This document shows, piece by piece, positions 1-64,000 of a stretch of DNA of 64,000 nucleotides. Source of the DNA: Haloarcula salinisoli. GTDB taxonomy: Archaea; Halobacteriota; Halobacteria; Halobacteriales; Haloarculaceae. A model generated the notes under the pieces. It was not told where the DNA came from. It saw nothing but the letters and a program-made list of their open reading frames with translations, and did not search any database. The stretch covers positions 1,121,677-1,185,676 of the forward strand of contig NZ_RKLQ01000002.1 of assembly GCF_019599405.1 (NCBI RefSeq). Reading direction: 5' to 3'. The position numbers were made by a program, and so were the translations under genes. The number at the start of each line of letters is the position of its first letter. Position 1 is the stretch's first letter.

Positions 1-213
1 TCCGCGGCTTCGCCGCGTGGCTCGGGAGAGCTTCGCTCTCCCCGTGACGCAAGCACGCGAAGCGCGCGCAGCGAGTCGCGGGTCGCGAGGGACCGGAGGT
101 CCCTCGTCTTGGTGAGCGGGCCTACGGCCCGCGAACCAAAGCCGATAGCTCGGGGGCTTTCTGACTGTTCGCTGTGCCGTTGTCAATCGTTGCTAGCGGG
201 GCTTTCTGGCTGT
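1..213. repeat. Hairpin-cassette repeat element A (right part, cut by window edge)
   Basis: Noncoding GC-rich DNA packed with perfect hairpins: arms at 3-8/12-17, 24-31/35-42, 86-94/98-106 and 116-122/126-132, each with a 3-nt loop. It ends in the family's terminal motif twice: GGGGGCTTTCTGACTGTTCGC-like sequence from 152 and GCGGGGCTTTCTGGCTGT at 196-213, with the CTTTCTG cores exactly 45 bp apart. The left terminus lies outside the window. Related elements lie at about 8.57, 32.9, 40.2, 56.15 and 63.1 kb. The boundary and mobility are inferred from the shared termini. Confidence 0.75.
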
Positions 214-262
214 TAGAGCTACAATTCGCTCAGGTGAACACCACTGGTGGGACCCCGATAGG

Positions 263-288
263 CTTAAGTCAGTGTGCAGATTTGTACA
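263..288 (+). promoter_or_regulatory. Possible trp operon promoter with TGTACA box
   Basis: A weak TATA-like CTTAAG at 263-268 would place transcription start near 292, about 30 nt before the trpD ATG. The palindrome TGTACA at 283-288 lies between them. TGTACA is the core of the TRP box bound by TrpY in Methanothermobacter; whether a TrpY-type repressor acts here is inference, and the site is short enough to occur by chance. Confidence 0.3.
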
Positions 289-320
289 TCACAACACGAA
301 AAAGACCATTGGTGACCACT

Positions 321-1316
321 ATGCAGGCATACATCGAGCGCGTTACTGACGGCGAGGACCTGACACAGGACGAGGCACGCGAGGTCGCGACGCTCGTCTT
401 CGAAGACGCCACCGAGGCCCAGATTGGAGCGCTGCTGTCGGCGCTGCGGGCCAAGGGGGAGACAGAGGCCGAGATAGCGGGCTTCGCCCAGGGGATGCGT
501 GACGCGGCCCGGACCATCCAGCCAGACCGCGAGGGGCTGGTCGACACCTGTGGGACGGGCGGGGACGACTACAACACGATCAACGTCTCGACGACGAGCG
601 CTATCGTCGCGGCGGGGGCGGGCGTCCCCATCGCGAAACACGGCAACTACTCGGTCTCCTCGTCGTCGGGCAGCGCCGACGTGCTGGAGGTCGCCGGGGT
701 CGACGTCGACGCGGAGCCGCCGGCCGTCGAGGCGCGCATCGAGCGGGACGGTATCGGGTTCATGCTCGCGCCCGTCTTCCACCCGGCGATGAAGGCCGTC
801 ATCGGCCCGCGCAAGGAACTGGGGATGCGCACCGTCTTCAACATCCTCGGGCCGCTGACGAACCCCGCCGGCGCCGAGGCACAGGTGCTCGGGGTGTACG
901 ACCCCGACCTCGTCCCGGTGCTCGCCGAGGCGCTGGCTCGTCTGGAGACCGAGCGAGCGCTCGTCGTCCACGGGAGCGGGCTGGACGAGATAGCCATCCA
1001 CGACGAGACCACCGTCGCGGAGGTCACCGGTGACTCCATCTCGGAGTACACCATCACGCCCGCTGACATGGGGCTCGAACAACACGACATCGACGCCGTC
1101 GCCGGCGGCTCGCCGGAGGCAAACGCCGAGGACCTCCGGGGTATCGTCTCCGGCGAGGTCACCGGCGCGAAGCGTGACATCATCCTCGCGAACGCGGGCG
1201 CGGCCATCTACGTCGCGGGCGTCGCCGAGAGCCACGAGGCGGGGGTCGAGCACGCCCGAGCGGCCATCGAGTCGGGCGACGCCGCCGCGAAGCTGGAGGA
1301 CCTGATCGGGGAATGA
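321..1316 (+). CDS. trpD: Anthranilate phosphoribosyltransferase TrpD
   Basis: Transfers the phosphoribosyl group of PRPP to anthranilate, the second committed step of tryptophan synthesis, in the cytoplasm. The 331-residue product has the usual family length. The PRPP loop GTGGD, the NVSTTSA stretch, KHGNYSVSS and the FNILGPLTNPA motif are all present, so the enzyme looks intact. The ATG at 321 was chosen over an upstream in-frame ATG at 174 because the extra 49 residues would read out of repeat element A and do not resemble the family. The gene heads a tightly coupled trpDFEG operon: its stop overlaps the trpF start in ATGA. Confidence 0.97.
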   Translation: MQAYIERVTDGEDLTQDEAREVATLVFEDATEAQIGALLSALRAKGETEAEIAGFAQGMRDAARTIQPDREGLVDTCGTGGDDYNTINVSTTSAIVAAGAGVPIAKHGNYSVSSSSGSADVLEVAGVDVDAEPPAVEARIERDGIGFMLAPVFHPAMKAVIGPRKELGMRTVFNILGPLTNPAGAEAQVLGVYDPDLVPVLAEALARLETERALVVHGSGLDEIAIHDETTVAEVTGDSISEYTITPADMGLEQHDIDAVAGGSPEANAEDLRGIVSGEVTGAKRDIILANAGAAIYVAGVAESHEAGVEHARAAIESGDAAAKLEDLIGE

Positions 1317-1966
1317 CGCGCGTGAAGATTTGCGGCGTGACGAACGAGGCGGACCGCGACGCCATCGTCGCGGCGGGCGCCGACGCCGTCGGTGTCATCC
1401 ACGGGGTCCCGGTCGAGACGCCCCGAGAGGTCGACGCGGACACCGCCGCGTCGCTCGTCGCCGGCGTGGCGCCACTCGTGACGAGCGTGCTGGTGACCAT
1501 GCCACGGACCGTCCAGCAGGCGGTCAAGCGCGTCGACGAAATCGAGCCCGACGCCGTGCAGATTCACGATGGGCTGGAACCCGCGGAGCTGGGCGCGCTT
1601 GCTCGGCGCGTCACCCAGCAGATAGTCGCCGTGGTCGATGCCGAGGCCGACGATATCGCCGAGTACGCCAACCACGCCGACGCCCTGCTGGTGGACTCGG
1701 TCGACGACGAGGGTGCGGGTGGCACCGGCGAGACCCACGACTGGGAGCGCACGCGTGAGGTTGTGGCCTCGCTCGACGTCCCCGTGATTCTGGCCGGCGG
1801 CCTCACTCCTGAAAACGTCGACGAGGCCGTCCGTACCGTCGGGCCGTTCGCGGTAGATACGGCCAGTGGGGTCGAATCCAGCGGGGGCCAGAAGGACCAC
1901 GACGCGGTCCGTCGGTTCGTCTCGAACGCCACCGCGGCGAACGCTGACACGGGGGTATCGGCGTGA
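1313..1966 (+). CDS. trpF: Phosphoribosylanthranilate isomerase TrpF
   Basis: Catalyses the Amadori rearrangement of phosphoribosylanthranilate to CdRP, the third step of tryptophan synthesis. The 217-residue protein is a TIM barrel with the N-terminal KICGVTN signature (general base Cys7), the ILAGGLTPENV phosphate-binding strand and the C-terminal VDTASGVESS motif carrying the catalytic Asp. It overlaps trpD by 4 bp (ATGA) and trpE by 4 bp (GTGA), so translation of the four genes is probably coupled. No TrpC, TrpA or TrpB lies in the window; those genes must be elsewhere. Confidence 0.95.
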   Translation: MTRVKICGVTNEADRDAIVAAGADAVGVIHGVPVETPREVDADTAASLVAGVAPLVTSVLVTMPRTVQQAVKRVDEIEPDAVQIHDGLEPAELGALARRVTQQIVAVVDAEADDIAEYANHADALLVDSVDDEGAGGTGETHDWERTREVVASLDVPVILAGGLTPENVDEAVRTVGPFAVDTASGVESSGGQKDHDAVRRFVSNATAANADTGVSA

Positions 1967-3597
1967 ACATCGATATCTCCCGCGAGGAGTTCATCGAGCA
2001 CGCCGAGGCCGACCGGCCGGTCGTGGTCCGGGCCGCGGCCGACCTCGACGTCGACCTCGAACCGCTCGCGGCCTACGCCGCGCTCTCAGGGCGGACGAGC
2101 GACGCCACCGAGAGCGACTACACCTTCCTGCTGGAGAGCGCCGAGAAGGTCGCCTCCAGCGACCCGGACGGGGCTTTCGCCCCCGAGACGGACGACCGCC
2201 ACGCCCGGTTTTCCTTCGTCGGCTACGACCCGCGAGCGGTCGTCACCGTCACCGGCGATGAAAGCGAGGTCGAGGTCTTCGACGACCGTTACGCGGACCT
2301 CGTGACCACCGACGGCGGCGACGTCGTCGACGACCTCCGGGCGGCGATGCCCGACGTCGAACTGCGCGGGTTCCCCGAGATGGACCGCCAGCATCTGGAC
2401 GGCGGGCTCGTGGGCTTTCTGGCCTACGACGCCGTCTACGACCTCTGGCTCGACGAGGTCGGGATGGAGCGACCCGACTCCCGGTTCCCGGACGCGCAGT
2501 TCGTCCTGACCACCTCGACGCTGCGCTTCGACCACGCCGAGGGCGCCGTCGAACTCGTGTTCACGCCGGTCGTCCGCGCCGACGAGGACGCCGGGGCCCG
2601 CTACGACGAGCTCGTCGCGGAGGCCGAGCGTGTCGAGACGGCCCTCTCGACGGCCGAGACGCTGTCGACCGGCGGCTTCAGCCGCGAGGCCGAGGTGGCC
2701 GGACCGAAAGACGAGTACGAGGACGCCGTCAGGACGGCCAAGGAGTACGTCCTCTCGGGGGACATCTACCAGGGCGTCATCTCCAGGACCCGGGAGCTGT
2801 ACGGCGACATCGACCCGCTGGGGCTGTACGCGGCGCTGCGGGAGGTCAACCCCTCGCCGTACATGTATCTGCTCGGCCACGACGACCTGAGCATCGTCGG
2901 CGCGAGCCCGGAGACGCTGGTCTCCGTGGCCGGCGACCGCGTCGTCTCGAACCCCATCGCCGGGACGTGCCCACGAGGGAACTCACCCGTCGAGGACCGC
3001 CGGCTGGCCGGCGAGATGCTCGCCGACGGGAAAGAGCGGGCCGAACACACGATGCTTGTCGACCTGGCGCGAAACGACGTCCGACGGGTCTCCGAGGCCG
3101 GCTCCGTTCGGGTCGAGGAGTTCATGAACGTCCTGAAGTACAGCCACGTCCAGCACATCGAGTCCACGGTGACGGGGACGCTCGCGCCGGAGCAAGACGC
3201 CTTCGACGCTGCCCGGGCGACGTTCCCGGCCGGGACCCTCTCCGGGGCGCCCAAGATTCGCTCGATGGAGATAATCGACGAACTGGAGCGCTCGCCCAGA
3301 GGGCCCTACGGCGGCGGCGTCGGCTACTTCGACTGGGGCGGGGACACCGACTTCGCCATCGTCATCCGCTCGGCGACCGTCGAGGAAGGGGTCCCGCTGC
3401 CCGACGACGACGAGCCGGTCCACGACCGAGTGACGGTCCAGGCCGGTGCCGGTATCGTCGCCGATTCGGACCCCGAGAGCGAGTACATCGAGACCGAACA
3501 GAAGATGGACGGCGTGCTGGCGGCCGTCGAGCGTATCGAGCGCGAGGGCGGGGCGGCCGACTCGACCGTCGCCGACGAACCGGAGGTGAGCCGATGA
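1963..3597 (+). CDS. trpE: Anthranilate synthase component I TrpE
   Basis: Converts chorismate to anthranilate using ammonia delivered by TrpG; first and regulated step of the pathway. The 544-residue protein carries the LLES motif at residues 56-59, which in the family forms the tryptophan feedback site, followed by the chorismate-binding domain with GASPETLV, NPIAGTCPRG, the AEHTMLVDLARND stretch and SGAPKIRSMEIIDELE. These catalytic blocks are intact and fit TrpE rather than aminodeoxychorismate or isochorismate synthase. The start is GTG at 1963, overlapping the trpF stop in GTGA; the stop overlaps the trpG ATG in ATGA. Confidence 0.96.
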   Translation: MNIDISREEFIEHAEADRPVVVRAAADLDVDLEPLAAYAALSGRTSDATESDYTFLLESAEKVASSDPDGAFAPETDDRHARFSFVGYDPRAVVTVTGDESEVEVFDDRYADLVTTDGGDVVDDLRAAMPDVELRGFPEMDRQHLDGGLVGFLAYDAVYDLWLDEVGMERPDSRFPDAQFVLTTSTLRFDHAEGAVELVFTPVVRADEDAGARYDELVAEAERVETALSTAETLSTGGFSREAEVAGPKDEYEDAVRTAKEYVLSGDIYQGVISRTRELYGDIDPLGLYAALREVNPSPYMYLLGHDDLSIVGASPETLVSVAGDRVVSNPIAGTCPRGNSPVEDRRLAGEMLADGKERAEHTMLVDLARNDVRRVSEAGSVRVEEFMNVLKYSHVQHIESTVTGTLAPEQDAFDAARATFPAGTLSGAPKIRSMEIIDELERSPRGPYGGGVGYFDWGGDTDFAIVIRSATVEEGVPLPDDDEPVHDRVTVQAGAGIVADSDPESEYIETEQKMDGVLAAVERIEREGGAADSTVADEPEVSR

Positions 3598-4211
3598 GCG
3601 CAGACGCCGCCAGCGAGACGGCGGGGGACCAGCCCCGCGTCCTCTTCGTCGACAACTTCGACTCCTTTACCTACAATCTCGTCGAGTACGTCTCCGAACA
3701 CGCCGAGACCGAGGTCGTCCGGAACACGGCCACGCTCGAGGACGTGCGGGCCTTTGACCCCGACGCCATCGTCATCTCGCCGGGGCCGGGCCACCCCAGG
3801 AACGACCGTGACGTGGGCGTGACGATGGACGTCCTCCGTGAGCTCAGTCCCGACACGCCGACGCTGGGCGTCTGTCTGGGCCTGGAAGCGGCCGTCTACG
3901 CCTACGGCGGCACCGTCGGCCGCGCGCCCGAGCCAATCCACGGGAAAGCGTTCCCTATCGACCACGACGGCGAGGGCGTCTTCGCCGGGCTGGAACAGGG
4001 GTTACAGGGCGGGCGCTACCACTCGCTGGTGGCGACCGAGGTACCCGAGGAGTTCGAGATTTCGGCGACCACCACGACCGAGGACGGGACCGAGCTGGTG
4101 ATGGGTGTCCGTCACCGCGACTACCCCATCGAGGCCGTCCAGTTCCATCCGGAGTCGGTGTTGACGGCCGTCGGTCACGATGTCATCGAGAACTTTCTCG
4201 CTGGGCTCTAG
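3594..4211 (+). CDS. trpG: Anthranilate synthase glutamine amidotransferase TrpG
   Basis: Class I glutamine amidotransferase that releases ammonia from glutamine for TrpE. The 205-residue protein has the oxyanion loop SPGPGHP, the nucleophile Cys94 in LGVCLGLE and the His185/Glu187 pair in QFHPES. The nucleophile elbow reads GVCLGLE rather than the bacterial GVCLGHQ. The start ATG at 3594 overlaps the trpE stop, so it was preferred over in-frame upstream codons that lie in trpE. It is the last gene of the operon; its stop overlaps that of the convergent small membrane gene by 4 bp (CTAG). Confidence 0.95.
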   Translation: MSADAASETAGDQPRVLFVDNFDSFTYNLVEYVSEHAETEVVRNTATLEDVRAFDPDAIVISPGPGHPRNDRDVGVTMDVLRELSPDTPTLGVCLGLEAAVYAYGGTVGRAPEPIHGKAFPIDHDGEGVFAGLEQGLQGGRYHSLVATEVPEEFEISATTTTEDGTELVMGVRHRDYPIEAVQFHPESVLTAVGHDVIENFLAGL

Positions 4212-4396
4212 AGCACACCGAAGCCGAGCAGGCCCAGCAGCCATATCGTCCCGACAACGATGATGCCGATGATGACGAGCCGCCACGCGACCTTCATCAC
4301 CAGGCGGCCGACCAGGAGGACGATAGCTATGAGGATGAGGCCGGCGAGGACTGCCGGAACGGTGCCAATCCCACCGAGTTGCAACAGGCCGAGCAT
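4208..4396 (-). CDS. Small hydrophobic membrane protein
   Basis: Encodes about 62 residues forming two or three hydrophobic segments (residues about 12-30, 38-52 and 52-61) with a positively charged RLVMKVAWR turn between them. No catalytic motif and no family I recognise. The ATG at 4396 is supported by an AT-rich TATA-like AGTATTTG about 28 nt upstream, typical of leaderless haloarchaeal genes; a longer in-frame reading to 4597 begins in non-hydrophobic, low-complexity sequence and was rejected. Convergent with trpG, sharing four bases at the stop codons. Function unknown. Confidence 0.6.
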   Translation of the reverse strand: MLGLLQLGGIGTVPAVLAGLILIAIVLLVGRLVMKVAWRLVIIGIIVVGTIWLLGLLGFGVL

Positions 4397-4985
4397 ACTG
4401 CCTATGACACATAGCGGACACAAATACTTCGTGGCTTCGACAGCGGTAGTATCAAATTTCAGCCAACTGAAACGAACCTGAGAGAGCGTGCTTCGACTCC
4501 CCGCGCTCACGCCGCGAAACGAGCCGCCGTCCGGCCGCTGCTGGGGCGCATCGCAAGACAGCGGTGGTGTAGTCCGATAATCGCCGGACGGCGTCACGTC
4601 TGACGCGGGCTATAACCTTCTATATCGGGGCCCAGTCACCGACAATCTCCACCTGAAACCCCCGCTAGTTTCCACTGGATTTCTCGCTCCCATCGGGCGG
4701 TTAGTGGGGTTCCGATTCCACTTTCACTACGGTCTACTCACCATTAAGAAGTTATCGCCGTTGCTAGTGGTCGTACACGACCAGTCCGTACCGTGCCGTC
4801 GGCATCGCTCACAACCACCGTAGTATCATCTATTTGATAGCTACGGGACCTGACACGAAACTGAGAAAGCAAGCGTTATACCCCATCCATGAATACCTAT
4901 TCGCCGCCAGAAATGACCGGAACTCGGAACACACCAAAACGGGACATCGGCTGCCAGCGGGTCGCAACAGTGGGGAGGACGACGG
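4397..4985. other. Long intergenic region upstream of nrdJ
   Basis: About 590 bp without a convincing gene. It contains the palindromes TTTCAG-CCAA-CTGAAA (4457-4472) and TGGTCGT-AC-ACGACCA (4768-4783), an origin-recognition-box-like motif (4659-4683, listed separately), a TATA-like TTATA at 4876-4880 and a Shine-Dalgarno-like GGAGG at 4974-4978 just before nrdJ. The length is unusual here, where most intergenic gaps are under 150 bp, and suggests regulation of the reductase gene. I saw no cobalamin-riboswitch B12 box. Confidence 0.6.
4659..4683 (-). promoter_or_regulatory. Origin-recognition-box-like motif
   Basis: Read on the minus strand, the sequence is TCCAGTGGAAAC, four bases, then GGGGG. 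This resembles haloarchaeal ORB elements, which combine a TCCAnTGGAAAC dyad with a downstream run of G and are bound by Orc1/Cdc6. No cdc6 gene is in the window and only one good copy is seen, so a replication origin is unlikely; a role in controlling the adjacent ribonucleotide reductase gene is inference. Confidence 0.35.
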
Positions 4986-7900
4986 ATGAGTGACGCGGAG
5001 CTCACCGCCGACGACCTCACACTGCCTATCAAGCGCACCGAGGGGGACACCCTCGAAGACCGGCTGACAGGTAACGCCTACCACAATATCCTGCCCGCAC
5101 GATATCTGCGCAAGGACTCGAACGGGGACCTCGTCGAGGACCCGGAGGACCTCTTCGAGCGCGTCGCGAAGAACATCGCACTCGCCGAGGCCGTTTTCGA
5201 GGCTGACAAGCAGGACCTCGACATCACGGTCACGCCAGACCAGCTGAAGCCCGACCACCCGCGCCGGGACGAGCTCGCCGCCGAGGTCTTCGGCAAGGGG
5301 ACCACAGCGACAGACGACGTCGAGACCACGCTCTCGGTGTACAACGTCAACAAGTTCGCCTACGACACCGTCGTCCCGGAGCTGCCCGACGCCGTTCGGG
5401 ACCACGTCGAGGAGACCGCCGACTCCTTCCAGGACCAGATGGAGTCGCTCTCCTTCATGCCGAACTCGCCGACCCTGATGAACGCCGGCGACGAGCTCCA
5501 GCAGCTGTCGGCGTGTTTCGTCGACTCGCCGGCCGACGACATCGACGACATCCACCAGACCGCCAAGGAAGCAGCACAGGTGTTCCAGTCCGGCGGCGGT
5601 ATGGGCTACGCGTTCTGGAAACTGCGCCCCTATGGCGACCCCGTCGGTTCCACCGGCGGCATCGCCTCGGGCCCCATCACGTTCATGCGGACCTACGACC
5701 AGATGTGTGAGACCATCGCTCAGGGTGGCGCCCGCCGTGGCGCCCAGATGGGTGTCATGCGCGTCTCGCACCCGGACGTCATCCAGTTCATCCACGCCAA
5801 GAACAAGGACGTCTCCCTGGCCGAGACCCTGCGCCTGAACGACCCCGACGACTTCACGCACAACTCCTTTGCCGAAGCCCTCGAAGAGGCCCGCGAACTC
5901 ATCGACGAGGACGGCAAAGTTCCCAAGCACCTCCGCAACGCCGTCGAGGGCCACCTCTCGAATTTCAACATCTCCGTCGGTATCACCGACGACTTCATGG
6001 AGGCCTACAAGAACGGCGAGGACTTTACCTTCACCAACCCGCGCACCGAAGAGCCCCACATCGCCACCGCCGAGACCAAGGAGCTGTACTCGATGTTCGA
6101 TCTCGGCGAGTACGTCGAGGTCGGCGAGGAGCTCTCCATCCCCGCCGAGAAGCTCTTCGAGCGCATCGTCCAGGGCGCCCACGAGAACGGCGAACCGGGC
6201 GTCATCTACCTCGAACGCGTCAACAAGGAGCACTCCTTCGACGTCGAGGAACACCCCGACCACCAGATTCTCGCCACGAACCCGTGTGGCGAGCAGCCCC
6301 TCGAGGAGTACGAGGCCTGTAACCTCGGCCACATCAACCTCTCGACGCTCGCCGCGCTCGACGCCCCCGACTACCGCGTCTGGGCCGACGAGCACGCAGA
6401 CCAGTACGACTCCCAGGAGGCGGCCATCGACGCCTTCCTCGACGAAGCGCTGGACATGGCGGAGCTCGACCACCGCATCGAGCTCGGGACGCGCTTCCTC
6501 GAGAACGTCGTCACGATGTCGGACTTCCCGGTCGAGAAGATAGAGCAGAAGGTCCGCGAGATGCGCAAGATCGGCCTGGGCATCATGGGACTCGCCCAGC
6601 TGTACATCCAGCTCGGCGTCGAGTACGGCTCGCCCGAGGCCAACGAGATCGCCCGCCAGGTGATGCGTCACATCAACCACGGCTCGAAGAAGGCCAGCCG
6701 CGAACTCGCAGAGGACCGTGGCACCTTCGAGGAGTGGGACAACTCCAAGTACGCGAACCCCACGGAGTACCGCGAGTGGTTCGAGAAACAGACCGGCGAG
6801 GACGCCGACGACTGGGCCGAGGGCTTCCCCATCCGCAACCACAACACGACGACCATCGCGCCCACCGGCACCACGTCGATGATCGGTAACACGACGGGTG
6901 GCTGTGAGCCAATCTACAACGTCGCCTACTACAAGAACGTCTCCGACGACGTCCAGGGCGACGAGATGCTCGTCGAGTTCGACGACTACTTCCTCCGGGC
7001 CTTAGAGGACAACGACATCGACGTCGAGGCCGTCAAGGAGGAGGCCGAAGAGCAGATGGCCAACAACGAGTTCGACGGCGTCGACGGGCTCACCACCGTC
7101 CCGGACGCCATCGGCGAGCTGTTCGTCACCACCGGCGACCTCTCGGCGCGTGACCACGCCGGCATCCAGGTCGCCTGCCAGGAGGGCGTCGACTCTGCCA
7201 TCTCGAAGACGGTCAACGCCCCCAACGACTCCACCATCGAGGACGCCGCCGAGGTGTTCCAGTACATCTACGACCACGGCGGCAAGGGCGTCACCTACTA
7301 CCGCGACGGCACCCGAAGCAAGCAGGTGCTGACCACGCGGGCCCAGAACACCGAGTTCTCGGATATGGACACCGAGGAACTGGTCGCCCAGCTCGAAGAG
7401 ATGTTCGGCGGTATCGAGGGCTTCCTCGAGGACGAGGCCGTCCAGGCCGCACTCGACGACTCCGTCCAGGGGATGCTGTCGGCCGCCGACGGCGAGCAAA
7501 GCGAGTTCGCCCGCAAGCGCTCCCGACCCGACGTCCTGCATGGTGTCACCCAGCGCATCGACACCGGCTACGGGAAACTGTACGTCAACATCAACGAGGA
7601 CCCCGAGGCCGAGCGACCGTTCGAGCTCTTTGCCAACATCGGGAACTCCGGTGGCTTCACCGCCTCCTTCACCGAGGCGCTGGCCAAGACCATCTCGACG
7701 GCGCTCCGTTCGGGTGTCGACCCCGAGGAGATCGCCGACGAACTGCAGGGTATCCGGTCGCCGAAGGTCGCCTGGGACAAGGGCGAGCAGATTCAGTCCA
7801 TCCCGGACGCCATCGGCACGGCCCTGCGTCGCTACCTCGACGGCGACGTCGACAAGGCCTACCCGCAGCAGGTCACCTTGGAGGAGACCGCCGAGGAGGA

Positions 7901-8129
7901 GCAGGCCCGCGAGCAGTCCGCCTCTCACCAGACGGACGGCGGGCCACAGGCCGCTGACTCGGGCGCACAGACCGACGCTGGCCCGCAGGCCGACGCGGGC
8001 ACCGACAGCGCCCAGCAGGACCTCATCGACGCCGGCGAGAGCCCGGAGTGTCCCGAGTGTAGCTCGATGTCGCTGTACTACTCGGAAGGCTGCAAGACCT
8101 GCGAGTCCTGTGGCTGGTCCGAGTGCTGA
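4986..8129 (+). CDS. nrdJ: Adenosylcobalamin-dependent (class II) ribonucleoside-diphosphate reductase
   Basis: Reduces ribonucleotides to deoxyribonucleotides with a B12-derived thiyl radical, independent of oxygen. The 1047-residue protein contains the barrel motifs NSPTLMNAG and SACF (Cys177), the GGGMGYAFWKLRP loop, the active-site NPCGEQPLEEYEACNLGHIN block (Cys434, Glu436) and IAPTGTTSMIGNTTGG. Residues about 840-955 form a TSCPD-type domain (GNSGGFTASFTEALAKTIS). A Gln/Ala/Asp-rich linker (about 970-1015) leads to a C-terminal Cys4-type ribbon (CPEC...CKTCESCGWSEC) that probably re-reduces the active site. No intein is present. ATG at 4986 follows a GGAGG ribosome-binding site. Likely the main dNTP source. 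Confidence 0.97.
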   Translation: MSDAELTADDLTLPIKRTEGDTLEDRLTGNAYHNILPARYLRKDSNGDLVEDPEDLFERVAKNIALAEAVFEADKQDLDITVTPDQLKPDHPRRDELAAEVFGKGTTATDDVETTLSVYNVNKFAYDTVVPELPDAVRDHVEETADSFQDQMESLSFMPNSPTLMNAGDELQQLSACFVDSPADDIDDIHQTAKEAAQVFQSGGGMGYAFWKLRPYGDPVGSTGGIASGPITFMRTYDQMCETIAQGGARRGAQMGVMRVSHPDVIQFIHAKNKDVSLAETLRLNDPDDFTHNSFAEALEEARELIDEDGKVPKHLRNAVEGHLSNFNISVGITDDFMEAYKNGEDFTFTNPRTEEPHIATAETKELYSMFDLGEYVEVGEELSIPAEKLFERIVQGAHENGEPGVIYLERVNKEHSFDVEEHPDHQILATNPCGEQPLEEYEACNLGHINLSTLAALDAPDYRVWADEHADQYDSQEAAIDAFLDEALDMAELDHRIELGTRFLENVVTMSDFPVEKIEQKVREMRKIGLGIMGLAQLYIQLGVEYGSPEANEIARQVMRHINHGSKKASRELAEDRGTFEEWDNSKYANPTEYREWFEKQTGEDADDWAEGFPIRNHNTTTIAPTGTTSMIGNTTGGCEPIYNVAYYKNVSDDVQGDEMLVEFDDYFLRALEDNDIDVEAVKEEAEEQMANNEFDGVDGLTTVPDAIGELFVTTGDLSARDHAGIQVACQEGVDSAISKTVNAPNDSTIEDAAEVFQYIYDHGGKGVTYYRDGTRSKQVLTTRAQNTEFSDMDTEELVAQLEEMFGGIEGFLEDEAVQAALDDSVQGMLSAADGEQSEFARKRSRPDVLHGVTQRIDTGYGKLYVNINEDPEAERPFELFANIGNSGGFTASFTEALAKTISTALRSGVDPEEIADELQGIRSPKVAWDKGEQIQSIPDAIGTALRRYLDGDVDKAYPQQVTLEETAEEEQAREQSASHQTDGGPQAADSGAQTDAGPQADAGTDSAQQDLIDAGESPECPECSSMSLYYSEGCKTCESCGWSEC

Positions 8130-8205
8130 GCTGCTGAACTAACTACCGCCGCGGCCAACTGGAGCGTGTGACACCGGAGCCGGGTTTCGCCGTACTGCCC
8201 GCCCG

Positions 8206-8496
8206 TTATTCTATTTCGAGGACTTCGTAGACGCCGTCGACAGTGGTGAAATCGACAGTCGCCTCGATTTCGGCGCCTTCTTCGGCCCCCTCGTCCGAGA
8301 CGAGGGTCACCGGCGTGATGGGGTCGCGTTTGAAAAAGGCGACTACCCGCTCGAAAAAGGACGGCACGCCGCCCTCCCGGCAGACGAGGAGATAGCGCGA
8401 GTCGGCCAGCTCCGCGACGGTCCCGTCGAGTTCGTAGTCGCTTTGCTCCTCCGGCGGGACGACGTGGATGACCTCGCCGGTTATCTCTCTGGGCAT
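8206..8496 (-). CDS. Conserved haloarchaeal protein of unknown function
   Basis: A 96-residue acidic soluble protein. It reads as a small beta-rich domain: strands around GEVIHVV, DGTVAELADSRYLLVCREG and a C-terminal ATVDFTTVDGVYEVLEIE, with a basic amphipathic FFERVVAFFKRDP helix in the middle. No catalytic motif, no signal peptide, no membrane span. It resembles small uncharacterised haloarchaeal families, but I cannot name a function. It lies between nrdJ (convergent, 76 bp gap) and repeat element B, with no co-directional partner. Confidence 0.75.
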   Translation of the reverse strand: MPREITGEVIHVVPPEEQSDYELDGTVAELADSRYLLVCREGGVPSFFERVVAFFKRDPITPVTLVSDEGAEEGAEIEATVDFTTVDGVYEVLEIE

Positions 8497-8565
8497 ACGC
8501 TATCGTCGGCGTCGAGGCGGATGGGTGTTTCCTGTTTGGGTCGTCGTTGGATTTGATTGTGTGAA

Positions 8566-8786
8566 CAGCCAGAAAGCCCCGGCCAGCTAAACTCGGGGGC
8601 CTCGCTGTGCGCTTCCTTCGTGGTTCGAGAGAGCAAGGCTCTCTTGTCATCTGCTCACGGGCGGCGGAGCCGCCCGTTCGCAGGTTCGTGGGACTCGCAG
8701 AGTCCCACGCTCATCACGAAAGACGTTCCGCGTCTTTCGAACGACAGCGAGTCGCGGGACCGTAGCCACTCGGGGCTTTCTGGCTG
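8566..8786. repeat. Hairpin-cassette repeat element B
   Basis: A 221-bp noncoding element bounded by perfect 15-bp inverted termini: CAGCCAGAAAGCCCC at 8566-8580 and GGGGCTTTCTGGCTG at 8772-8786. It holds perfect hairpins at 8627-8634/8638-8645 (loop AAG), 8657-8665/8669-8677 (GGA), 8687-8696/8700-8709 (GCA) and 8717-8725/8731-8739 (5-nt loop). A degenerate extra terminus, AGAGCCAGAAGC, follows at about 8812. It sits between two minus-strand genes. No open reading frame is credible. Confidence 0.85.
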
Positions 8787-8832
8787 CTTTCGGTGTTCGA
8801 GACAATCAGGACAGAGCCAGAAGCAACGATTC

Positions 8833-10350
8833 CTACGAATTGAACTCCTTCGAGACCCACCCGGAGGGACCGGTCGGCGCGGGGTCGGTCTCCTCGCTCG
8901 TCTGGACGTTCCCGTCGCGGTCGACCATCCGGACGACGGCGGTGTGTGAGGAGCCGGGCGGGTCGTAGCTGTACTGCCACTGGCGCCAGGCGTCCTCGGC
9001 AGGGCCGTCGCCCTCGGCGGCGGGCAGGGGGTCTGAAAGGGTCGCCTCGGACCACGAGGAGCCGCCATCGGTCGAGACCTCGACTTTCGAGACGCCGCGA
9101 AGCCCCGCGTATGCGTGGCCGGCCAGCTGGCGCTGGCCGTCGTCGAGCATCGTGTCGTGTTTGAGCGTCGCGGTGGGTTTGACCGGGCCGGTCCCTTCCC
9201 AGCCGCGCTGTTCCCAGTAGCCGTCGACCTCGCGGTTCAGGAGCTCGATTTCCGTGAGCCACTTCGTGTTGACCTCGCCCCAGTGGCCCGGAATCACGGC
9301 GCGGACGGGGTAGCCGTGGCCCCGGGGCAACAGATTGCCGTTCATGCCGTAGACGGCCACCCCGCGGTTGAACGCCTCCATGGGGAACTCCACCTCGTAA
9401 CCGTCCTTGGCCTTGAGCAGCACACAGTCACAGTCGCTCTGGGGGCCGGCCTCCTCGACGAGGCGCTGGAGCGGGACGCCGGTCCAGAGGGCGGTGTCTA
9501 TCTTGTCGCCGTTTAGCTGGTCGCCGACACAGCGAAGCGTCGAGAACTGGTTCACAGCCTCCATCTCCTGCAGTTCGTCGTAGCTGAAGGTCTCCTCCGA
9601 CTCGACGGCGCCGGTTATCGAGAGCGTGTAGTCTTCGGCCTTCGCGTTCGGATCGATTGAGTTGATATCGACCTCGAAGAAGTTCTCGCTCACCAGCGGC
9701 TCGATACCGTCGATGTCGAAAGAGTTGCGCTCGGCAGTGTCGAGTTTCGCCTGAAGGTCCTCGTTGTCGACGCCCTCGGCGTCCAGCGGTGGGGCCTTCT
9801 CGCCCATCGAACTCCCTCGCTGGCCGACACTGACACCGACCGCGGTGGCGCCCAGCGCGACCCCGACCGTCGAGAGGGCCCGTCGGCGTTTCGAGGATAT
9901 GGGGTCCGTACTGCCTCGATAGGCGTCGAACGCCTGGGCGAGCGCGACGACGGCGACTGCCGGGACGACCGGCCCCAGCGCGAGGACGAGCGTCCGGGTG
10001 ATGGCGGCGGTGACGAGCCAGGTGAACACCGCCGTCCCGACGGTCGGGAGCAGGCGGTTGTTGGTCTCGCGTCCGGCGAGGACGGCGGCGGTGATGCCTG
10101 CGCCAAACAGGAGCCAGGTCAGGGCGACAGCCGTGGCCAGGTTCAGCTGCTGGCCGAGGCTGCCCAGATAGGTGATGGCGAACGTGACGATCTCTCCCGG
10201 CATCGTCCGCGAGAGCGTTCGCTCGATAGGCGAGGCGACGAACGTCGGCGTGTAGCCGGTCGCGGCGTAGGAGCCGGCGACGCCGGCGGCCCCGGCGGCG
10301 AGACCGACCAGCAGTTGCCCGCCGCGACTGTCGAGCAAGGCGTCTTTCAT
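8833..10350 (-). CDS. Membrane-anchored sulfite oxidase-family molybdopterin oxidoreductase
   Basis: The 505-residue product has about five transmembrane helices (residues about 10-185), a basic SSKRRRA stop-transfer stretch, then a molybdopterin-binding domain of the sulfite oxidase/nitrate reductase family and a C-terminal dimerisation-type Ig domain. The Mo-ligand cysteine is Cys274 in TLRCVGDQLNGD; the MNGNLLPRGHGYPVRAVIPGHWGE and VNTKWLTEIEL blocks are typical of the cofactor pocket. The substrate is not evident: sulfite or an S/N-oxide are both possible. The ATG at 10350 was chosen because the upstream in-frame 60 residues are not hydrophobic and lack family character. Fusion of an N-terminal membrane domain places the catalytic domain at the membrane. 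Confidence 0.88.
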   Translation of the reverse strand: MKDALLDSRGGQLLVGLAAGAAGVAGSYAATGYTPTFVASPIERTLSRTMPGEIVTFAITYLGSLGQQLNLATAVALTWLLFGAGITAAVLAGRETNNRLLPTVGTAVFTWLVTAAITRTLVLALGPVVPAVAVVALAQAFDAYRGSTDPISSKRRRALSTVGVALGATAVGVSVGQRGSSMGEKAPPLDAEGVDNEDLQAKLDTAERNSFDIDGIEPLVSENFFEVDINSIDPNAKAEDYTLSITGAVESEETFSYDELQEMEAVNQFSTLRCVGDQLNGDKIDTALWTGVPLQRLVEEAGPQSDCDCVLLKAKDGYEVEFPMEAFNRGVAVYGMNGNLLPRGHGYPVRAVIPGHWGEVNTKWLTEIELLNREVDGYWEQRGWEGTGPVKPTATLKHDTMLDDGQRQLAGHAYAGLRGVSKVEVSTDGGSSWSEATLSDPLPAAEGDGPAEDAWRQWQYSYDPPGSSHTAVVRMVDRDGNVQTSEETDPAPTGPSGWVSKEFNS

Positions 10351-10446
10351 GGCTACGGCTTGGCAAACCGCCACAAAAGGTGTTTTTCCAACACTGTTCC
10401 AATTTCGTCCCAAAGAGCGATATGGCACTGTCCCGTTCGCGGTGGT

Positions 10447-10566
10447 ATGAGCGACGACGCCGGCCGGCCCTGCCCGCTGTGTGACCGGTCGATGTACCAC
10501 CGACACTGCAAGTACGTCTGCCCGGAACACGGCGTCGTCTACGACTGTGCCGACACGTTCTACTGA
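10447..10566 (+). CDS. Very small zinc-finger protein
   Basis: A 39-residue protein rich in Cys and His: CPLCD near the N terminus, then HRHCKYVCPEHG and YDC. The spacing suggests one zinc-binding site, as in the small zinc-finger proteins of haloarchaea that affect growth, swarming or biofilms in Haloferax (family knowledge). No membrane segment. It starts at the ATG at 10447, preceded by CCAAAGAGCGATATGG; a longer in-frame reading from 10315 overlaps the divergent oxidoreductase gene and is unlikely. It lies divergently between the oxidoreductase and the sensor kinase. Partner unknown. Confidence 0.7.
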   Translation: MSDDAGRPCPLCDRSMYHRHCKYVCPEHGVVYDCADTFY

Positions 10567-10692
10567 GACGGACTGTCGTCGTGCGTTTCCGGAGTATGCC
10601 GGCCCCGAACGGCAGATAGCGGAACTAATCTACGAGCACCCGTACGACCGGTCAGGGCCCTGTGACAGCCGCCCCGCCGGGCTGCTGGCGGA

Positions 10693-10698
10693 TTTATA
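10693..10698 (+). promoter_or_regulatory. TATA box of the sensor kinase gene
   Basis: TTTATA centred 27 nt upstream of the ATG at 10723, the spacing that gives a leaderless transcript in haloarchaea. It also fixes the start codon of the kinase gene. Confidence 0.65.
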
Positions 10699-10722
10699 GG
10701 GATGGACACGTAGTATGAGCCA

Positions 10723-13572
10723 ATGAGTAGTGAGGGCGACATCCGCGTGCTCCACGTCGACGACGAACGGGAGTTCGCGGAGGTCGCTGCCATGCACCTC
10801 GAACGGACTGACGAGGGCCTGGAGGTGGTCAACGAGTTCTCGGCCCGGGACGGGCTGGACCGACTCCGCACCGACCGCATCGATTGTGTCGTCAGCGACC
10901 ACGATATGCCGGCGATGGACGGACTGGAGTTCCTGAAGGCCGTCCGCGAGGAGTTCCAGGAACTGCCCTTCATCCTCTTTACCGGGAAGGGCAACGAGGA
11001 GATAGCGAGCGACGCCATCAGCGCGGGGGTCACGGAGTACCTCCAGAAGGACGTCGGCACCGACCAGTACACCGTGCTGGCGAACCGTATCAGACGGGCG
11101 GTCGGCGAGACCCGGGCCAAGTCGGCGCTCCAGGAGTCGGAACGACAGCTCTCGACGCTCATCTCGAACCTGCCGGGGATGGTGTATCGGGCGCGCAACG
11201 AGCCCGGCTGGCCGATGGAGTTCGTCAGCGACGGCGTCGCCGACCTGGTCGGCTATTCGCCCGAGACCATCGAGTCCGGCGACGTGATGTGGGGCTCGCT
11301 CATCGACGAGGCGGACGCCGACCGGATCGACCCCCTGGTCGAGGCGAGCATCAGAGCCGAGGAACCGTTCGAGGTGAGCTATCGGGTCACGACGGCAGGT
11401 GGCGAACACCGATGGCTGTGGGAACGGGGACGGGTCGTCGGGAGGGCGAGGGCTTCGACCTCGAGGGAAGACGGACCCGCCGGCTCCGTCGACAGCGACG
11501 ACGGCGTCGAGCTGCTGGAGGGGTTCATCACCGACATCACCGCCCGCAAGGAACGCGAACGCGAACTGGAACGCGAGCGGGAGTTCACGGAGACCCTCGT
11601 CGACACGCTCGATGACGTGTTCTATCTGATCAACCTCGACGGGGAGTTGCTGCGCTGGAACGACACCACGACGGCGGTGCTGGGCTACAGCGACGAGGAA
11701 CTCTCGACGATGACGGCCTTCGACCTCATCCCGTCGGAGTTCCACGAGAAGGTCGGCGAGACCATCGAGCGGACCGTCCAGACAGGGCAGGCCACCTTCG
11801 AGGCGCCGCTGGTGACGGCCGACGGCGAGCGCATCCGTCACGAGTTCCGGGGGTCGCTCATCGAGGACGGGAGCGGCGACCTGCTCGGCGTCGCCGGTAT
11901 CGCTCGCGACATCACCGAACAGCGCGAGCGCGAACGGACGCTCGAACAGTACCGGACCCTCGTCGAGAACGTCGGCGACCCGATGTACGTCCTCGACGCT
12001 GACGGGCGGATACAGATGGCCAACGACGCCATGGTCGCCCATCTGGGGTACGAGCGCACCGATATCGTCGGCAGCGACCCCGAGCGGTTCATGCCGCCCG
12101 AGGACGTCGAGCGAGCGACCGACGTGCTCACCGACCTGCTGGGCTCGCCCGAGCGGACGTGGGAGACAGTCGAGATGCGAACTATCGACGCCGACGGGAA
12201 CCGGACTGTCACCGAGAACAAGGTCGCACCGCTGGTCGACGCCGACGGCGAGTTCGCCGGCTCGGTGGGAGTGATGCGCGACGTCACCGACCGGAAGCAG
12301 CGCGACCGGGAGCTGGGGCGCTACGAGACTATCGTGGAGGCCGTCGGCGACCCCGTATACGCCCTCGACGAGGACGGCACCTTCACGTTCGTCAACGAGG
12401 CCATCGAGCCGATGACCGGGTACAGTCCCGCGGAACTCGTCGGCGAGCACATCGGGACCATCATGACCGACGAGGACCTCGCGCGGGGCGACCAGCTCAT
12501 CCAGGAGCTGCTCGCTGACCCCGACACCGACAGCGGCACGCTGGAGATGGACGTAGTGACGAAGTGGGACGAGCATATCCCGTCGGAGAACAACCTCGCC
12601 TTGCTCCCGAGCGACGACGGCTTTGCGGGTACCGCCGGCATCATCCGTGACATCCACGAGCGCAAGGCCCGTGAGAAGCGTCTCTCGGAGTTCGCCTCCG
12701 TCGTCAGCCACGACCTCCGGAACCCGCTCAACGTCGTCCAGGGGCGGCTCTCGCTGGCCCTGGAGACCGGTGACGTGGGTCACCTCGACGCCGCTGCCGG
12801 GGCAGCCGACCGGATGGAACAGCTCATCGAGGACCTGCTGACCCTCGCCCGCCAGGGCGATGCCGTCGGGAGCGTCGAGCGGATAGACGTCGCGACGGCT
12901 GCCGAGGAGGCGTGGGCGAGCGTCGACACTCGAGGGGCGACGCTGGAACTGGTCGATACCGCGACCGTCGACGCCGACCCGGACCGGCTGCAGGAGCTTC
13001 TGGAGAACCTGTTTCGCAACGCCGTCGAGCACGGCTCGACGAGCCCTGCCTCGCAGGCTCGGCAGGACGCCGTGGAACACGGTTCCACGGGCAGTCGGCC
13101 GGGGGCCGACGACGCCGTCGAGCATGGTCGTTCGAGAGACGGCAAAGCCGTCTCTCGTGATGACGAAAATTCCCAAGGGGAATTTTCGAACCACTCGACG
13201 GGCCCTGCCTCGCAGGCTCCGCAGGACAGCGCGGAACAGGAGACGACCCCCCACAGGCCGACGTACGACTCCATCTCCAGGCGGCCGCCCGAGGACGCTC
13301 TCACGGTGGACCTGACGGTGACTGTGGGGACGATGTCGGCAGATAGCGATGGCTTGATCGGGTTCTACGTGGCCGACGACGGCCCCGGAATCCCGCCGGA
13401 GCACCGCGAGAAAGTGTTCGAACGGGGCTACACCACGGCCAAAGGTGGGACCGGCTTCGGTCTCGCCATCGTCGAGGATATCGCGACGGCCCACGGCTGG
13501 TCGGTGCGGGCGACCGAGAGCGAGTCTGGGGGCGCCCGCTTCGAGTTCACGACGAGTCGGGCCGACCGCTGA
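10723..13572 (+). CDS. Hybrid sensor histidine kinase (REC-PAS x4-HisKA-HATPase) with hairpin-encoded insert
   Basis: A 949-residue soluble kinase. Domains in order: receiver (about 5-125, phospho-acceptor Asp59 in VVSDHDMP, Lys in YLQKD), four PAS domains (about 140-275, 285-405, 405-525, 530-655), HisKA with His663 in SHDLRNPLN, and a HATPase domain with N-box FRNAVEHG (Asn766), ADDGPGIP and GTGFGLAIV. No membrane spans, so it probably senses cytoplasmic redox, light or ligand signals through PAS. Residues about 772-858, between the N-box and the next strand, are an insertion encoded by hairpin DNA in which AVEHG is repeated three times. The reading frame stays open. No adjacent response regulator shares its operon. 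Confidence 0.93.
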   Translation: MSSEGDIRVLHVDDEREFAEVAAMHLERTDEGLEVVNEFSARDGLDRLRTDRIDCVVSDHDMPAMDGLEFLKAVREEFQELPFILFTGKGNEEIASDAISAGVTEYLQKDVGTDQYTVLANRIRRAVGETRAKSALQESERQLSTLISNLPGMVYRARNEPGWPMEFVSDGVADLVGYSPETIESGDVMWGSLIDEADADRIDPLVEASIRAEEPFEVSYRVTTAGGEHRWLWERGRVVGRARASTSREDGPAGSVDSDDGVELLEGFITDITARKERERELEREREFTETLVDTLDDVFYLINLDGELLRWNDTTTAVLGYSDEELSTMTAFDLIPSEFHEKVGETIERTVQTGQATFEAPLVTADGERIRHEFRGSLIEDGSGDLLGVAGIARDITEQRERERTLEQYRTLVENVGDPMYVLDADGRIQMANDAMVAHLGYERTDIVGSDPERFMPPEDVERATDVLTDLLGSPERTWETVEMRTIDADGNRTVTENKVAPLVDADGEFAGSVGVMRDVTDRKQRDRELGRYETIVEAVGDPVYALDEDGTFTFVNEAIEPMTGYSPAELVGEHIGTIMTDEDLARGDQLIQELLADPDTDSGTLEMDVVTKWDEHIPSENNLALLPSDDGFAGTAGIIRDIHERKAREKRLSEFASVVSHDLRNPLNVVQGRLSLALETGDVGHLDAAAGAADRMEQLIEDLLTLARQGDAVGSVERIDVATAAEEAWASVDTRGATLELVDTATVDADPDRLQELLENLFRNAVEHGSTSPASQARQDAVEHGSTGSRPGADDAVEHGRSRDGKAVSRDDENSQGEFSNHSTGPASQAPQDSAEQETTPHRPTYDSISRRPPEDALTVDLTVTVGTMSADSDGLIGFYVADDGPGIPPEHREKVFERGYTTAKGGTGFGLAIVEDIATAHGWSVRATESESGGARFEFTTSRADR
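13020..13230 (+). repeat. Hairpin cassettes inside the kinase coding sequence
   Basis: Within the ATPase domain lie consecutive perfect hairpins: GTCGGCC-GGG-GGCCGAC (13094-13110), CGAGAGACGGC-AAA-GCCGTCTCTCG (13133-13157), the linker TGATGA (13158-13163), CGAAAATTCCC-AAG-GGGAATTTTCG (13164-13188) and AACCAC (13189-13194). The same hairpin-TGATGA-hairpin-AACCAC layout occurs in noncoding element F (63400-63455). Upstream, three copies of a GCCGTCGAGCAYGG-like sequence encode AVEHG. The frame used avoids both TGA triplets of the linker. Confidence 0.85.
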
Positions 13573-14209
13573 AGTGTCGGTACGTCGGGCCGGCCAGTAC
13601 GAGAAGCGAGAGCGAACCCAGCAGGAGCAACAGCTGTGGCAGCGCCTCGATAGAGACGCCCTGCAGCGTCAGCGACCGCATCGACGCGCCCGCGACGACC
13701 TCGACGACGACCCACGGAATCTCACCGACGAAGGTGCCGACGACGAACGCCCGCGTCGAGACGCCCGCGAAGCCGGCGCCGTAGGAGACGGGGTCGGCCG
13801 GCACCGGCGAGAGCCGGGCCGCCAGGACACCGCGTGTCTCGCCGGTCACTTCGATGATTCGCTGGCCGGACTCGCCCAGCCAGCCGAACATCCCGCCTTG
13901 CTCGCCGGCCCGCTCGGCAAAGCGGTAGGGGATGAGACAGGTCACCAGCGCGCCCATCAGCGCCACTGGAATCCCGTATCCGATGCCCAGCACGAAGCCG
14001 ACGAAGGCCGAGAGCGGCATCGTCGGCCACGCGAAGAACGGGCGGACGAGATACAGCGTGACGATGACGCCCGCGAGATACACCGGGTGGTCGGCGAGAT
14101 GCATGGCCTCCCCGATGAGTCGAGCCGGGGAGAAGACGACGGCGACGGCGGCGACGGCGGCGACGAGGGCGGCCGAGCCAAGCAGCTGTCGCTTCGCGAG
14201 ACTGTCCAT
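13547..14209 (-). CDS. TVP38/TMEM64 (VTT-domain) membrane protein
   Basis: The 220-residue protein has about six hydrophobic segments, including the family core: a re-entrant FVGFVLGIGYGIPVALMGALV glycine-rich stretch and the later STRAFVVGTFVGEIPWVVVEVVAG helix. VTT/DedA-superfamily proteins act in the membrane and several scramble or flip lipids; the substrate here is unknown. The start at 14209 gives a short charged N terminus before the first helix. It is convergent with the kinase gene and its 3' end overlaps the kinase 3' end by 26 bp, so no terminator separates them. Confidence 0.85.
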   Translation of the reverse strand: MDSLAKRQLLGSAALVAAVAAVAVVFSPARLIGEAMHLADHPVYLAGVIVTLYLVRPFFAWPTMPLSAFVGFVLGIGYGIPVALMGALVTCLIPYRFAERAGEQGGMFGWLGESGQRIIEVTGETRGVLAARLSPVPADPVSYGAGFAGVSTRAFVVGTFVGEIPWVVVEVVAGASMRSLTLQGVSIEALPQLLLLLGSLSLLVLAGPTYRHFSGRPDSS

Positions 14210-14271
14210 CTACACGTGTGACTGGGGCGGGCCGTCAAACCTCTTGTGGTGGGCGTCAGCGGGGATACTAT

Positions 14272-14298
14272 ATAAAAAAGCCGGAGGGGAGCCTCCGG
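14272..14298 (-). terminator. Hairpin plus oligo-T terminator
   Basis: On the minus strand CCGGAGG-CTCC-CCTCCGG (14281-14298) is followed by CTTTTTTATA, directly after the stop codon of the small HTH gene at 14301. A hairpin with a U run is a plausible archaeal terminator; in archaea the U run is the main signal. Confidence 0.65.
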
Positions 14299-14300
14299 TG

Positions 14301-14480
14301 TTAGTTGCGTGTCGTCGTTCCGACGGCGCCCTGGTCTTCGGACCGGAGGGTGATGCCGCGGGAGCGGAGTTCCGACGCGAGTTCGCTTTCGTCAACGCCT
14401 GCTCGTGCCGCTATCTGAGAGAGGCTCAGCTCCGTCGTCTGGTACATTTCGACCGACTCGCTGAGTGGTGTGTAAGTCAT
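14301..14480 (-). CDS. Small helix-turn-helix protein (UPF0175-like)
   Basis: A 59-residue protein whose centre (residues 7-42, SVEMYQTTELSLSQIAARAG to ELRSRGITL) reads as an HTH like that in UPF0175-type antitoxin-associated proteins and short haloarchaeal regulators. No toxin gene is adjacent, so a stand-alone regulator is equally possible. The ATG at 14480 is supported by TTATAA at 14507-14512, about 28 nt upstream, giving a leaderless mRNA; a longer in-frame start at 14597 would run through this AT-rich promoter. Followed by a strong hairpin terminator. Divergent from the 14694 gene. Confidence 0.65.
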   Translation of the reverse strand: MTYTPLSESVEMYQTTELSLSQIAARAGVDESELASELRSRGITLRSEDQGAVGTTTRN

Positions 14481-14693
14481 TGCACTCGAATAATACGACT
14501 CGATTGTTATAACTCTTGTCCAAAAAACGATACATATGTCATAGATAGTCAGACAGAATAACGGACTATCAGCATATATAGTTCTATAGATGGACAAACG
14601 TCATAATCAGTTGCGTTCGGATTGCAAGCCGTTCCCACGAACTCGACACCGCCAGCGGTAAGGATTAATCCGGTCGCACTCCTCGTGGCTGGT

Positions 14694-15062
14694 GTGTCCG
14701 ACGACGCGCCCGACCCCGTGGAACTCGGGGTGGAACTGCTCGCCCACCTGGAACAGGAGTCGCTGTCGGTCGCCGAGGCGATGGACCGCATCGAGACGGT
14801 CACCACGAACCCCGGCGTCCAGCGCGAGATTCTCGACACCGCGGCGATGCGCGGCGTCATCGACCGCGAGGACGGGCTCGTCCGGCCCACCTCGGGCGGG
14901 ACCTACGTCAGCTTCGACGCCGACGTGGTGGTCCGGGAGGGCGACTTTTCGTGTGAGCGCTGTGGGGCCGCCATCAGCACCGGCCACTTCGTCCAGTTCG
15001 ACGGCGGCGAACTCGGGCCCTTCGGCTCGACGTGTATTCGAAAAGTGCTGGGGAGAGAGTAG
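14694..15062 (+). CDS. Haloarchaeal winged-helix/zinc-ribbon protein (DUF5830-like)
   Basis: About 122 residues. The N-terminal two thirds are helical (DPVELGVELLAHLEQESLS... AMDRIETVTTNPGVQREIL) and end in a wing-like GVIDREDGLVRPTSGG, so a DNA-binding winged helix is plausible. The C terminus has Cys pairs (CERCG... FGSTC) forming a zinc ribbon-like knuckle. I recall a haloarchaeal DUF of this form but cannot give a function. GTG at 14694 was chosen because GGATTAATCC lies about 28 nt upstream; an ATG at 14622 would put 24 extra, poorly conserved-looking residues over the promoter. Confidence 0.7.
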   Translation: MSDDAPDPVELGVELLAHLEQESLSVAEAMDRIETVTTNPGVQREILDTAAMRGVIDREDGLVRPTSGGTYVSFDADVVVREGDFSCERCGAAISTGHFVQFDGGELGPFGSTCIRKVLGRE

Positions 15063-15243
15063 GAGGACTCGACCGACGGGAGAGTCCTCCGAACGTGCGA
15101 GCGGCGGAGCCGGAGAGCAGTAGCGAGGCGCTGAACGAAGTGAAGCGCCTGGGACAAAGCGAGCGGCGGAGCCGCGAGCATAGCGAGGAATCGAGCGCAG
15201 CGAGATACCTCGAAAGCGAACCGGCGACCGGTATCCTGACTGT
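15063..15243. repeat. Hairpin-rich intergenic segment between convergent genes
   Basis: Between two converging stop codons lie several inverted repeats: GGAGGACTC/GAGTCCTCC around 15062-15092 followed by GAAC, GAGCGGC-GGA-GCCGCGAG near 15159-15178, and GCGCT...AGCGCC around 15129-15150. The style, short GC-rich stems with 3-nt loops in purine-rich spacer, matches the cassettes in the repeat elements, but the CAGCCAGAAAGCCCC termini are absent. It may also serve as a bidirectional terminator. Confidence 0.5.
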
Positions 15244-16191
15244 CTAGCGACCCTGTCGCAGTTCCTCGATGAGCGTCTGGATGGTCTCTTCCTGGGCCTC
15301 GATGCGTTCGTTCTGGCGCTCGATGGCTGTCGTGAGGTCGGCGACCTGCTGTTCGAGGGCGGCGATGTCGCCGCCGTCGTCGGCGCTGTCGGTTGCGGGG
15401 GCGACGGTCTGGGTGCTGGGCTCCGACGGCGCCGTCGTCTGGGTCGGCGCCGCCGTCTCGTCACCGTCACCCTCGTCATCGTCGTCGCTCACCAGCGGGT
15501 CGATGCCGCTCTCCAGTCCCAGCCCGCTGCTGTCGTCGGGTTCGTCCTCGGCGTCGGTCGCTACCTTCGCGTTGAGGTCGGAAAGCGACGCCACCTCGTG
15601 GAACGCAAACAGCGCCTCCTGGAGCGTCTTCCGGACCGCGGCGGCCTGGTCACTGGGCGCCTTGATTCGCTCGGGGCGGTCGTCGACGACGAGCACGATG
15701 GCCGTCGCGACCGACCCCTTCTCGAAGTCAAGGCCCGTGACGGCGTCGAACGGGTAGGACTCGAAGTCGTTGTCCCAGGTGACGCTGCCGATGTGTTTGA
15801 GCAGGCGCCCCTCCGTAATCACGAGCGTGAGCTCACTGAACCGGAAGACGCCCGTGACCTGCTCTTCGGCGTCGATGGCGTTCGAGGCTCGCAACGTGCC
15901 CTCGATGAGCCGTTCGAGGACGGCGTCGGCGCGGCTCCCGGGGACGCCAAAGTCCCGTTTCCCGTCGGTGTAGACGAGCGTGAACTTCGTCTTCCGACGT
16001 CCTTCCGAGATAGTCAGTCGTTCGAAGTCGAAGGGGTAGGCCGCTACCTTCTCGTCGCTCAGCAGGCCTTCGCCACGGTAGACGAGCGTTCGTGTCGACG
16101 TGAAACAGACCGCGTCCTCGTCACCGAGGGTGACACCGGCCTGGATCTCCTCGTCTCCAAGCTCCTGTTTGACGAGGTCTGGAATATCCAT
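15244..16191 (-). CDS. Haloarchaeal PH-like domain protein with C-terminal coiled coil
   Basis: The 315-residue acidic protein appears to have two similar beta-rich halves (about 20-100 and 108-195; compare AYPFDFERLTISEGRRKTKFTLVY with SYPFDAVTGLDFEKGSVATAIVLV), which resemble bacterial PH-like domains. A low-complexity Asp/Thr/Pro linker (about 210-270) precedes a heptad coiled coil (IAALEQQVADLTTAIERQNERIEAQEE, about 275-312) that should oligomerise the protein. Function unknown. GATTTAAGC about 28 nt upstream of the ATG at 16191 supports this start. Convergent with the zinc-ribbon gene across a hairpin-rich spacer. Confidence 0.75.
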   Translation of the reverse strand: MDIPDLVKQELGDEEIQAGVTLGDEDAVCFTSTRTLVYRGEGLLSDEKVAAYPFDFERLTISEGRRKTKFTLVYTDGKRDFGVPGSRADAVLERLIEGTLRASNAIDAEEQVTGVFRFSELTLVITEGRLLKHIGSVTWDNDFESYPFDAVTGLDFEKGSVATAIVLVVDDRPERIKAPSDQAAAVRKTLQEALFAFHEVASLSDLNAKVATDAEDEPDDSSGLGLESGIDPLVSDDDDEGDGDETAAPTQTTAPSEPSTQTVAPATDSADDGGDIAALEQQVADLTTAIERQNERIEAQEETIQTLIEELRQGR

Positions 16192-16300
16192 GCAGGGTGG
16201 ATACCAGCGCGGTGGCTTAAATCCCCCGACCGTGTGAGGGCGCCACAGTCTCCGGGGAGATGAGAACCTTCAATACGGCGAGTGGCAAAGCACCGAGTGC

Positions 16301-16445
16301 GCCCGGGTGGCTTAGCTGGACATAGCGCCGCACTCATAGGGTCACACGACTCATGCGGTACCACACCGGCATGACCCGTGGGGTGCTCGTCACACCCCGG
16401 ACCTGGGTTATGCGGAGATCGAGGGTTCGGAGCCCTCCCCGGGCA
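16301..16445 (+). tRNA. Elongator tRNA-Met (CAU) with 71-nt intron
   Basis: Exons 16301-16338 and 16410-16445 form a 74-nt tRNA: acceptor GCCCGGG/CCCGGGC, D stem GCT/AGC, anticodon stem CCGCA/TGCGG around loop CTCATAA with anticodon CAT at 16335-16337, and T arm GAGGG-TTCGGAG-CCCTC; discriminator A. The intron (16339-16409) interrupts position 37/38. The splice sites form a textbook bulge-helix-bulge: central helix CTCA (16333-16336)/TGGG (16404-16407), bulges TAG and TTA, outer helices CCGCA/TGCGG and GGTC/GACC. This is the archaeal splicing endonuclease substrate. The acceptor stem excludes the initiator tRNA. CCA is not encoded. Confidence 0.95.
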
Positions 16446-16463
16446 TTTCTAAACCGTCACGGA

Positions 16464-17108
16464 CTACTCGCTCGTCGGATAGTCGTCGCCGACGATTATC
16501 GACCCCTTCATGCCGAGACTCTGGTGGGGTGCACAAAAGTAGTTGTAGATGCCGTCTTCCTCGAACGTGTACGAGTAGTTGACGCCAGGCTCCCCGATTG
16601 CGTCACCGGAGTCCAGCGGACCGTCGCCGGTGGATTCGACGGTGTGGGCCCCACCGGCGCCGGTCCACTCCCACAGCACCGTGGCGCCGTTGTCGACGTG
16701 GACTGCGGGCGGCCCGAATCCGAAGGGGCCGCCGTTGGCTTCGACGCCGACGCCGACTGTGATTTGTGAACGCCTGCGGGCGTCCACGATGGTCCCGTCG
16801 TAGTTGTCCGCCGGTGCCAGATACGAATCGACTGCCGGGCGTGGGTTGGTAGTGGGCGTACCCGGTTCCTCGGTCTGGGTCGGCGTCTCCTCCGGGGACG
16901 GCGTCTGCTCTGGTGTCGGTGTCGACTCCGTGTCGGTCTCCGTAGCGGTCGGTGTCGACTCCGTGCCCGTCCCAGTGGCGGTCGGCGTCGGGTCGCCGGC
17001 CGACACGGTCGGTTCGGACTCGGCGCCGTCGGAACAGCCGGCCAGTCCCGCCGACGCCGCCCCAGCCAGAAGTGCAACGACCTGTCGTCGTGTCTGTCGG
17101 TCTGCCAT
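16464..17108 (-). CDS. Halocyanin-type blue copper lipoprotein
   Basis: Membrane-bound electron carrier of the plastocyanin family, acting outside the cell. The 214-residue precursor begins with a Tat signal (TRRQVVALL) and a lipobox LAGC, so it should be exported folded and lipid-anchored. A long Thr/Pro/Glu tether (residues about 35-90) leads to the cupredoxin domain with copper ligands in GAHTVE, YFCAPHQSLGMKG (His, Cys, His, Met). All four ligands are present. TTTATA at 17132-17137, 26 nt before the ATG, indicates a leaderless mRNA. It is convergent with the tRNA-Met gene and not in an operon with an oxidase. Confidence 0.93.
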   Translation of the reverse strand: MADRQTRRQVVALLAGAASAGLAGCSDGAESEPTVSAGDPTPTATGTGTESTPTATETDTESTPTPEQTPSPEETPTQTEEPGTPTTNPRPAVDSYLAPADNYDGTIVDARRRSQITVGVGVEANGGPFGFGPPAVHVDNGATVLWEWTGAGGAHTVESTGDGPLDSGDAIGEPGVNYSYTFEEDGIYNYFCAPHQSLGMKGSIIVGDDYPTSE

Positions 17109-17295
17109 ACCGTGGCGTGATAGCGCGGAGATATAAAATCGGTGCTAAATGGCCGAATTAAAGCGAGGGTATCGGTCACACCTGTTGGTCCCGACCAGGA
17201 CGGCCACACCGGCGAGTGACCGCTCGCTGTCTGCGCTGTGGCCGACGGGGAGCCAGCGAGGAGTCACACGAACGTCGGGGAGGCCGTGCCGTGAA

Positions 17296-19032
17296 TCACC
17301 GCTGGAAGAGATACGCCGTCCCCGATCGGGCGGCGCTTCCGCCCCGTTCGTCCTCGGCACAGATGAACGCGGCGTCGCCGGAAAGCGCGACGTCGGAGCC
17401 GAACTTGTCGTAGGGTTCACCGTCGTCGGCGGTGAGTTTCACCAGCTGGCTCCAGTCGGTCCCCGAGCGGGTGAAGACGTAGGCCGCGCCCTGAGCGTCG
17501 TTGCCCAGCCCGTCGTAGACGTCCGCGCCGACGAGTAGACGGTCCCCGTCGAGCGATATCGCGTAGCCGAACCAGCTGCGGGGCGCCCAGTCGTCCGGGG
17601 TGAGTTTCGTCTGCTGGCTCCAGTTCGAGTCGTCACGGCTGTAGGCCCACGCGGCGCCGGCGTCGTCACCGAAGGCGTCGTCTTTGTGTGCGTCGTGGCT
17701 CGCGACGACGGCGGTGTCGGCTTCGATAGCCACCGACTGGCCCTGCCGGTCACCGTCGATACCGTCGTCACTCCGGAGGAACGCCTGCTGGCTCCAGGTC
17801 TCGTCCGAGCGGGTGAAGACGAACGCGCCGCCGACGTCGCTGTAGCCGCGGTCGTAGTCGATGGTGTACGGGGCGCCGGCGACGACGGTATCGCCGTCTA
17901 TCGCCACGTCATAGCCCAGTCCGCCGGCGGTGTCCTCCAGGCCGGTTCTGTCGTCTTCGAGTTTCGACTGCTGGCTCCAGCTATCGTCCGAGCGGGTGAA
18001 GACGTAGACATTGCCATCGCTGTCCTCGCTGGTCCCGTCGGCCTCCGGCGCACCCACGACGACCGTATCGCCGTCGATATCGAACGCGCTGGCGAACCCG
18101 TCGTCGGCCTCGAGGTCGTCGGGGCCAAGCGTCGCCTGTTTCTCCCAGCGCCCGTCCGAACGGGTGAAGACACACACCGAGTCGTTCTGTTCGACCGCGT
18201 CGTCGGGCGCGTCGACGAGCACAGTCTCGCCGCTGATGGCCACGTCGTTCCCGATGACGTCCACTTCGTCACCGAGTTTCGCATCCATGACCCAGCCGTG
18301 GTCGGTGAGGGTGTAGACGTACGCAGCGGCCTCCCCGTCGGCGCCCACGACCGCCCTGTCGCCGTCCAGTGCCGTGGCCGCGCCGAAGCCGGCGTCCAGC
18401 CCACCTCTGGTGAGCGTCCCGACCTGTGACCACCGTTCCGCTGGGGGGACCTGCTCGAGGGAGACCTGCACGAGGTCCATCGGCGAGCCGATCTCGTCGC
18501 CGTCGCTGTCGGTCGCGGTGACGCCCTCGTAGTCGGCATCCGGTGGCTCGCTGCTGGATTCTGTCGACACGCGGTAGACGGTGTCCGTCTCCAGCGTCTC
18601 GTCGTCCTCGACGAACACCCAGCTCCCACAGGGCTCTTTCCAGGGACCGTGGTCGCTGGGGCCCCCGGCGAGTTCGACGTGTTCGTCCGCAGTAGCAGTG
18701 TAGGCCTCGTACTGTTGGGTCGTCTCACCGCCCGCCGACTGGTCGGGTAGCTCGACGGAGACGCCGGTCTCGCTGTCGCCGTCCTCGGCCACTCGCGTGA
18801 CGTAGAACCTGTCACCCCACCCCTCGACGTTCGGGACGCAGTCGACGTCCTCGGCGCCCGTGAGTTTCCGATACGACGAGTGGCTGATGTAGCCGACTTC
18901 GTGGTCGTCGCTATCTTGCGCGGTGACGCTCCCGCCCGCAAACGCGGTCGCGAGCAATCCCCCACCCACGACTGCCCCCCTGCGAAGAACGTCACGCCGG
19001 TTCATCTGGTCCGCTCCCGTCTCATCTGACAT
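17296..19032 (-). CDS. Secreted FG-GAP (integrin-like) beta-propeller protein
   Basis: The 578-residue precursor has a Tat signal MNRRDVLRRGAVVGGGLLATAFAGG (cleavage probably after VTAQ, about residue 39). After a 160-residue N-terminal region, residues about 205-578 are seven repeats of about 50 residues of the form WSQ...KL..DD...FG.A.A.DGDT.VVGA...D...G.AYVFTRS, the FG-GAP pattern of integrin alpha propellers. Such proteins usually bind ligands or calcium at the cell surface; no enzyme motif is visible. The start at 19032 gives nine residues before the Tat signal; the internal ATG at 19005 is an alternative. Monocistronic. Confidence 0.88.
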   Translation of the reverse strand: MSDETGADQMNRRDVLRRGAVVGGGLLATAFAGGSVTAQDSDDHEVGYISHSSYRKLTGAEDVDCVPNVEGWGDRFYVTRVAEDGDSETGVSVELPDQSAGGETTQQYEAYTATADEHVELAGGPSDHGPWKEPCGSWVFVEDDETLETDTVYRVSTESSSEPPDADYEGVTATDSDGDEIGSPMDLVQVSLEQVPPAERWSQVGTLTRGGLDAGFGAATALDGDRAVVGADGEAAAYVYTLTDHGWVMDAKLGDEVDVIGNDVAISGETVLVDAPDDAVEQNDSVCVFTRSDGRWEKQATLGPDDLEADDGFASAFDIDGDTVVVGAPEADGTSEDSDGNVYVFTRSDDSWSQQSKLEDDRTGLEDTAGGLGYDVAIDGDTVVAGAPYTIDYDRGYSDVGGAFVFTRSDETWSQQAFLRSDDGIDGDRQGQSVAIEADTAVVASHDAHKDDAFGDDAGAAWAYSRDDSNWSQQTKLTPDDWAPRSWFGYAISLDGDRLLVGADVYDGLGNDAQGAAYVFTRSGTDWSQLVKLTADDGEPYDKFGSDVALSGDAAFICAEDERGGSAARSGTAYLFQR

Positions 19033-19256
19033 GTGTCTGGCCTCGCCACGGCTACCGATTAGTTACGCACGATGTACGTACCAGTTCGACAGATGTAGAC
19101 AGCGATACGATGCAGGTAGATGCATCCTACTACGGTTTCTGGAGCAGCTGCGGTCCAGTTCGCTACGTCCGGTGCCGTATCGGTGGTCCTGAGACGGGAA
19201 CCCAGCGGCTACCGTCGACTACGGGGTCGGCGTAACTCTCCCGGTCGGCGTAACCT

Positions 19257-19637
19257 CTACAGTTCCGCCGCGACGCTGACGTGCATCCCGACGAACGACC
19301 AGTCGCCGCTGCGGTGTTCGAGGGTGCCACTCCACCGGGTGTCGAACTCGTACCGTTCGTCTGTTTCCGTCCAGGCCAGGCCCACGTCGTCGCTGAACCA
19401 GGCGACGGCGTCGCGCTGGGTGACACGCAGGTCCCGGCTGTCGACGGTCCAGTCGCTCGTCGAGGCGGTCTGGTCGCGCAGTCCTTCCTGGACGGTGTCG
19501 GAGCCGACCAGCCGCTCGGAGACGCCACACTTCACGATGGCGTCGTCGTCGGGCCGGTCGTCCGCGAAGAAGGTGTCCAGTGGCGCCCCGTGTCGCAGCG
19601 AGTCGTAGTAGTCGTGGATGGTGGCCCGGGCGTCCAT
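19257..19637 (-). CDS. SnoaL/NTF2-like fold protein
   Basis: A 126-residue soluble protein with the NTF2/SnoaL cone fold pattern: an N-terminal helix ATIHDYYDSLRHG, a short loop, then four strands (DWTVDSRDLRVTQRDAVAWF, GLAWTET, RYEFDTRWSGTLEHRSGDWSFVGMHVSVA). It matches the group annotated as 'SnoaL-like' or DUF4440-like, which includes enzymes and binding proteins; the ligand is unknown. TATA-like GGTATAAG about 26 nt upstream supports the ATG at 19637. Two copies of GGTCGGCGTAAC (19226-19237, 19242-19253) follow its stop codon. Confidence 0.75.
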   Translation of the reverse strand: MDARATIHDYYDSLRHGAPLDTFFADDRPDDDAIVKCGVSERLVGSDTVQEGLRDQTASTSDWTVDSRDLRVTQRDAVAWFSDDVGLAWTETDERYEFDTRWSGTLEHRSGDWSFVGMHVSVAAEL

Positions 19638-19804
19638 AGCAGGGAATTCGGCTGGAGGAACTTATACCGTCGGCCGTCTCGTCTCGGACGGAGTCGTCAG
19701 CCCGCGTACGAAATACCGTCACGAGCGAGCGGCCGGTTTCGATGGCGACGATACGAGCGCGCCGAGGGGAGAACGAATTTCACACGGCGGGCCAAAGCGG
19801 CCCC

Positions 19805-20845
19805 ATGCGCGCAGCTATCTACAACGGTCCCGGCGACATCACCGTCGAGGAGGTCCCCCGGCCCACCATCGACGCACCGACCGACGCTATCGTTCGCGTC
19901 ACGCACACGGCCATCTGTGGCTCGGACCTGTGGTTCTACCGCGGCGAGAGCGACCGCGAGGCGGGCTCTCGGGTCGGCCACGAACCGATGGGTATCGTCG
20001 AGGAGGTGGGCGAGGCGGTCACCTCGGTCGAGCCGGGCGACCGCGTCTTCGCCCCGTTTCTCATCAGCTGTGGCTACTGCGAGTTCTGCCGGAAAGGCCT
20101 GCACACCTCCTGTGTCAACGGTGACTCCTGGGGCGGCGAGAACGGCGGCTGTCAGGGCGAGTACATCCGGGCGACCCACGCCGACGGGACGCTCGTCAGG
20201 GTGCCCGACCGGCACGCCGACGACGAGGACACGCTGCGGTCGGTACTTCCCCTGACCGACGTGCTGGCGACGGGCCATCACGCGGCCGTGAGCGCGGGCG
20301 TCGGCGAGGGCGACACCTGTATCGTCGTCGGCGACGGCGCCGTCGGGCTCTGTGGCGTGCTGGCGGCCCGGCGACTGGGCGCCGAGCGAATCGTCGCGAT
20401 GGGCCACCACGAGGACCGTCTCTCCGTGGCCGAGCAGTTCGGTGCGACGGAGACCGTCGCTGCCCGGGGCGAGGAAGCGGTCGAGCGGGCGACGGAACTC
20501 ACGTACGGCGGCGCGAACCACGTCCTCGAGTGCGTGGGCGCCGCCTCGGCGATGGACACCGCCATCGAGGTCTGTCGACCCGGCGGAACCGTCGGCTACG
20601 TCGGCGTCCCCCACGGCGTCGACGAGGACGGCCTCGACGTGTTCGGGCTCTTCCGCGGGAACCGGACGCTCCGGGGTGGCGTCGCGCCGGTGCGGGCCTA
20701 CGCCGAGGAGTTGCTCGCCGACGTGTTGCAGGGGACGCTCGATCCGGCTCCTATCTTCACGAAGACCGTCGACCTCGACGGCGTGCCCGAGGGGTACAGA
20801 GCGATGGACGAGCGAAACGCCATCAAAGTGCTCGTAACGCTGTGA
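19805..20845 (+). CDS. Zinc-dependent alcohol dehydrogenase (MDR family)
   Basis: The 346-residue protein belongs to the medium-chain dehydrogenase/reductase family and oxidises an alcohol or polyol with NAD(P). Catalytic zinc ligands Cys38 (AICGSDLW) and His59-Glu60 (VGHEPMG), and the structural zinc cysteines at 89, 92, 95 and 103 (CGYCEFCRKGLHTSC), are intact. The Rossmann motif is GDGAVGLCG. Substrate cannot be read from the sequence. The ATG at 19805 starts at the conserved MRAAIYNGPG; an in-frame ATG at 19742 adds unlike residues. The gene is 42 bp upstream of the GlpA-like gene on the same strand and may be co-transcribed with it. Confidence 0.9.
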   Translation: MRAAIYNGPGDITVEEVPRPTIDAPTDAIVRVTHTAICGSDLWFYRGESDREAGSRVGHEPMGIVEEVGEAVTSVEPGDRVFAPFLISCGYCEFCRKGLHTSCVNGDSWGGENGGCQGEYIRATHADGTLVRVPDRHADDEDTLRSVLPLTDVLATGHHAAVSAGVGEGDTCIVVGDGAVGLCGVLAARRLGAERIVAMGHHEDRLSVAEQFGATETVAARGEEAVERATELTYGGANHVLECVGAASAMDTAIEVCRPGGTVGYVGVPHGVDEDGLDVFGLFRGNRTLRGGVAPVRAYAEELLADVLQGTLDPAPIFTKTVDLDGVPEGYRAMDERNAIKVLVTL

Positions 20846-20887
20846 ATTCGGCGTCAAAGGGATAAGTGCCCAGACCAATATGCAACG

Positions 20888-22114
20888 ATGGCAACCACTA
20901 CCACGGTTCTGGTCGTCGGCGGCGGTGCGACGGGCACTGGCATCGCACGCGACCTCGCCTTGCGCGGGGTCGACGTAACGCTCGCCGAGCGCGGTGGCAT
21001 CTCCAGTGGGACCTCCGGGCGCTCACACGGACTGCTCCACAGCGGTGCCCGCTACGCCGAGGCCGACCGTGTTGGCGCCGAGGAGTGTATCGCGGAGAAC
21101 CGGATACTCCGCGAGATAGCCGGCGAGTGCATCCGCGATACGGGTGGGCTGTTCGTCCAGCTCGCCGAGGACGACGCCGACTACTTCGACGAGAAACGAG
21201 CCGCCTGCGAGGAGATCGGTATCGAGACCGAGCTGCTGGACGGCGACGAGGCCCGCGAGCGGGTCCCCGACCTGTCTGCGGACGCCGAACGCGCGATGTG
21301 GGTCCCCGACGGAGCCATCTACCCGTCGCGGCTCTGTGCGGCCAACGCTGCCGACGCCGAGGCCCACGGTGGGACCATCTACCCACATGGGCCACTCGAA
21401 TCGCTGACCGTCGAGGACGGTCACGTGACGGGCGCCTACCTTGGCGGCCACGTCGAGGATACCATCGAACCCGACTACGTCGTCAACGCTGCCGGGGCCT
21501 GGGCGGGCAAGGTGGCGGCCATGGCCGGCCTCGACGTGGAGATGGCCCCCTCTCGCGGCGTGATGGTCTCCGTCGAGTACGACCGGCTGGGGCCGGTGTT
21601 GAACCGCTGTCGTGACCCCGACGACGGCGACATCGTCGTTCCGCACGCGAAAGAGGCGGTGCTTGGGACGACGAGTGTCTCCGTCTCGGACCCCGACGAG
21701 TTCGAGGAGGCCGAGTGGGAAGTCGAGAAATCCGTCGCGGAGTGTGCCGACATGCTGCCGCCGGTCGCCGACGCCCCGGTCGTCCGGAAGTGGTGGGGCG
21801 TCAGACCGCTGTACGCGCCCGACGAGGGCGAGGGTAATCGACGGGGCATCTCACGAGGATTCTTCACGCTCGACCACGCCGACGATGGCGTCGAGAACAT
21901 GACGAGCGTCGTCGGCGGGAAGCTGACGACCTACCGGCAGATGGCCGAGGCGGCGACCGACCAGGTCTGTGCGAAACTGGGCGTCGACGCCGACTGTGCG
22001 ACCGCGAACCGGCAGTTACCCGGCGCCGAGGACGCGGCTCGGCTGGACGAACTCGTCCAGTCCTACGACGGACAGGGCCCGACCGACCAGGATGTTGTCG
22101 GCGAGGGGGAGTGA
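20888..22114 (+). CDS. GlpA-like FAD-dependent glycerol-3-phosphate dehydrogenase/oxidoreductase
   Basis: The 408-residue flavoprotein has the N-terminal FAD motif VGGGATGTGIARDLALRG, the SGTSGRSHGLLHSGARYAE block of the GlpA/GlpD family, a central DYVVNAAGAWAG motif and a C-terminal VGGKLTTYRQMAE FAD-binding motif. It fits the DAO superfamily member that oxidises glycerol-3-phosphate. It is shorter than full GlpA proteins, lacking the C-terminal BFD-like [2Fe-2S] domain, and no glpB, glpC or glpK is next to it. It may therefore be a second, differently coupled enzyme. The preceding alcohol dehydrogenase is a possible operon partner. Confidence 0.82.
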   Translation: MATTTTVLVVGGGATGTGIARDLALRGVDVTLAERGGISSGTSGRSHGLLHSGARYAEADRVGAEECIAENRILREIAGECIRDTGGLFVQLAEDDADYFDEKRAACEEIGIETELLDGDEARERVPDLSADAERAMWVPDGAIYPSRLCAANAADAEAHGGTIYPHGPLESLTVEDGHVTGAYLGGHVEDTIEPDYVVNAAGAWAGKVAAMAGLDVEMAPSRGVMVSVEYDRLGPVLNRCRDPDDGDIVVPHAKEAVLGTTSVSVSDPDEFEEAEWEVEKSVAECADMLPPVADAPVVRKWWGVRPLYAPDEGEGNRRGISRGFFTLDHADDGVENMTSVVGGKLTTYRQMAEAATDQVCAKLGVDADCATANRQLPGAEDAARLDELVQSYDGQGPTDQDVVGEGE

Positions 22115-22188
22115 GCAACGCGAACGAGCCCTCGTAGTGGAACGGTGAGCGTAGCGACCCGTGGAGCAAGGCGCGACCCACTAGGTCG

Positions 22189-22758
22189 CTACTCGCTCGG
22201 GAAATCCCGGAACGCCGATTCGAAGTCGTCGATTTCGGTGGCGGCGGCGTCGGCCTCCTCGCGGAGGGCTTCGACCCGTTCGCTTACTTCGCGGTACTCC
22301 TCGTGGGCGTCGAGTTCGACTGGGTTCTTCTCGGCCTCGAGGGTGGCCTTCTTCGAGGCCATCGCGAAGTACTCCTGTAGCTGCTCGTCGTAGCTGTCCC
22401 GGGTCTGCATCGTTTCGACCATCTCCAGCAGGTCGCTCCGACCCACCGGTTTCGTCAGATAGTCGTCGAAGGGCATCTCGATGATATCGAAATCGGGGTC
22501 GACTGCCGTGACCATCACCACGCGGCAGTCGAGTCCGCGCGTTTCGATTTCGTCGAGCACTTCGTCCCCGGACATCTCCGGCATCTGCCGGTCCAGAAAC
22601 ACAACGTCGGCGCCGTCGACCAGTTCAAGCGCCTCGGACCCCTCGTGGGCACTCCGAACGTCGTGTTCGGTACCGAGCCACGCCGTGTAAAGCTCGGCCA
22701 CGTCCCGTTCGTCGTCGACGACGAGAACTGTCACTTCCTCTGTTGCTGTCGTTTGCAC
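22189..22758 (-). CDS. HalX-domain response regulator
   Basis: A 189-residue receiver protein. The receiver (about 8-125) has the acidic pair VVDDERD, the phospho-acceptor Asp in VVFLDRQMPEMSGDEV and Lys in YLTKPVGR. The C-terminal HalX domain (about 128-185) is helical and charged (KKATLEAEKNPVELDAHEEYREVSERVEALREEAD), typical of haloarchaeal regulators and likely a protein interaction or dimerisation module rather than a DNA-binding one. No kinase is adjacent. Upstream 146 bp are AT-rich (TGATAAATCC near 22813-22822) and probably hold the promoter. Confidence 0.9.
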   Translation of the reverse strand: MQTTATEEVTVLVVDDERDVAELYTAWLGTEHDVRSAHEGSEALELVDGADVVFLDRQMPEMSGDEVLDEIETRGLDCRVVMVTAVDPDFDIIEMPFDDYLTKPVGRSDLLEMVETMQTRDSYDEQLQEYFAMASKKATLEAEKNPVELDAHEEYREVSERVEALREEADAAATEIDDFESAFRDFPSE

Positions 22759-22904
22759 CCTTTCACCTCCAGTCAGTAACCGCGTTCACGTTACGGCGAT
22801 TTCAGTAGCCACCATGATAAATCCACGCTCGGTATTATCAGCACTGATTTTTCAGGTCGGTGCGACCCCAGAATAGATACCCCAGCCTCTGCTAGGACTA
22901 TGGG

Positions 22905-23342
22905 ATGGTTTCGGTCACTGGTGTGTGGTCACGCGAGGACCTCGCCGCGTTCCTCGAGGACCAGACGGCTCCCCTGCGACTTGGCTGTCGACGGCCCCGC
23001 GGTGACCTCTGGATGCTGTCGCTGTGGTATCGCTACCGGGACGGCACCTTCGAGTGTGCGACGGCCGCCGACGCCGACGTCGTCTCGTATCTGGACCACG
23101 ACACCGACGTCTCCTTCGAGGTCTCGACGAACGACCCACCCTATCGCGGCGTCAGGGGTAACGGGACGGCGACGGTCACGACCGACGAGGAGAAAGCGGT
23201 CCTGCGGGCGCTCATCGAGCGCTATCTCGGCGGGACTGACAGCGACCTCGCACAGCGACTGCTCGCTCCGTCCCGCGAGGAGGTCCGCATCCGTATCGAA
23301 CCGGATCGGCTCCACTCCTGGGACTACAGCGAACGGATGTGA
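22905..23342 (+). CDS. Pyridoxamine 5'-phosphate oxidase-like flavin-binding protein
   Basis: The 145-residue protein has the split-barrel PNPOx-like pattern: an N-terminal helix REDLAAFLEDQ, strands PLRLGCRRPRGDLWMLSLWYRYRDGTFECAT, a DVSFEVSTNDPPYRGVRGNGTATV stretch and a C-terminal VRIRIEPDRLHSWDYSERM. Family members bind FMN, F420 or haem; the cofactor cannot be told here. True pyridoxine oxidation is unlikely because the family signature of PdxH is absent. ATG at 22905; a nearby ATG at 22900 is in another frame. Followed after 45 bp by the 23388 gene, probably one transcript. Confidence 0.78.
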   Translation: MVSVTGVWSREDLAAFLEDQTAPLRLGCRRPRGDLWMLSLWYRYRDGTFECATAADADVVSYLDHDTDVSFEVSTNDPPYRGVRGNGTATVTTDEEKAVLRALIERYLGGTDSDLAQRLLAPSREEVRIRIEPDRLHSWDYSERM

Positions 23343-23387
23343 CTCGTTTCGTCGGCGCTTTGTATCGCGCCCACGTACGTGTCGCCG

Positions 23388-23801
23388 ATGACTCCCGACC
23401 CGTCGGTGCTTCAGTCCCTCGCCATCAGCGCCGAGGACCTGCTCGCGGCGATGGAAGCCGACGCTGGTGGCGGGCCAGCGACCGTGCTGCGTGTCACCCC
23501 ACCGTACAGTGGCCGGATGCGAGCGCGACTGCATGTGGTGCAGGCTGCTGACGACGAGGGGACGGTCCATATCCCGCCACAGGCGCTCCTCGACGAGGAC
23601 GCGCCGGCGTATCCGACGCCGGACGAGACGGCCGACCAACTCCGTTCGCACGAGGACCTGGAATACTCGGTCGACCGCCACCGCGAGTACCACGAACAGC
23701 AGGTCGAGGACTGGCGGGCGGCGCTGCTCGACCACGTCGTCGACGCCGTCAGACTCCCCGAAGTTGACGACGAGGTAACCATCTCGCTGCTCGGTCCATA
23801 G
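23388..23801 (+). CDS. Conserved haloarchaeal protein of unknown function
   Basis: A 137-residue acidic protein. It opens with a helix (SVLQSLAISAEDLLAAMEAD), then strands (TVLRVTPPYSGRMRARLHVV, GTVHIPPQALL) and a charged helical middle (DLEYSVDRHREYHEQQVEDWRAALLDHVVDAV). It ends in EVTISLLGP. No cofactor, metal or membrane motif is seen and I do not recognise a function. ATG at 23388 was preferred to an in-frame GTG at 23379 because the latter adds only three residues. It follows the PNPOx-like gene closely. Confidence 0.65.
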   Translation: MTPDPSVLQSLAISAEDLLAAMEADAGGGPATVLRVTPPYSGRMRARLHVVQAADDEGTVHIPPQALLDEDAPAYPTPDETADQLRSHEDLEYSVDRHREYHEQQVEDWRAALLDHVVDAVRLPEVDDEVTISLLGP

Positions 23802-24004
23802 TCTCTGGAGACCTCCCGAGCAGTACGTGATATCTATCATCAGAGCAAACGGCCTTAGATTGCGATATAAAATCTCTCGCCCGCTCTCCACCGCTCGTGA
23901 AAGGTTAACAAGGGGCCTTCTAGTACCGTGAAACGGGACGAAATATACCGAACTCTCTCTCGGTTATAAGATGGTGACTTCAGTACGTAGTGACAGGTGA
24001 AATC

Positions 24005-24247
24005 ATGTCGAGTTCGTCAGTAAACGAACTGTTTGCCCTCGTGGACGACGCGGTCCCCAGCGTCAGCCGGACACTCGTGGCGCCCATCCGTGGCGTCGCG
24101 TTCTGGACGGCTATTGCCCTCCCGTTCCTCTACCTCCCGCTACTCGCGACCGGGCTCCAGTCCTCGTCCGTCAGGACGGCTTTCGGCGTGCTGGTACTTG
24201 CCAACGCCGTGGCGCTCCTCGTCGGTCACTCATACGCCAGCGAGTGA
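24005..24247 (+). CDS. Small two-helix membrane protein
   Basis: An 80-residue protein with two predicted membrane helices (about residues 29-50 and 57-76; GVAFWTAIALPFLYLPLLA and AFGVLVLANAVALLVG). TTATAAG at 23964-23970 lies about 37 nt upstream, leaving a leader of about 10 nt. It resembles the 25201 protein in size, helix layout and the shared FGVLVLA[ND]A stretch, and the two flank the RNase H gene. Function unknown. Confidence 0.65.
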   Translation: MSSSSVNELFALVDDAVPSVSRTLVAPIRGVAFWTAIALPFLYLPLLATGLQSSSVRTAFGVLVLANAVALLVGHSYASE

Positions 24248-24345
24248 GCCGATCTCGGGACGGCGGCGGCGTCTACCCCCCGGTACGTCGGTTTGTCCGA
24301 AATTTCGGGCCACATATTTAATATCCCGCTTGTCCTACCTATCCT

Positions 24346-25008
24346 ATGGCCGCTTATGGCCGGCCGACGTTACGAGACCTGTTCGATGAGTCACCGACGC
24401 CGCATATCGCCCATCCGCCTCGTAGCCACCACCGCGACTTCTACATCGCTACCGATGGCTCGTTCCGACCCCACAGCGGTGGGCCGGTAAACGGCGACCG
24501 GACACCGACCGAGTCCGGCGGACTCGGCGTCGTCATCGAGACGCTCGATGGCGAGCGCGTCGTCCGACTGTCGGTGCCCGACTGTGCCCCCGACAACAAC
24601 GTCGCGGAGTATCGGGCGCTCCACCTGGGGCTCGACGTCCTCGCCACACGGGCGCCCGACGACGCCCGCGTCGGGCTGCTCATCGACCACGACCAGCTGG
24701 CCGAGAACGTCAACGCCGAGGTGCTCGCGACACACGGCTCGGCGTACGACCCGCCACACGGTATCAACGTTCCGCCGGCGACGGGACTGCACTGGCGGGG
24801 CATCCAGGCCCGCATCAACGGCTTCGAAGAGGTCCGGGCCGCACGCATCGCGAGCGACCACAACCCGGCCCATCCGCTGGCAAACGCCCCCGACCAGTAC
24901 GACCACGTCAACGCCGAACCGGACCGCTGTCTCCGGCCGGAGTCGACCAGTTCGGAGGAGCGGGTCCCGCCGCCCTCGCGGGCCGACCGCGGCGAGGCGT
25001 CGGACTGA
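24346..25008 (+). CDS. Ribonuclease H type I-like protein
   Basis: Predicted to cleave RNA in RNA-DNA hybrids. The 220-residue protein contains the RNase H fold with likely catalytic Asp37 (YIATDGSF), Glu88 (NNVAEYRAL), Asp114 (LLIDHDQ) and a C-terminal SDHNPAHPLAN segment (about 170-180) that supplies the last acidic/His position. The first 30 residues and the last 30 (Ser/Arg/Glu-rich) are extensions without family character. TTTAAT at about 24316-24321 lies 27 nt before the ATG, so the mRNA should be leaderless. It may act in R-loop or primer removal alongside other repair enzymes. Confidence 0.85.
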   Translation: MAAYGRPTLRDLFDESPTPHIAHPPRSHHRDFYIATDGSFRPHSGGPVNGDRTPTESGGLGVVIETLDGERVVRLSVPDCAPDNNVAEYRALHLGLDVLATRAPDDARVGLLIDHDQLAENVNAEVLATHGSAYDPPHGINVPPATGLHWRGIQARINGFEEVRAARIASDHNPAHPLANAPDQYDHVNAEPDRCLRPESTSSEERVPPPSRADRGEASD

Positions 25009-25200
25009 CTGTCTCTCACAATTTCTTGACGAAGCGCTTCACTCCGGCCCACCCCTCAGTAGCCACTCATAACTTATGCAGAAGCAAAATTGTGGTTTCT
25101 CACCAGTTCGGCTGACGTTTGTAGAACGTTCCCCCAACGTCACACAGCTCAAATTTTAAGTGAGGGGGAAATATATGTCATTGTGAGAGGTGTTCCACGA

Positions 25201-25452
25201 ATGAGCATCGGACGACGAACACGCGGCTCCGATGAACAGTACCGGAAGGACTCCTCGCGTCCGGCGCCGGTCTCGCGCTACGACGTCGTGCTCGCGCTCC
25301 TGCCGCTGGCTATCTTGCTTCCGGCCGTCGCGAGCGGCCTCCTCGGACTGTCGCTCCATACCGCCCTCGCCGCCGGCTCCATCTTTGGCGTTCTGGTGCT
25401 GGCCGACGCGCTCTTCTTGCACCCGCCGACGGGCGGCGGACCGACGAACTGA
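25201..25452 (+). CDS. Small two-helix membrane protein
   Basis: An 83-residue protein with a basic, polar N terminus (about 28 residues) and two membrane helices (VVLALLPLAILLPAVASGLL and ALAAGSIFGVLVLADALFL). AATATAT at 25170-25176, 28 nt before the ATG at 25201, supports this start and a leaderless mRNA. It looks like a distant paralogue of the 24005 protein. Function unknown. Confidence 0.65.
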   Translation: MSIGRRTRGSDEQYRKDSSRPAPVSRYDVVLALLPLAILLPAVASGLLGLSLHTALAAGSIFGVLVLADALFLHPPTGGGPTN

Positions 25453-25539
25453 CTGAGATTCTCCGGCCACGTCCCAGCGCGCTTACAGAGTTTCGAGGCG
25501 ATAGCCCACGACTTCAGCCGAAAACCGGCGAAACGTTGA

Positions 25540-25742
25540 TCATGCCGGCATTAGACGGTCGTGGTATCGAGTCCGAGGTAAGGATACGCACCCTTCGCGG
25601 GGGTAGATGAAGCCCGCTATCTCGGTCGGGGGCCGAACTGGCTCGGCCCACAACCCCACCGCCTACGAATGGGGAACCTCCCGCCGTGGTCTGCCCGGTC
25701 CGTGACCGGGAACCCTACGGCTTTAGCCGTGGGAGGATGTCA
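25540..25742 (+). mobile_element. Orphan right end of an IS200/IS605 (TnpB) element, possible omega-RNA remnant
   Basis: A structured noncoding stretch ends in hairpin CCGGTC-CGT-GACCGG (25695-25709), then CCCTACGGC-TTTA-GCCGTGGG (about 25713-25733) and GAGGATGTCA. This terminal hairpin followed by GGATGTCA is the hallmark of the right end of IS200/IS605-group TnpB elements, whose 3' region is transcribed as the guide-bearing omega-RNA. No tnpA or tnpB gene or recognisable fragment is present. The last three bases, TCA, are the complement of the stop codon of the malic enzyme gene on the other strand. The left limit at 25540 is a guess. Confidence 0.6.
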
Positions 25743-27995
25743 GTCCTGCTGTGCGTCCACGACAGCGACGCCTGCCAGATTGACGATATCTTTCACTTCG
25801 TCGCCGCGCTGGAGGACGTGGACCGGCTTGTCCATTCCGACGAGCATCGGGCCGATAGCCTCCGCGCCGCCCAGCCGCTGGAGGAGTTTGTAGCCGATGT
25901 TGCCCGCTTCGAGGTTCGGGAAGACGAGCACGTTCGCGGGGTCGTCGAGTTCGGAGAACTCGTAGGTACCCGTGAGGATGTCCTCGACTACGGCTGTGTC
26001 GGCCTGCATCTCCCCGTCGACGGGGAAGTCGACGCGGTCGTCGGCCTGCAAGTCGGCGACGGCATCCCGGGGCTTCTGGGTGCCGGCGTTGTCGACGCTG
26101 CCGAAGTTCGAATAGGAGAGCATCGCGGCGCGGGGCTCGACGTTGAACCGGCGGGCCAGGTCGGCGGTATGGCGGGTCACCTCCGCCAGCACGTCGGCGT
26201 CGGGGTTCTGGTTGACGGTGGTGTCGGCACAGAAGACGACCTGGTTCTTGAACGTCAACATGTAGACGCCGGCGGCGTAGTCGGCGTCCTCGGCGGTGCC
26301 GATGACCTGCAGCGGCGGGCGCAGCGCCCGCGGGTAGTGGTGGGTCAGCCCCGTCAGCATCGCGTCGGCGTCGCCCATCTCCACCATGACGCTGCCCAGG
26401 TAGTTCCCGTTCCGACACAGCTCTGCGGCCTCGCGGCGGGTGACGCCCTTGCGCTGGCGCAGTTCGTACAGCCGGTCGGCGTAGGCGTCGATGTCGGCCG
26501 TCTCCGGGTCCACGACGACTGGGTCGAACTCCAGGCCGAACCGACGGCGGGTCGCCTCAATCTTCTCTGCGTCGCCCAGCAGGACCGGTTCGGCGATGCC
26601 CTGCTCGACGAGCTGGTAGGCGGCTCGGATCATCTTCTCGTCGTCGCCCTCGCCCAGCACCACGCGCTTGGGGTCGCTCTTTGCCTTGTTGAGGACGACG
26701 CGCATCATCTCGCGCGATTTCCCCAGCCGGGCCTCCAGCTGCTCGACGTAGGCGTCGGTGTCGAGCTCCGTGCGTGCACAGCCGCTGTCCATCGCAGCCT
26801 GTGCGACGGCGGGGGTCACCTCGAAGAGGACCCGCGGGTCCAGCGGCTTCGGGATGATGTACTCGGGGCCGAACTGCAGCGGCTGGTCGCCGTAGGCCTT
26901 GACGACAGCGTCGGGCACGTCCTTGCGCGCCAGCTCGGCCAGCGCTTCGGCGGCGGCGACTTTCATCGCCTCGTTGATCTCCGTCGCGCGCACGTCAAGC
27001 GCACCGCGGAAGATGAAGGGGAACCCGAGCACGTTGTTGACCTGGTTCGGGTAGTCCGACCGGCCAGTCGCCATGATGACCGTATCGTCGCGGGCGTGTT
27101 TGGCCGTCTCGTAGTCGATTTCGGGGTCCGGATTGGCCATCGCGAAGATGATGGGGTCCGCGGCCATCGACTGGACCATCGCCTCGTCGACGATGCCGCC
27201 GACGGAGAGCCCGACGAACACGTCCGCACCGTCCATCGCGTCGGCCAGGTCGCCCTCCGGGACGTCGCGGGCGAAGGCCGATTTGAACTCGTTGAGGTCT
27301 TCTTGGTCGGCCCGGTCGGCCGTGATGACACCCGAGGAGTCACACATCGTGATGTTCTCCCGCTTTGCGCCCAGCGAGACGTAGAACTCCGCCGTCGCGA
27401 TAGCGCTGGCGCCCGCGCCGGAGAAGACGATATCGAGGTCGGAAAGGTCCTTGCCCGCGATGTCGGCGGCGTTGACCAGGGCCGCCCCGGAGATGATGGC
27501 GGTACCGTGCTGGTCGTCGTGGAACACGGGGATGTCCATCGTCTCCCGGAGCCGGCGCTCCACCTCGAAACACTCCGGCGCGGCGATATCTTCGAGATTG
27601 ATGCCGCCGAAGGTCGGCTCCATCGCCTTGATGGCGTTGACCATCACGTCCACGTCTTCGTCGGTGTCGAGTTCGATGTCGAAGACGTCGATGTCGGCGA
27701 AGCGCTTGAACAGCACGCCCTTGCCCTCCATCACCGGCTTCGACGCTTCCGGGCCGATGTCACCGAGCCCGAGCACGGCCGTCCCGTCGGAGACCACGCC
27801 GACGAGATTCCCCTTGGCGGTGTACCGGAATGCCTTCTCGCTGTCGGTGGCGATCTCCTCGCAGGGGGCGGCCACGCCGGGCGAGTACGCCAGCGAGAGG
27901 TCCCGCTGGGTGTTGGTCGGTTTGGTCGTCGCTATCTCTATCTTCCCGGGCGGGTCCTGGCTGTGATACTCCAGTGCGTCCTCGTCGAGTCCCAT
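25740..27995 (-). CDS. maeB: NADP-type malic enzyme with C-terminal phosphotransacetylase-like domain
   Basis: Oxidatively decarboxylates malate to pyruvate and supplies NAD(P)H. The 751-residue protein has an N-terminal malic domain ([27 protein letters not shown]), a Rossmann NAD(P) domain ([25 protein letters not shown]) up to about residue 425, and a PTA_PTB domain to the end. In MaeB-type hybrids the latter is regulatory, usually sensing acetyl-CoA, rather than catalytic. TATAAA complement at 28019-28024, about 26 nt before the ATG, gives a leaderless mRNA. Its TGA stop lies exactly at the end of the orphan IS right end, so the insertion may have set the C terminus. Confidence 0.94.
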
Positions 27996-28113
27996 AGGGA
28001 ATGCCAGTCAGGCGACGGTATAAATGTACGCTGGGCCATGGGCGGTGTCGTCGGCTGGCTCCCCGCGAGCGCAAAGAGCGATTCCTAAGTACGTCGAGTC
28101 CTCAGTGGCAACT

Positions 28114-28614
28114 ATGACCACCCGTTTCCGCCAGTTGCTCACGGCGACGACGGCGCTGACCTTCGGTCTCATCCTGCTCGGGGTGTACACCGGGGCCATC
28201 GGCGCCGGCCTGACCTGTGGCGCGCGCTGGCCGCTGTGTGACGGCTGGATGGGTCTGTTCCCGGCCAACTGGGCGAGCTTCGTCGAGTGGTTCCACCGAC
28301 TGGTCGCGATGATTACCGGCTTCGCCATCATCGGCTCGACCGTCGCCGCCTGGCGCGGTGACTACTCCTCGCGCATCAAGTACGCCACCGCGGTCGCCAC
28401 CGTGGTGCTGCCGGTCCAGATATTCCTCGGTGCGAACACCATCGTCAACTTCGGCGCCCTCGCACAGGTGCTCCACCACACCGCCGCGCTGGCAATCCTG
28501 ACCGCGATGGTCGCCGCGACCGCGTGGTCGTTCGACGCGCCCGCGACCACTGCCACTGCCGACACGGCTGCCGAGTCGGGAACTGATACCGACGCGACGC
28601 CGAGTTCGGACTGA
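28114..28614 (+). CDS. ctaA: Haem A synthase, one-domain CtaA/COX15 family
   Basis: Membrane enzyme that oxidises the haem O methyl to a formyl group for terminal oxidases. The 166-residue protein has four transmembrane helices with family motifs: GAIGAGLTCGARWPLCDGW in the first loop (a Cys pair), a conserved His in VEWFHRLVAM and His-His in QVLHHTAAL. Most bacterial CtaA proteins have eight helices in two repeats; this is a half-size form like those of some archaea, which probably dimerise. The Thr/Ala/Asp tail after residue 140 is non-conserved. ATG at 28114. Divergent from the malic enzyme gene. Confidence 0.87.
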   Translation: MTTRFRQLLTATTALTFGLILLGVYTGAIGAGLTCGARWPLCDGWMGLFPANWASFVEWFHRLVAMITGFAIIGSTVAAWRGDYSSRIKYATAVATVVLPVQIFLGANTIVNFGALAQVLHHTAALAILTAMVAATAWSFDAPATTATADTAAESGTDTDATPSSD

Positions 28615-28700
28615 GAACGCGGCTCCGCTGAAACTCACAGCATCTGAAAGGAATCGCGTGCTGAATACAGAGGGTGTGTGTATCAAAACTTCTTTTTCCT

Positions 28701-29090
28701 TCTACAGAAAATACAGAGGAAATGCCCTCCGATGAGACGTATAACTGGGTAGTTCACGCGATAGCTCCCGGTCTCACAGGTGTCTTCGTCATTTTCGTTA
28801 TCCTCTACGGGTTGATCATTGCCCAGCAATTACTACTTTCTTTCTTGGTCGCGCTGTTTGGAATCGCTGTGTATATCGCATGGATAGCCCTCAGCTCTAC
28901 AGAAAATACACGGGAAATGCCCTCCGATGAGACGTATAAATGGATAGTTCACGCGATAGCTCTCGGTCTCACAGGTGTCTTCGTCATTTTCGTCCTCTTC
29001 TACGGGTTGATCATTGCCCAGCAATTCCTACTTTCTTTCCTGATCGCACTGTTTGGACTCGCTTTGTATATCGCATGGGTAATCCTCAGC
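28701..29090 (+). repeat. Tandem 195-bp in-frame duplication
   Basis: Copy 1 is 28701-28895 and copy 2 is 28896-29090, both beginning TCTACAGAAAATACA and ending GCYCTCAGC or ATCCTCAGC. They are about 90 percent identical by eye and the period is exactly 65 codons. Each copy carries its own GAAATGCCCTCC start context (ATG at 28722 and 28917). Confidence 0.9.
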
Positions 29091-29093
29091 TAA
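28722..29093 (+). CDS. Duplicated small membrane protein (two 65-residue units)
   Basis: A 123-residue protein made of two nearly identical units, each opening MPSDETYxWxVHAIA and holding two membrane helices (GLTGVFVIFVxxYGLIIAQQ and LLLSFLxALFGxAxYIAW). The ancestral gene was probably a single unit ending in the final ILS-stop; loss of the first stop fused the copies. Many substitutions between copies are conservative, so both units may still be used, giving four helices. ATG at 28722 was preferred to an in-frame GTG at 28674. Codon use is less GC-rich than that of the neighbours, a sign of transfer. Function unknown. Confidence 0.6.
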   Translation: MPSDETYNWVVHAIAPGLTGVFVIFVILYGLIIAQQLLLSFLVALFGIAVYIAWIALSSTENTREMPSDETYKWIVHAIALGLTGVFVIFVLFYGLIIAQQFLLSFLIALFGLALYIAWVILS

Positions 29094-29190
29094 CCACCTT
29101 GCAAGATTCGCGCTGTGTATTCAGCACGACTGCTGAAAGATATCGTCGATTGAGGGTTTCGACGAGGTCAAATTCTCGCGTTCCGAGCCC

Positions 29191-30690
29191 TCACATGAAA
29201 TCGGAGAGGCCCGACTGCTGGTCGTCCTCGTCGGCGTCGTCGCTGTCGGGCGTCTCCGCTGTCCCGTCGTCCGTCTCTTCAGTTTCTGCGCCGCCCAGCG
29301 TCGCCTGGGCGTCGGCCTCGTCGTCGCCGGAGTCGGCGTCACCGTCGTCTTCGTCGCCTTCGTCACCCGCCCCGTTCGCGACGGCGCCCTCGAAGGCGCC
29401 CCCGGAGTGTTCGACGGCCGCTTCCTCCCGCAGTCGCTCGGCGTCCTCGACGACGGACTGGACCTTGTTCGTGGACTCGCCCGAGCCCGTGATGAAGGAG
29501 ACGTGGTCGGCCTCTAGCTCGTAGGTCGCGGCCATCGCCACGGTCAGTTCGCGGTTCTTGCAGTGGTGAGTCATCGTCGCGAGGAACGGCATAATCTCGC
29601 GGCGGGCCGTCCGCATGGAGACGCCGTCGGTGGCCGCTATCTTCTGGGCGACGTAGTCTCTGGTGTTGCGCGTCCCTTTCGAGCGACCGAGTTTCGACCA
29701 GTAGCTGGGCGGGCCATAGCGGGTCCACCCGCCCTTCTCCCCGTCGCGAGCGGCGGCCACCCCGGCCGTCATCGCGTCGCCCGCGTAGCGCCAGAAGGAG
29801 TAGTTCTGGGTCGCACGCACCCGCCCGAGCCAGCGGTCGGCGTCCGACAGCGAGCGGTAGGCCCGCGCGAGCTCCGCGCCTTCGTAATCCTTTGGCATGT
29901 TGTCCTCGATCCAGTTGATGAGGTCGTCGGGCGTCTCGTCGACGTCGTAACTGTCCTTCAGCGCCGTCTCGGCGTCGCCCTCCTTCAGCACGACATCGAG
30001 GTACTCGAAGATGCCCGAGGAGGTGTCCCGTTCGCCCGAGACGTAGTCGTCGGCCTCGATGCGGTCTCTGCCCTCGGCTGTCGCCTGGAGGTCCTTGATA
30101 GCTCCCCGTAGGTCGCCGCTGTTCTGCTCGGCGATGTCCTCGATGGCTGCGTCGGTGTACTCGATGCTCTCTTTCCGGCAGATGTCACGCAGGACCGGCA
30201 CGATAGAGCGTTTCTGGACCGGGGAGAACTCGATGTCCTGACAGCTGTTCCGGAGGCTGTTCGACATCTCGTAGTACTCGTTGGCGATGAGTATCATCGG
30301 CTGGCCGGCCTCCTTGACCAGCGACCCGATGGCACGCGCGCCGCCGCGGTCCGAGTTGCCGTGGATGTTGTCGGCCTCGTCCATGATGACCAGCCGGCGA
30401 CCCGCCCCGCCGGCAGTGAGGGTGCCCGACTTGGCGGCCTCGCCGGCCACCTGATTGATGACGTCTTTCGTCCGGGTGTCACTGGCGTTGAGTTCGATGG
30501 TCGGCCAGCCCATGTCGCCGGCGAGCGCGTGTGCCGCGGAGGTCTTGCCCACGCCGGGCGTGCCATGGAGGATGACGGCTTCGCGGTGGTCGTCCCACGT
30601 GTCGGCCCACTCTTTCAGGCTGTCGCGGGCCTTGTTGTTCCCCCGTACCTCCGAGAGCGTGCTCGGGCGGTACTTCTCGGTCCAGTCCAT
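29191..30690 (-). CDS. rfcL: Replication factor C large subunit
   Basis: AAA+ subunit of the clamp loader that opens PCNA at primer ends. The 499-residue protein has Walker A HGTPGVGKT (residues 42-50), Walker B IMDEADN (102-108), the sensor and C-terminal collar region with the archaeal RFC-L block RRYGPPSYWSKLG-like sequence near 320, and a long acidic tail (about 425-490). It ends in QQSGLSDFM, a likely PCNA-interacting (PIP) motif. ATG at 30690 begins the conserved MDWTEKYRPSTLSEV; upstream in-frame codons were rejected. It lies downstream of a VapBC-like pair on the same strand. Confidence 0.95.
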   Translation of the reverse strand: MDWTEKYRPSTLSEVRGNNKARDSLKEWADTWDDHREAVILHGTPGVGKTSAAHALAGDMGWPTIELNASDTRTKDVINQVAGEAAKSGTLTAGGAGRRLVIMDEADNIHGNSDRGGARAIGSLVKEAGQPMILIANEYYEMSNSLRNSCQDIEFSPVQKRSIVPVLRDICRKESIEYTDAAIEDIAEQNSGDLRGAIKDLQATAEGRDRIEADDYVSGERDTSSGIFEYLDVVLKEGDAETALKDSYDVDETPDDLINWIEDNMPKDYEGAELARAYRSLSDADRWLGRVRATQNYSFWRYAGDAMTAGVAAARDGEKGGWTRYGPPSYWSKLGRSKGTRNTRDYVAQKIAATDGVSMRTARREIMPFLATMTHHCKNRELTVAMAATYELEADHVSFITGSGESTNKVQSVVEDAERLREEAAVEHSGGAFEGAVANGAGDEGDEDDGDADSGDDEADAQATLGGAETEETDDGTAETPDSDDADEDDQQSGLSDFM

Positions 30691-30733
30691 TGGTCCGTGG
30701 TTGGCGCGAGGGTCGTTTAGGGGTTGCGGAGCG

Positions 30734-31105
30734 TCACTCGTCGGCCGAGCGCAAATCCAGCCGCTTCGCGAATCCATTGTACGTGCCGTCGCTGGAGACG
30801 ATGGTGTCGCCGTCGGACTCGACGAGGTGGAGCGCGTCGAACGGTGTGAACCCGTGGTCGTCGACGTACGTCGCCGCTGCGACCACTGTGTCCACGTCGC
30901 CGCGAACATCGAGGAGTTTTGCGGCGTTCGTGACGACTCGTTCGGTATCGCGGTCTTCCCGGTAGGCGACCATCAGGAGTTCGATGAGGGTAAACTGGGA
31001 CGTCCAGAGTTCGTCTTCGTGGTCCCGATACACCGTTTCGGCCGCCTCGCCGAGCCAGTCCTCGTCCTTGATGAGCGCGAGGAGAAAATCCGTTTCGGCG
31101 TACAT
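30734..31105 (-). CDS. vapC: PIN-domain toxin (VapC-like ribonuclease)
   Basis: A 123-residue PIN nuclease. The four acidic active-site positions are visible: Asp6 (MYAETDFLLALI), Glu42 (TLIELLMVAY), Asp90 (TPFDALHL) and Asp106 (VSSDGTY). VapC toxins cleave tRNA or rRNA when freed from their antitoxin. The start abuts the stop of the upstream AbrB-type gene with no gap, the usual antitoxin-toxin order, so the two are co-translated. The catalytic set is complete, which argues for an active toxin. Confidence 0.9.
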   Translation of the reverse strand: MYAETDFLLALIKDEDWLGEAAETVYRDHEDELWTSQFTLIELLMVAYREDRDTERVVTNAAKLLDVRGDVDTVVAAATYVDDHGFTPFDALHLVESDGDTIVSSDGTYNGFAKRLDLRSADE

Positions 31106-31336
31106 TCAGCGCCCGGCCTCGTCCAGTGACGCGTCGCGGGCCTGGTCTCGAAGTTCGTCCACGGTCTTGTCCACGTCAGCGAACTCCGCTCGGAGTGCTT
31201 CGAGGGGGTCGTCGGCGACCGGAATCAGCTTGATGCCGTCCTGAACGTCGACGACGTGATAGCTGTCGCCGTACCGCTCTCGAATCTCCTTCGGAAGCGT
31301 AAGCCGTCCCCGGTCGTCGAGCGTCGCATCGGACAT
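31106..31336 (-). CDS. vapB: AbrB/MazE-fold antitoxin (VapB-like)
   Basis: A 76-residue protein with an N-terminal swapped-hairpin AbrB domain (LDDRGRLTLPKEIRERYGDSYHVVDVQDGIKLIPV) that binds DNA and represses its own operon, and an acidic C-terminal helix (ALRAEFADVDKTVDELRDQARDAS) that should wrap the PIN toxin. Encoded directly upstream of the toxin. Autoregulation and neutralisation are family knowledge. Confidence 0.88.
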   Translation of the reverse strand: MSDATLDDRGRLTLPKEIRERYGDSYHVVDVQDGIKLIPVADDPLEALRAEFADVDKTVDELRDQARDASLDEAGR

Positions 31337-31494
31337 ACGCGTTCCTACGATGGGTATCCTGAAAAGATTTCCCCGGAATCTTCACTCTACCCATCAGTGA
31401 CACCTCGTACTTTCGGAATCGCGTGTCGAGTAGCTGTCTGGGGGCTGCAGAGCGACGGCAAGAGTTCTTGTCGGATAGCGCGCCCAGACCGCCC

Positions 31495-32064
31495 GTGACA
31501 CCTCGCCGCGTCCCCCAGTCGAGCGACCGCGCGCTCTCGCCCGTCGTCGGCGTCGTCCTGCTCGTCGGCATCACGCTCCTGCTCGCCGCCACCGTGTCGG
31601 TCACCGCGCTCGGATTCACCGACGAACTGACCGGGACCGCTCCGACCGTCTCCCAGTCCAGCGGGACCTACGACCGTTACGCCAGCGGTGGCGGGCGCTA
31701 CACTGAACAGGTCGTCCGTATCACGCACGAGGGTGGGGACACGCTCACCGTGACTGACATCGCTATCGTCGTCGACGCGAGCGACGCCTGCGGGAAGACC
31801 GGCCGGCTGGTGAACCTCCCGGCGGAGGGCGACGACCCGCGACCCGCCAGCAAATACGTCCGCGGCGACGACATCTTCGACAACTCGGCGAACTCGGTGG
31901 AGGGCCCCATCGGCACCGACGACGGCGAGTGGTCGGCTGGCGAGACCGCCCAGTTCCGCCTGGCGATACGGGCCTGTCGCGTCGACGACGGCGACCGTCT
32001 CGTCGTCCGCATCGTCCACACGCCCACGGACGCCGTCGTCGTCGACCAGCCCATCAGGGCGTGA
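31495..32064 (+). CDS. Type IV pilin-like protein (archaeal pilin N-terminal domain)
   Basis: About 189 residues. The N terminus has the archaeal pilin motif: a short positively charged leader, RALSPVVGVVLLVGITLLLAATVSV, matching the class III signal cut by a prepilin peptidase before the hydrophobic helix. The rest is a beta-rich acidic head (EQVVRITHEGGDTLTVTDIAIVVDA... AQFRLAIRACRVDDGDRLVVRIVHTP) with two cysteines. It is probably a minor pilin or surface protein; no pilus assembly ATPase is nearby. GTG at 31495 gives a short leader; an upstream in-frame ATG at 31423 is less likely. Confidence 0.82.
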   Translation: MTPRRVPQSSDRALSPVVGVVLLVGITLLLAATVSVTALGFTDELTGTAPTVSQSSGTYDRYASGGGRYTEQVVRITHEGGDTLTVTDIAIVVDASDACGKTGRLVNLPAEGDDPRPASKYVRGDDIFDNSANSVEGPIGTDDGEWSAGETAQFRLAIRACRVDDGDRLVVRIVHTPTDAVVVDQPIRA

Positions 32065-32124
32065 ACCGCTGGCTCCGCCCCTGCTCCGGTACGCTTTTGT
32101 CCGCGACTGCCCTCCCGTCAGCTA

Positions 32125-32832
32125 ATGGTACGGGGTGTCCGCGACGAGCTCGCCGAGAAGATAGCCGGCGAGGTCGCACTCAGCGACGACCCGGGGGCGA
32201 CACTCCGGAAGTGGCGGACGGACTTCGACGTCGCCCAGACCGAACTCGCCGGGCGGCTGGACGTCTCGCCGTCGGTCGTCTCGGACTACGAGAGCGGCCG
32301 CCGCGACAACCCCGGCATCGGCGTCGTCCGGCGGCTCGTCGCCGCCTTACTCGACATCGACGAGGACCGCGGCGGCGACCACATCCGCCAGTACGCCCGC
32401 GTCCTCTCCTCGGGCTTCGACAGCGACGTTGTCCACGACCTCAGGGAGTATCCGGCGACCGTCGGCGTCGACCGGGTGTACGACGCCATCGACGCCGAGG
32501 AACTCCACCGCGGCGGAGCCGACACCGTCGCCGGCCACACCGTCATCAACTCCCTGGCCGCCATCACCCGGCTCTCCTCGGACCAGTTCCACCAGCTCTA
32601 CGGCCAGTCGACCAACCGGGCCCTGGTGTTTACAGGCGTCACCCGCGGCGAGTCGCCGTTGGTGGCGATGCGGGTCCTCTCGCCGACGCCCAGCGCCGTC
32701 GTCCTGCACGGCCTCGACAGCGACGACATCTGGGAACACGCCCCGGATCTGGCCCGCATCGACGACGTCTCGCTGGCCGTCACCGACGCCGACCTGGAGA
32801 CGGTGCTTTCCGGGCTCCGTGGGCTGCCCTGA
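32125..32832 (+). CDS. XRE-type helix-turn-helix transcriptional regulator
   Basis: The 235-residue protein has an N-terminal lambda-repressor HTH (about residues 28-80: LRKWRTDFDVAQTELAGRLDVSPSVVSDYESGRR) followed by a larger alpha/beta C-terminal domain (about 95-235) with TVAGHTVINSLAAI and ALVFTGVTRGESPLVAMRVLSPTPSAVVLHG. This arrangement matches archaeal HTH regulators with a ligand-binding-like C-terminal domain. Its target is unknown; it lies 304 bp from the convergent HMG-CoA synthase gene with repeat element C between. A TTTTGT box about 28 nt before the ATG fits a leaderless start. Confidence 0.85.
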   Translation: MVRGVRDELAEKIAGEVALSDDPGATLRKWRTDFDVAQTELAGRLDVSPSVVSDYESGRRDNPGIGVVRRLVAALLDIDEDRGGDHIRQYARVLSSGFDSDVVHDLREYPATVGVDRVYDAIDAEELHRGGADTVAGHTVINSLAAITRLSSDQFHQLYGQSTNRALVFTGVTRGESPLVAMRVLSPTPSAVVLHGLDSDDIWEHAPDLARIDDVSLAVTDADLETVLSGLRGLP

Positions 32833-32884
32833 AAAACAGTCGCGAGAGCGCGTTTGGAAGTGTTTAGCAGCGGTTTGTTCTGAG

Positions 32885-33094
32885 AGCCAGAAAGCCCCGA
32901 CGGGCTACACTCGGGGGGCTCGCTGCGCTCCTCAGCCTTCGGCCTGCGGTGCTTGCTTCGCCCGCCTTCGTGTAGCAAGCGAGGTCGGCTCCGCCGACCT
33001 CGTTAAACGTGGCGGCGTAGCCGCCACGCAGCCGCCCCTTTCTGGCTGTTCGCTAGGTGGTTTAGTGCAGTTGCTAGCGGAGCTTTTTGGCTGT
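32885..33094. repeat. Hairpin-cassette repeat element C
   Basis: Begins with AGCCAGAAAGCCCC (32885-32898) and ends with two terminal motifs, CCCCTTTCTGGCTGTTCGC (about 33034-33052) and the degenerate GCGGAGCTTTTTGGCTGT (33077-33094), whose cores are 45 bp apart exactly as in element A. Inside are perfect hairpins CGAGGTCGGC-TCC-GCCGACCTCG (32980-33002) and CGTGGCGGC-GTA-GCCGCCACG (33008-33028). It fills the space between the converging HTH and HMG-CoA synthase genes. Confidence 0.85.
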
Positions 33095-33136
33095 CACGAG
33101 TCCTGTTCTCGTCACGAGAGACAGCTCAAAACCGGA

Positions 33137-34474
33137 CTACTCCACGTACTTGTACGTCCGCTCGCCCATCCGCCCCCAGCCGTCGAAGACGAACTCCTCG
33201 CTGGGGTCGGTGAAGGCCTCGGCGTCGGCCTCGGTGTCGTGGTTGTGGACGTCGTGAATCTGCTCGTACTCTTCGAAAGACATCTCGTAGCGGGTCCGAA
33301 TCTGTTCGTCGATGTTGAGCTGGGCGATTTCGTCCTCCCAGCCCTCGACCACTTTCTCGGCGTGGACTTCGGCCTGGGCGCCGGAGCCGTAGGAGGCCAC
33401 CAGCAGCTCCGTGCCGTCGAGGTCGCGACCGTTCTCGCGGGCGTGTTTCAGCCCGGCGGCGCGGGCGATGTGGACCGACCCGGTGTACCAGTTCCCGACG
33501 TGTCGGGATATCTCGAGTGTCGGGTCGATGGTCTCGCCGTACCACGCCTGGTAGCGTTCGGTCTCGGTCAGCGAGTCGGTGTACTCACGGATGGCCTCGT
33601 AGAACTCGTCGTCGCTGTCGAAGGCTTCGGGGACCGGCTGGTAGCCGATCTCCTCGGCGAGTTCGTCCTCGATTTCCGTGTCGCGGATGATGTGCCGGTA
33701 GCCCAGCGCGGCGGCCTTCCGGACCATCCCTGGGAACGGGGTGTGAAACGGGATGAGCGGGTAGTCCTCGGGGTGGATGTCGCCGGAGACCGAGGCGAAG
33801 TCGTCGAGCGCCTCGCGCATCCGCGCCAGGTAGACGTTTACCGACCGTTTCCCGTCGACGGAGGGGAACTGCTGGTTCGGTTTGAGGAAGTCCGTCTCGT
33901 CGGCGCTGCCAAAGCCCTGCTCGGGCGAGAGTTCCAGGAGGTCGGGGTCCTCGGCGACCAGCATCGCCACGGCCCCGGCACCCTGGGTGGCCTCGCCGGG
34001 GTCGTCGCGGGCATACAGTGCCGTGTCGGTGGCGATGACGATGGCCGCGCGGCCACGGTGCCGGTCGGCGCGAATCCAGTTGTACGCGTCGTCTAAGCTC
34101 TGGGTGCCCGAGATACAGGCGAACTTCCGCTCGCCCTTGTTGGCGTGGTGGAAGTCGCCGTCGTACACCTTCTCCAGACAGCCCGCGACGTAGGTGGAGA
34201 CGGGCTTGGAGTTGTCGAAAGAGGACTCCGTCGCCACGTCGATGCGGCCGATATCCTCGGGTTCGAGGCCCTTGCGGTCCATCAGTCGGTGGGCGGCGTT
34301 GGCCGCCATCGTCACGATGTCCTCGTGGACATCTGGGAACGACGAGGCGTGCAGGCCCAGCCCTTTCGTGTACTTACCGGGGTCGTCGCCCTGTGCGGGC
34401 GCGAACGTCTCCGCGAGGTCCAGTTTCAGCTTTCCTGTCCAGATCTCCATCGCGTCGATGCCGACTGCAGTCAT
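33137..34474 (-). CDS. hmgB: Hydroxymethylglutaryl-CoA synthase
   Basis: Condenses acetyl-CoA with acetoacetyl-CoA to HMG-CoA, the mevalonate-pathway step that feeds archaeal isoprenoid lipid synthesis. The 445-residue protein is of the eukaryote-like long form. The catalytic triad is visible: Glu83 (ATESSFD), nucleophile Cys120 (FACISGTQ) and His244 (IPFHTPFPGM). ATG at 34474 is supported by TTTATA at about 34496-34501, 26 nt upstream; an in-frame upstream ATG lies past this box. Monocistronic and convergent with the HTH regulator. Confidence 0.95.
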   Translation of the reverse strand: MTAVGIDAMEIWTGKLKLDLAETFAPAQGDDPGKYTKGLGLHASSFPDVHEDIVTMAANAAHRLMDRKGLEPEDIGRIDVATESSFDNSKPVSTYVAGCLEKVYDGDFHHANKGERKFACISGTQSLDDAYNWIRADRHRGRAAIVIATDTALYARDDPGEATQGAGAVAMLVAEDPDLLELSPEQGFGSADETDFLKPNQQFPSVDGKRSVNVYLARMREALDDFASVSGDIHPEDYPLIPFHTPFPGMVRKAAALGYRHIIRDTEIEDELAEEIGYQPVPEAFDSDDEFYEAIREYTDSLTETERYQAWYGETIDPTLEISRHVGNWYTGSVHIARAAGLKHARENGRDLDGTELLVASYGSGAQAEVHAEKVVEGWEDEIAQLNIDEQIRTRYEMSFEEYEQIHDVHNHDTEADAEAFTDPSEEFVFDGWGRMGERTYKYVE

Positions 34475-34600
34475 TGCCGGAAGGTCAGCGTGTACGTATA
34501 AATGGCTGTCGACCACTAGTTCGACGATTGTGGTATCGTACTGCGAGCTAGTCGCACCTCGGCGCTTGCCAGCCTTAATTTTCAGCCATTCTGAACATTA

Positions 34601-36826
34601 TCACGGACTAAGCACAAACTGCGCTGTACTTCCATCACCGAATGTCAGTGTGATAGTCACCTGATCACCGCTCATTGAGACTGTCTGGCTATTCACGCCA
34701 GCGTCACGTCTGAACTGTCCCAGGCTGAACTGTTCGGTGCTGGTTCCGCTGATTGTCGCATCAGTGTCAAGGGGTTCCGTCGCTCCGCCGATATTGAGAC
34801 GAGTATCAAGTGAACCGCCAGCACCCTCGAATTCGGTTCCATCGTCGCGGTCCTCGACGTAATCTGCGTTGGCGGTGGTACTGTCTACCGAAATGTTAGT
34901 AATACTCACACTGCTGCTTCCGGAGTTGGTCAGACTGAACTGGATTTTTGCCCCATCGGGTCCGGCCGTTCCGTTCGAGTTCGGCGCGACGGACACCTGA
35001 CTTGCCTGTGATCCCACCGTCACCGTCTGCGTCGTCGTGTCTGATGCTCCGTTCCCGTCACTGACAGTCAGTGAGACGGTGTAGCTCCCGCTGGCTGAGT
35101 AGGTGTGACTGATAGTCTCGGATGTCGTGGTGTCGGTGCTCCCATCGTCCCAGTCCCAGCTATAGGTGAGCGAATCACCGTCGGGGTCGCTGGAGCCGCT
35201 CGCGTCGAACGTCGCCGATTCGCCCGGGTTCGGACTCGACGGCGAGTAGGTGAAGCTGGCAGTCGGAGCGCCGTTGCCACCACCAGAACTCACGTTCTGG
35301 ACAGTCAGATTGAACACGTCGCTCGCGCCACCGCTGGCCGTGTAGACGCCGACGGTACCGTTCTCGCTGGCAGTGATGTCGGTCGTCGCCTGCCCGTTCG
35401 AGTCAGTCGACGTGTCGGTCGGCAAGAGGCTCCCGATAGCTGTGTCGTTCACAGCGAACTCCACGTCGAAGCCGCTGAGAGCCGGCGTCGTTCCAGCCCG
35501 GAGCGTCAGCGTCGAGTCGCTACTTCCCCCGACATCCCAGGTACACCCGGCCGCCGAGCAGTCCGCGAGGGCCTCGCTGGTGGTGTAGTCGCTCGGGTCA
35601 GCCCACGACAGAGTGTACGCGCCGCCGCCCCCACCGCCACCGCCGCCCCTTGCCGGCGCCTCGACGGTCACGTTCATCGAGACGTTCTGGGGCGTCGAGC
35701 CGTTCAGGCCGGTCCCGCTGTCGGTGTAGCTGAACTCGATTTCCTGGGCGCCGGTCGCACTCGTGGGCGCCTCGTAGACGAACGTCACCTGTCCGTCCTG
35801 ATCCGGCGTCTTCGCGTTCGACCGGAGCGACCCGCTCCCGGCGACCGACCCGTTGACGGTCAACTCGGCGGCGTCGGCCGGCGGGTTGTTGAACCGGTCG
35901 CGCACTTCGAGCGTCAGTTCGGTGGTCTCGCCCTGGGTGACGGTTGTCCCGTCGCCGTCGACGTCGGTCAGGTAGGCGGCGTTTTCGCCGGTGACGCCCG
36001 CCCCGACGCCGACTTTCGTCAGCTTGAGGCTGTAGGTCCGCTTTGGCTCGAGTTCGACGTTGACGTTATAGAACCCGTTCCCACCGGGGGTGCTCGTCAC
36101 GCTCCTGACGGTCGACTGGGAGGTCTCCAGGACGTCCCAGTACGCCGCCGACCGCTGGGAACTGAAGGTTATGTTGACTGGCCCGGTGCTATCGTTGGTC
36201 AGCCTGACCCGCTCGGTCGAGCTACTCACCGACCGAACATCGACGGACGTGGACTGCGTCGAGGATGCCGAGACACTGCCGTTGATGACCACGAGCGAGA
36301 TGTCGGTCCCGTCGATGAAGGACTGGTCCGCGAGCGTGATGTTGCCTGTCGGGAACTGGTTGTAGAGAACGGTCTGTTCGTACGTTGTGGTCGGCGAGTT
36401 GGCGTAGACGTTGTAGTTGGGTCGGTACCTGATAGCGCCGGTGTTGTAGCGCTGGCTCTCGTTCCAGAAGTCGCCCGTCTCGCCTGCCGCCTGGGCGTTC
36501 GTTATCCGCAGCGCCACACTCTCATCCGTCGTCCCGACGGTGTTCAGCGACCCCGACGGCGGGCTGGGATTGCGGGCCACCAGCCGACTGGGATAGCGAG
36601 TGCCCAGTTGGACGGAGACGCTCCGGTCCTCGCCGGCCGAGACGATGGCGTTACGGAGGTCCTGCATATCCGATTGGACCTGCTGGTTGTGGTTGAACTC
36701 CACCCCGCGGTTCTGGTTGGGGACGACGAAGGCCTGATAGCTCGCGAAGGCGATGATGAGGACGGCAAACAGCAACACGGCACCGATCTGGATAGACTGC
36801 CCTCGCCGGTCCCCGACCAAATCCAT
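34601..36826 (-). CDS. Surface protein with pilin-like N terminus and PKD domain
   Basis: The 741-residue protein starts with a pilin/type II secretion-like segment (RRGQSIQIGAVLLFAVLIIAFASYQAFVVP), which would anchor it in the membrane. Then follow beta-rich regions, an Ig-like segment (about 290-395), a linker of nine consecutive glycines, another Ig-like domain, a PKD domain (APTASFTYSPSSPNPGESATFDAS to SGSYTVSLTVSD, about 525-610), and a C-terminal beta domain. PKD domains mediate cell-surface adhesion. Many Ser/Thr/Asn sites suggest glycosylation. A TTTTTAC box about 27 nt upstream supports the ATG at 36826. Partners unknown. Confidence 0.85.
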   Translation of the reverse strand: MDLVGDRRGQSIQIGAVLLFAVLIIAFASYQAFVVPNQNRGVEFNHNQQVQSDMQDLRNAIVSAGEDRSVSVQLGTRYPSRLVARNPSPPSGSLNTVGTTDESVALRITNAQAAGETGDFWNESQRYNTGAIRYRPNYNVYANSPTTTYEQTVLYNQFPTGNITLADQSFIDGTDISLVVINGSVSASSTQSTSVDVRSVSSSTERVRLTNDSTGPVNITFSSQRSAAYWDVLETSQSTVRSVTSTPGGNGFYNVNVELEPKRTYSLKLTKVGVGAGVTGENAAYLTDVDGDGTTVTQGETTELTLEVRDRFNNPPADAAELTVNGSVAGSGSLRSNAKTPDQDGQVTFVYEAPTSATGAQEIEFSYTDSGTGLNGSTPQNVSMNVTVEAPARGGGGGGGGGAYTLSWADPSDYTTSEALADCSAAGCTWDVGGSSDSTLTLRAGTTPALSGFDVEFAVNDTAIGSLLPTDTSTDSNGQATTDITASENGTVGVYTASGGASDVFNLTVQNVSSGGGNGAPTASFTYSPSSPNPGESATFDASGSSDPDGDSLTYSWDWDDGSTDTTTSETISHTYSASGSYTVSLTVSDGNGASDTTTQTVTVGSQASQVSVAPNSNGTAGPDGAKIQFSLTNSGSSSVSITNISVDSTTANADYVEDRDDGTEFEGAGGSLDTRLNIGGATEPLDTDATISGTSTEQFSLGQFRRDAGVNSQTVSMSGDQVTITLTFGDGSTAQFVLSP

Positions 36827-36926
36827 GCCGACTACTTACGTGGTGGTACGTAAAAACCTACCCGCCAGCTAGTGGACGCGAAAACGACCGGTGCCAGTCC
36901 GACCAGCGCTGGCAGCGACAACGCGG

Positions 36927-37508
36927 TCAGTCTTCGTCTTCTTCGACGACTTCCGGGTCCGAAAGCGCCGTCTGGAGGCTGTCCAGTCCGTTGACCCACT
37001 CCGAGACGAGGCCGTATTCGAGGTCCTCGACGACCTCCATCGGCAGTTCGTCGCCGTCGATGATTCGCGTGCCCGCCTGGACACAGTAGCCCAGGGCGGC
37101 ATCGAGGTCTTCCTCGGCCTCGGCGTCGGCGGCCGCACCGACGTAGTCGGTGACCGTCGCGTCGCTCGCGACGCCCTCGGCGGTGTACTCCTCGGCGGCG
37201 TAGAAGACACAGACCAGCGAGGTCTGGACGCCGTCGATGAGCATCAGCGTCTCCTCGTCGTCTATCTCTATCTCGTCGAGGACAATCTCCCGAACCCCCG
37301 CTAGCTCCGACAGCGCGGTCTCCTCGTCGAGCTCACCGTCGTCGTAGTCGGTGAGTATCTTCGCGACCGCGATGGCGGCGTCGTCCTGCAGGTTCAACAG
37401 GAGTCGAGCCGAGTCCTCGTCTTCGGGGTCGATCCCCTCGTTTTCGATGCGGTCGAGCCAGTTCTGCCAGCGTTCGTCTGTGTAGTACTCCCCCGGCGGC
37501 GTGCTCAT
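36927..37508 (-). CDS. DUF2150 family protein
   Basis: A 193-residue, very acidic, largely helical soluble protein (YYTDERWQNWLDRIENEGIDPEDEDSARLLLNLQDDAAIAVAKIL). The pattern fits the archaeal DUF2150 family, present in haloarchaea and methanogens and of unknown function. No metal or nucleotide-binding motif is seen. Transcribed away from the 37662 membrane gene; 100 bp upstream of the PKD protein gene start, on the same strand. Confidence 0.78.
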   Translation of the reverse strand: MSTPPGEYYTDERWQNWLDRIENEGIDPEDEDSARLLLNLQDDAAIAVAKILTDYDDGELDEETALSELAGVREIVLDEIEIDDEETLMLIDGVQTSLVCVFYAAEEYTAEGVASDATVTDYVGAAADAEAEEDLDAALGYCVQAGTRIIDGDELPMEVVEDLEYGLVSEWVNGLDSLQTALSDPEVVEEDED

Positions 37509-37661
37509 ATCACCCCGTACGTGCGCCTGGGGATAATAGCTTCGACAGCCAATTGCGCCCGCAATCAGGGTCGTAACCGCACGACGGGACTGGGGCTTTC
37601 CCGTTCAGGCTCCCCGGGGTCGATGCGGATATTTATCAGCCCACAAACAGTATGGTGGTGT

Positions 37662-37970
37662 ATGGCACACAGCGGTTCCACCACCCGCCAGGCCGGCCGG
37701 CTCGACCCCGCGTTCGTCGGTCTCGTCCTGACGCGGCTGGGCGCTGGCATCATCGCGCTCACTCTGCCAGTGGCTACGGGAGCATTCGCCGGAGTGCTCC
37801 TGACCGCCGGTTCGCCCGCGGTCGGGGTCGCGCTCGCGCTGCAAGCGATGGACGGCTCGCTGCTCGGTGGCTTCGGGCTGGCCTGGCTGTTTCACGTCGC
37901 GACCCTCGCGGGGCTCTGTGGTTGCTGGGTGCTCGGTGCCGGACTCCTGCTTTCGGGACTGTACGACTAG
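37662..37970 (+). CDS. Small three-helix membrane protein
   Basis: A 102-residue protein with three hydrophobic segments (about 22-47, 50-68, 75-99). It has the start context TATTTATC about 28 nt before the ATG at 37662, consistent with a leaderless mRNA. Two cysteines lie in LCGCWVLGAG in the last helix. No family recognised. Its stop overlaps that of the MscS gene by 4 bp (CTAG), as seen for trpG and its neighbour. Confidence 0.65.
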   Translation: MAHSGSTTRQAGRLDPAFVGLVLTRLGAGIIALTLPVATGAFAGVLLTAGSPAVGVALALQAMDGSLLGGFGLAWLFHVATLAGLCGCWVLGAGLLLSGLYD

Positions 37971-39184
37971 TCCTCCGAATGCACGCCGCGAGGTCGCTCG
38001 GTCGCCGACGACTCGTCGCGCACGGTGAGCGTGCGCTGTGGGAATGGGATATCGATGTCCTCCTCGTCGAACGACGACTTCACCGCTCGCACCACGGCGG
38101 AGACGGCCCGCCACTTCCTGGGCGGCGTCGGGTGGTCGATCCAGAACCGCAGCTCCAGCACCACTGCGGAGTCGCCGAAGGATTTGGGGACGACCTGTGG
38201 CGGCGGTGAGTCGACGACGTCGCTGACGCCGACCATCGTCTCGCGGGCCAGCTCCCTGGCCGCGTCGACGTCGGTGTCGTAGTCGACGCCGATATCCAGC
38301 GTCAGGCGAAGCAGCCCCTTCCGGCTCCGGTTGGTGATGGCGCTGTCGCTCACCCGGTCGTTGGGGAGGACGACGAACTCACCGTCGAAGTTCTCCAGGC
38401 GCGTGTTGAAGATGGTGATGTCGGTGACGATACCCTCCTCGTCGCCGATGGCGACCCAGTCACCGATGGTGAAGGGTCGCGAGAACATCAGGACGAAGCC
38501 GGCGATGAGCGACCCCAACGTCTGGCGGGCGGCAAAGCCGACGACGATACCGAGGAAGCCGGCCCCGACCAGCAGGCCCCCGATATTGATGCTCCAGACC
38601 GCGAAGATGGTCGCGCCGACGACGACGAAGATAGTGACCTGCCCGACCCGCAGGAGAATTTCCTCCTGGTGCTCGGTGAAATCCGAGAGCGCGGTGCTAA
38701 AGCGGTCTATCCACCGCTGGAGCTGGTCCGACGCGACGAAGGCCAGCATGATGAGTACGATCGTCTGTATCGTCGGGACGAGCGTCGGGTCCCGATCGGC
38801 CAGAAACGGCCGGAGCGCCGCTGCCACGTCCGTGATTCCCCAGACGACCAGAAACGAGACGACGACGACCGACACCACCGTGAACTGCGCCATCCGGAGC
38901 AGGAGTCCGCGGAACGTCGTCGGCGTGTACGCCGCCATCGTCTGGAGCCAGCTGCCCGACCCCGCTCCCATCCGCTCGATTGCAACCGTTCGAAGCCGCG
39001 AGAGCACCGCCGGAATCACGACGACGGTGACGAGCAGGACGGCAAGAAGCAGCGCCGTCGCGACGACCCGGCCCTGGCTTGTGGCCAGCCCTTCGAGTGT
39101 CTCCTGAAACGCTCTGATGAGGTCCAGCAGCCCCTCGTTCGCGTCGGTCGCCGCGGTCTCCGTCTGCTGCACACTCTCAGTCAC
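37967..39184 (-). CDS. Mechanosensitive ion channel of the MscS family
   Basis: Pressure-relief channel that opens on hypo-osmotic shock, important for a salt-adapted cell. The 405-residue protein has about five transmembrane helices; the pore helix is glycine/alanine-rich (NIGGLLVGAGFLGIVVGFAARQTLGSLIAGFVLMFSRPF split over TM3), followed by the beta domain (IGDWVAIGDEEGIVTDITIFNTRLENFDGEFVVLPND) and the C-terminal alpha/beta cage. N-terminal extra helices make it longer than E. coli MscS. The start at 39184 precedes a polar 40-residue N terminus. Confidence 0.92.
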   Translation of the reverse strand: MTESVQQTETAATDANEGLLDLIRAFQETLEGLATSQGRVVATALLLAVLLVTVVVIPAVLSRLRTVAIERMGAGSGSWLQTMAAYTPTTFRGLLLRMAQFTVVSVVVVSFLVVWGITDVAAALRPFLADRDPTLVPTIQTIVLIMLAFVASDQLQRWIDRFSTALSDFTEHQEEILLRVGQVTIFVVVGATIFAVWSINIGGLLVGAGFLGIVVGFAARQTLGSLIAGFVLMFSRPFTIGDWVAIGDEEGIVTDITIFNTRLENFDGEFVVLPNDRVSDSAITNRSRKGLLRLTLDIGVDYDTDVDAARELARETMVGVSDVVDSPPPQVVPKSFGDSAVVLELRFWIDHPTPPRKWRAVSAVVRAVKSSFDEEDIDIPFPQRTLTVRDESSATERPRGVHSED

Positions 39185-39236
39185 TCACCGACGGACTTGG
39201 TTCTTCGTCTTTCGAGAGGGCGGTCGAAAACCCGGC

Positions 39237-40145
39237 TCAGACGCCGCGGCCCTGCAGCTTCTCTTCTTCGGGGAGGTCGGCGTTCGCGTCGCCTTTCATC
39301 CCCTTGCCGACGTTCTTGCTGATTTCGGTCAGTTTCTCGGGGTCGTCCCAGTTGTTCACCGCTTCGACGATTGCCGTGCCCATCGCCTCGGGGTCCTCGG
39401 CACCGAAGATACCCGAGCCGACGAAGATGCCGTCACAGCCGTGGTGCATCATCAGCGCCGCGTCGGCCGGCGTCGCGATGCCGCCGGCGGCGAAGTTCAC
39501 GACCGGCAGCCGGCCCATCTCGGCGGTCTCGTGGACGAGGTCAGCGGGCGCCTCGTGCTCGCGGGCCCACTTCTCTCGCTCCTCGTGGCTCATCCCTTCG
39601 AGCTTGCGAATCGACCCCTTGATGTTGCGCTGGTGGTGGACGGCCTGGTTCACGTCGCCGGTGCCGGCCTCGCCCTTGGTTCGAATCATCGCCGCACCCT
39701 CGTCGATGCGACGCAGGGCTTCCTGGAGGTTGCGCGCGCCACAGACGAACGGGGCAGTGAAGTCCCGCTTGTCGATGTGGTAGCGGTCGTCCGCCGGCGT
39801 CAGGACCTCGCTCTCGTCGAGCATGTCCGCGCCCGCGGCCTCCAGAATCTCGGCCTCCTTCGTGTGGCCGATACGGGCCTTGCCCATCACCGGGATAGAG
39901 ACCTCGTCGATGACCGACTGCAGCGAGGCGGGGTCGGCCATCCGCGCGACGCCACCGCGCTTGCGGATGTCCGCCGGGACGGCTTCGAGGTTCATCACGG
40001 CCACCGCGCCGACGTCCTCGGCGATACGGGCCTGTTCGGCCGTGACGACGTCCATGATGACGCCGCCCTTCTGCATCTTCGCGAAGCCGCGCTTGACCAG
40101 GTCAGTACCGCGGCGGAGTTCCTCCAAATCGGTAGCTTCAGGCAT
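39237..40145 (-). CDS. pdxS: Pyridoxal 5'-phosphate synthase subunit PdxS
   Basis: Makes PLP from ribose 5-phosphate, glyceraldehyde 3-phosphate and ammonia. The 302-residue TIM barrel has Asp32 (MDVVTAEQA), the catalytic Lys89 ([10 protein letters not shown]), the second-site lysine ([13 protein letters not shown]) and the phosphate loops ([23 protein letters not shown]). The glutaminase partner PdxT is not in the window. ATG at 40145 is backed by a TTAAGTAAA-type box about 27 nt upstream. A longer in-frame reading would begin in the solo repeat terminus at 40.2 kb and was rejected. Confidence 0.96.
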
Positions 40146-40201
40146 TACGCCGGGCTTAGGACTGGATTTACTTAACGCGTGTCCTTCCACCGCTTGCGGT
40201 C

Positions 40202-40241
40202 GGTTCTGGCTGTAATTTCGAGCCGGGGCTTTCTGGCTCTC
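40202..40241 (+). repeat. Solo terminus of the hairpin-cassette family
   Basis: GGGGCTTTCTGGCTCTC at 40225-40241 matches the right terminus of the repeat family, preceded by a degenerate TTCTGGCTGT at 40204-40213. No hairpin cassettes or opposite terminus accompany it, so it looks like a decayed or minimal copy, between pdxS and the DUF1405 gene. Confidence 0.55.
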
Positions 40242-40323
40242 GGAAGCAATTGCTGTTGCGGTACACACTACTGCAACCACCACAACCGCTAGGCGTTTAT
40301 CATCGGAACCCACACGGGGAGGT

Positions 40324-41097
40324 ATGTCGGTCGTACGCCGGACTGGCGAGCGAATCGAGTCGGTCGTCGCCCGGTACTTCGACGCGCCGCTCCCCGAGCC
40401 TGAGGGGCTGCCCCGCTACGTCGCGCCGCTGCCCGAGTGGCTCGAGAACGTCGGCCTGCGACTCGCCTGGCCCATCGCCATCGTCAACCTCGTCGGGACG
40501 CTGTTTGGCTTCTGGTACTACGCCGGCCAGCCGCTGAATCTCTCGCCGCCGCTGCTGGGCGGGCAACTGGGTGCGGCCACGCCACTGGCCTATCCGCTCA
40601 TCCCGGACTCGCCGGTCGCGACGCTATTCATCGGCCTTTCGTTCGCGGCGTGGAAGCTCGACTGGGACCTCCAGTGGCTCCACGCGCTGGCTTTCTTCGG
40701 CTGTATCAAGCTCGGACTCTGGACCCCCTACGTCCAGCTGGTCATCAACGGCAGCGAGGGCATCGCGCCGTGGCTCTACTGGTTCCTGATTCTCTCGCAC
40801 CTGGCGATGGCCGTCGAGGCCTTCCTCATCCACCGCTACGCACGGTTTTCCGTCCCGGCGGTCGCCGTCGCCGCCTTCTGGTACGGCTTCAACGACGTGG
40901 TTGACTACTTCGTGCCGGTGCTGGGCGGCCCACACCACACGTGGCTCCGAGGTGAGCCGTTGCTACCGGGGCCAGGTATCCAGTTCGACCACACCGTCCT
41001 GGCTCACGACCTCGCGGCGGGGTGGGCCGTGTCGCTGACGATTCTGGCGACGTTTCTGGCGCTCGCGACGCGGGTCGAGAAGGCAAAGCGGGCCTGA
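40324..41097 (+). CDS. DUF1405 family integral membrane protein
   Basis: A 257-residue protein with about six to seven transmembrane helices ([96 protein letters not shown] and a last one near 232-250). The conserved aromatic WYYAGQPL and the polar [13 protein letters not shown] loop fit DUF1405, found in Bacillus and haloarchaea; function unknown. Conserved His and Asp inside membrane helices suggest a metal or proton role (inference). Confidence 0.83.
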
Positions 41098-41100
41098 CTG

Positions 41101-41892
41101 TCAGAGCCGCGGGACGTGGTCGTCGAGCACCCCGACGACGCGGTCACGGTCGTCGATTCGGCCCCCGTCGTAGACGAGGTCGCGGCCGAACTCCGTCGCG
41201 ATTCTGAGCCGCTCGTCGGTCGCCTCGTAGCCGTATATCTCCACCCAGGGCGTCCGGGAGCGGTCGAACGGGACCACCCAGCAGACGTACCGTGTGGTAG
41301 CCAGCCCGTCTGCTGTCAGTCGGACCACTGACCGGGTCCCGGGGAGGAACACGGCCAGAAAGAGGCCGCCGAAGAGCCAGCTGGAGGGGTCAGACTGGAC
41401 GGCGCCGCGGTAAAACGCGTAGCCGGTGACCGCGAGTACGCCCACGTCGGCGAGCAGCTTGAGCCACCGCCAGCGGCCGTCGGCGACGCGCCCGCTGTCT
41501 GTCGTCCGAGGAAGCACCGCCAGCGTCTCATCGCTGTCGGTGGGTTCGCCTGGCTGGTCGCCCCGGATCAGCACGGCCCAGCCGACGATAGCGAGAAACG
41601 CACTGCCGATGGCGAACTGGTAGCGCCCGCCGGCCCCGCTCTGTATCCCGGTCCAGGTCACCCAGGCCACGAGCAGCCCCACTGGGAACCCCAGGACCCC
41701 TGCCGTCCCCTCGCGGCCCAGTAGCCGGGTGCGTGTCACCAACAGCCCACCCGCGACGATACCAAGACAAAACCCACCGACTGCGGCGGCAGCGGCCGCG
41801 TCCAGTGGGACCGCGGCCAGCAACGTAACGGCCGCGGCGGCTCCGGCGACGTATGCGCCACCCCCGAGCGCGGCCGGTGGTCGACCCTGCAT
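41101..41892 (-). CDS. Membrane protein with C-terminal PH-like domain (paralogue 1)
   Basis: A 263-residue protein with about four helices in the first 120 residues, two more (about 165-205), then a soluble beta-rich tail (TRSVVRLTADGLATTRYVCWVVPFDRSRTPWVEIYGYEATDERLRIATEF) ending in a helix. The tail has a bacterial-PH-like pattern. It shares layout and the cytosolic ETLAVLPRT...W.WLKLL.DVGVLAV segment with the next gene (ETLAVLPET... RPLKLFGAVSTLAAV), so the two are tandem paralogues, 57 bp apart and co-directional. Function unknown. Confidence 0.72.
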   Translation of the reverse strand: MQGRPPAALGGGAYVAGAAAAVTLLAAVPLDAAAAAAVGGFCLGIVAGGLLVTRTRLLGREGTAGVLGFPVGLLVAWVTWTGIQSGAGGRYQFAIGSAFLAIVGWAVLIRGDQPGEPTDSDETLAVLPRTTDSGRVADGRWRWLKLLADVGVLAVTGYAFYRGAVQSDPSSWLFGGLFLAVFLPGTRSVVRLTADGLATTRYVCWVVPFDRSRTPWVEIYGYEATDERLRIATEFGRDLVYDGGRIDDRDRVVGVLDDHVPRL

Positions 41893-41949
41893 GGCTGGTG
41901 GCTCACTGGGGCGGAAAATAAAGGTGCGCGGTCGGCGGTCGTCGGCGTC

Positions 41950-42762
41950 TCATCGTTGCTCGGGAACGTACTCTTCCAGCGCGCTGCGGACGCGTGGCAG
42001 GTCGTCGATGTCGCCGGTGTCGTAGCTGAAGTTGATGCCCTTGTCGATGGCGATAGTGAGGGTTCCGTCACGCACGCTGTAGCCAGAAACCTCCTCCCAG
42101 GCGGTAAACTTGGTGCCGACCTGGCGCGAACTGATGTAGTTCTCGGAGAGCAGTCCCGATTCGGTGATGCGGACTCTGTAGGTCGTGTCGGTAACCGTCA
42201 GGAGCAAGACCGGGAGGGCGTAGACGACGAGGAACGGGTTCGAACCGGTGTAGGCCAGCCAGCCGAACAGGCCCACCGCAGCCAGTGTGCTGACAGCGCC
42301 GAACAGTTTCAGCGGCCGCCGATACCGCTCAAGGCCGAAGATACTGATGCTGTCTGTCTCTGGAAGCACCGCTAGTGTCTCCCCTCGGCTGTCGGCCGCG
42401 GCGCTCTGTGCGTTCTGGCCGACCTGCACGACGCTAACCCAGCCGAGGAGTGCGAGGAATATCCCGGCCATAGCCGGCCAGAAGCGCCCTCCTGAACTGC
42501 CTTCGACAAACGTCCACGCCGCCCAGGCGATGAGGACGAACATCGGCAGGATGGTCCCGACAGTCCGGAGACGGTGTTCGAGGTGGCCGGCGACTTGCTC
42601 GACGGGCAGGAGCCTGTATCCGACTGCAGCGCCAGCCGCCAGGCCCACGACCGCCGTCCCAGCCACCGGCGCCGCGGCAGCACCCGCGAGCACGGCGACG
42701 ACGGCCGCTGTCGATCCGACGAAGACGGCACTCCCCAGGACAACGATCCGTCTATCGGTCAT
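41950..42762 (-). CDS. Membrane protein with C-terminal PH-like domain (paralogue 2)
   Basis: A 270-residue paralogue of the 41101 protein: four N-terminal helices, a cytosolic GETLAVLPETDS linker, two more helices (LKLFGAVSTLAAVGLFGWLAY, LVVYALPVLLLTVTDTTY) and a C-terminal beta domain (YRVRITESGLLSENYISSRQVGTKFTAWEEVSGYSVRDGTLTIAI) with a final helix. It is encoded first in the probable two-gene operon, 67 bp downstream of valS on the same strand. Function unknown. Confidence 0.72.
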   Translation of the reverse strand: MTDRRIVVLGSAVFVGSTAAVVAVLAGAAAAPVAGTAVVGLAAGAAVGYRLLPVEQVAGHLEHRLRTVGTILPMFVLIAWAAWTFVEGSSGGRFWPAMAGIFLALLGWVSVVQVGQNAQSAAADSRGETLAVLPETDSISIFGLERYRRPLKLFGAVSTLAAVGLFGWLAYTGSNPFLVVYALPVLLLTVTDTTYRVRITESGLLSENYISSRQVGTKFTAWEEVSGYSVRDGTLTIAIDKGINFSYDTGDIDDLPRVRSALEEYVPEQR

Positions 42763-42829
42763 GTTCGGCTGCTGTTGCCACGTGATAAAAAAACGTCAGG
42801 TTCGGCGCCAGCCCCGAATTCGGCTCTCT

Positions 42830-45508
42830 CTACCGAACGACGACGACGGCGCTTTCGGTCTCGGTCATCTCGCCCTCGCCGGAGTAGGTCCGGGTCTCCT
42901 CGACCTCGAAGAGGTCGGGGCCGAGTTCGAACTCGTCTGCGACGACCAGCCGTTCGCCGTCTATCTCGTAGTCTCCGGACTCGATGCCGGCGTCGATGGC
43001 GCCCACGTCGCTGCCGAACTCCGGCCCGACGACGGAGTAGTCGAGGTCGATGCCGCTTATCTCGGTCGTGATGTCGGGGGCGTCCTCGAAGACGTCGAGC
43101 GTCTCGACGTGCATCGCCTCGGCGACGGCGGCTTCGAACCCGTCGACGTGGCCGTACACCTCGACGTGTTCGAGGTCGGCGTTCAGCGGCAGGCCGTTCT
43201 CGGTCTTGTATCGGCGCAGCGCGGAGACGACCTCCATGGCCGTCTCGCCGGCCGCGAGGTCGGCCTCGTAGCCGCCCGCGACCGGCCAGTCGGTGGTGTG
43301 GATGGAGTCGTCGGCGTCCGGGGCGCTGTAGTCCAGTCGCTCCCACAGCTCCTCCGTGATGTGCGGGAGGAACGGGGCAAAGAGCTTCAGGAACGTACGG
43401 TGAGCGGTCAGCAGCGTGTACTCGGTACTGGCATCGCCACCGTCGCTCAGGCGCTGTTTCGCGATTTCGAGGTAGTCGTCACAGAACGTGTTCCAGAAGA
43501 ACGACCGCAGTTCGTTGCGGGCCTTCGAGAAGGCGTAGTCCTCGAACTTCGCGGTGATGGAGTCGATGGTCGCGTCCAGCTCGGCAAGCAGCCACCGGTC
43601 GACGGCCGAGAGCTCGTCGGGTTCGGCTGGGCGCTCCGCGGGAGTGAGGTGGTCGACCAGACGGGAGGCGTTCCAGAGTTTCTGGAGCAGGCGCTCCCCG
43701 GCTTCGAGGTCGCCCTCTTTGTACGGGAAGTCGTCGCCGATGGAGGTGCCGGCGGCCCAGTAGCGGGCGGCGTCGACGGGGAAGTTCTCGAGCACCTCGC
43801 TGGGCGGGATGACGTTGCCCTTGGATTTGGACATCGCCTCGCGGTTCTCGTCCAGCACCATCCCGTTTATCATGACGCTGTCGAAGGGGACCTCGCCGGT
43901 GTGTTCGTAACACTTCACGACGGTGTGGAACAGCCAGAACGAGATGATGTCGTGGCCCTGCGGGCGGAGGTCGAAGGGGTAGAGTTCGGGGTTCTCCCAG
44001 GCGAAGTCCTCGGCCTCGCTATCCCAGTCCCAGCCGGCGTTGACCAGCGGCGTCAGCGAGGAGGTCGCCCACGTGTCGAAGACGTCCTCTTCGGGGGTTA
44101 GCTCGTCGTGGCCACACTCCGGACAGCTACTCACCGGTGGGTCGTCCGAGAGCGGGTCGACCGGCAGGTCGGCCTTCTCGGCCATGACCGGTTCGCCGCA
44201 GTCCTCGCAGTACCAGACTGGGATGGGGATACCGGAATCGCGCTGGCGGGAGATACACCAGTCCCATTCGAGCCCCTCTATCCAGTGCTGGTAGCGGCTG
44301 AGCATCTTCTCCGGGAACCAGTCCATCTCCCGGCCCGCTTCGAGGTACTCGTCTTTCTTGTCGAGCATCTGGATGTACCACTGCTCGGTGACGAGATACT
44401 CGACCTCGACGCCACAGCGCTCGTGGACCTGGACGGTGTGGTCGTGGTCGCGCGATTCCAGCAGGTACCCTTCCTCGTCTAAGTCCTCGACGATGGCCTC
44501 GCGGGCCTCGTGGGTACTCATCCCCTCGTAGTCGCCGGCGACCTCGGTCATCGTCGCGGACTCGTCGATGGCCAGCCGCAGGTCGAGGTCGTGGGCCTGG
44601 TACCACTCGATGTCGTTCTGGTCGCCGAAGGTACAGCACATCACCAGCCCGGAGCCGGTCTCCATGTCGACGCGCTCGTCGGCGATGATGGGGACCTCCT
44701 GGCCGAACAGCGGGACCCGAGCGGTGCCGCCGACGAGGTGCTGGTTCTCGTCGTCGTCCGGGTGGACGAAGACGGAGACACACGCCGGGAGCAGTTCGGG
44801 CCGGGTCGTCGAGATTGTGAAGGTCTCGTCCCACGTGATGGGGCCGTCGCCGTCGGCCACGAGGTCGAAGGCGATGTCGTTGAACTTCGTCGCCTTGTCC
44901 TCGTCTTCCTGTTCGACCTGTGAGATGGCGGTCTCGCAGTCGGGACACCAGATGGTCGGCGCGCGCTGGCGGTACTCCCGGCCCTTCTCGTAGAGGTCGA
45001 GGAAGGACAGTTGCGAGGTGCGCTGGACCTCCGGTGCGATGGTCTTGTACGTGTTGTCCCAGTCCACGGAGATGGCCAGGGACTGGACGTCCTCGGTGAA
45101 CTCCTCCTCGTAGGTCGCACAGACCTCGCGGCATTTCTCCTGGAACGCCCGTCGCTCGAAGTCCTGGTGGCGGATGTCCAGTTCCCGCTCGGTCAGGCGC
45201 TCGGAGGCGATACCGTTGTCGTCGTAGCCGAAGGGGAAGTAGACCGTGTCGTCGGCCATCCGGTGGTAGCGGGCGACGAAGTCCTGGAGGGTGAACTGGT
45301 AGAGGTGGCCCATGTGGAGGTTGCCCGACACCGTGGGTGGGGGCGTGTCGATGGAGAATCGGGTGTCGGCGTCGCCGTCGTAGGCGTACGTGTCTTCGGT
45401 CACCCAGTGGTCCTGCCACTTGGACTCGATGTCTTCGGGGTCGTACTCCCCGGTTAGCTGGTCGTCGGCTGGCGGTTCGTCGGTCGGTGGGTCCTGTGTG
45501 TCACTCAT
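42830..45508 (-). CDS. valS: Valyl-tRNA synthetase
   Basis: Charges tRNA-Val. The 892-residue class I synthetase has the HIGH-type motif GNLHMGH (about residues 61-67), the KMSKS-type motif AMSKSKGNVIPP (about 560-570), a CP1 editing domain with FTISTTRPELLPAC, and zinc-type cysteines (WCPDCETAISQ; WYCEDCGEP... CPECGHDE). The anticodon-binding region follows. The TTRPE editing motif and overall length fit ValRS rather than IleRS. Unusually acidic, as expected in a halophile. Starts with a 20-residue Asp/Glu/Pro-rich extension. Confidence 0.96.
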   Translation of the reverse strand: MSDTQDPPTDEPPADDQLTGEYDPEDIESKWQDHWVTEDTYAYDGDADTRFSIDTPPPTVSGNLHMGHLYQFTLQDFVARYHRMADDTVYFPFGYDDNGIASERLTERELDIRHQDFERRAFQEKCREVCATYEEEFTEDVQSLAISVDWDNTYKTIAPEVQRTSQLSFLDLYEKGREYRQRAPTIWCPDCETAISQVEQEDEDKATKFNDIAFDLVADGDGPITWDETFTISTTRPELLPACVSVFVHPDDDENQHLVGGTARVPLFGQEVPIIADERVDMETGSGLVMCCTFGDQNDIEWYQAHDLDLRLAIDESATMTEVAGDYEGMSTHEAREAIVEDLDEEGYLLESRDHDHTVQVHERCGVEVEYLVTEQWYIQMLDKKDEYLEAGREMDWFPEKMLSRYQHWIEGLEWDWCISRQRDSGIPIPVWYCEDCGEPVMAEKADLPVDPLSDDPPVSSCPECGHDELTPEEDVFDTWATSSLTPLVNAGWDWDSEAEDFAWENPELYPFDLRPQGHDIISFWLFHTVVKCYEHTGEVPFDSVMINGMVLDENREAMSKSKGNVIPPSEVLENFPVDAARYWAAGTSIGDDFPYKEGDLEAGERLLQKLWNASRLVDHLTPAERPAEPDELSAVDRWLLAELDATIDSITAKFEDYAFSKARNELRSFFWNTFCDDYLEIAKQRLSDGGDASTEYTLLTAHRTFLKLFAPFLPHITEELWERLDYSAPDADDSIHTTDWPVAGGYEADLAAGETAMEVVSALRRYKTENGLPLNADLEHVEVYGHVDGFEAAVAEAMHVETLDVFEDAPDITTEISGIDLDYSVVGPEFGSDVGAIDAGIESGDYEIDGERLVVADEFELGPDLFEVEETRTYSGEGEMTETESAVVVVR

Positions 45509-45772
45509 GTCGAATCTGCAGTCTGCGGGTAGTCGAAAAACGGTGCCGGCGTCGAGGGGTGGAGTTAGTGGGGCGTGGGGACCCCTACGACGGGTACGAG
45601 AAGGGTCGGACGGTCTGCTCGACGCGCCATTATCTGCCTATGGGCCAACCGGGGGCTAAACGACTTCGGTTTTCACCGGGCTCGGCACCGGGGTTCGCCG
45701 CTCCGGCGTCTACCGTGTGGCTGGTTCCCGTGGCAGGGAAACGACTAATTACTACCCTCCGGAAGCGGGGGC

Positions 45773-47125
45773 ATGACAGCCGAGCCGTTCACGCTCGCGG
45801 CGACAGGGGACGCCATCATCGGTCGCCCGGTGACCGACCGAGTCGGTGACGAGCGGTTCGACGAGCTTTGCTCGGTGCTCTCGGCTGCCGACGCGGCGCT
45901 CACCCAGGTCGAACCCGTCGTGGTCGACGACGACTGTCTCCACGCCTCGCTGCCACAGGTCACCGACCAGTACCACTCTCCCTCGCCGTTTCCGGGGGCC
46001 ATCATGGGCACGTCGCCGGCCTGTCTGGACGAACTTTCGGCGATGGGGTGCAATCTCTTCACTGCCGCGTCGAACCACGCCTACGACTTCGGTCCGGGCG
46101 GGGTCCGGTGTACGCTCTCGTCGATGCGGGACCGCGAGCAGACGGTGGCGGGCCTCGGCGAAGACCTGACTGTGGCGCGGTCGCCGTCGTATCTGGAGAC
46201 GCCCGGCGGTCGGGTGGGGCTCGTCGACGCGACGACGAGCGTCCCGCCCGGCGGCGAAGCCGGTGTCTCGACGCCCGCTTTCGACGGGCAGGCCGGCGTC
46301 AACCCGCTCCACGTCGAGTGGACCTACCGCGTCCCCGAGGCGCGTCTGGCCCAGCTACGCGAGATAGCTGCGGAGGCCGGAATCGAGGCGGTCAAAGGGG
46401 AGTGGCTCCGCCGGACGAACCCCGACTGGGCCGACGACGACGCCTACTACTTCATGCAGATGCGCTTTGCACCCGCGACTGAAGCGCAGCCGCCGGGCAT
46501 CTACCAGACGCTCGTCCGCCGCGACCGGGACGCGGTGCTGGCGGGCGTTCGCGAGGCGGCCGCGAACGCCGACCGGGTCGTCCTCGCGCTCCATGCCCAC
46601 CAGTCGGCCGACGGGAACCGGAACACGAGCGCGCCGCCGCCGTTTCTCAGACGGTTCGCCCGGAAGGCCGTCGACATCGGGGCCGACGCCGTCGTCGTCA
46701 CCGGCCCCCACACCCTCCGCGGCGTCGAGATACACGAGGGGCGTCCTATCTGCTACTCCCTCGGGAACTTCTGTTTCCACGAAGAGACCGTCTATCGCGT
46801 ACCCGACGCCCCAGAAGATGTCACCGACGACGGTGTGCCGGACGTCCGCGGCGACAGCGCCGGTGAGGACGCCGATGGGTCACACGACGTCGACAACTGG
46901 CGCTCCGTCGTGCCGGTCTGTGCGTTCGACGCCGACGGCGGACTCTCGGAGCTGACGCTCTACCCCTGCACGCTGGGACCCACTGCCGACCCGCCGCGGC
47001 GGGGGACCCCAGCTCTGGCGACCGGCGACACAGCTGACTCGGTTCTGGACACCGTCGAACGGCGTTCGGAGCCGTTCGGGACGCGGATACGGCGTGACGG
47101 GAACGTCGGTGTGGTCGAACTCTAA
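45773..47125 (+). CDS. CapA/PgsA-like metallophosphatase-fold protein
   Basis: The 450-residue protein fits the CapA family (poly-gamma-glutamate capsule and related): an N-terminal AATGDAIIGRPV metal site, NLFTAASNHAYDFGPGG, VVLALHAHQSADGN, and DIGADAVVVTGPHTLRGVEI with GRPICYSLGNFCF. The His/Asp/Asn positions of a metallophosphoesterase-like site are present. No signal peptide, capsule ligase (CapB) or transporter is adjacent, so it may be a cytoplasmic phosphatase or enzyme of another pathway. Its 3' end faces the symporter gene across a large inverted repeat. Confidence 0.82.
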   Translation: MTAEPFTLAATGDAIIGRPVTDRVGDERFDELCSVLSAADAALTQVEPVVVDDDCLHASLPQVTDQYHSPSPFPGAIMGTSPACLDELSAMGCNLFTAASNHAYDFGPGGVRCTLSSMRDREQTVAGLGEDLTVARSPSYLETPGGRVGLVDATTSVPPGGEAGVSTPAFDGQAGVNPLHVEWTYRVPEARLAQLREIAAEAGIEAVKGEWLRRTNPDWADDDAYYFMQMRFAPATEAQPPGIYQTLVRRDRDAVLAGVREAAANADRVVLALHAHQSADGNRNTSAPPPFLRRFARKAVDIGADAVVVTGPHTLRGVEIHEGRPICYSLGNFCFHEETVYRVPDAPEDVTDDGVPDVRGDSAGEDADGSHDVDNWRSVVPVCAFDADGGLSELTLYPCTLGPTADPPRRGTPALATGDTADSVLDTVERRSEPFGTRIRRDGNVGVVEL

Positions 47126-47137
47126 GCGCGGTCCGTC

Positions 47138-47220
47138 ATACGGTCAGTTGGAAGCCATCGCCGGGATTTGCCGGACCCGCTCCGGCAAAATCACCGGCAC
47201 ATCGTTACAACCGACCGTAT
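47138..47220. terminator. Nested inverted repeat between convergent genes
   Basis: Outer arms ATACGGTCAGTTG (47138-47150) and CAACCGACCGTAT (47208-47220) pair except for one G-T; inside, TTTGCCGGA (47167-47175) pairs with TCCGGCAAA (47181-47189). The structure spans the gap between the CapA-like stop (47125) and the symporter stop (47220), and the outer arm reaches the symporter stop codon. It probably ends transcription from both sides. Confidence 0.6.
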
Positions 47221-48746
47221 CAGTCACTCTCGACGCCGGAGACGGCGTAGGCGGTCCGGTCCTCGGTCGCGGCGGGCGCGGTCACCAGCGAGACGGTGAC
47301 CGTCAGCAGGGCGCCGACGAGGATACCGACGATGCCCGGCGTCCAGCCGAGATACGCCGCGGGAAGAGCGAGGTCCGCGCCCACCAGTCCCGAAAGCGCC
47401 GAGACGACGGGGAAGACGTGGAGCCCGTAGAACAGCTGGCTTCCGACGACGCCGGCGAACATCCCGCTCTGGGTCGTCCCGCGCCAGTACAACGCCAGCG
47501 CGACCGGTATCGTGAGCTGTGCGAAGCCGCTGAAGGCGGTGTCGCCGATCTGGACCAGCGTCCCCGGCGTGTAGAGGCTGGCGACGAAGGAGAGGGTTGC
47601 GAACACCACGACGCCCACGCGAGCGACGAGCGTCTCCCGGCGGTCGGTCCGCTCGTCGCTTTCGTCGTCGCGCCCTGTCAGTGGCCGGTAGAGGTCCCGT
47701 GTCAGATACGACGACCCCGACAGCAGCATGGAGTCACTGGAGGACATCATCGCGGCCATCGCGCCGGCGATGACCAGCGCGGCGAACCAGGGCGGCGTGT
47801 ACTCGCCCAGTATCGCGGGGATGACGTTCCCGCCCTCCGGGACGGTGACGCCGAGCCCGGCCGCCCAGGCGCCCAGCATGAACGCCGGGACAAAGAGGAG
47901 CACGACGAGTATCGGCCACAGCGCGAACGTTCGCTTGAGGACTTTCTTCGATCCGGCGGCGAAAAAGCGCTGGTTTATCTGGGGGAACATCGTCACGCCG
48001 AAGGCGATGCTCACCGCCGTAGAGATGATATACTGGGGCGTGTAGAGCCCGCCGCCCAGACCGAGGAACTCGGGGTTGCTCGCCCCGAGCGCGGCGGTCG
48101 CTTCGCCGGCGCCGCCGACGGCCGAGAGGACCCACGCGAGTGCGACCCAGACGAGCGAGAGCATAAAGAGTCCCTGGAGCGTGTCGGTCCAGGCGACCCC
48201 GCGCATCCCCGAGAGCGTGACGTACAGGACCATGAACAGGGTGATACCGCCGGCGCCGACCCAGAACGGGACCGCGCCGCCGGTGAGTCCGACGATAGCC
48301 TGGCCCGCGCCCTTCTGCTGGAGCATGACGTAGGGAAACAGCCAGAAGAGGCTGACGGCGGCGACGACGATTCTGAGGGGTCTGGAGCCAAAGCGGTCGC
48401 CGAGCATCTCCCCCAGCGTCACGTAGCCGTGGCGCTTGCCGACGAGCCACTGCTTGTACCCCAGCACGTACCAGAGGACGGCGAAGATGATGCCGTCCAT
48501 CAGCCCCATGACGAGTATCCACTCTGGGCCGGCGCTGTAGGCGAGGTTCGGACCGCCGAAGAACGTAAAGGCCGACAGCAGCGTCGCGAAGGTCGTAAAC
48601 AGCAGGACGACGGTCCCGAGCGTGCGGCTCGCGAGATAGTAGTCCTCGGCGGTGCGGTCGGTCAGGCGATATGCGACGACGCCGACCGCGAGCGCGACGA
48701 CCATGTACGCGCCCACGATGCCCAGTTGCAGCGCCGTCTCAGCCAC
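47220..48746 (-). CDS. Sodium:solute symporter (SSF family)
   Basis: The 508-residue protein has about 13 transmembrane helices and SSF hallmarks: TTFATLLSAFTFFGGPNLAYSAG in TM2-3, YVTLGEMLGDRFGS after TM3, and AAMMSSSDSMLLSGSSYLTRDLYRP in TM8, where SSF proteins bind sodium. It probably imports a small organic acid or amino acid with sodium; the substrate is not clear. The GTG at 48746 was chosen because it overlaps the stop of the upstream DUF3311 gene by 8 bp, giving coupled translation, and puts the first helix directly after the start. Confidence 0.92.
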   Translation of the reverse strand: MAETALQLGIVGAYMVVALAVGVVAYRLTDRTAEDYYLASRTLGTVVLLFTTFATLLSAFTFFGGPNLAYSAGPEWILVMGLMDGIIFAVLWYVLGYKQWLVGKRHGYVTLGEMLGDRFGSRPLRIVVAAVSLFWLFPYVMLQQKGAGQAIVGLTGGAVPFWVGAGGITLFMVLYVTLSGMRGVAWTDTLQGLFMLSLVWVALAWVLSAVGGAGEATAALGASNPEFLGLGGGLYTPQYIISTAVSIAFGVTMFPQINQRFFAAGSKKVLKRTFALWPILVVLLFVPAFMLGAWAAGLGVTVPEGGNVIPAILGEYTPPWFAALVIAGAMAAMMSSSDSMLLSGSSYLTRDLYRPLTGRDDESDERTDRRETLVARVGVVVFATLSFVASLYTPGTLVQIGDTAFSGFAQLTIPVALALYWRGTTQSGMFAGVVGSQLFYGLHVFPVVSALSGLVGADLALPAAYLGWTPGIVGILVGALLTVTVSLVTAPAATEDRTAYAVSGVESD

Positions 48747-48957
48747 GAGGCTCCACCTCCTCGACGCCCAGTCCCCAGCCAGTCCGCGCGAAGACGGCAA
48801 AGACCACACTGGCCAGCGCCATCCAGCCAACGTGCCACCAGAGCCACACCGGGAGACCCAGGGCTGTCTGACTGGCTCCCCAGAGGAACCACGGCACGGC
48901 GAGTGCCATCAGCACCAGCGCGACGACTGTCCAGCCGACGATTCGAACGGTGCTCAT
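48739..48957 (-). CDS. DUF3311 small membrane partner of SSF transporter
   Basis: A 72-residue protein with two membrane helices (GWTVVALVLMALAVPWFLWG and VWLWWHVGWMALASVVFAVFA). DUF3311 proteins are typically encoded directly upstream of a sodium:solute symporter and probably help its assembly, as with the YhdT-PanF style pairs; here the genes overlap by 8 bp. A CATTAGTAG box about 27 nt upstream of the ATG fits a leaderless operon mRNA. Confidence 0.87.
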   Translation of the reverse strand: MSTVRIVGWTVVALVLMALAVPWFLWGASQTALGLPVWLWWHVGWMALASVVFAVFARTGWGLGVEEVEPRG

Positions 48958-49081
48958 TCTAGCTCTGTCTAACGGTTGTCGCTACTAATGCGTAGTGTTT
49001 CTTCACACAGTTATTCTGAAGAACTATTCTCTTCAGCAAATCGGGCGGGCAGCGCCGTCCGAGACGAACCGTCGCCGGCAG

Positions 49082-49999
49082 TCAGGGCAGCTCGGCATCG
49101 CCGCGCTCGCGGTCCTCCGCGGAGTGTGCTCTGACCCATAGCTCGCCGATACGCGACAACTTCGTCCGGTAGGACTTCCCGTGTTCCTCCTGTTCGATGT
49201 ACCCCTTCCCGCCGGGGCCCAGCCGGTCGACGTTGTAGATGACTTTCGAGCGGAACGAGTCGGTGTACTCCTCGCCCATATCCCGGGCCAGCGCCTGGGC
49301 AAGTTCCGAGACGGACTCGAACTCGCCGTGCTCGCCCAGGGTAAAGAGGATGACCTCCTCGAACGGTTTGACGTTCGAGAAGGAGGCCACGGGGAGTTCG
49401 ACGATGTGTGAGCCGTCTATCTCCTTGGCGCCGATGGTCGTCCCGCGCTCGTCGAACTCGGAGAGCAAGGAAAGCGCCGTCGACAGCCGCTCGTCGACGC
49501 GGTCGTCGACGGCCTCGCCGGACTGTAAGTCCTCCAGCAGGGCTATCTGCTTGCGTAGCTCCTCGGCGAGTTCGGTCTCTAAGTACTTCTCGGGGACCGT
49601 GTAGTAGGTGTGGATGCGTTCGCGGTCGCCCTCGCGCTCGACCATGATGGAGTGGGAGGCGGTCGCGAAGGCAAACGAGACTGTCCGTGGCATCGCGGAG
49701 ACGTTGACCCACACCTCGCTGCCCGAGTCCAGTTCGGCGTTGATGAGGGCGAAGGCCTGCTCGAAGGCCTCGTCGTAGTCGTAGACGTCGGCGACGACGA
49801 CCCGCTCGGTCTCGGCCCCGAGCAGGTTCTGGTAGTCTTTCTCCAGTTTCTCGGCGAGGTTGCGCGAGTACTCGACGTTGGCTTCGGACCCGACCGCCCC
49901 CTCCAGCAAGATGACGCGGTCCACGTCGAGTTGCTCGCGCACCAGCGGCGCGATGAGCCGGTCGTAGTCGAAGCCGACCGGGACGATGTGGGTCTGCAT
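49082..49999 (-). CDS. HFX_2341/DUF6293-type regulator with CARF-like and winged-helix domains
   Basis: The 305-residue protein has an N-terminal Rossmann-like domain (MQTHIVPVGFDYDRLIAPLV... VILLEG... YQNLLGAETERVVVADVYDYD... WVNVSAMPRTVSFAFATASH) similar to CARF domains, a helical linker, and a C-terminal winged helix (EEVILFTLGEHGEFESVSELAQALARDMGEEYTDSFRSKVIYNVDRLG). The VNVSAMPR motif sits where CARF proteins bind cyclic oligoadenylate. It is therefore a likely ligand-sensing transcription factor, but no CRISPR or cas gene is in the window, so the ligand and target are unknown. ATTTAAC about 26 nt upstream supports the ATG at 49999. Confidence 0.82.
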   Translation of the reverse strand: MQTHIVPVGFDYDRLIAPLVREQLDVDRVILLEGAVGSEANVEYSRNLAEKLEKDYQNLLGAETERVVVADVYDYDEAFEQAFALINAELDSGSEVWVNVSAMPRTVSFAFATASHSIMVEREGDRERIHTYYTVPEKYLETELAEELRKQIALLEDLQSGEAVDDRVDERLSTALSLLSEFDERGTTIGAKEIDGSHIVELPVASFSNVKPFEEVILFTLGEHGEFESVSELAQALARDMGEEYTDSFRSKVIYNVDRLGPGGKGYIEQEEHGKSYRTKLSRIGELWVRAHSAEDRERGDAELP

Positions 50000-50147
50000 A
50001 CGCTACAGTTCTTCGGGGCGGTTAAATAATGTCCCAGTTCGCGTACCGGCGGGGACGCTGTCGCTCCCCCGGCGGTCGATATCCACGCTCGTCCGCGCGA
50101 CTCGGGGAAAACGTTAGTGTACGGGGTCGAAATGGATAGATAGTGAA

Positions 50148-51203
50148 ATGGACGACAACGAGCCTTCCGCCCGAGAGGACGGTGTAGCGAGACCCACCCG
50201 GCGGGATGTCTTGGGTCTCTCTGCGGGGGCAATTGTGACTGGGGGAGCCGGCTGTCTCGGGAGTGAGTCCGACGATATGGATGCGACAGCAACGAACGTC
50301 TCGGACGCGGGGGCAGGTCCAACGGAAACTGCTGCGGGAGGAGCGCAAATAGAAGCCCTCCACGCTTCCGACATCAGAATCGGGGACGAGAGCCAGGATG
50401 TCAACGTCCGACTTTCTGGTACAGAACCCGCCGAAGAGAGGGACCTGTACGTGGATTTAACGAGTCTAACCGAGACGAACATCGACACACAAGGGCTCGG
50501 CATCGTGGCAGAAACCTCGTCCGTGTCTCCCGGCTGGCTGGTCGCAGACGCTGCGATTATCGACAGCGCCGGTATCGTAGTTCGCGTGACTGTTGCCCGT
50601 CAGGATGTAGATGGGGCAGCGGACTTCGCGACTGTGAATATCGCTGTGACCGGTCTCCGTACCGAAGCGGTCGAACAAATGGTGGGTCTCGAACACGCTG
50701 TGACGCTCTCCATGTCCGCCGGTGGGCCCGACTTTACCACTGGGAAAACAGATACCTACGACGTGATAGACCCGGACGAAATAGAGAACGTGCTTCGTGT
50801 CCGGCCGTCGGACATCCGCATCGGGGAGACCGCACAGCAGGTCGGTATCGTCGTCGAGCGTGCGACCGACGAGATAGCGCTCAGACTGGCTCTCGCCCCA
50901 CTCCGTGAGGTAGATGTGGATATCGGTGGTGGAGGCGTTGTCGTTGAAGAAACCAGCGGCGAACGACGGAACGACGAGGGTGAGGTCGATATCGAAATCA
51001 CCGAGACTGCCGTTGTCGATGGTGTTGTCCAGGTGGGAATCACGACCACGGCCGATACGCTCGCCGTAGATATCCTGATAACGGGTCTGGACACCGACGA
51101 GGCCGAGGCGACGAGCGGGATTACGTACCCGGTCTACACCGGAGAGCGGCCGGCTGAAAGAGCTGAAAGTCGCTCGTTCAGCATCTCAGGGGCTACCGTC
51201 TGA
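50148..51203 (+). CDS. Tat lipoprotein with two related beta domains
   Basis: The 351-residue precursor has a Tat signal (PTRRDVLGLSAGAIVTGGAGC) ending in a lipobox cysteine at about residue 36. After a 30-residue linker, two related domains follow, each opening with SDIRIG..xQxV.V.L (about 72 and 220) and ending in TVNIAVTGLRTEAVE or AVDILITGLDTDEAE. The duplication is ancient, with low identity. The protein should be exported and anchored outside the membrane. No known domain is recognised. Coding GC is somewhat lower than average. Monocistronic. Confidence 0.75.
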   Translation: MDDNEPSAREDGVARPTRRDVLGLSAGAIVTGGAGCLGSESDDMDATATNVSDAGAGPTETAAGGAQIEALHASDIRIGDESQDVNVRLSGTEPAEERDLYVDLTSLTETNIDTQGLGIVAETSSVSPGWLVADAAIIDSAGIVVRVTVARQDVDGAADFATVNIAVTGLRTEAVEQMVGLEHAVTLSMSAGGPDFTTGKTDTYDVIDPDEIENVLRVRPSDIRIGETAQQVGIVVERATDEIALRLALAPLREVDVDIGGGGVVVEETSGERRNDEGEVDIEITETAVVDGVVQVGITTTADTLAVDILITGLDTDEAEATSGITYPVYTGERPAERAESRSFSISGATV

Positions 51204-51306
51204 CCGACGGACGAACTCCTTCGCGTTCTCCGGTGGGCCACGCTGGCGCTACAGTCTGGACTGGTGGGTGAGTCCGGAAAAACGAACCGCGATCGCAGCT
51301 GCTCCG

Positions 51307-51576
51307 TCAGCTCGACGCCGCGTCGGCGACCCAGCCGGGGTCCTGTCCCGTCTGTTTGAGTAGGTCCGCGCGACACGCCGGGCAGTAGTCCGGCGTCTCG
51401 CTCACTGTCCGGGGGACGTACACTGCACCGTCACACTCCACGCACGCATCCTCGACGATGGTGGTACAGTCGACACAGAGGTTGAAGTCGTCGACTGTCA
51501 GCTCCCGCAGGGGTTCGAGTTGTTTATCCAGGATGTACTCGTCGATGACCGCCTGACAGTTGTGGCACGGTTGCAT
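51307..51576 (-). CDS. Small multi-zinc-ribbon protein
   Basis: An 89-residue protein with four Cys pairs: CHNCQ (4-7), LCVDC, CVECDG and CPACRAD. These should bind two zinc ions, as in rubredoxin-like knuckles, without other catalytic motifs. The start MQPCHNCQ at 51576 places the first pair at the N terminus; a longer in-frame reading to 51609 was rejected for lack of support. Function unknown; probably protein or nucleic-acid binding. Confidence 0.68.
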   Translation of the reverse strand: MQPCHNCQAVIDEYILDKQLEPLRELTVDDFNLCVDCTTIVEDACVECDGAVYVPRTVSETPDYCPACRADLLKQTGQDPGWVADAASS

Positions 51577-51791
51577 AACGATCCGGTTTGTTCCATGGGA
51601 CCATGTCACAAGTATCTACCGACCCGGGCAACGACTGCGACCGGACTCGCTCGTGCGGTGTTGCTATGACCGAGCTTCGGACCACGGCTCATCCACAAAC
51701 ACGTCTCTGAGGACCGCAACCGGTAGAAAAATGACCGATGAGAGACTGACTCTGCTCGAGCGATGGGACGTCGACCGGTTTGGCGTCCCGA

Positions 51792-52187
51792 TTACGCGCA
51801 GCCGTCGTGGACGATATCGTCGTCCGCGTTCGGACCCCGTGACTGGCCGGGGACGATAGGGTCGCCACAGGCAGCACAGGTGAGCTGGTTTCGCTGCTTC
51901 TTCTTGCCCTCGGCTTCGTCAGATGGGCCGCTCGTCGGGTCGTCGGACTCGTCGAACTCGATGCTGACCTCCTCGCTCTCGCCGGTCGTATCGACGTCCA
52001 GGGCGTCGTTGACGCCACAGTAGCCGGTGGTAGCGTTGTACCCGAACCCCAGCGCGCCGACGCCGGCCAGCAGGCCGCGCACACGTTTTCCGCTACGGAG
52101 CCAGCGAACCGATACGATACTCAGCACGGCAGCCAGGAGGAAGCGAACGAGGCGGTCGCGGCCGCCGACGTTCTTCGTGTCGTCCAT
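51792..52187 (-). CDS. DUF2892-type membrane protein with C-terminal zinc knuckle
   Basis: The 131-residue protein begins with the YgaP/DUF2892-like segment DRLVRFLLAAVLSIVSVRWL... GLLAGVGALGFGYNATTGYCGVNDALDVDT (two membrane helices followed by a conserved cysteine loop). An acidic linker leads to a small C-terminal zinc knuckle (CAACGDPIVPGQSRG... HDGC). The membrane half resembles the tail of rhodanese YgaP; no rhodanese domain is present. The combination suggests a membrane-tethered metal or redox sensor (inference). Confidence 0.75.
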   Translation of the reverse strand: MDDTKNVGGRDRLVRFLLAAVLSIVSVRWLRSGKRVRGLLAGVGALGFGYNATTGYCGVNDALDVDTTGESEEVSIEFDESDDPTSGPSDEAEGKKKQRNQLTCAACGDPIVPGQSRGPNADDDIVHDGCA

Positions 52188-52229
52188 ACCCGAACGTCGG
52201 CCCGGACGCCCTTGTAGGTTGGGCGCCCG

Positions 52230-52712
52230 CTACTGGGCGAAGACGTCCTCGAAGTCGTTTCGGACGAAGTATCGTACCCAGTTGCCGTAGGTCCGGTCGG
52301 CCGGGTGGTCGGCCACCTGCTCGTAGCGAACGACGCCGTCGGTATCGATTACGTACGTCCCGGCGATGCCGGTGCGGCCGTGGCTCGTCTCCTCGGTGCC
52401 GCTGTACTGCTCGGCGACCTCGCCGTCGGGGTCGGCCAGCAGCTGGAAATCCAGGTCGAAGCGGTCGCGCATCTCGACCAGCTCCGGAACGGGGTCAGTG
52501 ACCACGGGGAGGATGTCGACATCGTCGTTGAACCAGAGGTCGTAGGCGACCTCGCTGAAGGTCTGTAGCTGTTCGGCACAGAAGCTACACCAGTGGCCGC
52601 GGTTGATGAGCACGACGACGGGCCCGTCTTCGCGGCGGTCGGCAAGCGACACTTCGCCGCCGGCGGTGGTTTCGAGTGTGAACTCCGGTGCGTCTTCGTT
52701 GTGAAGGGACAC
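52230..52712 (-). CDS. Peroxiredoxin-like (AhpC/TSA) thioredoxin-fold protein
   Basis: A 160-residue thioredoxin-fold protein with active-site Cys42 and Cys45 in INRGHWCSFCAEQLQ, resembling the redoxin/BCP-like peroxiredoxins. PVVTDPVPELVEMRDRFDLDFQLLADPDGEVAEQYSG and TYVIDTDGVVRYEQV complete the fold. It probably reduces peroxides or disulfides. The CxxC spacing is more thioredoxin-like than the usual PxxxTxxC of BCP, so the exact substrate is open. The gene is 42 bp downstream of its co-directional neighbour start. Confidence 0.85.
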   Translation of the reverse strand: MSLHNEDAPEFTLETTAGGEVSLADRREDGPVVVLINRGHWCSFCAEQLQTFSEVAYDLWFNDDVDILPVVTDPVPELVEMRDRFDLDFQLLADPDGEVAEQYSGTEETSHGRTGIAGTYVIDTDGVVRYEQVADHPADRTYGNWVRYFVRNDFEDVFAQ

Positions 52713-52954
52713 ACGCGTCCGTCGGCGGTTGCGCGGGATAACCGCTTGGCGGCTGTGTGGTGGGGCGGACGTTCCATCGGGGTGACCGGTCCTCCCAGCG
52801 ATGCCCGGACGCCCGGACGGCCGTCGCTCGCGGACAGGACCCGCTGGCGATAGTCCCGCAGCCAGGTGGGCAGGTTATTTGGGCCGTCGTCGCCTACGTA
52901 ACCATAGTCGCAGTGGGCCGTCGCCGGCGTTGTGCGACGGAACCGGAGACAGCA

Positions 52955-54268
52955 ATGGACGAGACAGCAAAGTATCTGATACACGCGGAGATAACCGCCG
53001 CCGGCGTCGTCGAGCGCAGCGACGTCGTCGGCGCGGTGTTCGGTCAGACGGAGGGGCTGCTCGGCGACGAGCTCGACCTCCGTGACCTGCAGGACTCGAA
53101 GAAGGTCGGGCGCATCGACGTCGATATTCGCTCCGAGGGCGGCAACTCCTACGGCGATATTACGGTAGGAAGTGGGCTCGACAAGGTCGAGACGGCCATC
53201 CTCGCGGCGGCACTCGAGACCATCGAGCAGGTCGGACCCTGCAGCGCCGAAATCGTCGTCACGGATATCGAGGACATCCGGAGTGCCAAGCGCCGCACGG
53301 TCGTCGAGCGAGCGACGGAACTGCTCGCCGACTTCGACGCTGACGCTGTCCGGACCGAGGACATCGTCGAGACGGTCCGCCAGCGGGCCCGCGTCGAGGA
53401 CATCACCTCCTACGAGGGACTCCCGGCTGGCCCCCGGGTGGCGGACTCGGACGCCATCGTCGTCGTGGAGGGCCGAGCCGACGTCCTCCAGCTCCTGAAA
53501 CACGGCGTCAAGAACGCCATCGCCGTCGAGGGGACCGACGTCCCCGAGGCCGTCGCGGCCCTGACCCGCGAACGGACCGTCACGGCCTTCCTGGACGGCG
53601 ACCGCGGCGGCGACCTCATCTTAGAAGAGCTTTCCCAGGTCGGCAAGCTAGACTACGTCGCCGTCGCGCCGCGTGGCCGCTCGGTCGAGGACCTCCCGTA
53701 CGAGGCCGTCATGTCCGCCTTGCGGGAGAAGATTCCCTACGAGACCGTCGCCGACGCCGAGAGTCCCGCGGCCGCCTTCGACGCCGACGGTGGCGGCGAG
53801 GAGTCCGTAGCACTCCAGCCGGGTGCCGGAGAGGGCGACGCGGCGACCGCCGTCGCCGGCGTCGAGGGCGAGTCGACGGCGGGGGCGGCCACCGCCGGGG
53901 GCCGCCCCGATACCACGTCGGAGCCAGAGGAGTCAGTGGAGACGGCCGAGGAGAGCGATGTGGACGCCGACAGCGCCACCGACACACCGACTGTCCTCTC
54001 GGACCAAATCGACGCTGTCATCGGGACCGACAGCGACACCGTCCGCCTGCTCGACGCGGAGCTGACCGTTCTCTCGGAGGGCAACGCCACCGAGGCGGTG
54101 TCGCTCATCGAGGGCTGTGACCCGCCGCCACAGACGGTTGTCCTCGACGACATCTGCAGCCAGAAAGTGCTGGACGTCGCCGCCCAGCGCGGCGTCGAGG
54201 TCGTCGTCGCCACCGGTGACGGCGAGTACGTCAAACAGCCCACCAGCGTGCAGGTCCGGACGGTCTAG
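52955..54268 (+). CDS. dnaG: Archaeal DnaG-type primase
   Basis: DnaG-like protein; in archaea it associates with the exosome and has primase-related activity. The 437-residue protein has the archaeal N-terminal region (MDETAKYLIHAEITAAGVVERSDVVGAVFGQTEGLL), a Toprim domain (about 165-250) with acidic motifs VVEGRADVLQLLKHG and TAFLDGDRGGDL, and a C-terminal domain with TVVLDDICSQKVLDVAAQRGVEVVVA. An Ala/Glu/Asp-rich insert (about 275-345) separates them, longer than needed for function. ATG at 52955 starts the conserved N terminus. Its 3' end overlaps the GNAT gene by 4 bp. Confidence 0.94.
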   Translation: MDETAKYLIHAEITAAGVVERSDVVGAVFGQTEGLLGDELDLRDLQDSKKVGRIDVDIRSEGGNSYGDITVGSGLDKVETAILAAALETIEQVGPCSAEIVVTDIEDIRSAKRRTVVERATELLADFDADAVRTEDIVETVRQRARVEDITSYEGLPAGPRVADSDAIVVVEGRADVLQLLKHGVKNAIAVEGTDVPEAVAALTRERTVTAFLDGDRGGDLILEELSQVGKLDYVAVAPRGRSVEDLPYEAVMSALREKIPYETVADAESPAAAFDADGGGEESVALQPGAGEGDAATAVAGVEGESTAGAATAGGRPDTTSEPEESVETAEESDVDADSATDTPTVLSDQIDAVIGTDSDTVRLLDAELTVLSEGNATEAVSLIEGCDPPPQTVVLDDICSQKVLDVAAQRGVEVVVATGDGEYVKQPTSVQVRTV

Positions 54269-54687
54269 AGCTCCCGGACCAGCAACACGCCCGCCCCGCC
54301 GTCGTCGTAGTGGTCGGGCAGATCGCCCTCAACGGTGAACCCGAAACTTCCGTAGAACGACCGCACGCGCTCGTCGTCCGCACGAGCGGTGAGGCGCACC
54401 GTCTCGAACCCGCCTGTCCGCAACTCCTCGAACAGCGCCGACAGCAACGCCGAACCGTGGCCCTGGCCCTGCAGTCCGGGGGCGACGGCGAGTTCGGCGA
54501 CGTAGGCGACGGGGTGGTCCGGGACCGTCAGCGTGTAGGCGATGGGCCCTTCGCCCTCGTCGAGAACCAGCACGTGGGGCGGGCCGTCGATGGCGACTGC
54601 CAGCAACTCGGGCCAGGGGTCGTCGAGGGCAGCCGACTGGATGGCTCGCAGGCGGGACTCGTCGGCATCGACGGCGGCACGAATCAT
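54265..54687 (-). CDS. GNAT-family N-acetyltransferase
   Basis: A 140-residue acetyltransferase: VAYVAELAVAPGLQGQGHGSALL is the acetyl-CoA motif A (Q/R-x-x-G-x-G/A), and RSFYGSFGFTVEGDLPDHY is the C-terminal motif B. RimI-like members acetylate protein N termini; the substrate is uncertain. ATG at 54687 overlaps the DUF92 stop (ATGA), so the two are co-translated in an operon with DUF92 upstream. Convergent with dnaG. Confidence 0.88.
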   Translation of the reverse strand: MIRAAVDADESRLRAIQSAALDDPWPELLAVAIDGPPHVLVLDEGEGPIAYTLTVPDHPVAYVAELAVAPGLQGQGHGSALLSALFEELRTGGFETVRLTARADDERVRSFYGSFGFTVEGDLPDHYDDGGAGVLLVREL

Positions 54688-56027
54688 ATCAGACTGGTCG
54701 CCAGCGCCGCGCCGACGCCGGTCAGGGCCGCCGCCAGCGTCGCCAGCGTGTTGACGCCCTGGTTGCCGACGACGGTGCCCTCGACGGTGGCGCCGAGCAC
54801 GCTGTCGACGGTCATCCCGACGAACCCACAGCCGACGATGAGCGCGGCGCCGGTCGGGCCGACGACCTCCAGGGTGGCCGCGGCGATGCCGGCGATAATG
54901 GCGGCGCCGACGAGCCCGGCGACGATGCCCTGCCAGGTAACGCCGCCGTCGGTGCCCGGTTCGACGCGTTCGAAGGTCGTGATGAGCCGCGGGTTGTCGT
55001 ACAGGCCGCCGAACTCACTGGAGAAGGTGTCGGTCATGGCGGCGGCGACGGCGCCCGCGAAGGCATAGAGGAACAGCGTCGGTTCGACCGCGAGGTGGGT
55101 CGGGCTGGCGGCCCACAGCAACACCGCGACCAGGGCGACGATGGAGTTTGCGAGCACGTTCCCACTCCCGCGGGCGCCCTCGTTCTCCTCGGCGATGCCC
55201 CGGTCCTGTTTGGCCTCGTACTGGTACTTCGTCGAGAGACCACCGAGCCCGAAGAAGGTGATGAGCATGGCGAACCAGCCGTAGCCCCCGAGCACGATAG
55301 TGAGCAGGGAGAGCAAGACGCCGGTCAACATCCCCGGGAGCGAGGCCGTATCGAGCGCGTAGGCGATGTAGCCAAGCACCGCCGAGACGCCCAGTGCGAC
55401 GAACACGCGCCCGGTCCCCGCGCCGGGGTCGAGTTCGAACAGGAGCCAGAGCAACAGGCCGACAGACAGCACCACGAGCGGGTCGTCGCGCTCGAAGAGG
55501 ACGGAGCGAAACAGCGCGGCGACCAGGGCACCGGTGCCGGCCAGGAACAGGGCAGTCGGGAGTGCGACGCTCCCGGCCCCCGTCCGGGCCGCGATGATGG
55601 CCGCGGCGGTCCCACAGGCGAAGCCGGTGACGACGAAGCCGGCCGTCGCCACCACCTCGTCGCTGTGGAGCCGATGGGCCACGCGCTGGCCGAAGTTGCC
55701 GTAGGCGACGATGACGACGGTGGCGACGAACACCCAGACCGGCAGGCCGAACTGTATCGCGAGGAAGGCCAGACTGGCCGCCGCCAGCGCGAACGCGGCG
55801 AGCCCGTAGAGCCGGCCGTCCTCGTAATCGCCCGGCCGGGCGAAGATATCGAACATCGGCGTGTCGGGGCCGATGGCGAACATGGCGAAAAAGGCGACCA
55901 CGAGGAAGGGCGCGGTCGCGGCGACAGTCGCGACGGCGGGCGATGTGAGCCCGGCAGCGACCGGCACGGCAAAGGCCAGTGTGCCGACCGCGGCGAACGC
56001 GCCCGCCCGTCGGACTGTGGTTGTCAC
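54684..56027 (-). CDS. DUF92 (VTE6-like) membrane protein
   Basis: The 447-residue protein has about eleven transmembrane helices. The DUF92 core is the C-terminal half: GMLTGVLLSLLTIVLGGYGWFAMLITFFGLGGLSTKY, AAAMTDTFSSEFGGLYDNPRLITTFERVEPGTDGGVTWQGI and CGFVGMTVDSVLGATVEG. The plant DUF92 enzyme VTE6 phosphorylates phytyl phosphate; a role in polyprenol phosphate metabolism fits the neighbouring cis-prenyltransferase genes (inference). GTG at 56027 has an AGTAAGT box about 28 nt upstream; the upstream in-frame ATG would read from repeat element E. First gene of an operon with the GNAT. Confidence 0.88.
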   Translation of the reverse strand: MTTTVRRAGAFAAVGTLAFAVPVAAGLTSPAVATVAATAPFLVVAFFAMFAIGPDTPMFDIFARPGDYEDGRLYGLAAFALAAASLAFLAIQFGLPVWVFVATVVIVAYGNFGQRVAHRLHSDEVVATAGFVVTGFACGTAAAIIAARTGAGSVALPTALFLAGTGALVAALFRSVLFERDDPLVVLSVGLLLWLLFELDPGAGTGRVFVALGVSAVLGYIAYALDTASLPGMLTGVLLSLLTIVLGGYGWFAMLITFFGLGGLSTKYQYEAKQDRGIAEENEGARGSGNVLANSIVALVAVLLWAASPTHLAVEPTLFLYAFAGAVAAAMTDTFSSEFGGLYDNPRLITTFERVEPGTDGGVTWQGIVAGLVGAAIIAGIAAATLEVVGPTGAALIVGCGFVGMTVDSVLGATVEGTVVGNQGVNTLATLAAALTGVGAALATSLI

Positions 56028-56153
56028 GTGCCGCCGGTATCCCCGAGAGGCACTTACTCTTTCCGAACTTCCCGGGCTAGGAACTGTTTGTGATTCTGAA
56101 CTGAACGCTGTCAAGAGGCGGAACATCCCTGCGACCGCGTACAGCATCATGGA

Positions 56154-56475
56154 CAGCCAGAAAGCCCCGCTTGGCTCCGGTCGAGGGCTTCGCTGCGCGC
56201 GCTCGCCCCGCTCGCGTGCTTGCGTCAGCCGTCTTCCCGGAGCCAACCGCCCCTTTCAGTCCCACCCGCACTGTTTGACCAACCGGCTACGGGTGGGACT
56301 GAAAGGGGCGACCTGTTCGACGGCGTTCACGAGAGCGAAGCTCTCGTGCAGCCCATCAGAAATCTCCGATTTCTGAGGACGGCGGGCGAAGTAAGCACTG
56401 GACCGAGCGAACGGAGTGAGCGAGGGAAGAGCACAGCGAGCCCCCCGAGTCGAACAGGTCGGGGCTTTCTGGCTG
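56154..56475. repeat. Hairpin-cassette repeat element E
   Basis: A 322-bp element with perfect 15-bp inverted ends: CAGCCAGAAAGCCCC (56154-56168) and GGGGCTTTCTGGCTG (56461-56475). Inside is a 21-bp perfect inverted pair, CGCCCCTTTCAGTCCCACCC at 56248-56267 and its reverse at 56290-56310, around a 21-nt loop, and triloop hairpins CACGAGAGC-GAA-GCTCTCGTG (56328-56348) and CAGAAATC-TCC-GATTTCTG (56357-56375). Sits between the divergent DUF92 and UppS-like genes. Noncoding. Confidence 0.88.
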
Positions 56476-56568
56476 TTCGCACTGCTGTCACTATTCTTTC
56501 CGGTGAAGGTGTCCGGGACTGCTTCGAGGACCGTGAGCTTTAGGCGAGCGGTCGCTGTAGCGGTGAGC

Positions 56569-57177
56569 GTGGGTCTGTACGAACGGTATCTCGCGCTCCG
56601 ACTCCGGCGGAGCGACGCCGACCTCCCGGAGACGGTCGCCGTAGTCATCACCGAGCGGGACCTGCTGACCGACGGAGCCTACACCACCCTGGAGCGCTTT
56701 TTCGAGTGGGCAGTCCGGCACGGCGCCGAGACGGTCGTGGTCTACGTCAGCGTGCTGGACGAGGAGGTGGTGCCGACGCTCCGGCGGGAGCTGTCGGACC
56801 TCCGTGCGCCGACCGACGTCGCCGTCCGCGGGCCCGGGGACCAGCGGGCCGCCGCCGCGCCCATCCAGATTTCCATCGGACTCGGGGGTCAGTCGGAGTT
56901 CGCGACGGCGGTCCGCAAGCTCGCCGAGGCCGTCGACGCCGGCGAGCTCACGCCCGAAGACATCGACGAGGCGGCCGTCGAGGAGCATCTCGTCTTCCCG
57001 ACGGCGCCAGACCTGGTCATCAAGACCGGCGCAGAGCGGCTCTCGGATTTCATGATATGGCAGTCGGTGTACTCGGAGCTGTATTTCACCGACGTGAACT
57101 GGCAGAACTTCCGCCAGCGGGATTACCTGCGGGCGCTGCGGGATTATCAGGAACGCCAGCGGAGATTCGGCCGATAG
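56569..57177 (+). CDS. Divergent cis-prenyltransferase (UppS-like) paralogue
   Basis: The 202-residue protein has the C-terminal UppS region intact (PDLVIKTGAERLSDFMIWQSVYSELYFTDVNWQNF) but the N-terminal catalytic motif is changed: where UppS has HVAVIMDGNRRYA, this reads VAVVITERDLLTDG, losing the Asp and Asn needed for catalysis. It may act as a non-catalytic subunit with UppS at 57704, like the NgBR subunit of eukaryotic cis-prenyltransferases (inference). GTG at 56569 has CTTTAG 28 nt upstream. The stop codon lies inside the palindrome TTCGGCC-GATA-GGCCGAA (57166-57183). Confidence 0.8.
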   Translation: MGLYERYLALRLRRSDADLPETVAVVITERDLLTDGAYTTLERFFEWAVRHGAETVVVYVSVLDEEVVPTLRRELSDLRAPTDVAVRGPGDQRAAAAPIQISIGLGGQSEFATAVRKLAEAVDAGELTPEDIDEAAVEEHLVFPTAPDLVIKTGAERLSDFMIWQSVYSELYFTDVNWQNFRQRDYLRALRDYQERQRRFGR

Positions 57178-57383
57178 GCCGAAGCATGCTGACCTCCGGT
57201 CAGCAGCGGTTTGGCCGGTGAGCGCAGCGAGCCGTCCAAACGCCGAGAGACGAATTTTGTGAGTCTCTCGGTAGTTCGGTCGATAGACCGAATCCTACTG
57301 AGCTTCGCTCAGGAACGGTTTGGCCGGTGAGCACACCACGCCGTCTTACCGCCGATACGTGAACGAGGTGCGGTTCTCGGTTG
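57166..57383 (+). repeat. Two direct repeats of 109 bp built from hairpins
   Basis: Copy 1 starts at 57166 and copy 2 at 57275. Each opens with TTCGGNC-GATA-GNCCGAA, then a triloop hairpin (GCTGACC-TCC-GGTCAGC at 57189-57205; CTGAGC-TTC-GCTCAG at 57298-57312), then the shared CGGTTTGGCCGGTGAGC (57207-57223 and 57316-57332). Copy 1 also has CCGAGAGAC/GTCTCTCGG. The remainder to 57483 contains the promoter of the next gene (GTTATC near 57452) and nothing else I recognise. Confidence 0.75.
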
Positions 57384-57483
57384 TTCAGTCTCCGGCTGGG
57401 CTGGAGCGAACACGGCCACCCGAACGGCTGTCCACGGATAGCGACGGGAAATCGTTATCCGGATAGCGGCCGCGGCTCCGACT

Positions 57484-57696
57484 GTGGCCCGTCTCCGACC
57501 GCTCTACCGTCGCCTGGACGCCTGGGTTCGGAACCGCTCGCGGACCGGATACGCTTTGCTCGGGGGCGTGACCAGCGGGACGGCTGTGTTGCTGCTCGGC
57601 TGGCTCCTGGCCGAACCGGTCGTCTTCGAGGCCGTAACGATGGCTGTCACGATGGCCGTCGTCCAGTACGCGATGTATCCAACCGAGGCGGACTGA
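57484..57696 (+). CDS. Small two-helix membrane protein
   Basis: A 70-residue protein: a basic N terminus (MARLRPLYRRLDAWVRNRSRTG) followed by two hydrophobic segments (GVTSGTAVLLLGWLLA and FEAVTMAVTMAVVQYAM). The GTG at 57484 is supported by GTTATCC about 28 nt upstream. No family recognised; convergent with uppS, leaving 7 bp between stops. Confidence 0.6.
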   Translation: MARLRPLYRRLDAWVRNRSRTGYALLGGVTSGTAVLLLGWLLAEPVVFEAVTMAVTMAVVQYAMYPTEAD

Positions 57697-57703
57697 GCGG
57701 CGC

Positions 57704-58621
57704 TCAGTCGGCCACCGGCTCGATGTCGTCCTCGACGGCCGCCCGTTCCTTGCTCGGCAGGGCGTCACAGAACCGACCCAGGACCTGCCGTGCCTTGGAG
57801 AGCTCGGCGTCCTCGACGGCCTGGACGAGTGACACAGCGCGACGGGCGCGGGTGGTGCGCCAGGAGGCCTCGCGGTTCTGGTAGGTCCGAATCGCCCGAA
57901 GGAAGTCGATTTTCCGGAATTCGGGCCAGTAGGGCGTACAGAAAAAGGTCGCGGCCTCGTTGCCGTTGGCGTGCCACGGGAGGAAATTCGAGGTGCGTTC
58001 GTCACCGCCGGTCCGGACGATGAGGTCTACGTCGCAGGTAGGGCCCTCGTAGAGACAGCGTTCGACGGTGTCGGCGTCGATGTCCTCGGGGTCGAGCTCG
58101 CCGGCGTCGACGGCCTCGGCGATGTCACGGGCCGCCCCGAGCAGCTCGGCGCGGCCGCCGTAGGCCAGCGCGACGTTGAGGTTGAGGCGGTCGTACTGCG
58201 CGGTTCGCCGTTGGGCGTAGTCGATGGCTCCGCGGACCCGCTCGGGGAGCATCTCCGTCTCGCCGATGGCCCGGATACAGACCTCGGCCTCGTGGACGCG
58301 GTCGGCGTCGGCGAAGTTTCGGAGTTTCTCCTCGACGAGGTCGAAGATGTACTCGCGCTGTTCCTCGGGTCGGTCGAAGTTCTCGGTCGAGAAGGTGTAC
58401 AGCGTCACCTCGTCGATGTCGAGTTCGTCACACCAGTGGAGCATCGCCTCGGTTGTCTCGGCACCCTCGCTGTGGCCCTGGGTCGTCTCGACGCCCTGCT
58501 TGCGGGCGTAGCGTCGGTTCCCGTCCATGATGACCGCGACGTGGCTGGGTGTTCCCGATAGTTCCCGCTGTAGCAACCGCTCGTAGGCCGCGTACCCCCA
58601 CCGTTCGATCCGCTCTCGCAT
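57704..58621 (-). CDS. uppS: Polyprenyl (undecaprenyl-type) diphosphate synthase
   Basis: Cis-prenyltransferase that makes the long polyprenyl carrier used for glycosylation and cell-surface synthesis. The 305-residue protein has the catalytic HVAVIMDGNRRYA with Asp33 and Asn35, the FSTENFDRPEEQ substrate loop, and the C-terminal DLIVRTGGDERTSNFLPWHANGNEAATFFC. The C-terminal 60 residues after TYQNREAS are an extension. ATG at 58621 gives an N-terminal amphipathic helix (RERIERWGYAAYERLLQRE). The TTATC box about 25 nt upstream supports it. The catalytic set is intact. Confidence 0.94.
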   Translation of the reverse strand: MRERIERWGYAAYERLLQRELSGTPSHVAVIMDGNRRYARKQGVETTQGHSEGAETTEAMLHWCDELDIDEVTLYTFSTENFDRPEEQREYIFDLVEEKLRNFADADRVHEAEVCIRAIGETEMLPERVRGAIDYAQRRTAQYDRLNLNVALAYGGRAELLGAARDIAEAVDAGELDPEDIDADTVERCLYEGPTCDVDLIVRTGGDERTSNFLPWHANGNEAATFFCTPYWPEFRKIDFLRAIRTYQNREASWRTTRARRAVSLVQAVEDAELSKARQVLGRFCDALPSKERAAVEDDIEPVAD

Positions 58622-58726
58622 CACCCGAAGCATATCAACGAGCCGATAAGGCGTTTGTGGCTTGGGCGCGGGCGTGCGAACCGCCCACATAGATTTATTA
58701 GGCGCGGGTGAGAACTCGAAAGCGCA

Positions 58727-58921
58727 ATGGCGACCGGTACGGTAGACTTCTTCAACGACACTGGCGGATACGGCTTCATCGACACAGAGGACTCCGACGA
58801 GGACGTCTTCTTCCACATGGAGGACATCGAAGGTCCTGACCTCGAGGAGGGGCAGGAAGTCGAGTTCGAAATCGAACAGGCGGACAAGGGTCCGCGCGCG
58901 AAGAACCTCACGAGGCTATAA
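58727..58921 (+). CDS. cspA: Cold-shock domain protein (copy 1)
   Basis: A 64-residue CSD protein that binds single-stranded RNA or DNA. RNP1 is GGYGFI (residues 13-18) and RNP2 is VFFHM (27-31). It is very acidic, unlike bacterial CspA. TTTATT at 58694-58699 lies about 30 nt upstream. It is followed after 2 bp by a second copy of 64 residues. Confidence 0.93.
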
Positions 58922-58923
58922 CG

Positions 58924-59118
58924 ATGGCGACAGGCAAAGTCGATTTCTTCAACGACACCGGCGGGTACGGCTTCATCGATACCGAGGACGCTGACGAGGA
59001 CGTCTTCTTCCACATGGAGGACGTCGGCGGTCCAGACCTCGAAGAGGGTCAGGAGGTCGAGTTCGACATCGTCCAGGCCGACAAGGGGCCGCGAGCCGAG
59101 AACGTAACGCGGCTGTAG
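58924..59118 (+). CDS. cspA: Cold-shock domain protein (copy 2)
   Basis: A 64-residue CSD protein, highly similar to copy 1 (differences are scattered, e.g. GTVDFF versus GKVDFF, EIEQ versus DIVQ). The same RNP1 and RNP2 motifs are present. The genes lie 2 bp apart and must be co-transcribed, a tandem duplication retained intact. Confidence 0.93.
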   Translation: MATGKVDFFNDTGGYGFIDTEDADEDVFFHMEDVGGPDLEEGQEVEFDIVQADKGPRAENVTRL

Positions 59119-59201
59119 CAGCGAGAGTCAGAGACGCGGGCTCGTTCGAGCCCGCCCCACCAATCCGAAGCCCATTAGGACGTGCCCGGCAAGCCACGGG
59201 T

Positions 59202-59612
59202 ATGAGCGACGGCGACGCACTCGACGAGGACCTCTATCGGCGAACCAAGCAACTGCTGGAACCCGGTGAGATACAGCTCAACGGCGCGGTGGTCCATACG
59301 GAGTACGACAACAGCGAGGAGATAGAGATGATGCAGGCGACCATCGACGTCGGCGAGATAATCGCGGAAGGCTACGGGATGGACCCAACCGACACGTTCG
59401 TCTACTCTGGCAGCGACGACCCGCAGTTCTCCTCGAACCAGCACCAGGGGCTCACGCTGGACGACGAGGAGTTCGTCTGGGAGTGCCAGCAGCTGCTGCG
59501 CAACGGCTCGTTCGACCTCGTCTTCTACTACGAGGCCAGCGCCGACCACGAGGCCATCCTCGACGCTATCGAAAACGACGGGTTCGCTGTGACGGGCGTT
59601 CGCGGGGACTAG
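59202..59612 (+). CDS. Haloarchaeal DUF5778-like protein
   Basis: A 136-residue acidic soluble protein: NGAVVHTEYDNSEEIEMMQATIDVGEIIAEGYGMD in the middle, then FVYSGSDDPQFSSNQHQGL and a C-terminal LVFYYEASADHEAILDAIENDGFAVTGVRG that reads as a ferredoxin-like beta-alpha-beta. I recall a haloarchaeal DUF of this type, function unknown. It follows the Csp genes by 83 bp on the same strand, with no membrane span. Confidence 0.72.
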   Translation: MSDGDALDEDLYRRTKQLLEPGEIQLNGAVVHTEYDNSEEIEMMQATIDVGEIIAEGYGMDPTDTFVYSGSDDPQFSSNQHQGLTLDDEEFVWECQQLLRNGSFDLVFYYEASADHEAILDAIENDGFAVTGVRGD

Positions 59613-59619
59613 TACCGCG

Positions 59620-59904
59620 TCAGTCGGGGAGCCGTTCCTGGCAGTTGTGGCAGTAGGTGTAGTCGGGGCCGTTGGCGGCGCCACAGATGCCACAGCTGGT
59701 CGCTTCGACGGCGGCCTGCTCGAAGTAAGCGTTCAGCTGGCCGGTGTCGGGGCCCGTGCGCTGGCCGCTGAACTGCTCGACGAGCGTGTCGTGGGCGGCG
59801 TAGTCCATGAGGCGGAACATGAGGACGAAAAAGAGCGGCGCACCGACCAGTACGAAGCCGTAGACCAGCAATCGAACGGCCAGCTCCGTGGTGGAAATTG
59901 CCAC
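59620..59904 (-). CDS. Membrane-anchored zinc-ribbon protein
   Basis: A 94-residue protein with one or two membrane helices near the N terminus (VRLLVYGFVLVGAPLFFVLMFRLMDY) and a C-terminal zinc ribbon (CGICGAANGPDYTYCHNCQERLP). It resembles small haloarchaeal DUF7577-like zinc-ribbon proteins. The ATG at 59904 leaves a short polar N terminus. Function unknown. Confidence 0.75.
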   Translation of the reverse strand: MAISTTELAVRLLVYGFVLVGAPLFFVLMFRLMDYAAHDTLVEQFSGQRTGPDTGQLNAYFEQAAVEATSCGICGAANGPDYTYCHNCQERLPD

Positions 59905-59987
59905 ATCTCTCCTAGGGCGGCCAGCGTCGTAAAATTTGCAGGCTCGCTCCCGCGCCGTTTTTATTCGCCGAGTCCTGACCGTCCCCT

Positions 59988-61049
59988 ATGACTGACGAGC
60001 TCGGGCGGGTAGACCGCGCGATTCTCAACGCCTTCCAGGGGGGGTTCCCCGTCGTTTCCCGGCCATTCGAGCCGGCCGCCGCGGCACTGGCCGACCACGA
60101 TATCGACATTACGGGCGCGGAGCTGCTCGAACGGGTCCAGGACCTGGACGAGCGGGGGGTGCTCAGCCGCTTTGGCGCGCTCATCAACGCCGAGGAAATC
60201 GGCGGGACGGCGACGCTGGTCGCGACCCACGCTCCCGAGGACAGCTACGACGACCACGTCGAACTCGTCAACGCCCATCCGGAGGTCGCCCACAACTACG
60301 AGCGCGAACACCCCTATCTCAACATGTGGTTCGTGCTCAGCGTGGTCGACGAGGACCGCGTCGAGGAAGTACTGGCCGAGATAGAGGCCGAGACCGGCGA
60401 GCCGACCTACAACTTGCCCAAACAGCAGGAGTTCCACGTGGGAGCGAAGTTCCCCGTCGAGGGGCCACAGACCCAGGCCGTCGACTGCAGCGACGCCGGC
60501 CCGGCCGTCGAGCCGACCGACCACCGCTCCCTGACGCCCGAGGAACTCGACCTCGTGCTGGAGATCCAGGGCGGGCTCCCCATCACCGAGACGCCCTACG
60601 CCGACGTGGCCGACGCCATCGGTGCCGACACCGAGTGGGTCATCAGTACTATCAAGCGGTTCAACGAGGAGGGGAAGGTCCGCCGCGTGGGGGCCATCCC
60701 GAACCACTACGCGCTGGGCTACTCGGAGAACGGGATGACCGTCTGGGACGTGCCCGACGAGGTCATCGACGAGGTGGGGCCGGCCATCGCCGAATTCGAC
60801 TTCGTGACCCACTGCTACGAGCGCCCGCGTCACGAGGGGGTCTGGCCGTACAACTTCTTCGCGATGACTCACGGCCGCAGTGAGGACGAGAGCGAGCAGC
60901 GCATCCAGCAGGTCCACGACCGGATGACGGAGTTCTGGGACGTCGAGGAGGACGACTGGGACACGCTGTTCTCGACGCGTATCCTGAAGAAGACGGGTAT
61001 CAGACTGGACGAGCGCGCGGAGGCCAACGCCGACGCCGCTGGGGACTGA
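59988..61049 (+). CDS. Fused siroheme decarboxylase AhbA-AhbB
   Basis: The 353-residue protein is a tandem of two Lrp/AsnC-fold units (about 1-160 and 170-345). Each has an HTH and a C-terminal ferredoxin-like half with the histidine motif H.YER: AHNYEREHPYLNMWF (about 100) and THCYERPRHEGVWPYNFF (about 273). Siroheme decarboxylase AhbA/AhbB normally forms a heterodimer from two genes; here both are fused. It makes didecarboxysiroheme on the alternative haem route. The upstream TTTTTATTC box is 27 nt away. First gene of an operon with the SirC-like and hemA genes, which supports the role. Confidence 0.87.
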   Translation: MTDELGRVDRAILNAFQGGFPVVSRPFEPAAAALADHDIDITGAELLERVQDLDERGVLSRFGALINAEEIGGTATLVATHAPEDSYDDHVELVNAHPEVAHNYEREHPYLNMWFVLSVVDEDRVEEVLAEIEAETGEPTYNLPKQQEFHVGAKFPVEGPQTQAVDCSDAGPAVEPTDHRSLTPEELDLVLEIQGGLPITETPYADVADAIGADTEWVISTIKRFNEEGKVRRVGAIPNHYALGYSENGMTVWDVPDEVIDEVGPAIAEFDFVTHCYERPRHEGVWPYNFFAMTHGRSEDESEQRIQQVHDRMTEFWDVEEDDWDTLFSTRILKKTGIRLDERAEANADAAGD

Positions 61050-61696
61050 TGATTCCGCTCCTCCACGACTTCACGGGCGAGACGGTGCTGGTCTTCGGCG
61101 GCGGGCCGGTCGGCGCCCGGAAAGCCCGCCGCTTCGGGGCCGAGGCCAGCGTGGTCGTCGTCAGCCCCGACTTCGCCGACCGGGACTTCGGCGCGGCCGA
61201 ACTCGTCCGGGAAGCGCCCGACGCCGACGGCGTCAGGACGTGGGTCGACCGGACCGACCCGGCGCTGGTGGTCGCGGCCACGGACGACGCCGAGCTGAAC
61301 GCGGTCGCTGAGACCGCCGCCCGCGAGCGGGGTGCCCTGGTCAACCGCGCCGACGACCACGGCGAGCAGGACGTCGGTAACGTCGTGGTCCCAGCCACGG
61401 TCCGGTCGGACCCGGTGGTGATGGCCGTCGCCACGGGCGGGCACTCGCCCGCGCTCTCGAAACATCTGCGGGAGTCGTTCGAAGACCAGTTCGCCGACGC
61501 GGGAGAAATGGCCGAACTGTCCGGAAAGCTCCGCGAAGAGTTGAAGTCCACTGACATGACGCCAACAGAACGTCGTGATGCGGTCAGAACGGTGGTCAGA
61601 TCCGACGAGGTTTGGAAGGCTTTAGATAGTGGCAGGTCCAAGGCACGACAAGTAGCAGCAGACGTGATTGGATACCAAATGGGTGATACGTCGTGA
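61049..61696 (+). CDS. Precorrin-2 dehydrogenase / siroheme synthase
   Basis: NAD-dependent enzyme that oxidises precorrin-2 to sirohydrochlorin for siroheme. The 215-residue protein has the Rossmann motif VLVFGGGPVGARKARRFG, VVVSPDFADR, then ALVVAATDDAELNAVAETAARERGALVNRADD and the C-terminal VPATVRSDPVVMAVATGGHSPALSKHLRE. It corresponds to the N-terminal CysG/Met8p/SirC part without a methyltransferase. It starts at ATG 61049, overlapping the stop of the previous gene by one base (TGATG), and overlaps hemA by 4 bp (GTGA). Confidence 0.93.
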   Translation: MIPLLHDFTGETVLVFGGGPVGARKARRFGAEASVVVVSPDFADRDFGAAELVREAPDADGVRTWVDRTDPALVVAATDDAELNAVAETAARERGALVNRADDHGEQDVGNVVVPATVRSDPVVMAVATGGHSPALSKHLRESFEDQFADAGEMAELSGKLREELKSTDMTPTERRDAVRTVVRSDEVWKALDSGRSKARQVAADVIGYQMGDTS

Positions 61697-63027
61697 GACA
61701 GGATAACGGGGTTATCGTCGGCGTGTGTGTGAGCCACGAGCACGCCAGCGTCGACCAGCTGGAGACGGCCGCTGCCGACAGCCAGCGCCACGCCGTCGAG
61801 TCCCTGCTCACCGAGCCCGGCATCTCGGAGGCCTTTGCCCTCCAGACGTGCAACCGGACCGAGGGGTACGTCGTCGCGCCGGACCACGAGACGGGTCTGG
61901 AGGCACTGGAGCTCTTCACACGGGCCGTCACCGACGAGGTCGTCGTCGAGATGGGCCACGAGGCCAGCCTGCGCCACCTCATGCGGGTCGCGGCCGGCCT
62001 CGAATCCATCGTGCTGGGCGAGGACCAGATTCTCGGCCAGCTCCGGGACGCCTACGAGGACGCCCGCGGGGTCGGCGGTATCGGAACGCTCCTCGAGGAC
62101 GGTATCACCAAGGCCATCCACGTCGGCGAGCGCGCCCGGTCGGAGACGGCCATCAACGAGGGGGTCGTCTCGCTGGCCTCGGCCGCCGTCCGGCTGGTCG
62201 ACCGCGAGTGCTCACTGGAGGGGGAGACAGCCCTCGTCGTGGGTGCCGGCGAGATGGGCCAGCTAGCAGCGAAAGCCCTCGCCGAACGAGTCGACCGGGT
62301 TATCGTCGCGAACCGCACGGTCCCACACGCCGAACACGTCGCCGAGACCGTCGACACAGAGGCCAGCGCGGTGGCGCTCGACGCGATAGAGGCCGCCCTC
62401 GCTGAGGCCCGCGTCGTCGTCTCGGCGACCGGGTCCAACGGCCAGGTGTTCGACGTGGGCGCTTTCGCCGACGCGGGCGAGACGGCCGTCGTCGACATCG
62501 CCCAGCCCCGTGACGTGCCTGCGGGGGCCGACCGGCTCCCCTCCGTGACGGTGTACGACCTCGACGCGCTGGAGTCGGTGACCGCCGAGACCAGGCAACA
62601 GCGCCAGCGGGCCGCCGAGGCCGTCGAGGCCTTAGTCGACGAGGAGTTCGACCACCTGCTGACCCAGTACAAACGCAAGCGGGCCGACCGCGTCATCTCC
62701 GCGATGTACGAGAGCGCCGAGCGGGTGAAAGCGGCCGAACTCAACACCGCGATGGCTCAGGCCGACTTCGACGAGGGCCAGCGCGAGGTGCTGGAAGCGA
62801 TGGCCGACTCCATCGTCTCCCAGCTGCTCGCGGCCCCGACCAAGAGCCTGCGCGACGCCGCCGAGGAGGACGACTGGGAGACCATCCACACCGCGCTCGA
62901 ACTGTTCGACCCCGACTTCGGGCCCGAACCGCCCGAGTTCGTCGAGGGGATGAACATCGAGGACATCCCAGAAGGGATGCGCGACGACATCCCCCCGGCA
63001 GTGCTCGAACAGCTGGCCGACGACTAG
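61693..63027 (+). CDS. hemA: Glutamyl-tRNA reductase HemA
   Basis: First step of tetrapyrrole synthesis (C5 pathway): reduces glutamyl-tRNA to glutamate-1-semialdehyde. The 444-residue protein has the catalytic Cys53 in LQTCNRTEGYV, the active-site loop HLMRVAAGLESIVLGEDQILGQLRDAYE, the NADPH domain VVGAGEMGQLAAKAL and VVVSATGSNGQ, and a C-terminal dimerisation helix domain. GTG at 61693 overlaps the SirC-like stop. The last gene of the haem operon; placing the entry enzyme beside the siroheme branch suggests coordinated supply. Confidence 0.95.
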   Translation: MRQDNGVIVGVCVSHEHASVDQLETAAADSQRHAVESLLTEPGISEAFALQTCNRTEGYVVAPDHETGLEALELFTRAVTDEVVVEMGHEASLRHLMRVAAGLESIVLGEDQILGQLRDAYEDARGVGGIGTLLEDGITKAIHVGERARSETAINEGVVSLASAAVRLVDRECSLEGETALVVGAGEMGQLAAKALAERVDRVIVANRTVPHAEHVAETVDTEASAVALDAIEAALAEARVVVSATGSNGQVFDVGAFADAGETAVVDIAQPRDVPAGADRLPSVTVYDLDALESVTAETRQQRQRAAEAVEALVDEEFDHLLTQYKRKRADRVISAMYESAERVKAAELNTAMAQADFDEGQREVLEAMADSIVSQLLAAPTKSLRDAAEEDDWETIHTALELFDPDFGPEPPEFVEGMNIEDIPEGMRDDIPPAVLEQLADD

Positions 63028-63112
63028 CTGTAGCCGGTGTTTCCTTTGACGCGAGTGGACTCCCTCTGAACAGCTATAGATACCCTGAAACTACCGGCAG
63101 CTACACTGCCGA

Positions 63113-63488
63113 CAGCCAGAAAGCCCCGCCGGTCTGGACTCGGGGGACTCGCTGTCGTCCGAGAGAGCGAAGCTCTCTCGTGATGAACGAAAGGCGTTGT
63201 GCGCCTTTCGAACCACGCGCGCTCACTTCGCTCGCGTGCTAGCGTCGTCCGCCTTCGTCCAGACCGCCGCCCCTTTCAGTCCCGCCCATGCTGGCTGACC
63301 AACCGGCTACGGGTGGACTGAAAGGGGCGAACCGTTCGACTCGGCGGGCGAAGTAAGCACCGAGGGAGCAATGCGACCGAGGCGCGCAGCGAGCTCGTTC
63401 GAAAATCTTCGATTTTCGTGATGACGAAAGACGGCTTTGCCGTCTTTCGAACCACCCCCGAGTCGAACGGTTCGGGGCTTTCTGGCTG
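63113..63488. repeat. Hairpin-cassette repeat element F
   Basis: A 376-bp element with ends CAGCCAGAAAGCCCC (63113-63127) and GGGGCTTTCTGGCTG (63474-63488). It has CGAGAGAGC-GAA-GCTCTCTCG (63160-63180), TGATGA, CGAAAGGCG-TTGTG-CGCCTTTCG (63188-63210), AACCAC; the inverted pair CGCCCCTTTCAGTCC / GGACTGAAAGGGGCG around 63268-63329; and CGAAAATC-TTC-GATTTTCG (63400-63418), TGATGA, CGAAAGACGGC-TTT-GCCGTCTTTCG (63425-63449), AACCAC. The richest copy of the family. No gene. The rest of the 63028-63568 gap has nothing else recognisable. Confidence 0.9.
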
Positions 63489-63568
63489 TTAGCACTATGG
63501 TTCTCTCAGTCGAACACAACAATTCCTAGCGGCCAAACCACTTTGAGGCTGGCAGGCCACCTGCCGGT

Positions 63569-63847
63569 ATGGCAGACCTGCTTTCCGACGACGAGATAAG
63601 CGACCAGCTTCCCGCGGCGTGGGACCGCGAGGGCGACGAAATCGTCCGCGTCTACGAGTTCGACGACTATCTCGGTGCCTCGGGCTTTCTCGCCGCCGCC
63701 GCGGGCGTCGCCGAGGACGCCTGGCATCACCCCGAGATGACCGTCCGCTGGGGGGAGTGTGAGGTACGGCTGACGACCCACGACGCCGGCGGTATCACCG
63801 GCAACGACATCGACATGGCCGAACGGCTGGACAACGTCTACGAGTAG
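63569..63847 (+). CDS. 4a-hydroxytetrahydrobiopterin dehydratase (pterin-4a-carbinolamine dehydratase)
   Basis: A 92-residue protein with the PCD signature AEDAWHHPEMTVRW (His53, His54, Pro55, Trp61) and His71 in TTHDAGGITGND. It recycles pterin carbinolamine after aromatic amino-acid hydroxylation, or acts in molybdopterin-related pterin chemistry in microbes. The fold's length and catalytic histidines are intact. ATG at 63569. The LWR-salt-type gene begins 1 bp after its stop, so they are likely co-transcribed. Confidence 0.92.
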   Translation: MADLLSDDEISDQLPAAWDREGDEIVRVYEFDDYLGASGFLAAAAGVAEDAWHHPEMTVRWGECEVRLTTHDAGGITGNDIDMAERLDNVYE

Positions 63848-63848
63848 C

Positions 63849-64000
63849 GTGGTCGCCCACGACCCGGCCGGGACGGGGGCCCGGTACGTCTTCCGCGTGA
63901 CCGTCCGGCTCGACCCCCTGCCAGGCTACCGCGCCGACCCCGACACGTTCGAGACCGTCCTCTCCAGAGCGGCCGACCCACCCGTCGAGGACGGCTGGCT
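63849..64000 (+). CDS. LWR-salt-type haloarchaeal protein (5' part, cut by window end)
   Basis: From GTG at 63849 an open frame runs to the window end: about 50 residues including ARYVFRVTVRLDPLPGYRAD, DTFETVLSRAADPPVEDGWL. This matches the start of the haloarchaeal LWR-salt family as I recall it (a small acidic protein with a C-terminal DHLWRG motif, here beyond the window). One base separates it from the pterin dehydratase stop. Function unknown. Confidence 0.6.
   Translation, partial: MVAHDPAGTGARYVFRVTVRLDPLPGYRADPDTFETVLSRAADPPVEDGW

Follow-up and report, generated by a model that had tools for sequence, protein, structure and literature searches.

Intergenic hairpin elements with 15-bp inverted borders in Haloarcula salinisoli are probably old copies of a composite IS6-family MITE

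The window analysed here is a stretch of 64,000 bp of the Haloarcula salinisoli genome (contig NZ_RKLQ01000002.1, positions 1,121,677 to 1,185,676) in which the 15-mer CAGCCAGAAAGCCCC recurs at six sites. All of these sites lie between called genes, as had been noted in a reading made from the letters alone. That sequence-only reading had also described perfect 15-bp inverted ends at 8566-8786, 56154-56475 and 63113-63488, and these are exact pairs. Its other positions needed adjustment. An element placed at 1-213 does share the end (an exact 15-mer at 198-212), but it has two right ends and starts outside the window, where another end lies at C2:1121440; one placed at 32885-33094 shares the ends in part, its first end being at 32884; and a solo end given as 40225-40241 is present at 40225-40239. 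The features are as follows.

1-212, no strand: element cut by the window start, its two right ends (153-167; 198-212) spaced by 45 bp
8566-8786, no strand: element with exact 15-bp inverted borders (8566-8580 and 8772-8786)
32884-33093, no strand: element with degenerate borders, the first end at 32884 with one mismatch
40225-40239, plus strand: solo border with one mismatch, between divergent genes
56154-56475, no strand: element with exact 15-bp inverted borders (56154-56168 and 56461-56475)
56169-56248, plus strand: hairpin module A, 12-nt arms GCTTGGCTCCGG and CCGGAGCCAACC, 70.5 bits
56249-56309, no strand: core hairpin GCCCCTTTCAGTCCCACCC...GGGTGGGACTGAAAGGGGC, read from the sequence, with the anchor that follows most modules
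56310-56460, minus strand: hairpin module B, inverted, arms GACCTGTTCGAC and GTCGAACAGGTC, 50.5 bits
63113-63488, no strand: element with exact 15-bp inverted borders (63113-63127 and 63474-63488)
63128-63268, plus strand: hairpin module A with extra nested hairpins, 47.8 bits
63269-63328, no strand: core hairpin with the usual anchor sequence
63329-63473, minus strand: hairpin module B, inverted, with extra nested hairpins, 37.1 bits
63489-63529, plus strand: 33 bp that are probably a right-hand IS6-type end in decay, with ATTCCTAG after them at 63522-63529

The element at 63113-63488 lies between hemA, whose product is 95% identical to HemA of H. rara, and a small downstream gene; its fold is cloverleaf-like, with a z-score of -12.9. 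A tRNA-derived structure was considered and rejected, as ARAGORN detects no tRNA in the window. The element at 8566-8786 has an interior without the usual core hairpin and an RNA fold z-score of -8.9, and the corresponding gap, with the element absent, measures 80 bp in the relative G198 and 105 bp in G208. At 32884-33093 the right border is doubled (33034-33048 and 33079-33093) and there is a single module, at 32901-32981.

Genome-wide, the count that had been suggested as a check gave 91 exact copies of the 15-mer and none of a reversed control; relaxing one or two letters gave 243 matches against approximately 57 for the control. With up to three mismatches the window contains 18 matches, where 1.35 are expected and shuffled sequences reach a maximum of 5; its ends with one or two mismatches lie at 153, 32884, 33079 and 40225. 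The copies are intergenic and mostly arranged as outward pairs, and the 15-mer is present in 23 of 194 sampled Halobacteria. On contig C1 (1.73 Mb) of the same genome, exact sites fall almost entirely within the first 790 kb, with two in the remaining 0.94 Mb. Long spurious reading frames cross some elements (window positions 55861-56651; positions 1009-1542 of locus L082), within which the 15-mer reads as GAFWL, SQKAP or QPESP, and these may yield false hypothetical proteins.

Elements of this genome were studied in stretches around the sites. Between the two 15-mers the usual plan is a module A, a core hairpin and an inverted module B. A simple module spans 71-95 bp, opening with 12 letters whose complement closes it, and is followed by the anchor GCCCCTTTCA in 131 of 149 cases. 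The anchor allowed 143 modules to be located independently of their arms; 107 of these are perfectly complementary (12/12), with 100 distinct arm sequences. When seven located stretches with fewer than seven pairs are left out, 1595 of 1632 arm cells are Watson-Crick pairs, 16 are A-C and 5 are G-T. The covariation score is 0.716 over 77 aligned modules, one row of which (L254:1385-1463) is mis-oriented, compared with 0.179 when shuffled and at most 0.117 when partners are slid. Element length varies with the number of internal hairpins, as had been proposed. Nested hairpins such as GAGAGAGCGAAGCTCTCTC and ACGAAAGACGGCTTTGCCGTCTTTCG lie inside modules at 63128-63473 of the window and in several other elements of the genome, and recur between elements, as if small palindromes had been inserted as an additional layer.

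The module extends well beyond Haloarcula. A covariance model made from the 77-module alignment finds it in 91 of 116 sampled Halobacteria, representing 38 of 45 genera, often with at least 38 modules per genome, and many genomes hold about 40 or more copies. One half of the 15-mer, GAAAGCCC(C), recurs at the module foot in other families of the class, where a constant outer foot (G)AAAGCCC is followed by a genus-specific extension (GGGGCTTTCACGGTGTTGCTG in G074 and GGGGCTTTGAAAGAGTTCACCGCCCCAGC in G009, looser in G003). In L278, from another family (G027), the flank to the right of the module repeats approximately every 57 bp as GGGGCTTTGG...CATTTATAAG, so that a TATA-like stretch recurs in every repeat.

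Where the mobile unit ends became clear from two gaps that were read in relatives, the one downstream of hemA and the divergent one at 56028. In G210 both gaps hold near-identical young copies that start with GGTAGTGTT and end with AACACCACC, 33 bp outside the 15-mers, flanked by TTTCC[C/T]AG and [T/C]GCTTCGA. The terminal repeat of the unit is of IS6 type (GGYRGTGTTTAGTTWAG, with the tip GGYRGTGTTTAG), and the outer 17-mer of the G210 copies matches haloarchaeal IS6 elements. Intact IS6 elements of 694-697 bp, common in Haloarcula, have the same ends and 8-bp duplications. The transposase of one, L156, scores 168 bits on the NCBIfam model transpos_IS6 (cut-off 125), which was used because Pfam at 1e-3 gave no match for this protein.

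A systematic scan of elements with the core or the 15-mer identified six perfect 8-bp duplications, all beside IS6-type ends (L240 GTCTTGTT, L088 GAAAGAAT, L154 CACCGGAT, L163 GAACAGAG, L165 CCGAGCCA and L166 CGAACGTT). In another genus, L286 has a single module within a MITE with a different IS6-like tip and the duplication GGGCGGGC. L240 is chromosomal in H. rara and forms an entire unit of 371 bp, for which G210 (L334) provides the orthologous empty site with one target copy, GTGCTGTT. The stretch holding this fresh copy (L240 1484-1870) appears to be protein-coding in the empty relative, and insertion may therefore not be confined to intergenic DNA. The comparison of empty and filled sites thus bore out the earlier suggestion of a non-autonomous mobile element, with IS6-family terminal repeats and 8-bp target duplications on whole copies in relatives, and at the same time removed the 15-mers from the role of termini: clean insertion borders lie 33 bp further out, the 15-mer belongs to the inner portion of each end, and no insertion was found with its border at the 15-mer. 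A search for a full-length coding element with the same 15-mers found none; two longer 15-mer pairs, in G089 (704 bp) and G050 (519 bp), contain no transposase-like frame by eye.

Fresh copies in relatives have IS6 ends and duplications, and one has an empty counterpart, so that old IS6-type MITEs are the most likely identity of the window elements. No window copy has intact IS6 ends or a target duplication, and no exact IS6 tip was found in the genome under study (G000). Remnants of the terminal repeat (at least 10 of 14 letters) were detected at 11 of 123 ends of this genome against 2.7 expected, 10 of the 11 at one fixed offset, exactly 16 bp outside the 15-mer. At the place corresponding to 63489-63529, TTTCCTAG adjoins intact IS6 ends in G198 and G210. 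The helper is likely to be an IS6 transposase, with no more than roughly the outer 17 bp in common. It is not seen where most copies are, because G000 has only degenerate IS6 fragments, with no intact transposase found, and no IS6 was found in G205; nor was any found in G089, although these assemblies may miss plasmids. A plasmid search with the 48-bp end returned chance matches only.

At orthologous sites the sequence between the borders has turned over. We compared 59 border pairs in 36 gaps common to this genome and H. rara, where most flanking genes are 85-96% identical. Agreement is 96% for the 15-mers, at sites selected for having one, and 60% for the exteriors compared with 50.7% at unrelated sites, 14 of the 59 exceeding the 99% null; the interiors, however, agree at 57.1%, against 57.6% for a non-orthologous null (0.571 vs 0.576). 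None of the 14 sites with a shared exterior has an orthologous interior, and the orthologous site is never the best match for any interior. The element at 56154-56475 illustrates this, its exterior being common to H. rara and its interior unrelated. Two relatives have fused borders with the interior gone; at the site of 32884-33093 this is the state of H. rara. H. rara lacks 15-mer sites at three of five window gaps. Its hemA gap (L098) holds an unrelated stretch of 0.9 kb with the element absent. The proposal of a recombination border therefore gains some support, with unrelated sequence between 15-mers and some flanks clearly shared, while that of a cassette array holds as an analogy only, no recombinase having been found. 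Interior exchange is deduced from this loss of orthology; interiors that evolve extremely fast, or a spot hit by insertion more than once, could give the same picture.

Among 31 modules of this genome chosen by model score with the 15-mer ignored, 19 have an exact border, 11 one mismatch and one two mismatches, and nine inner letters of the 15-mer, GAAAGCCCC, are invariant in all 31; the 15-mer is thus conserved beyond its neighbours, sharply so over exactly its own length plus one T. Tandem arrays of the 15-mer, with periods of 45, 50 or 54 bp and up to seven copies, occur on the outer side of borders (L236 ~1835-2074 and L215 ~1498-1692 in H. rara; L082 1024-1362 in G176; L085; L086), and in the G176 array the repeat units read are identical.

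We consider it probable that a composite hairpin element once spread as an IS6-family MITE and that the elements are its old copies. The mobile unit would measure ~107-416 bp and consist of a terminal repeat, a 15-mer ~33 bp in (the Haloarcula form of this placement), a module, the core, an inverted module, a second 15-mer and a second terminal repeat, and an IS6 transposase acting in trans would insert it with an 8-bp target duplication. The window copies would have the same origin, their outer ends having decayed. Interiors later turned over and are unrelated at orthologous sites; we infer that they were exchanged or lost when dispersed copies recombined or when replication slipped at hairpins. 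The 15-mer is the conserved foot of the outer hairpin module. The arms change together and stay Watson-Crick complementary, most likely because recognition requires a single DNA strand in its folded form or because one arm is copied from the other.

That the 15-mer is better conserved than its neighbours, even where the outer ends have decayed, calls for more than a decayed MITE, and an IS6 MITE alone does not account for other genera having conserved borders of their own with no visible IS6 ends. We put forward, tentatively, a broader reading in which the module is a class-wide, unnamed element of Halobacteria whose arms co-evolve through a host or mobile enzyme that would recognise a folded single DNA strand or rewrite one arm from the other. 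It would travel in IS6 MITEs, and perhaps in other carriers, and swap interiors with the feet serving as borders.

Among the alternatives, a structured non-coding RNA or processing signal kept by selection and spread by transposition is unlikely, even though strong covariation and folding, conserved internal-loop sequences and class-wide spread are what such an RNA would display. Read along the outer-to-core strand, arm mismatches comprise 25 A-C and 5 G-T (15 and 5 in Haloarcula alone after removal of repeated events, p = 0.04). An A-C skew is a G-T skew on the other strand, which would mean that G-U is tolerated on the strand opposite the outer-to-core one and hints weakly that one strand may be the folded one, the evidence being weak because the samples share ancestry. 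However, wobble-type pairs on either strand occupy 21 of 1632 cells, low for a fast-changing RNA helix; dyad symmetry leaves one module antisense in any transcript; and the elements have no positional bias relative to genes. A known RNA family was rejected, as Rfam gave no match above its gathering scores, and relaxed E-values returned spurious hairpin matches only.

We regard it as quite improbable that the mobile unit really ends at the 15-mers, in the manner of the small mobile repeats (SMRs) of Haloquadratum walsbyi, which are described as having terminal repeats, inserting into palindromes and leaving the target unduplicated (PMC3119063). The sharp limits of conservation, the replacement of interiors while exteriors stay and the genus-specific borders elsewhere agree with such an origin, but in the one proven pair of filled and empty sites an 8-bp duplication marks borders that lie 33 bp beyond the 15-mers, and every perfect duplication found sits at IS6-type tips.

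There is a comparably low probability that the 15-mer is a conserved binding site for a chromosomal or transcriptional protein, as part of a domain border, insulator or promoter. Solo and tandem copies share its conservation beyond the surroundings, sites are unevenly distributed along contig C1, and borders cluster roughly 76-95 bp ahead of start codons and 35-50 bp behind stop codons. Against this, compact gaps alone could give such spacing, three of five window gaps in H. rara lack sites, and there is no preference for convergent, divergent or tandem gaps: tandem, divergent and convergent arrangements number 36, 17 and 10 among gaps with elements and 40, 26 and 13 among gaps of at least 60 bp that have none, so that no gene-context bias is visible. 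A main role as terminator or promoter was rejected on the same grounds, and we see nothing that points to regulation of the neighbouring genes. Movement as a REPIN/BIME unit by a Y1 (RAYT-like) transposase acting on a folded strand is very unlikely: two inverted modules around a linker, a conserved short foot, a variable stem and an extragenic location fit, but no Y1 transposase was found in G009, G077 or G089, which hold from 21 to at least 38 modules, no module lies near any Y1 locus searched, and the foot is GAAAGCCC rather than GTAG or CGTC.

The elements are of wider relevance. Arms that covary strongly and almost without wobble pairs allow a test of whether, in living archaea, folded DNA strands are recognised or arms are copied from each other; sister species that have lost orthology between the 15-mers give a system in which recombination among dispersed repeats can be measured; and the elements may explain short "orphan" reading frames that cross them. 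For the hairpin family itself, spread through most sampled haloarchaeal genera, we found no description in the open-licence literature, where neither the 15-mer nor the core sequence appears in any relevant paper; the family may already be named elsewhere.

Several known systems invite comparison. Integron attC sites have variable stems kept complementary around conserved short motifs and are recognised as a folded single strand; here this is a resemblance only, no integrase or gene cassette having been found. Neisserial Correia/NIME elements are intergenic mosaics with short conserved inverted borders and a variable interior; they differ in sequence and in helper, and to our knowledge covarying arms are not known for them. 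REPINs and BIMEs likewise have an inverted hairpin pair as their unit, as found here, and are extragenic and numerous, with a constant foot and variable stem; the modules described here differ in their length of 71-95 bp, their foot and the lack of Y1 in three module-rich genomes, which weakens a Y1 transposase as helper. The SMRs and PATEs of Haloquadratum walsbyi, compared by description only, are also short haloarchaeal repeats without a gene of their own, with inverted ends and nesting in palindromes, but SMRs have no target duplication, which fresh copies here do have, and no known helper, and PATEs lack inverted ends and derive from IS605-type elements (PMC3119063). The closest match is with IS6-family MITEs, of which a review of the family lists only two, of 227 and 336 bp (PMC7986276). 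In relatives we found the matching terminal repeats, 8-bp duplication and filled/empty site of such a MITE, although not a helper transposase in the same genome; the units are non-coding, and their tips (GG, TGTT motif) are shared with IS6 elements of the genus. They differ in a hairpin-module dyad interior, of which the IS6 and Y1 loci searched held no example, and in old copies that keep the 15-mer rather than the tips, and their carrier would be a new member of the IS6 MITEs.

Follow-up and report, generated by a model that had tools for sequence, protein, structure and literature searches.

Heteromeric cis-prenyltransferases are already known in archaea, and the haloarchaeal gene pair analysed here most likely extends that known type and is not a new kind. 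Archaeoglobus fulgidus, too, has such an enzyme (no description of this heteromer was found in the open-licence literature). The Methanosarcina mazei proteins MM_0618 and MM_1083 together make up a heteromeric enzyme with C45-50 products (Emi et al. 2019, cited in PMC8131916), to which passages of PMC8131916 attribute, as likely, the supply of the glycosyl carrier lipid. According to the same passages, the RXG motif is highly conserved in cis-prenyltransferases of the homodimer type, and Methanosarcina MM_0014, which ends in a TLGG tail and has no RXG, is homodimeric and active. In humans, the RXG motif of NgBR extends into the active site of DHDDS, where the receiving residues are R37, E81, N82 and R85, and defects of either subunit cause disease (passages of PMC7573591). 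Catalytic subunits of plants that have no RXG depend on an RXG-bearing partner, LEW1 (a passage of PMC13247534). No haloarchaeal cis-prenyltransferase pair described as a heteromer was found in the open-licence literature. A passage of PMC9263693 names HVO_2318 an undecaprenyl pyrophosphate synthetase, and the linkage of DUF92 (arCOG02245) to uppS (HVO_2318) and the relation of DUF92 to cytidylyltransferases and dolichol kinase are given in a part of Makarova et al. 2015 (PMC5898192).

The window, a stretch of 64,000 nucleotides from a haloarchaeal genome of 4.03 Mb, contains the following genes:
54684-56246, minus strand, DUF92 membrane protein, a kinase-like candidate (PF01940, E 7.2e-57)
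56569-57177, plus strand, putative non-catalytic (NgBR-like) cis-prenyltransferase subunit, the "56569 gene" (202 aa, GTG start; PF01255)
57704-58633, minus strand, putative catalytic (DHDDS-like) cis-prenyltransferase subunit UppS, the "57704 gene" (309 aa; PF01255)

The 56569 and 57704 genes are located tail to tail, with 526 bp between their stop codons, and are the only PF01255 genes in the whole genome. The DUF92 gene is the divergent neighbour of the 56569 gene, on the side away from the 57704 gene, and its PF01940 match confirms the initial annotation, which had placed a DUF92 protein on the other side of the pair. The complete catalytic motif IMDGNRR that had been ascribed to the 57704 protein is indeed there, DGNRR occupying residues 37-41 within a full PF01255 match (E 2.3e-68). 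The end of this gene had been set at 58621, which is in the correct frame but corresponds to an internal Met, the frame reaching 58633. It had also been proposed that the 56569 protein has VITERDL in place of IMDGNRR and keeps the C-terminal region; the alignment agrees with this, as does PF01255, which matches residues 98-201 only (E 3.8e-27, profile positions 116-219), that is, the C-terminal half. ERDL at residues 29-32 replaces the DGN motif, and the position of the catalytic Asp is occupied by Thr28. Their C-terminal halves share 44% identity across 104 aligned positions. By the 56569 protein, the closest named relative among the matches listed is Haloarcula rara (96% identity). An open frame of 70 aa with a hydrophobic middle (57484-57696, plus strand) sits between both cis-prenyltransferase genes. 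A tandem pair of nearly identical 64-aa frames (58727-58921 and 58924-59118, plus strand), which we take to resemble cold-shock proteins, immediately precedes uppS and points the other way.

The strongest evidence for a putative heteromer, which the initial annotation had missed, is the reciprocal split of the DGN and RXG motifs between the two sequences. The 56569 protein ends in QRRFGR, with R199-F200-G201 as the RXG tail, and the 57704 protein, which carries DGNRR, has no RXG. The sequence set drawn from the 60 relatives comprised the degenerate proteins of 47 of them and 44 catalytic proteins, the loci L001-L003, duplicates of the window, being excluded from the alignments. All 47 degenerate proteins carry a C-terminal RXG and none has DGN; DGN is present in each of the 40 catalytic proteins that cover its place, and RXG in none of the 44 at the aligned position, a single R-x-G being found elsewhere in one of them (L027), within the C-terminal extension. 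The same holds for the degenerate proteins of the named haloarchaeal loci (RXG 80/80, DGN 0/80), which are the top 80 among 376 and hence come from the nearer relatives. Among degenerate proteins of the phylum outside the haloarchaea, 34 of 36 have RXG, the other two KXG and none DGN, and DGNRR is found in all 37 non-haloarchaeal catalytic proteins and is invariant in a set of 46 sequences. Even the highly divergent degenerate frames of one family, of 164 and 168 aa, terminate in RRFGA and RRFGR. An R-x-G string occurs in the last eight residues of four of the 37 non-haloarchaeal catalytic proteins, and in one of these (L175, C-terminus RIRAGE) it could be a real working tail. The homodimeric UppS of E. 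coli and other bacteria resembles the 57704 protein in fold and catalytic residues but has DGN and RXG in one polypeptide; here the two motifs were found split over two chains. In one metagenome-assembled genome (L122, MAG QH_10_67_22), the catalytic gene apparently lies in two frames near 7338-8223, owing to a frameshift or an assembly error.

It is highly probable, in our judgement, that the 56569 and 57704 proteins are the two subunits of an obligate DHDDS/NgBR-like heteromeric cis-prenyltransferase, whose product would be converted into the glycosyl carrier lipid. The 57704 protein would bind isopentenyl diphosphate together with the allylic primer and perform the chemistry. The 56569 protein, in which the catalytic Asp is gone along with some of the substrate tunnel while the dimer-forming C-terminal half is kept, would send its RXG tail across the dimer interface to close the active site of the 57704 protein, as NgBR does on DHDDS. 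Because DGN and RXG have been reciprocally lost, a complete site would be possible solely across the heterodimer interface: a homodimer of the degenerate protein would have no catalytic site, one of the catalytic protein would have no closing tail, and the heterodimer alone would be complete. The product would be a polyprenyl diphosphate, the precursor of dolichyl phosphate, which serves as the carrier for protein glycosylation; this product and role are proposed because of the M. mazei pair and because the 57704 protein is the sole catalytic cis-prenyltransferase of the genome. The motif split and its conservation, the co-occurrence and linkage of both genes, the single degenerate clade and the predicted fold are results of the analysis; from these we infer the physical association of the subunits, the insertion of the tail and the dependence of activity on the partner, as well as the product. 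The likeness to the human enzyme, in which DHDDS is a DGNRRYA catalytic subunit with a C-terminal helical extension in place of an RXG tail and NgBR (NUS1) a non-catalytic subunit whose C-terminus provides RXG, is one of design and does not imply common descent of both heteromers.

The initial annotation had regarded the pair as a haloarchaeal analogue of this heteromer, one that could set polyprenol chain length, and called for its co-occurrence across haloarchaea to be checked. Both genes were found in all 60 relatives and in 26 of 26 genera, so the idea of a heteromer is not refuted; the analogy is well supported by this and by the motif split, but it is not specific to haloarchaea, as such pairs are present across the whole phylum and a heteromeric enzyme has been demonstrated in M. 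mazei. The haloarchaeal pair is real, strongly conserved and well explained, and the heteromers known from archaea and eukaryotes would lead one to expect it. The profile of the degenerate protein has matches in 192 of 196 genomes of the phylum, with at least two matches in 188, one in four and none in four. In one family (f24; G066, G075, G085 and G094), none of the four genomes has a match to this profile or a PF01255 match over the cut-off and, judging by these searches, the family has lost both genes jointly. Outside the haloarchaea, the catalytic profile has matches in 37 of 39 genomes, 36 of which were confirmed to carry the two genes, the degenerate locus of G178 having been left out of this check. 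Three genomes in which the pair seems broken (G144, G186 and G227) have a completeness of just 83-89%, one of them (G186) retaining a 95-aa piece that resembles the start of the degenerate gene; a further genome, 95% complete (G221), has the degenerate gene only. As for linkage, among the best 80 of 376 named haloarchaeal loci the catalytic gene is located downstream and convergent in 65, with a gap of 0-4949 bp, and is not a neighbour in 14 with enough flank, one locus being untestable. Both genes lie within one extracted stretch in 16 non-haloarchaeal genomes, convergent in 15 and on the same strand in one.

In a family tree of 115 rows, built by a quick method and containing several long branches, the 57 degenerate proteins group together in a single clade (SH-aLRT 99), and therefore the split between degenerate and catalytic proteins is old within the phylum. 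The 55 catalytic proteins lie on one side of a weaker branch (SH-aLRT 77), and three proteins of the MM_0014 type make up a third group (SH-aLRT 100). This third paralogue, with PDGNRRWA and a TLGG end, is found in some genomes of the phylum (L193, L208 and L228). A Methanosarcina-like genome (G200) has exactly three genes of the family: one of the MM_0014 type with TLGG, whose product is closely related to MM_0014 itself (441 bits), one with DGN and no RXG, and one with RXG and no DGN. Because these gene kinds match by elimination, MM_0618/MM_1083 should be the orthologues of the pair in haloarchaea, which shares with them an archaeal origin and probably the forming of one enzyme by two paralogues. 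The haloarchaeal pair differs in lineage and salt environment and in gene order, the haloarchaeal genes being mostly tail to tail, whereas those of G200 are far apart; moreover, the third, TLGG paralogue is absent from the genome of the window.

Besides DGNRR, the residues R207, R213, S215 and E226 are conserved in the 57704 protein. Its structure model (mean pLDDT 78.7, residues 211-227 below 50) predicts that some 50 aa at the C-terminus, where the RXG tail would be, form a helical extension, with helices at 241-272, 279-291 and 294-303. A long extension is not universal, several non-haloarchaeal catalytic frames having just 258-273 aa. The residues of DHDDS that receive the tail (R37, E81, N82 and R85) align with R40, E84, N85 and R88, which are invariant in 46 sequences of the catalytic subunit, but their equivalents are largely present in aligned bacterial UppS too; these residues are consistent with a heteromer and not decisive. 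In a single-sequence search with the 57704 protein, DHDDS came first (3e-46 against 4.2e-45). With a profile of the catalytic subunit, it tied with E. coli UppS (220.8 against 220.9 bits), the match covering profile positions 3-286 for DHDDS, with the last part weak, and 26-255 for E. coli UppS; as the profile scores tie, sequence rank was dropped as a sign of kinship with DHDDS.

Another explanation might be that UppS is active as a homodimer and its degenerate paralogue acts as a regulator or in a separate role, for example in modulating chain length or turnover. MM_0014, an active homodimeric enzyme in spite of having no RXG (a passage of PMC8131916), offers a precedent, and some genomes have the pair at separate places; yet the strict retention of RXG, even in the most eroded proteins, is hard to explain unless this tail serves the site of another protein, the predicted helical extension occupies the place of the tail in the catalytic protein, and one family has neither gene. 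We therefore consider an active UppS homodimer unlikely.

The neighbourhood of DUF92 bears on a further explanation, that the degenerate protein chiefly serves DUF92, as an adaptor or as a lipid-kinase subunit that binds prenyl phosphate, and that its linkage to UppS is secondary. Among the best 80 of 376 named haloarchaeal loci, DUF92 is located divergently upstream of the degenerate gene in 72, compared with 65 for convergent UppS, and it is divergent beside the degenerate gene in 17 of 36 loci of the phylum outside the haloarchaea. Beside roughly half of these non-haloarchaeal loci no DUF92 was found, many of them having the catalytic gene there, and we know of no role of an RXG tail in any kinase. 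In cis-prenyltransferase sites, by contrast, the tail does matter (passages of PMC8131916 and PMC7573591), which makes service to DUF92 as the chief role very improbable.

The AlphaFold2 model of the 56569 protein has a cis-prenyltransferase fold (pLDDT 84.7, pTM 0.81). In the fold comparison, cis-prenyltransferases gave Z values of 13-14 and NgBR chains 13.0-13.5 over residues 1-202; NgBR and UppS being tied, this comparison was dropped as a means of choosing between an NgBR-like and a UppS-like protein. The profile of the degenerate protein (202 positions) is matched by NgBR chains over 16-202 and by E. coli UppS over just 83-201. An N-terminal transmembrane segment like that of NgBR was not found in the 56569 protein, whose 202 aa open directly with the domain, and in one relative (G056) the entire open frame of the degenerate gene is 203 aa, leaving no space for such a segment. 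The stretch that matches E81-R85 of DHDDS is unconserved in the alignment of degenerate proteins. Compared with close relatives, the 56569 gene has a dN/dS of 0.10-0.13 (six comparisons, two with identical values), and purifying selection acts on it. That the gene is merely a functionless, decaying copy, as the loss of the catalytic motif and an N-terminal half with no Pfam match might suggest, is hardly credible in view of these dN/dS values, the 54 invariant columns among 62 degenerate sequences, the presence of the gene in 60 of 60 relatives and the single old clade.

With the heteromeric enzyme as the preferred reading, haloarchaea would share with humans the two-subunit design of a carrier-lipid enzyme. 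Haloferax volcanii is a genetically tractable haloarchaeal model. Given an old split within the phylum, a simple partner that has no membrane anchor would be available for studying the role of the tail.

The true start of the DUF92 protein is probably near residue 73-74 of the frame 54684-56246, because the alignment with many relatives begins there. An internal duplication of this protein was considered and dropped, since its N- and C-terminal halves have no detectable similarity. The passages of Makarova et al. 2015 (PMC5898192) do not separate the catalytic from the degenerate uppS; here the degenerate one is the tighter partner of DUF92. A passage of Lombard 2016 (PMC5088576) names the later steps by which archaea make dolichyl phosphate as unresolved, and the linkage makes DUF92 a candidate for them. 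A single three-gene carrier-lipid module may be imagined, in which DUF92 would join the heteromer both as the membrane anchor of the soluble NgBR-like subunit, replacing the transmembrane segment of NgBR, and as the enzyme for a missing kinase step in primer salvage or in the archaeal route to dolichyl phosphate, but we hold this combination to be rather doubtful. The intergenic stretch between the DUF92 and 56569 genes (56247-56520) is a dispersed composite repeat with 113 matches in the same genome (E <= 0.001), which mostly span about 1-76 or 131-242 of the stretch and are often close together. On the other side of the DUF92 gene, the region 52757-54687 contains a long plus-strand frame, presumably primase-like, whose end at 54268 overlaps by 4 bp with the end of a GNAT/RimI-like gene (54265-54687, minus strand).
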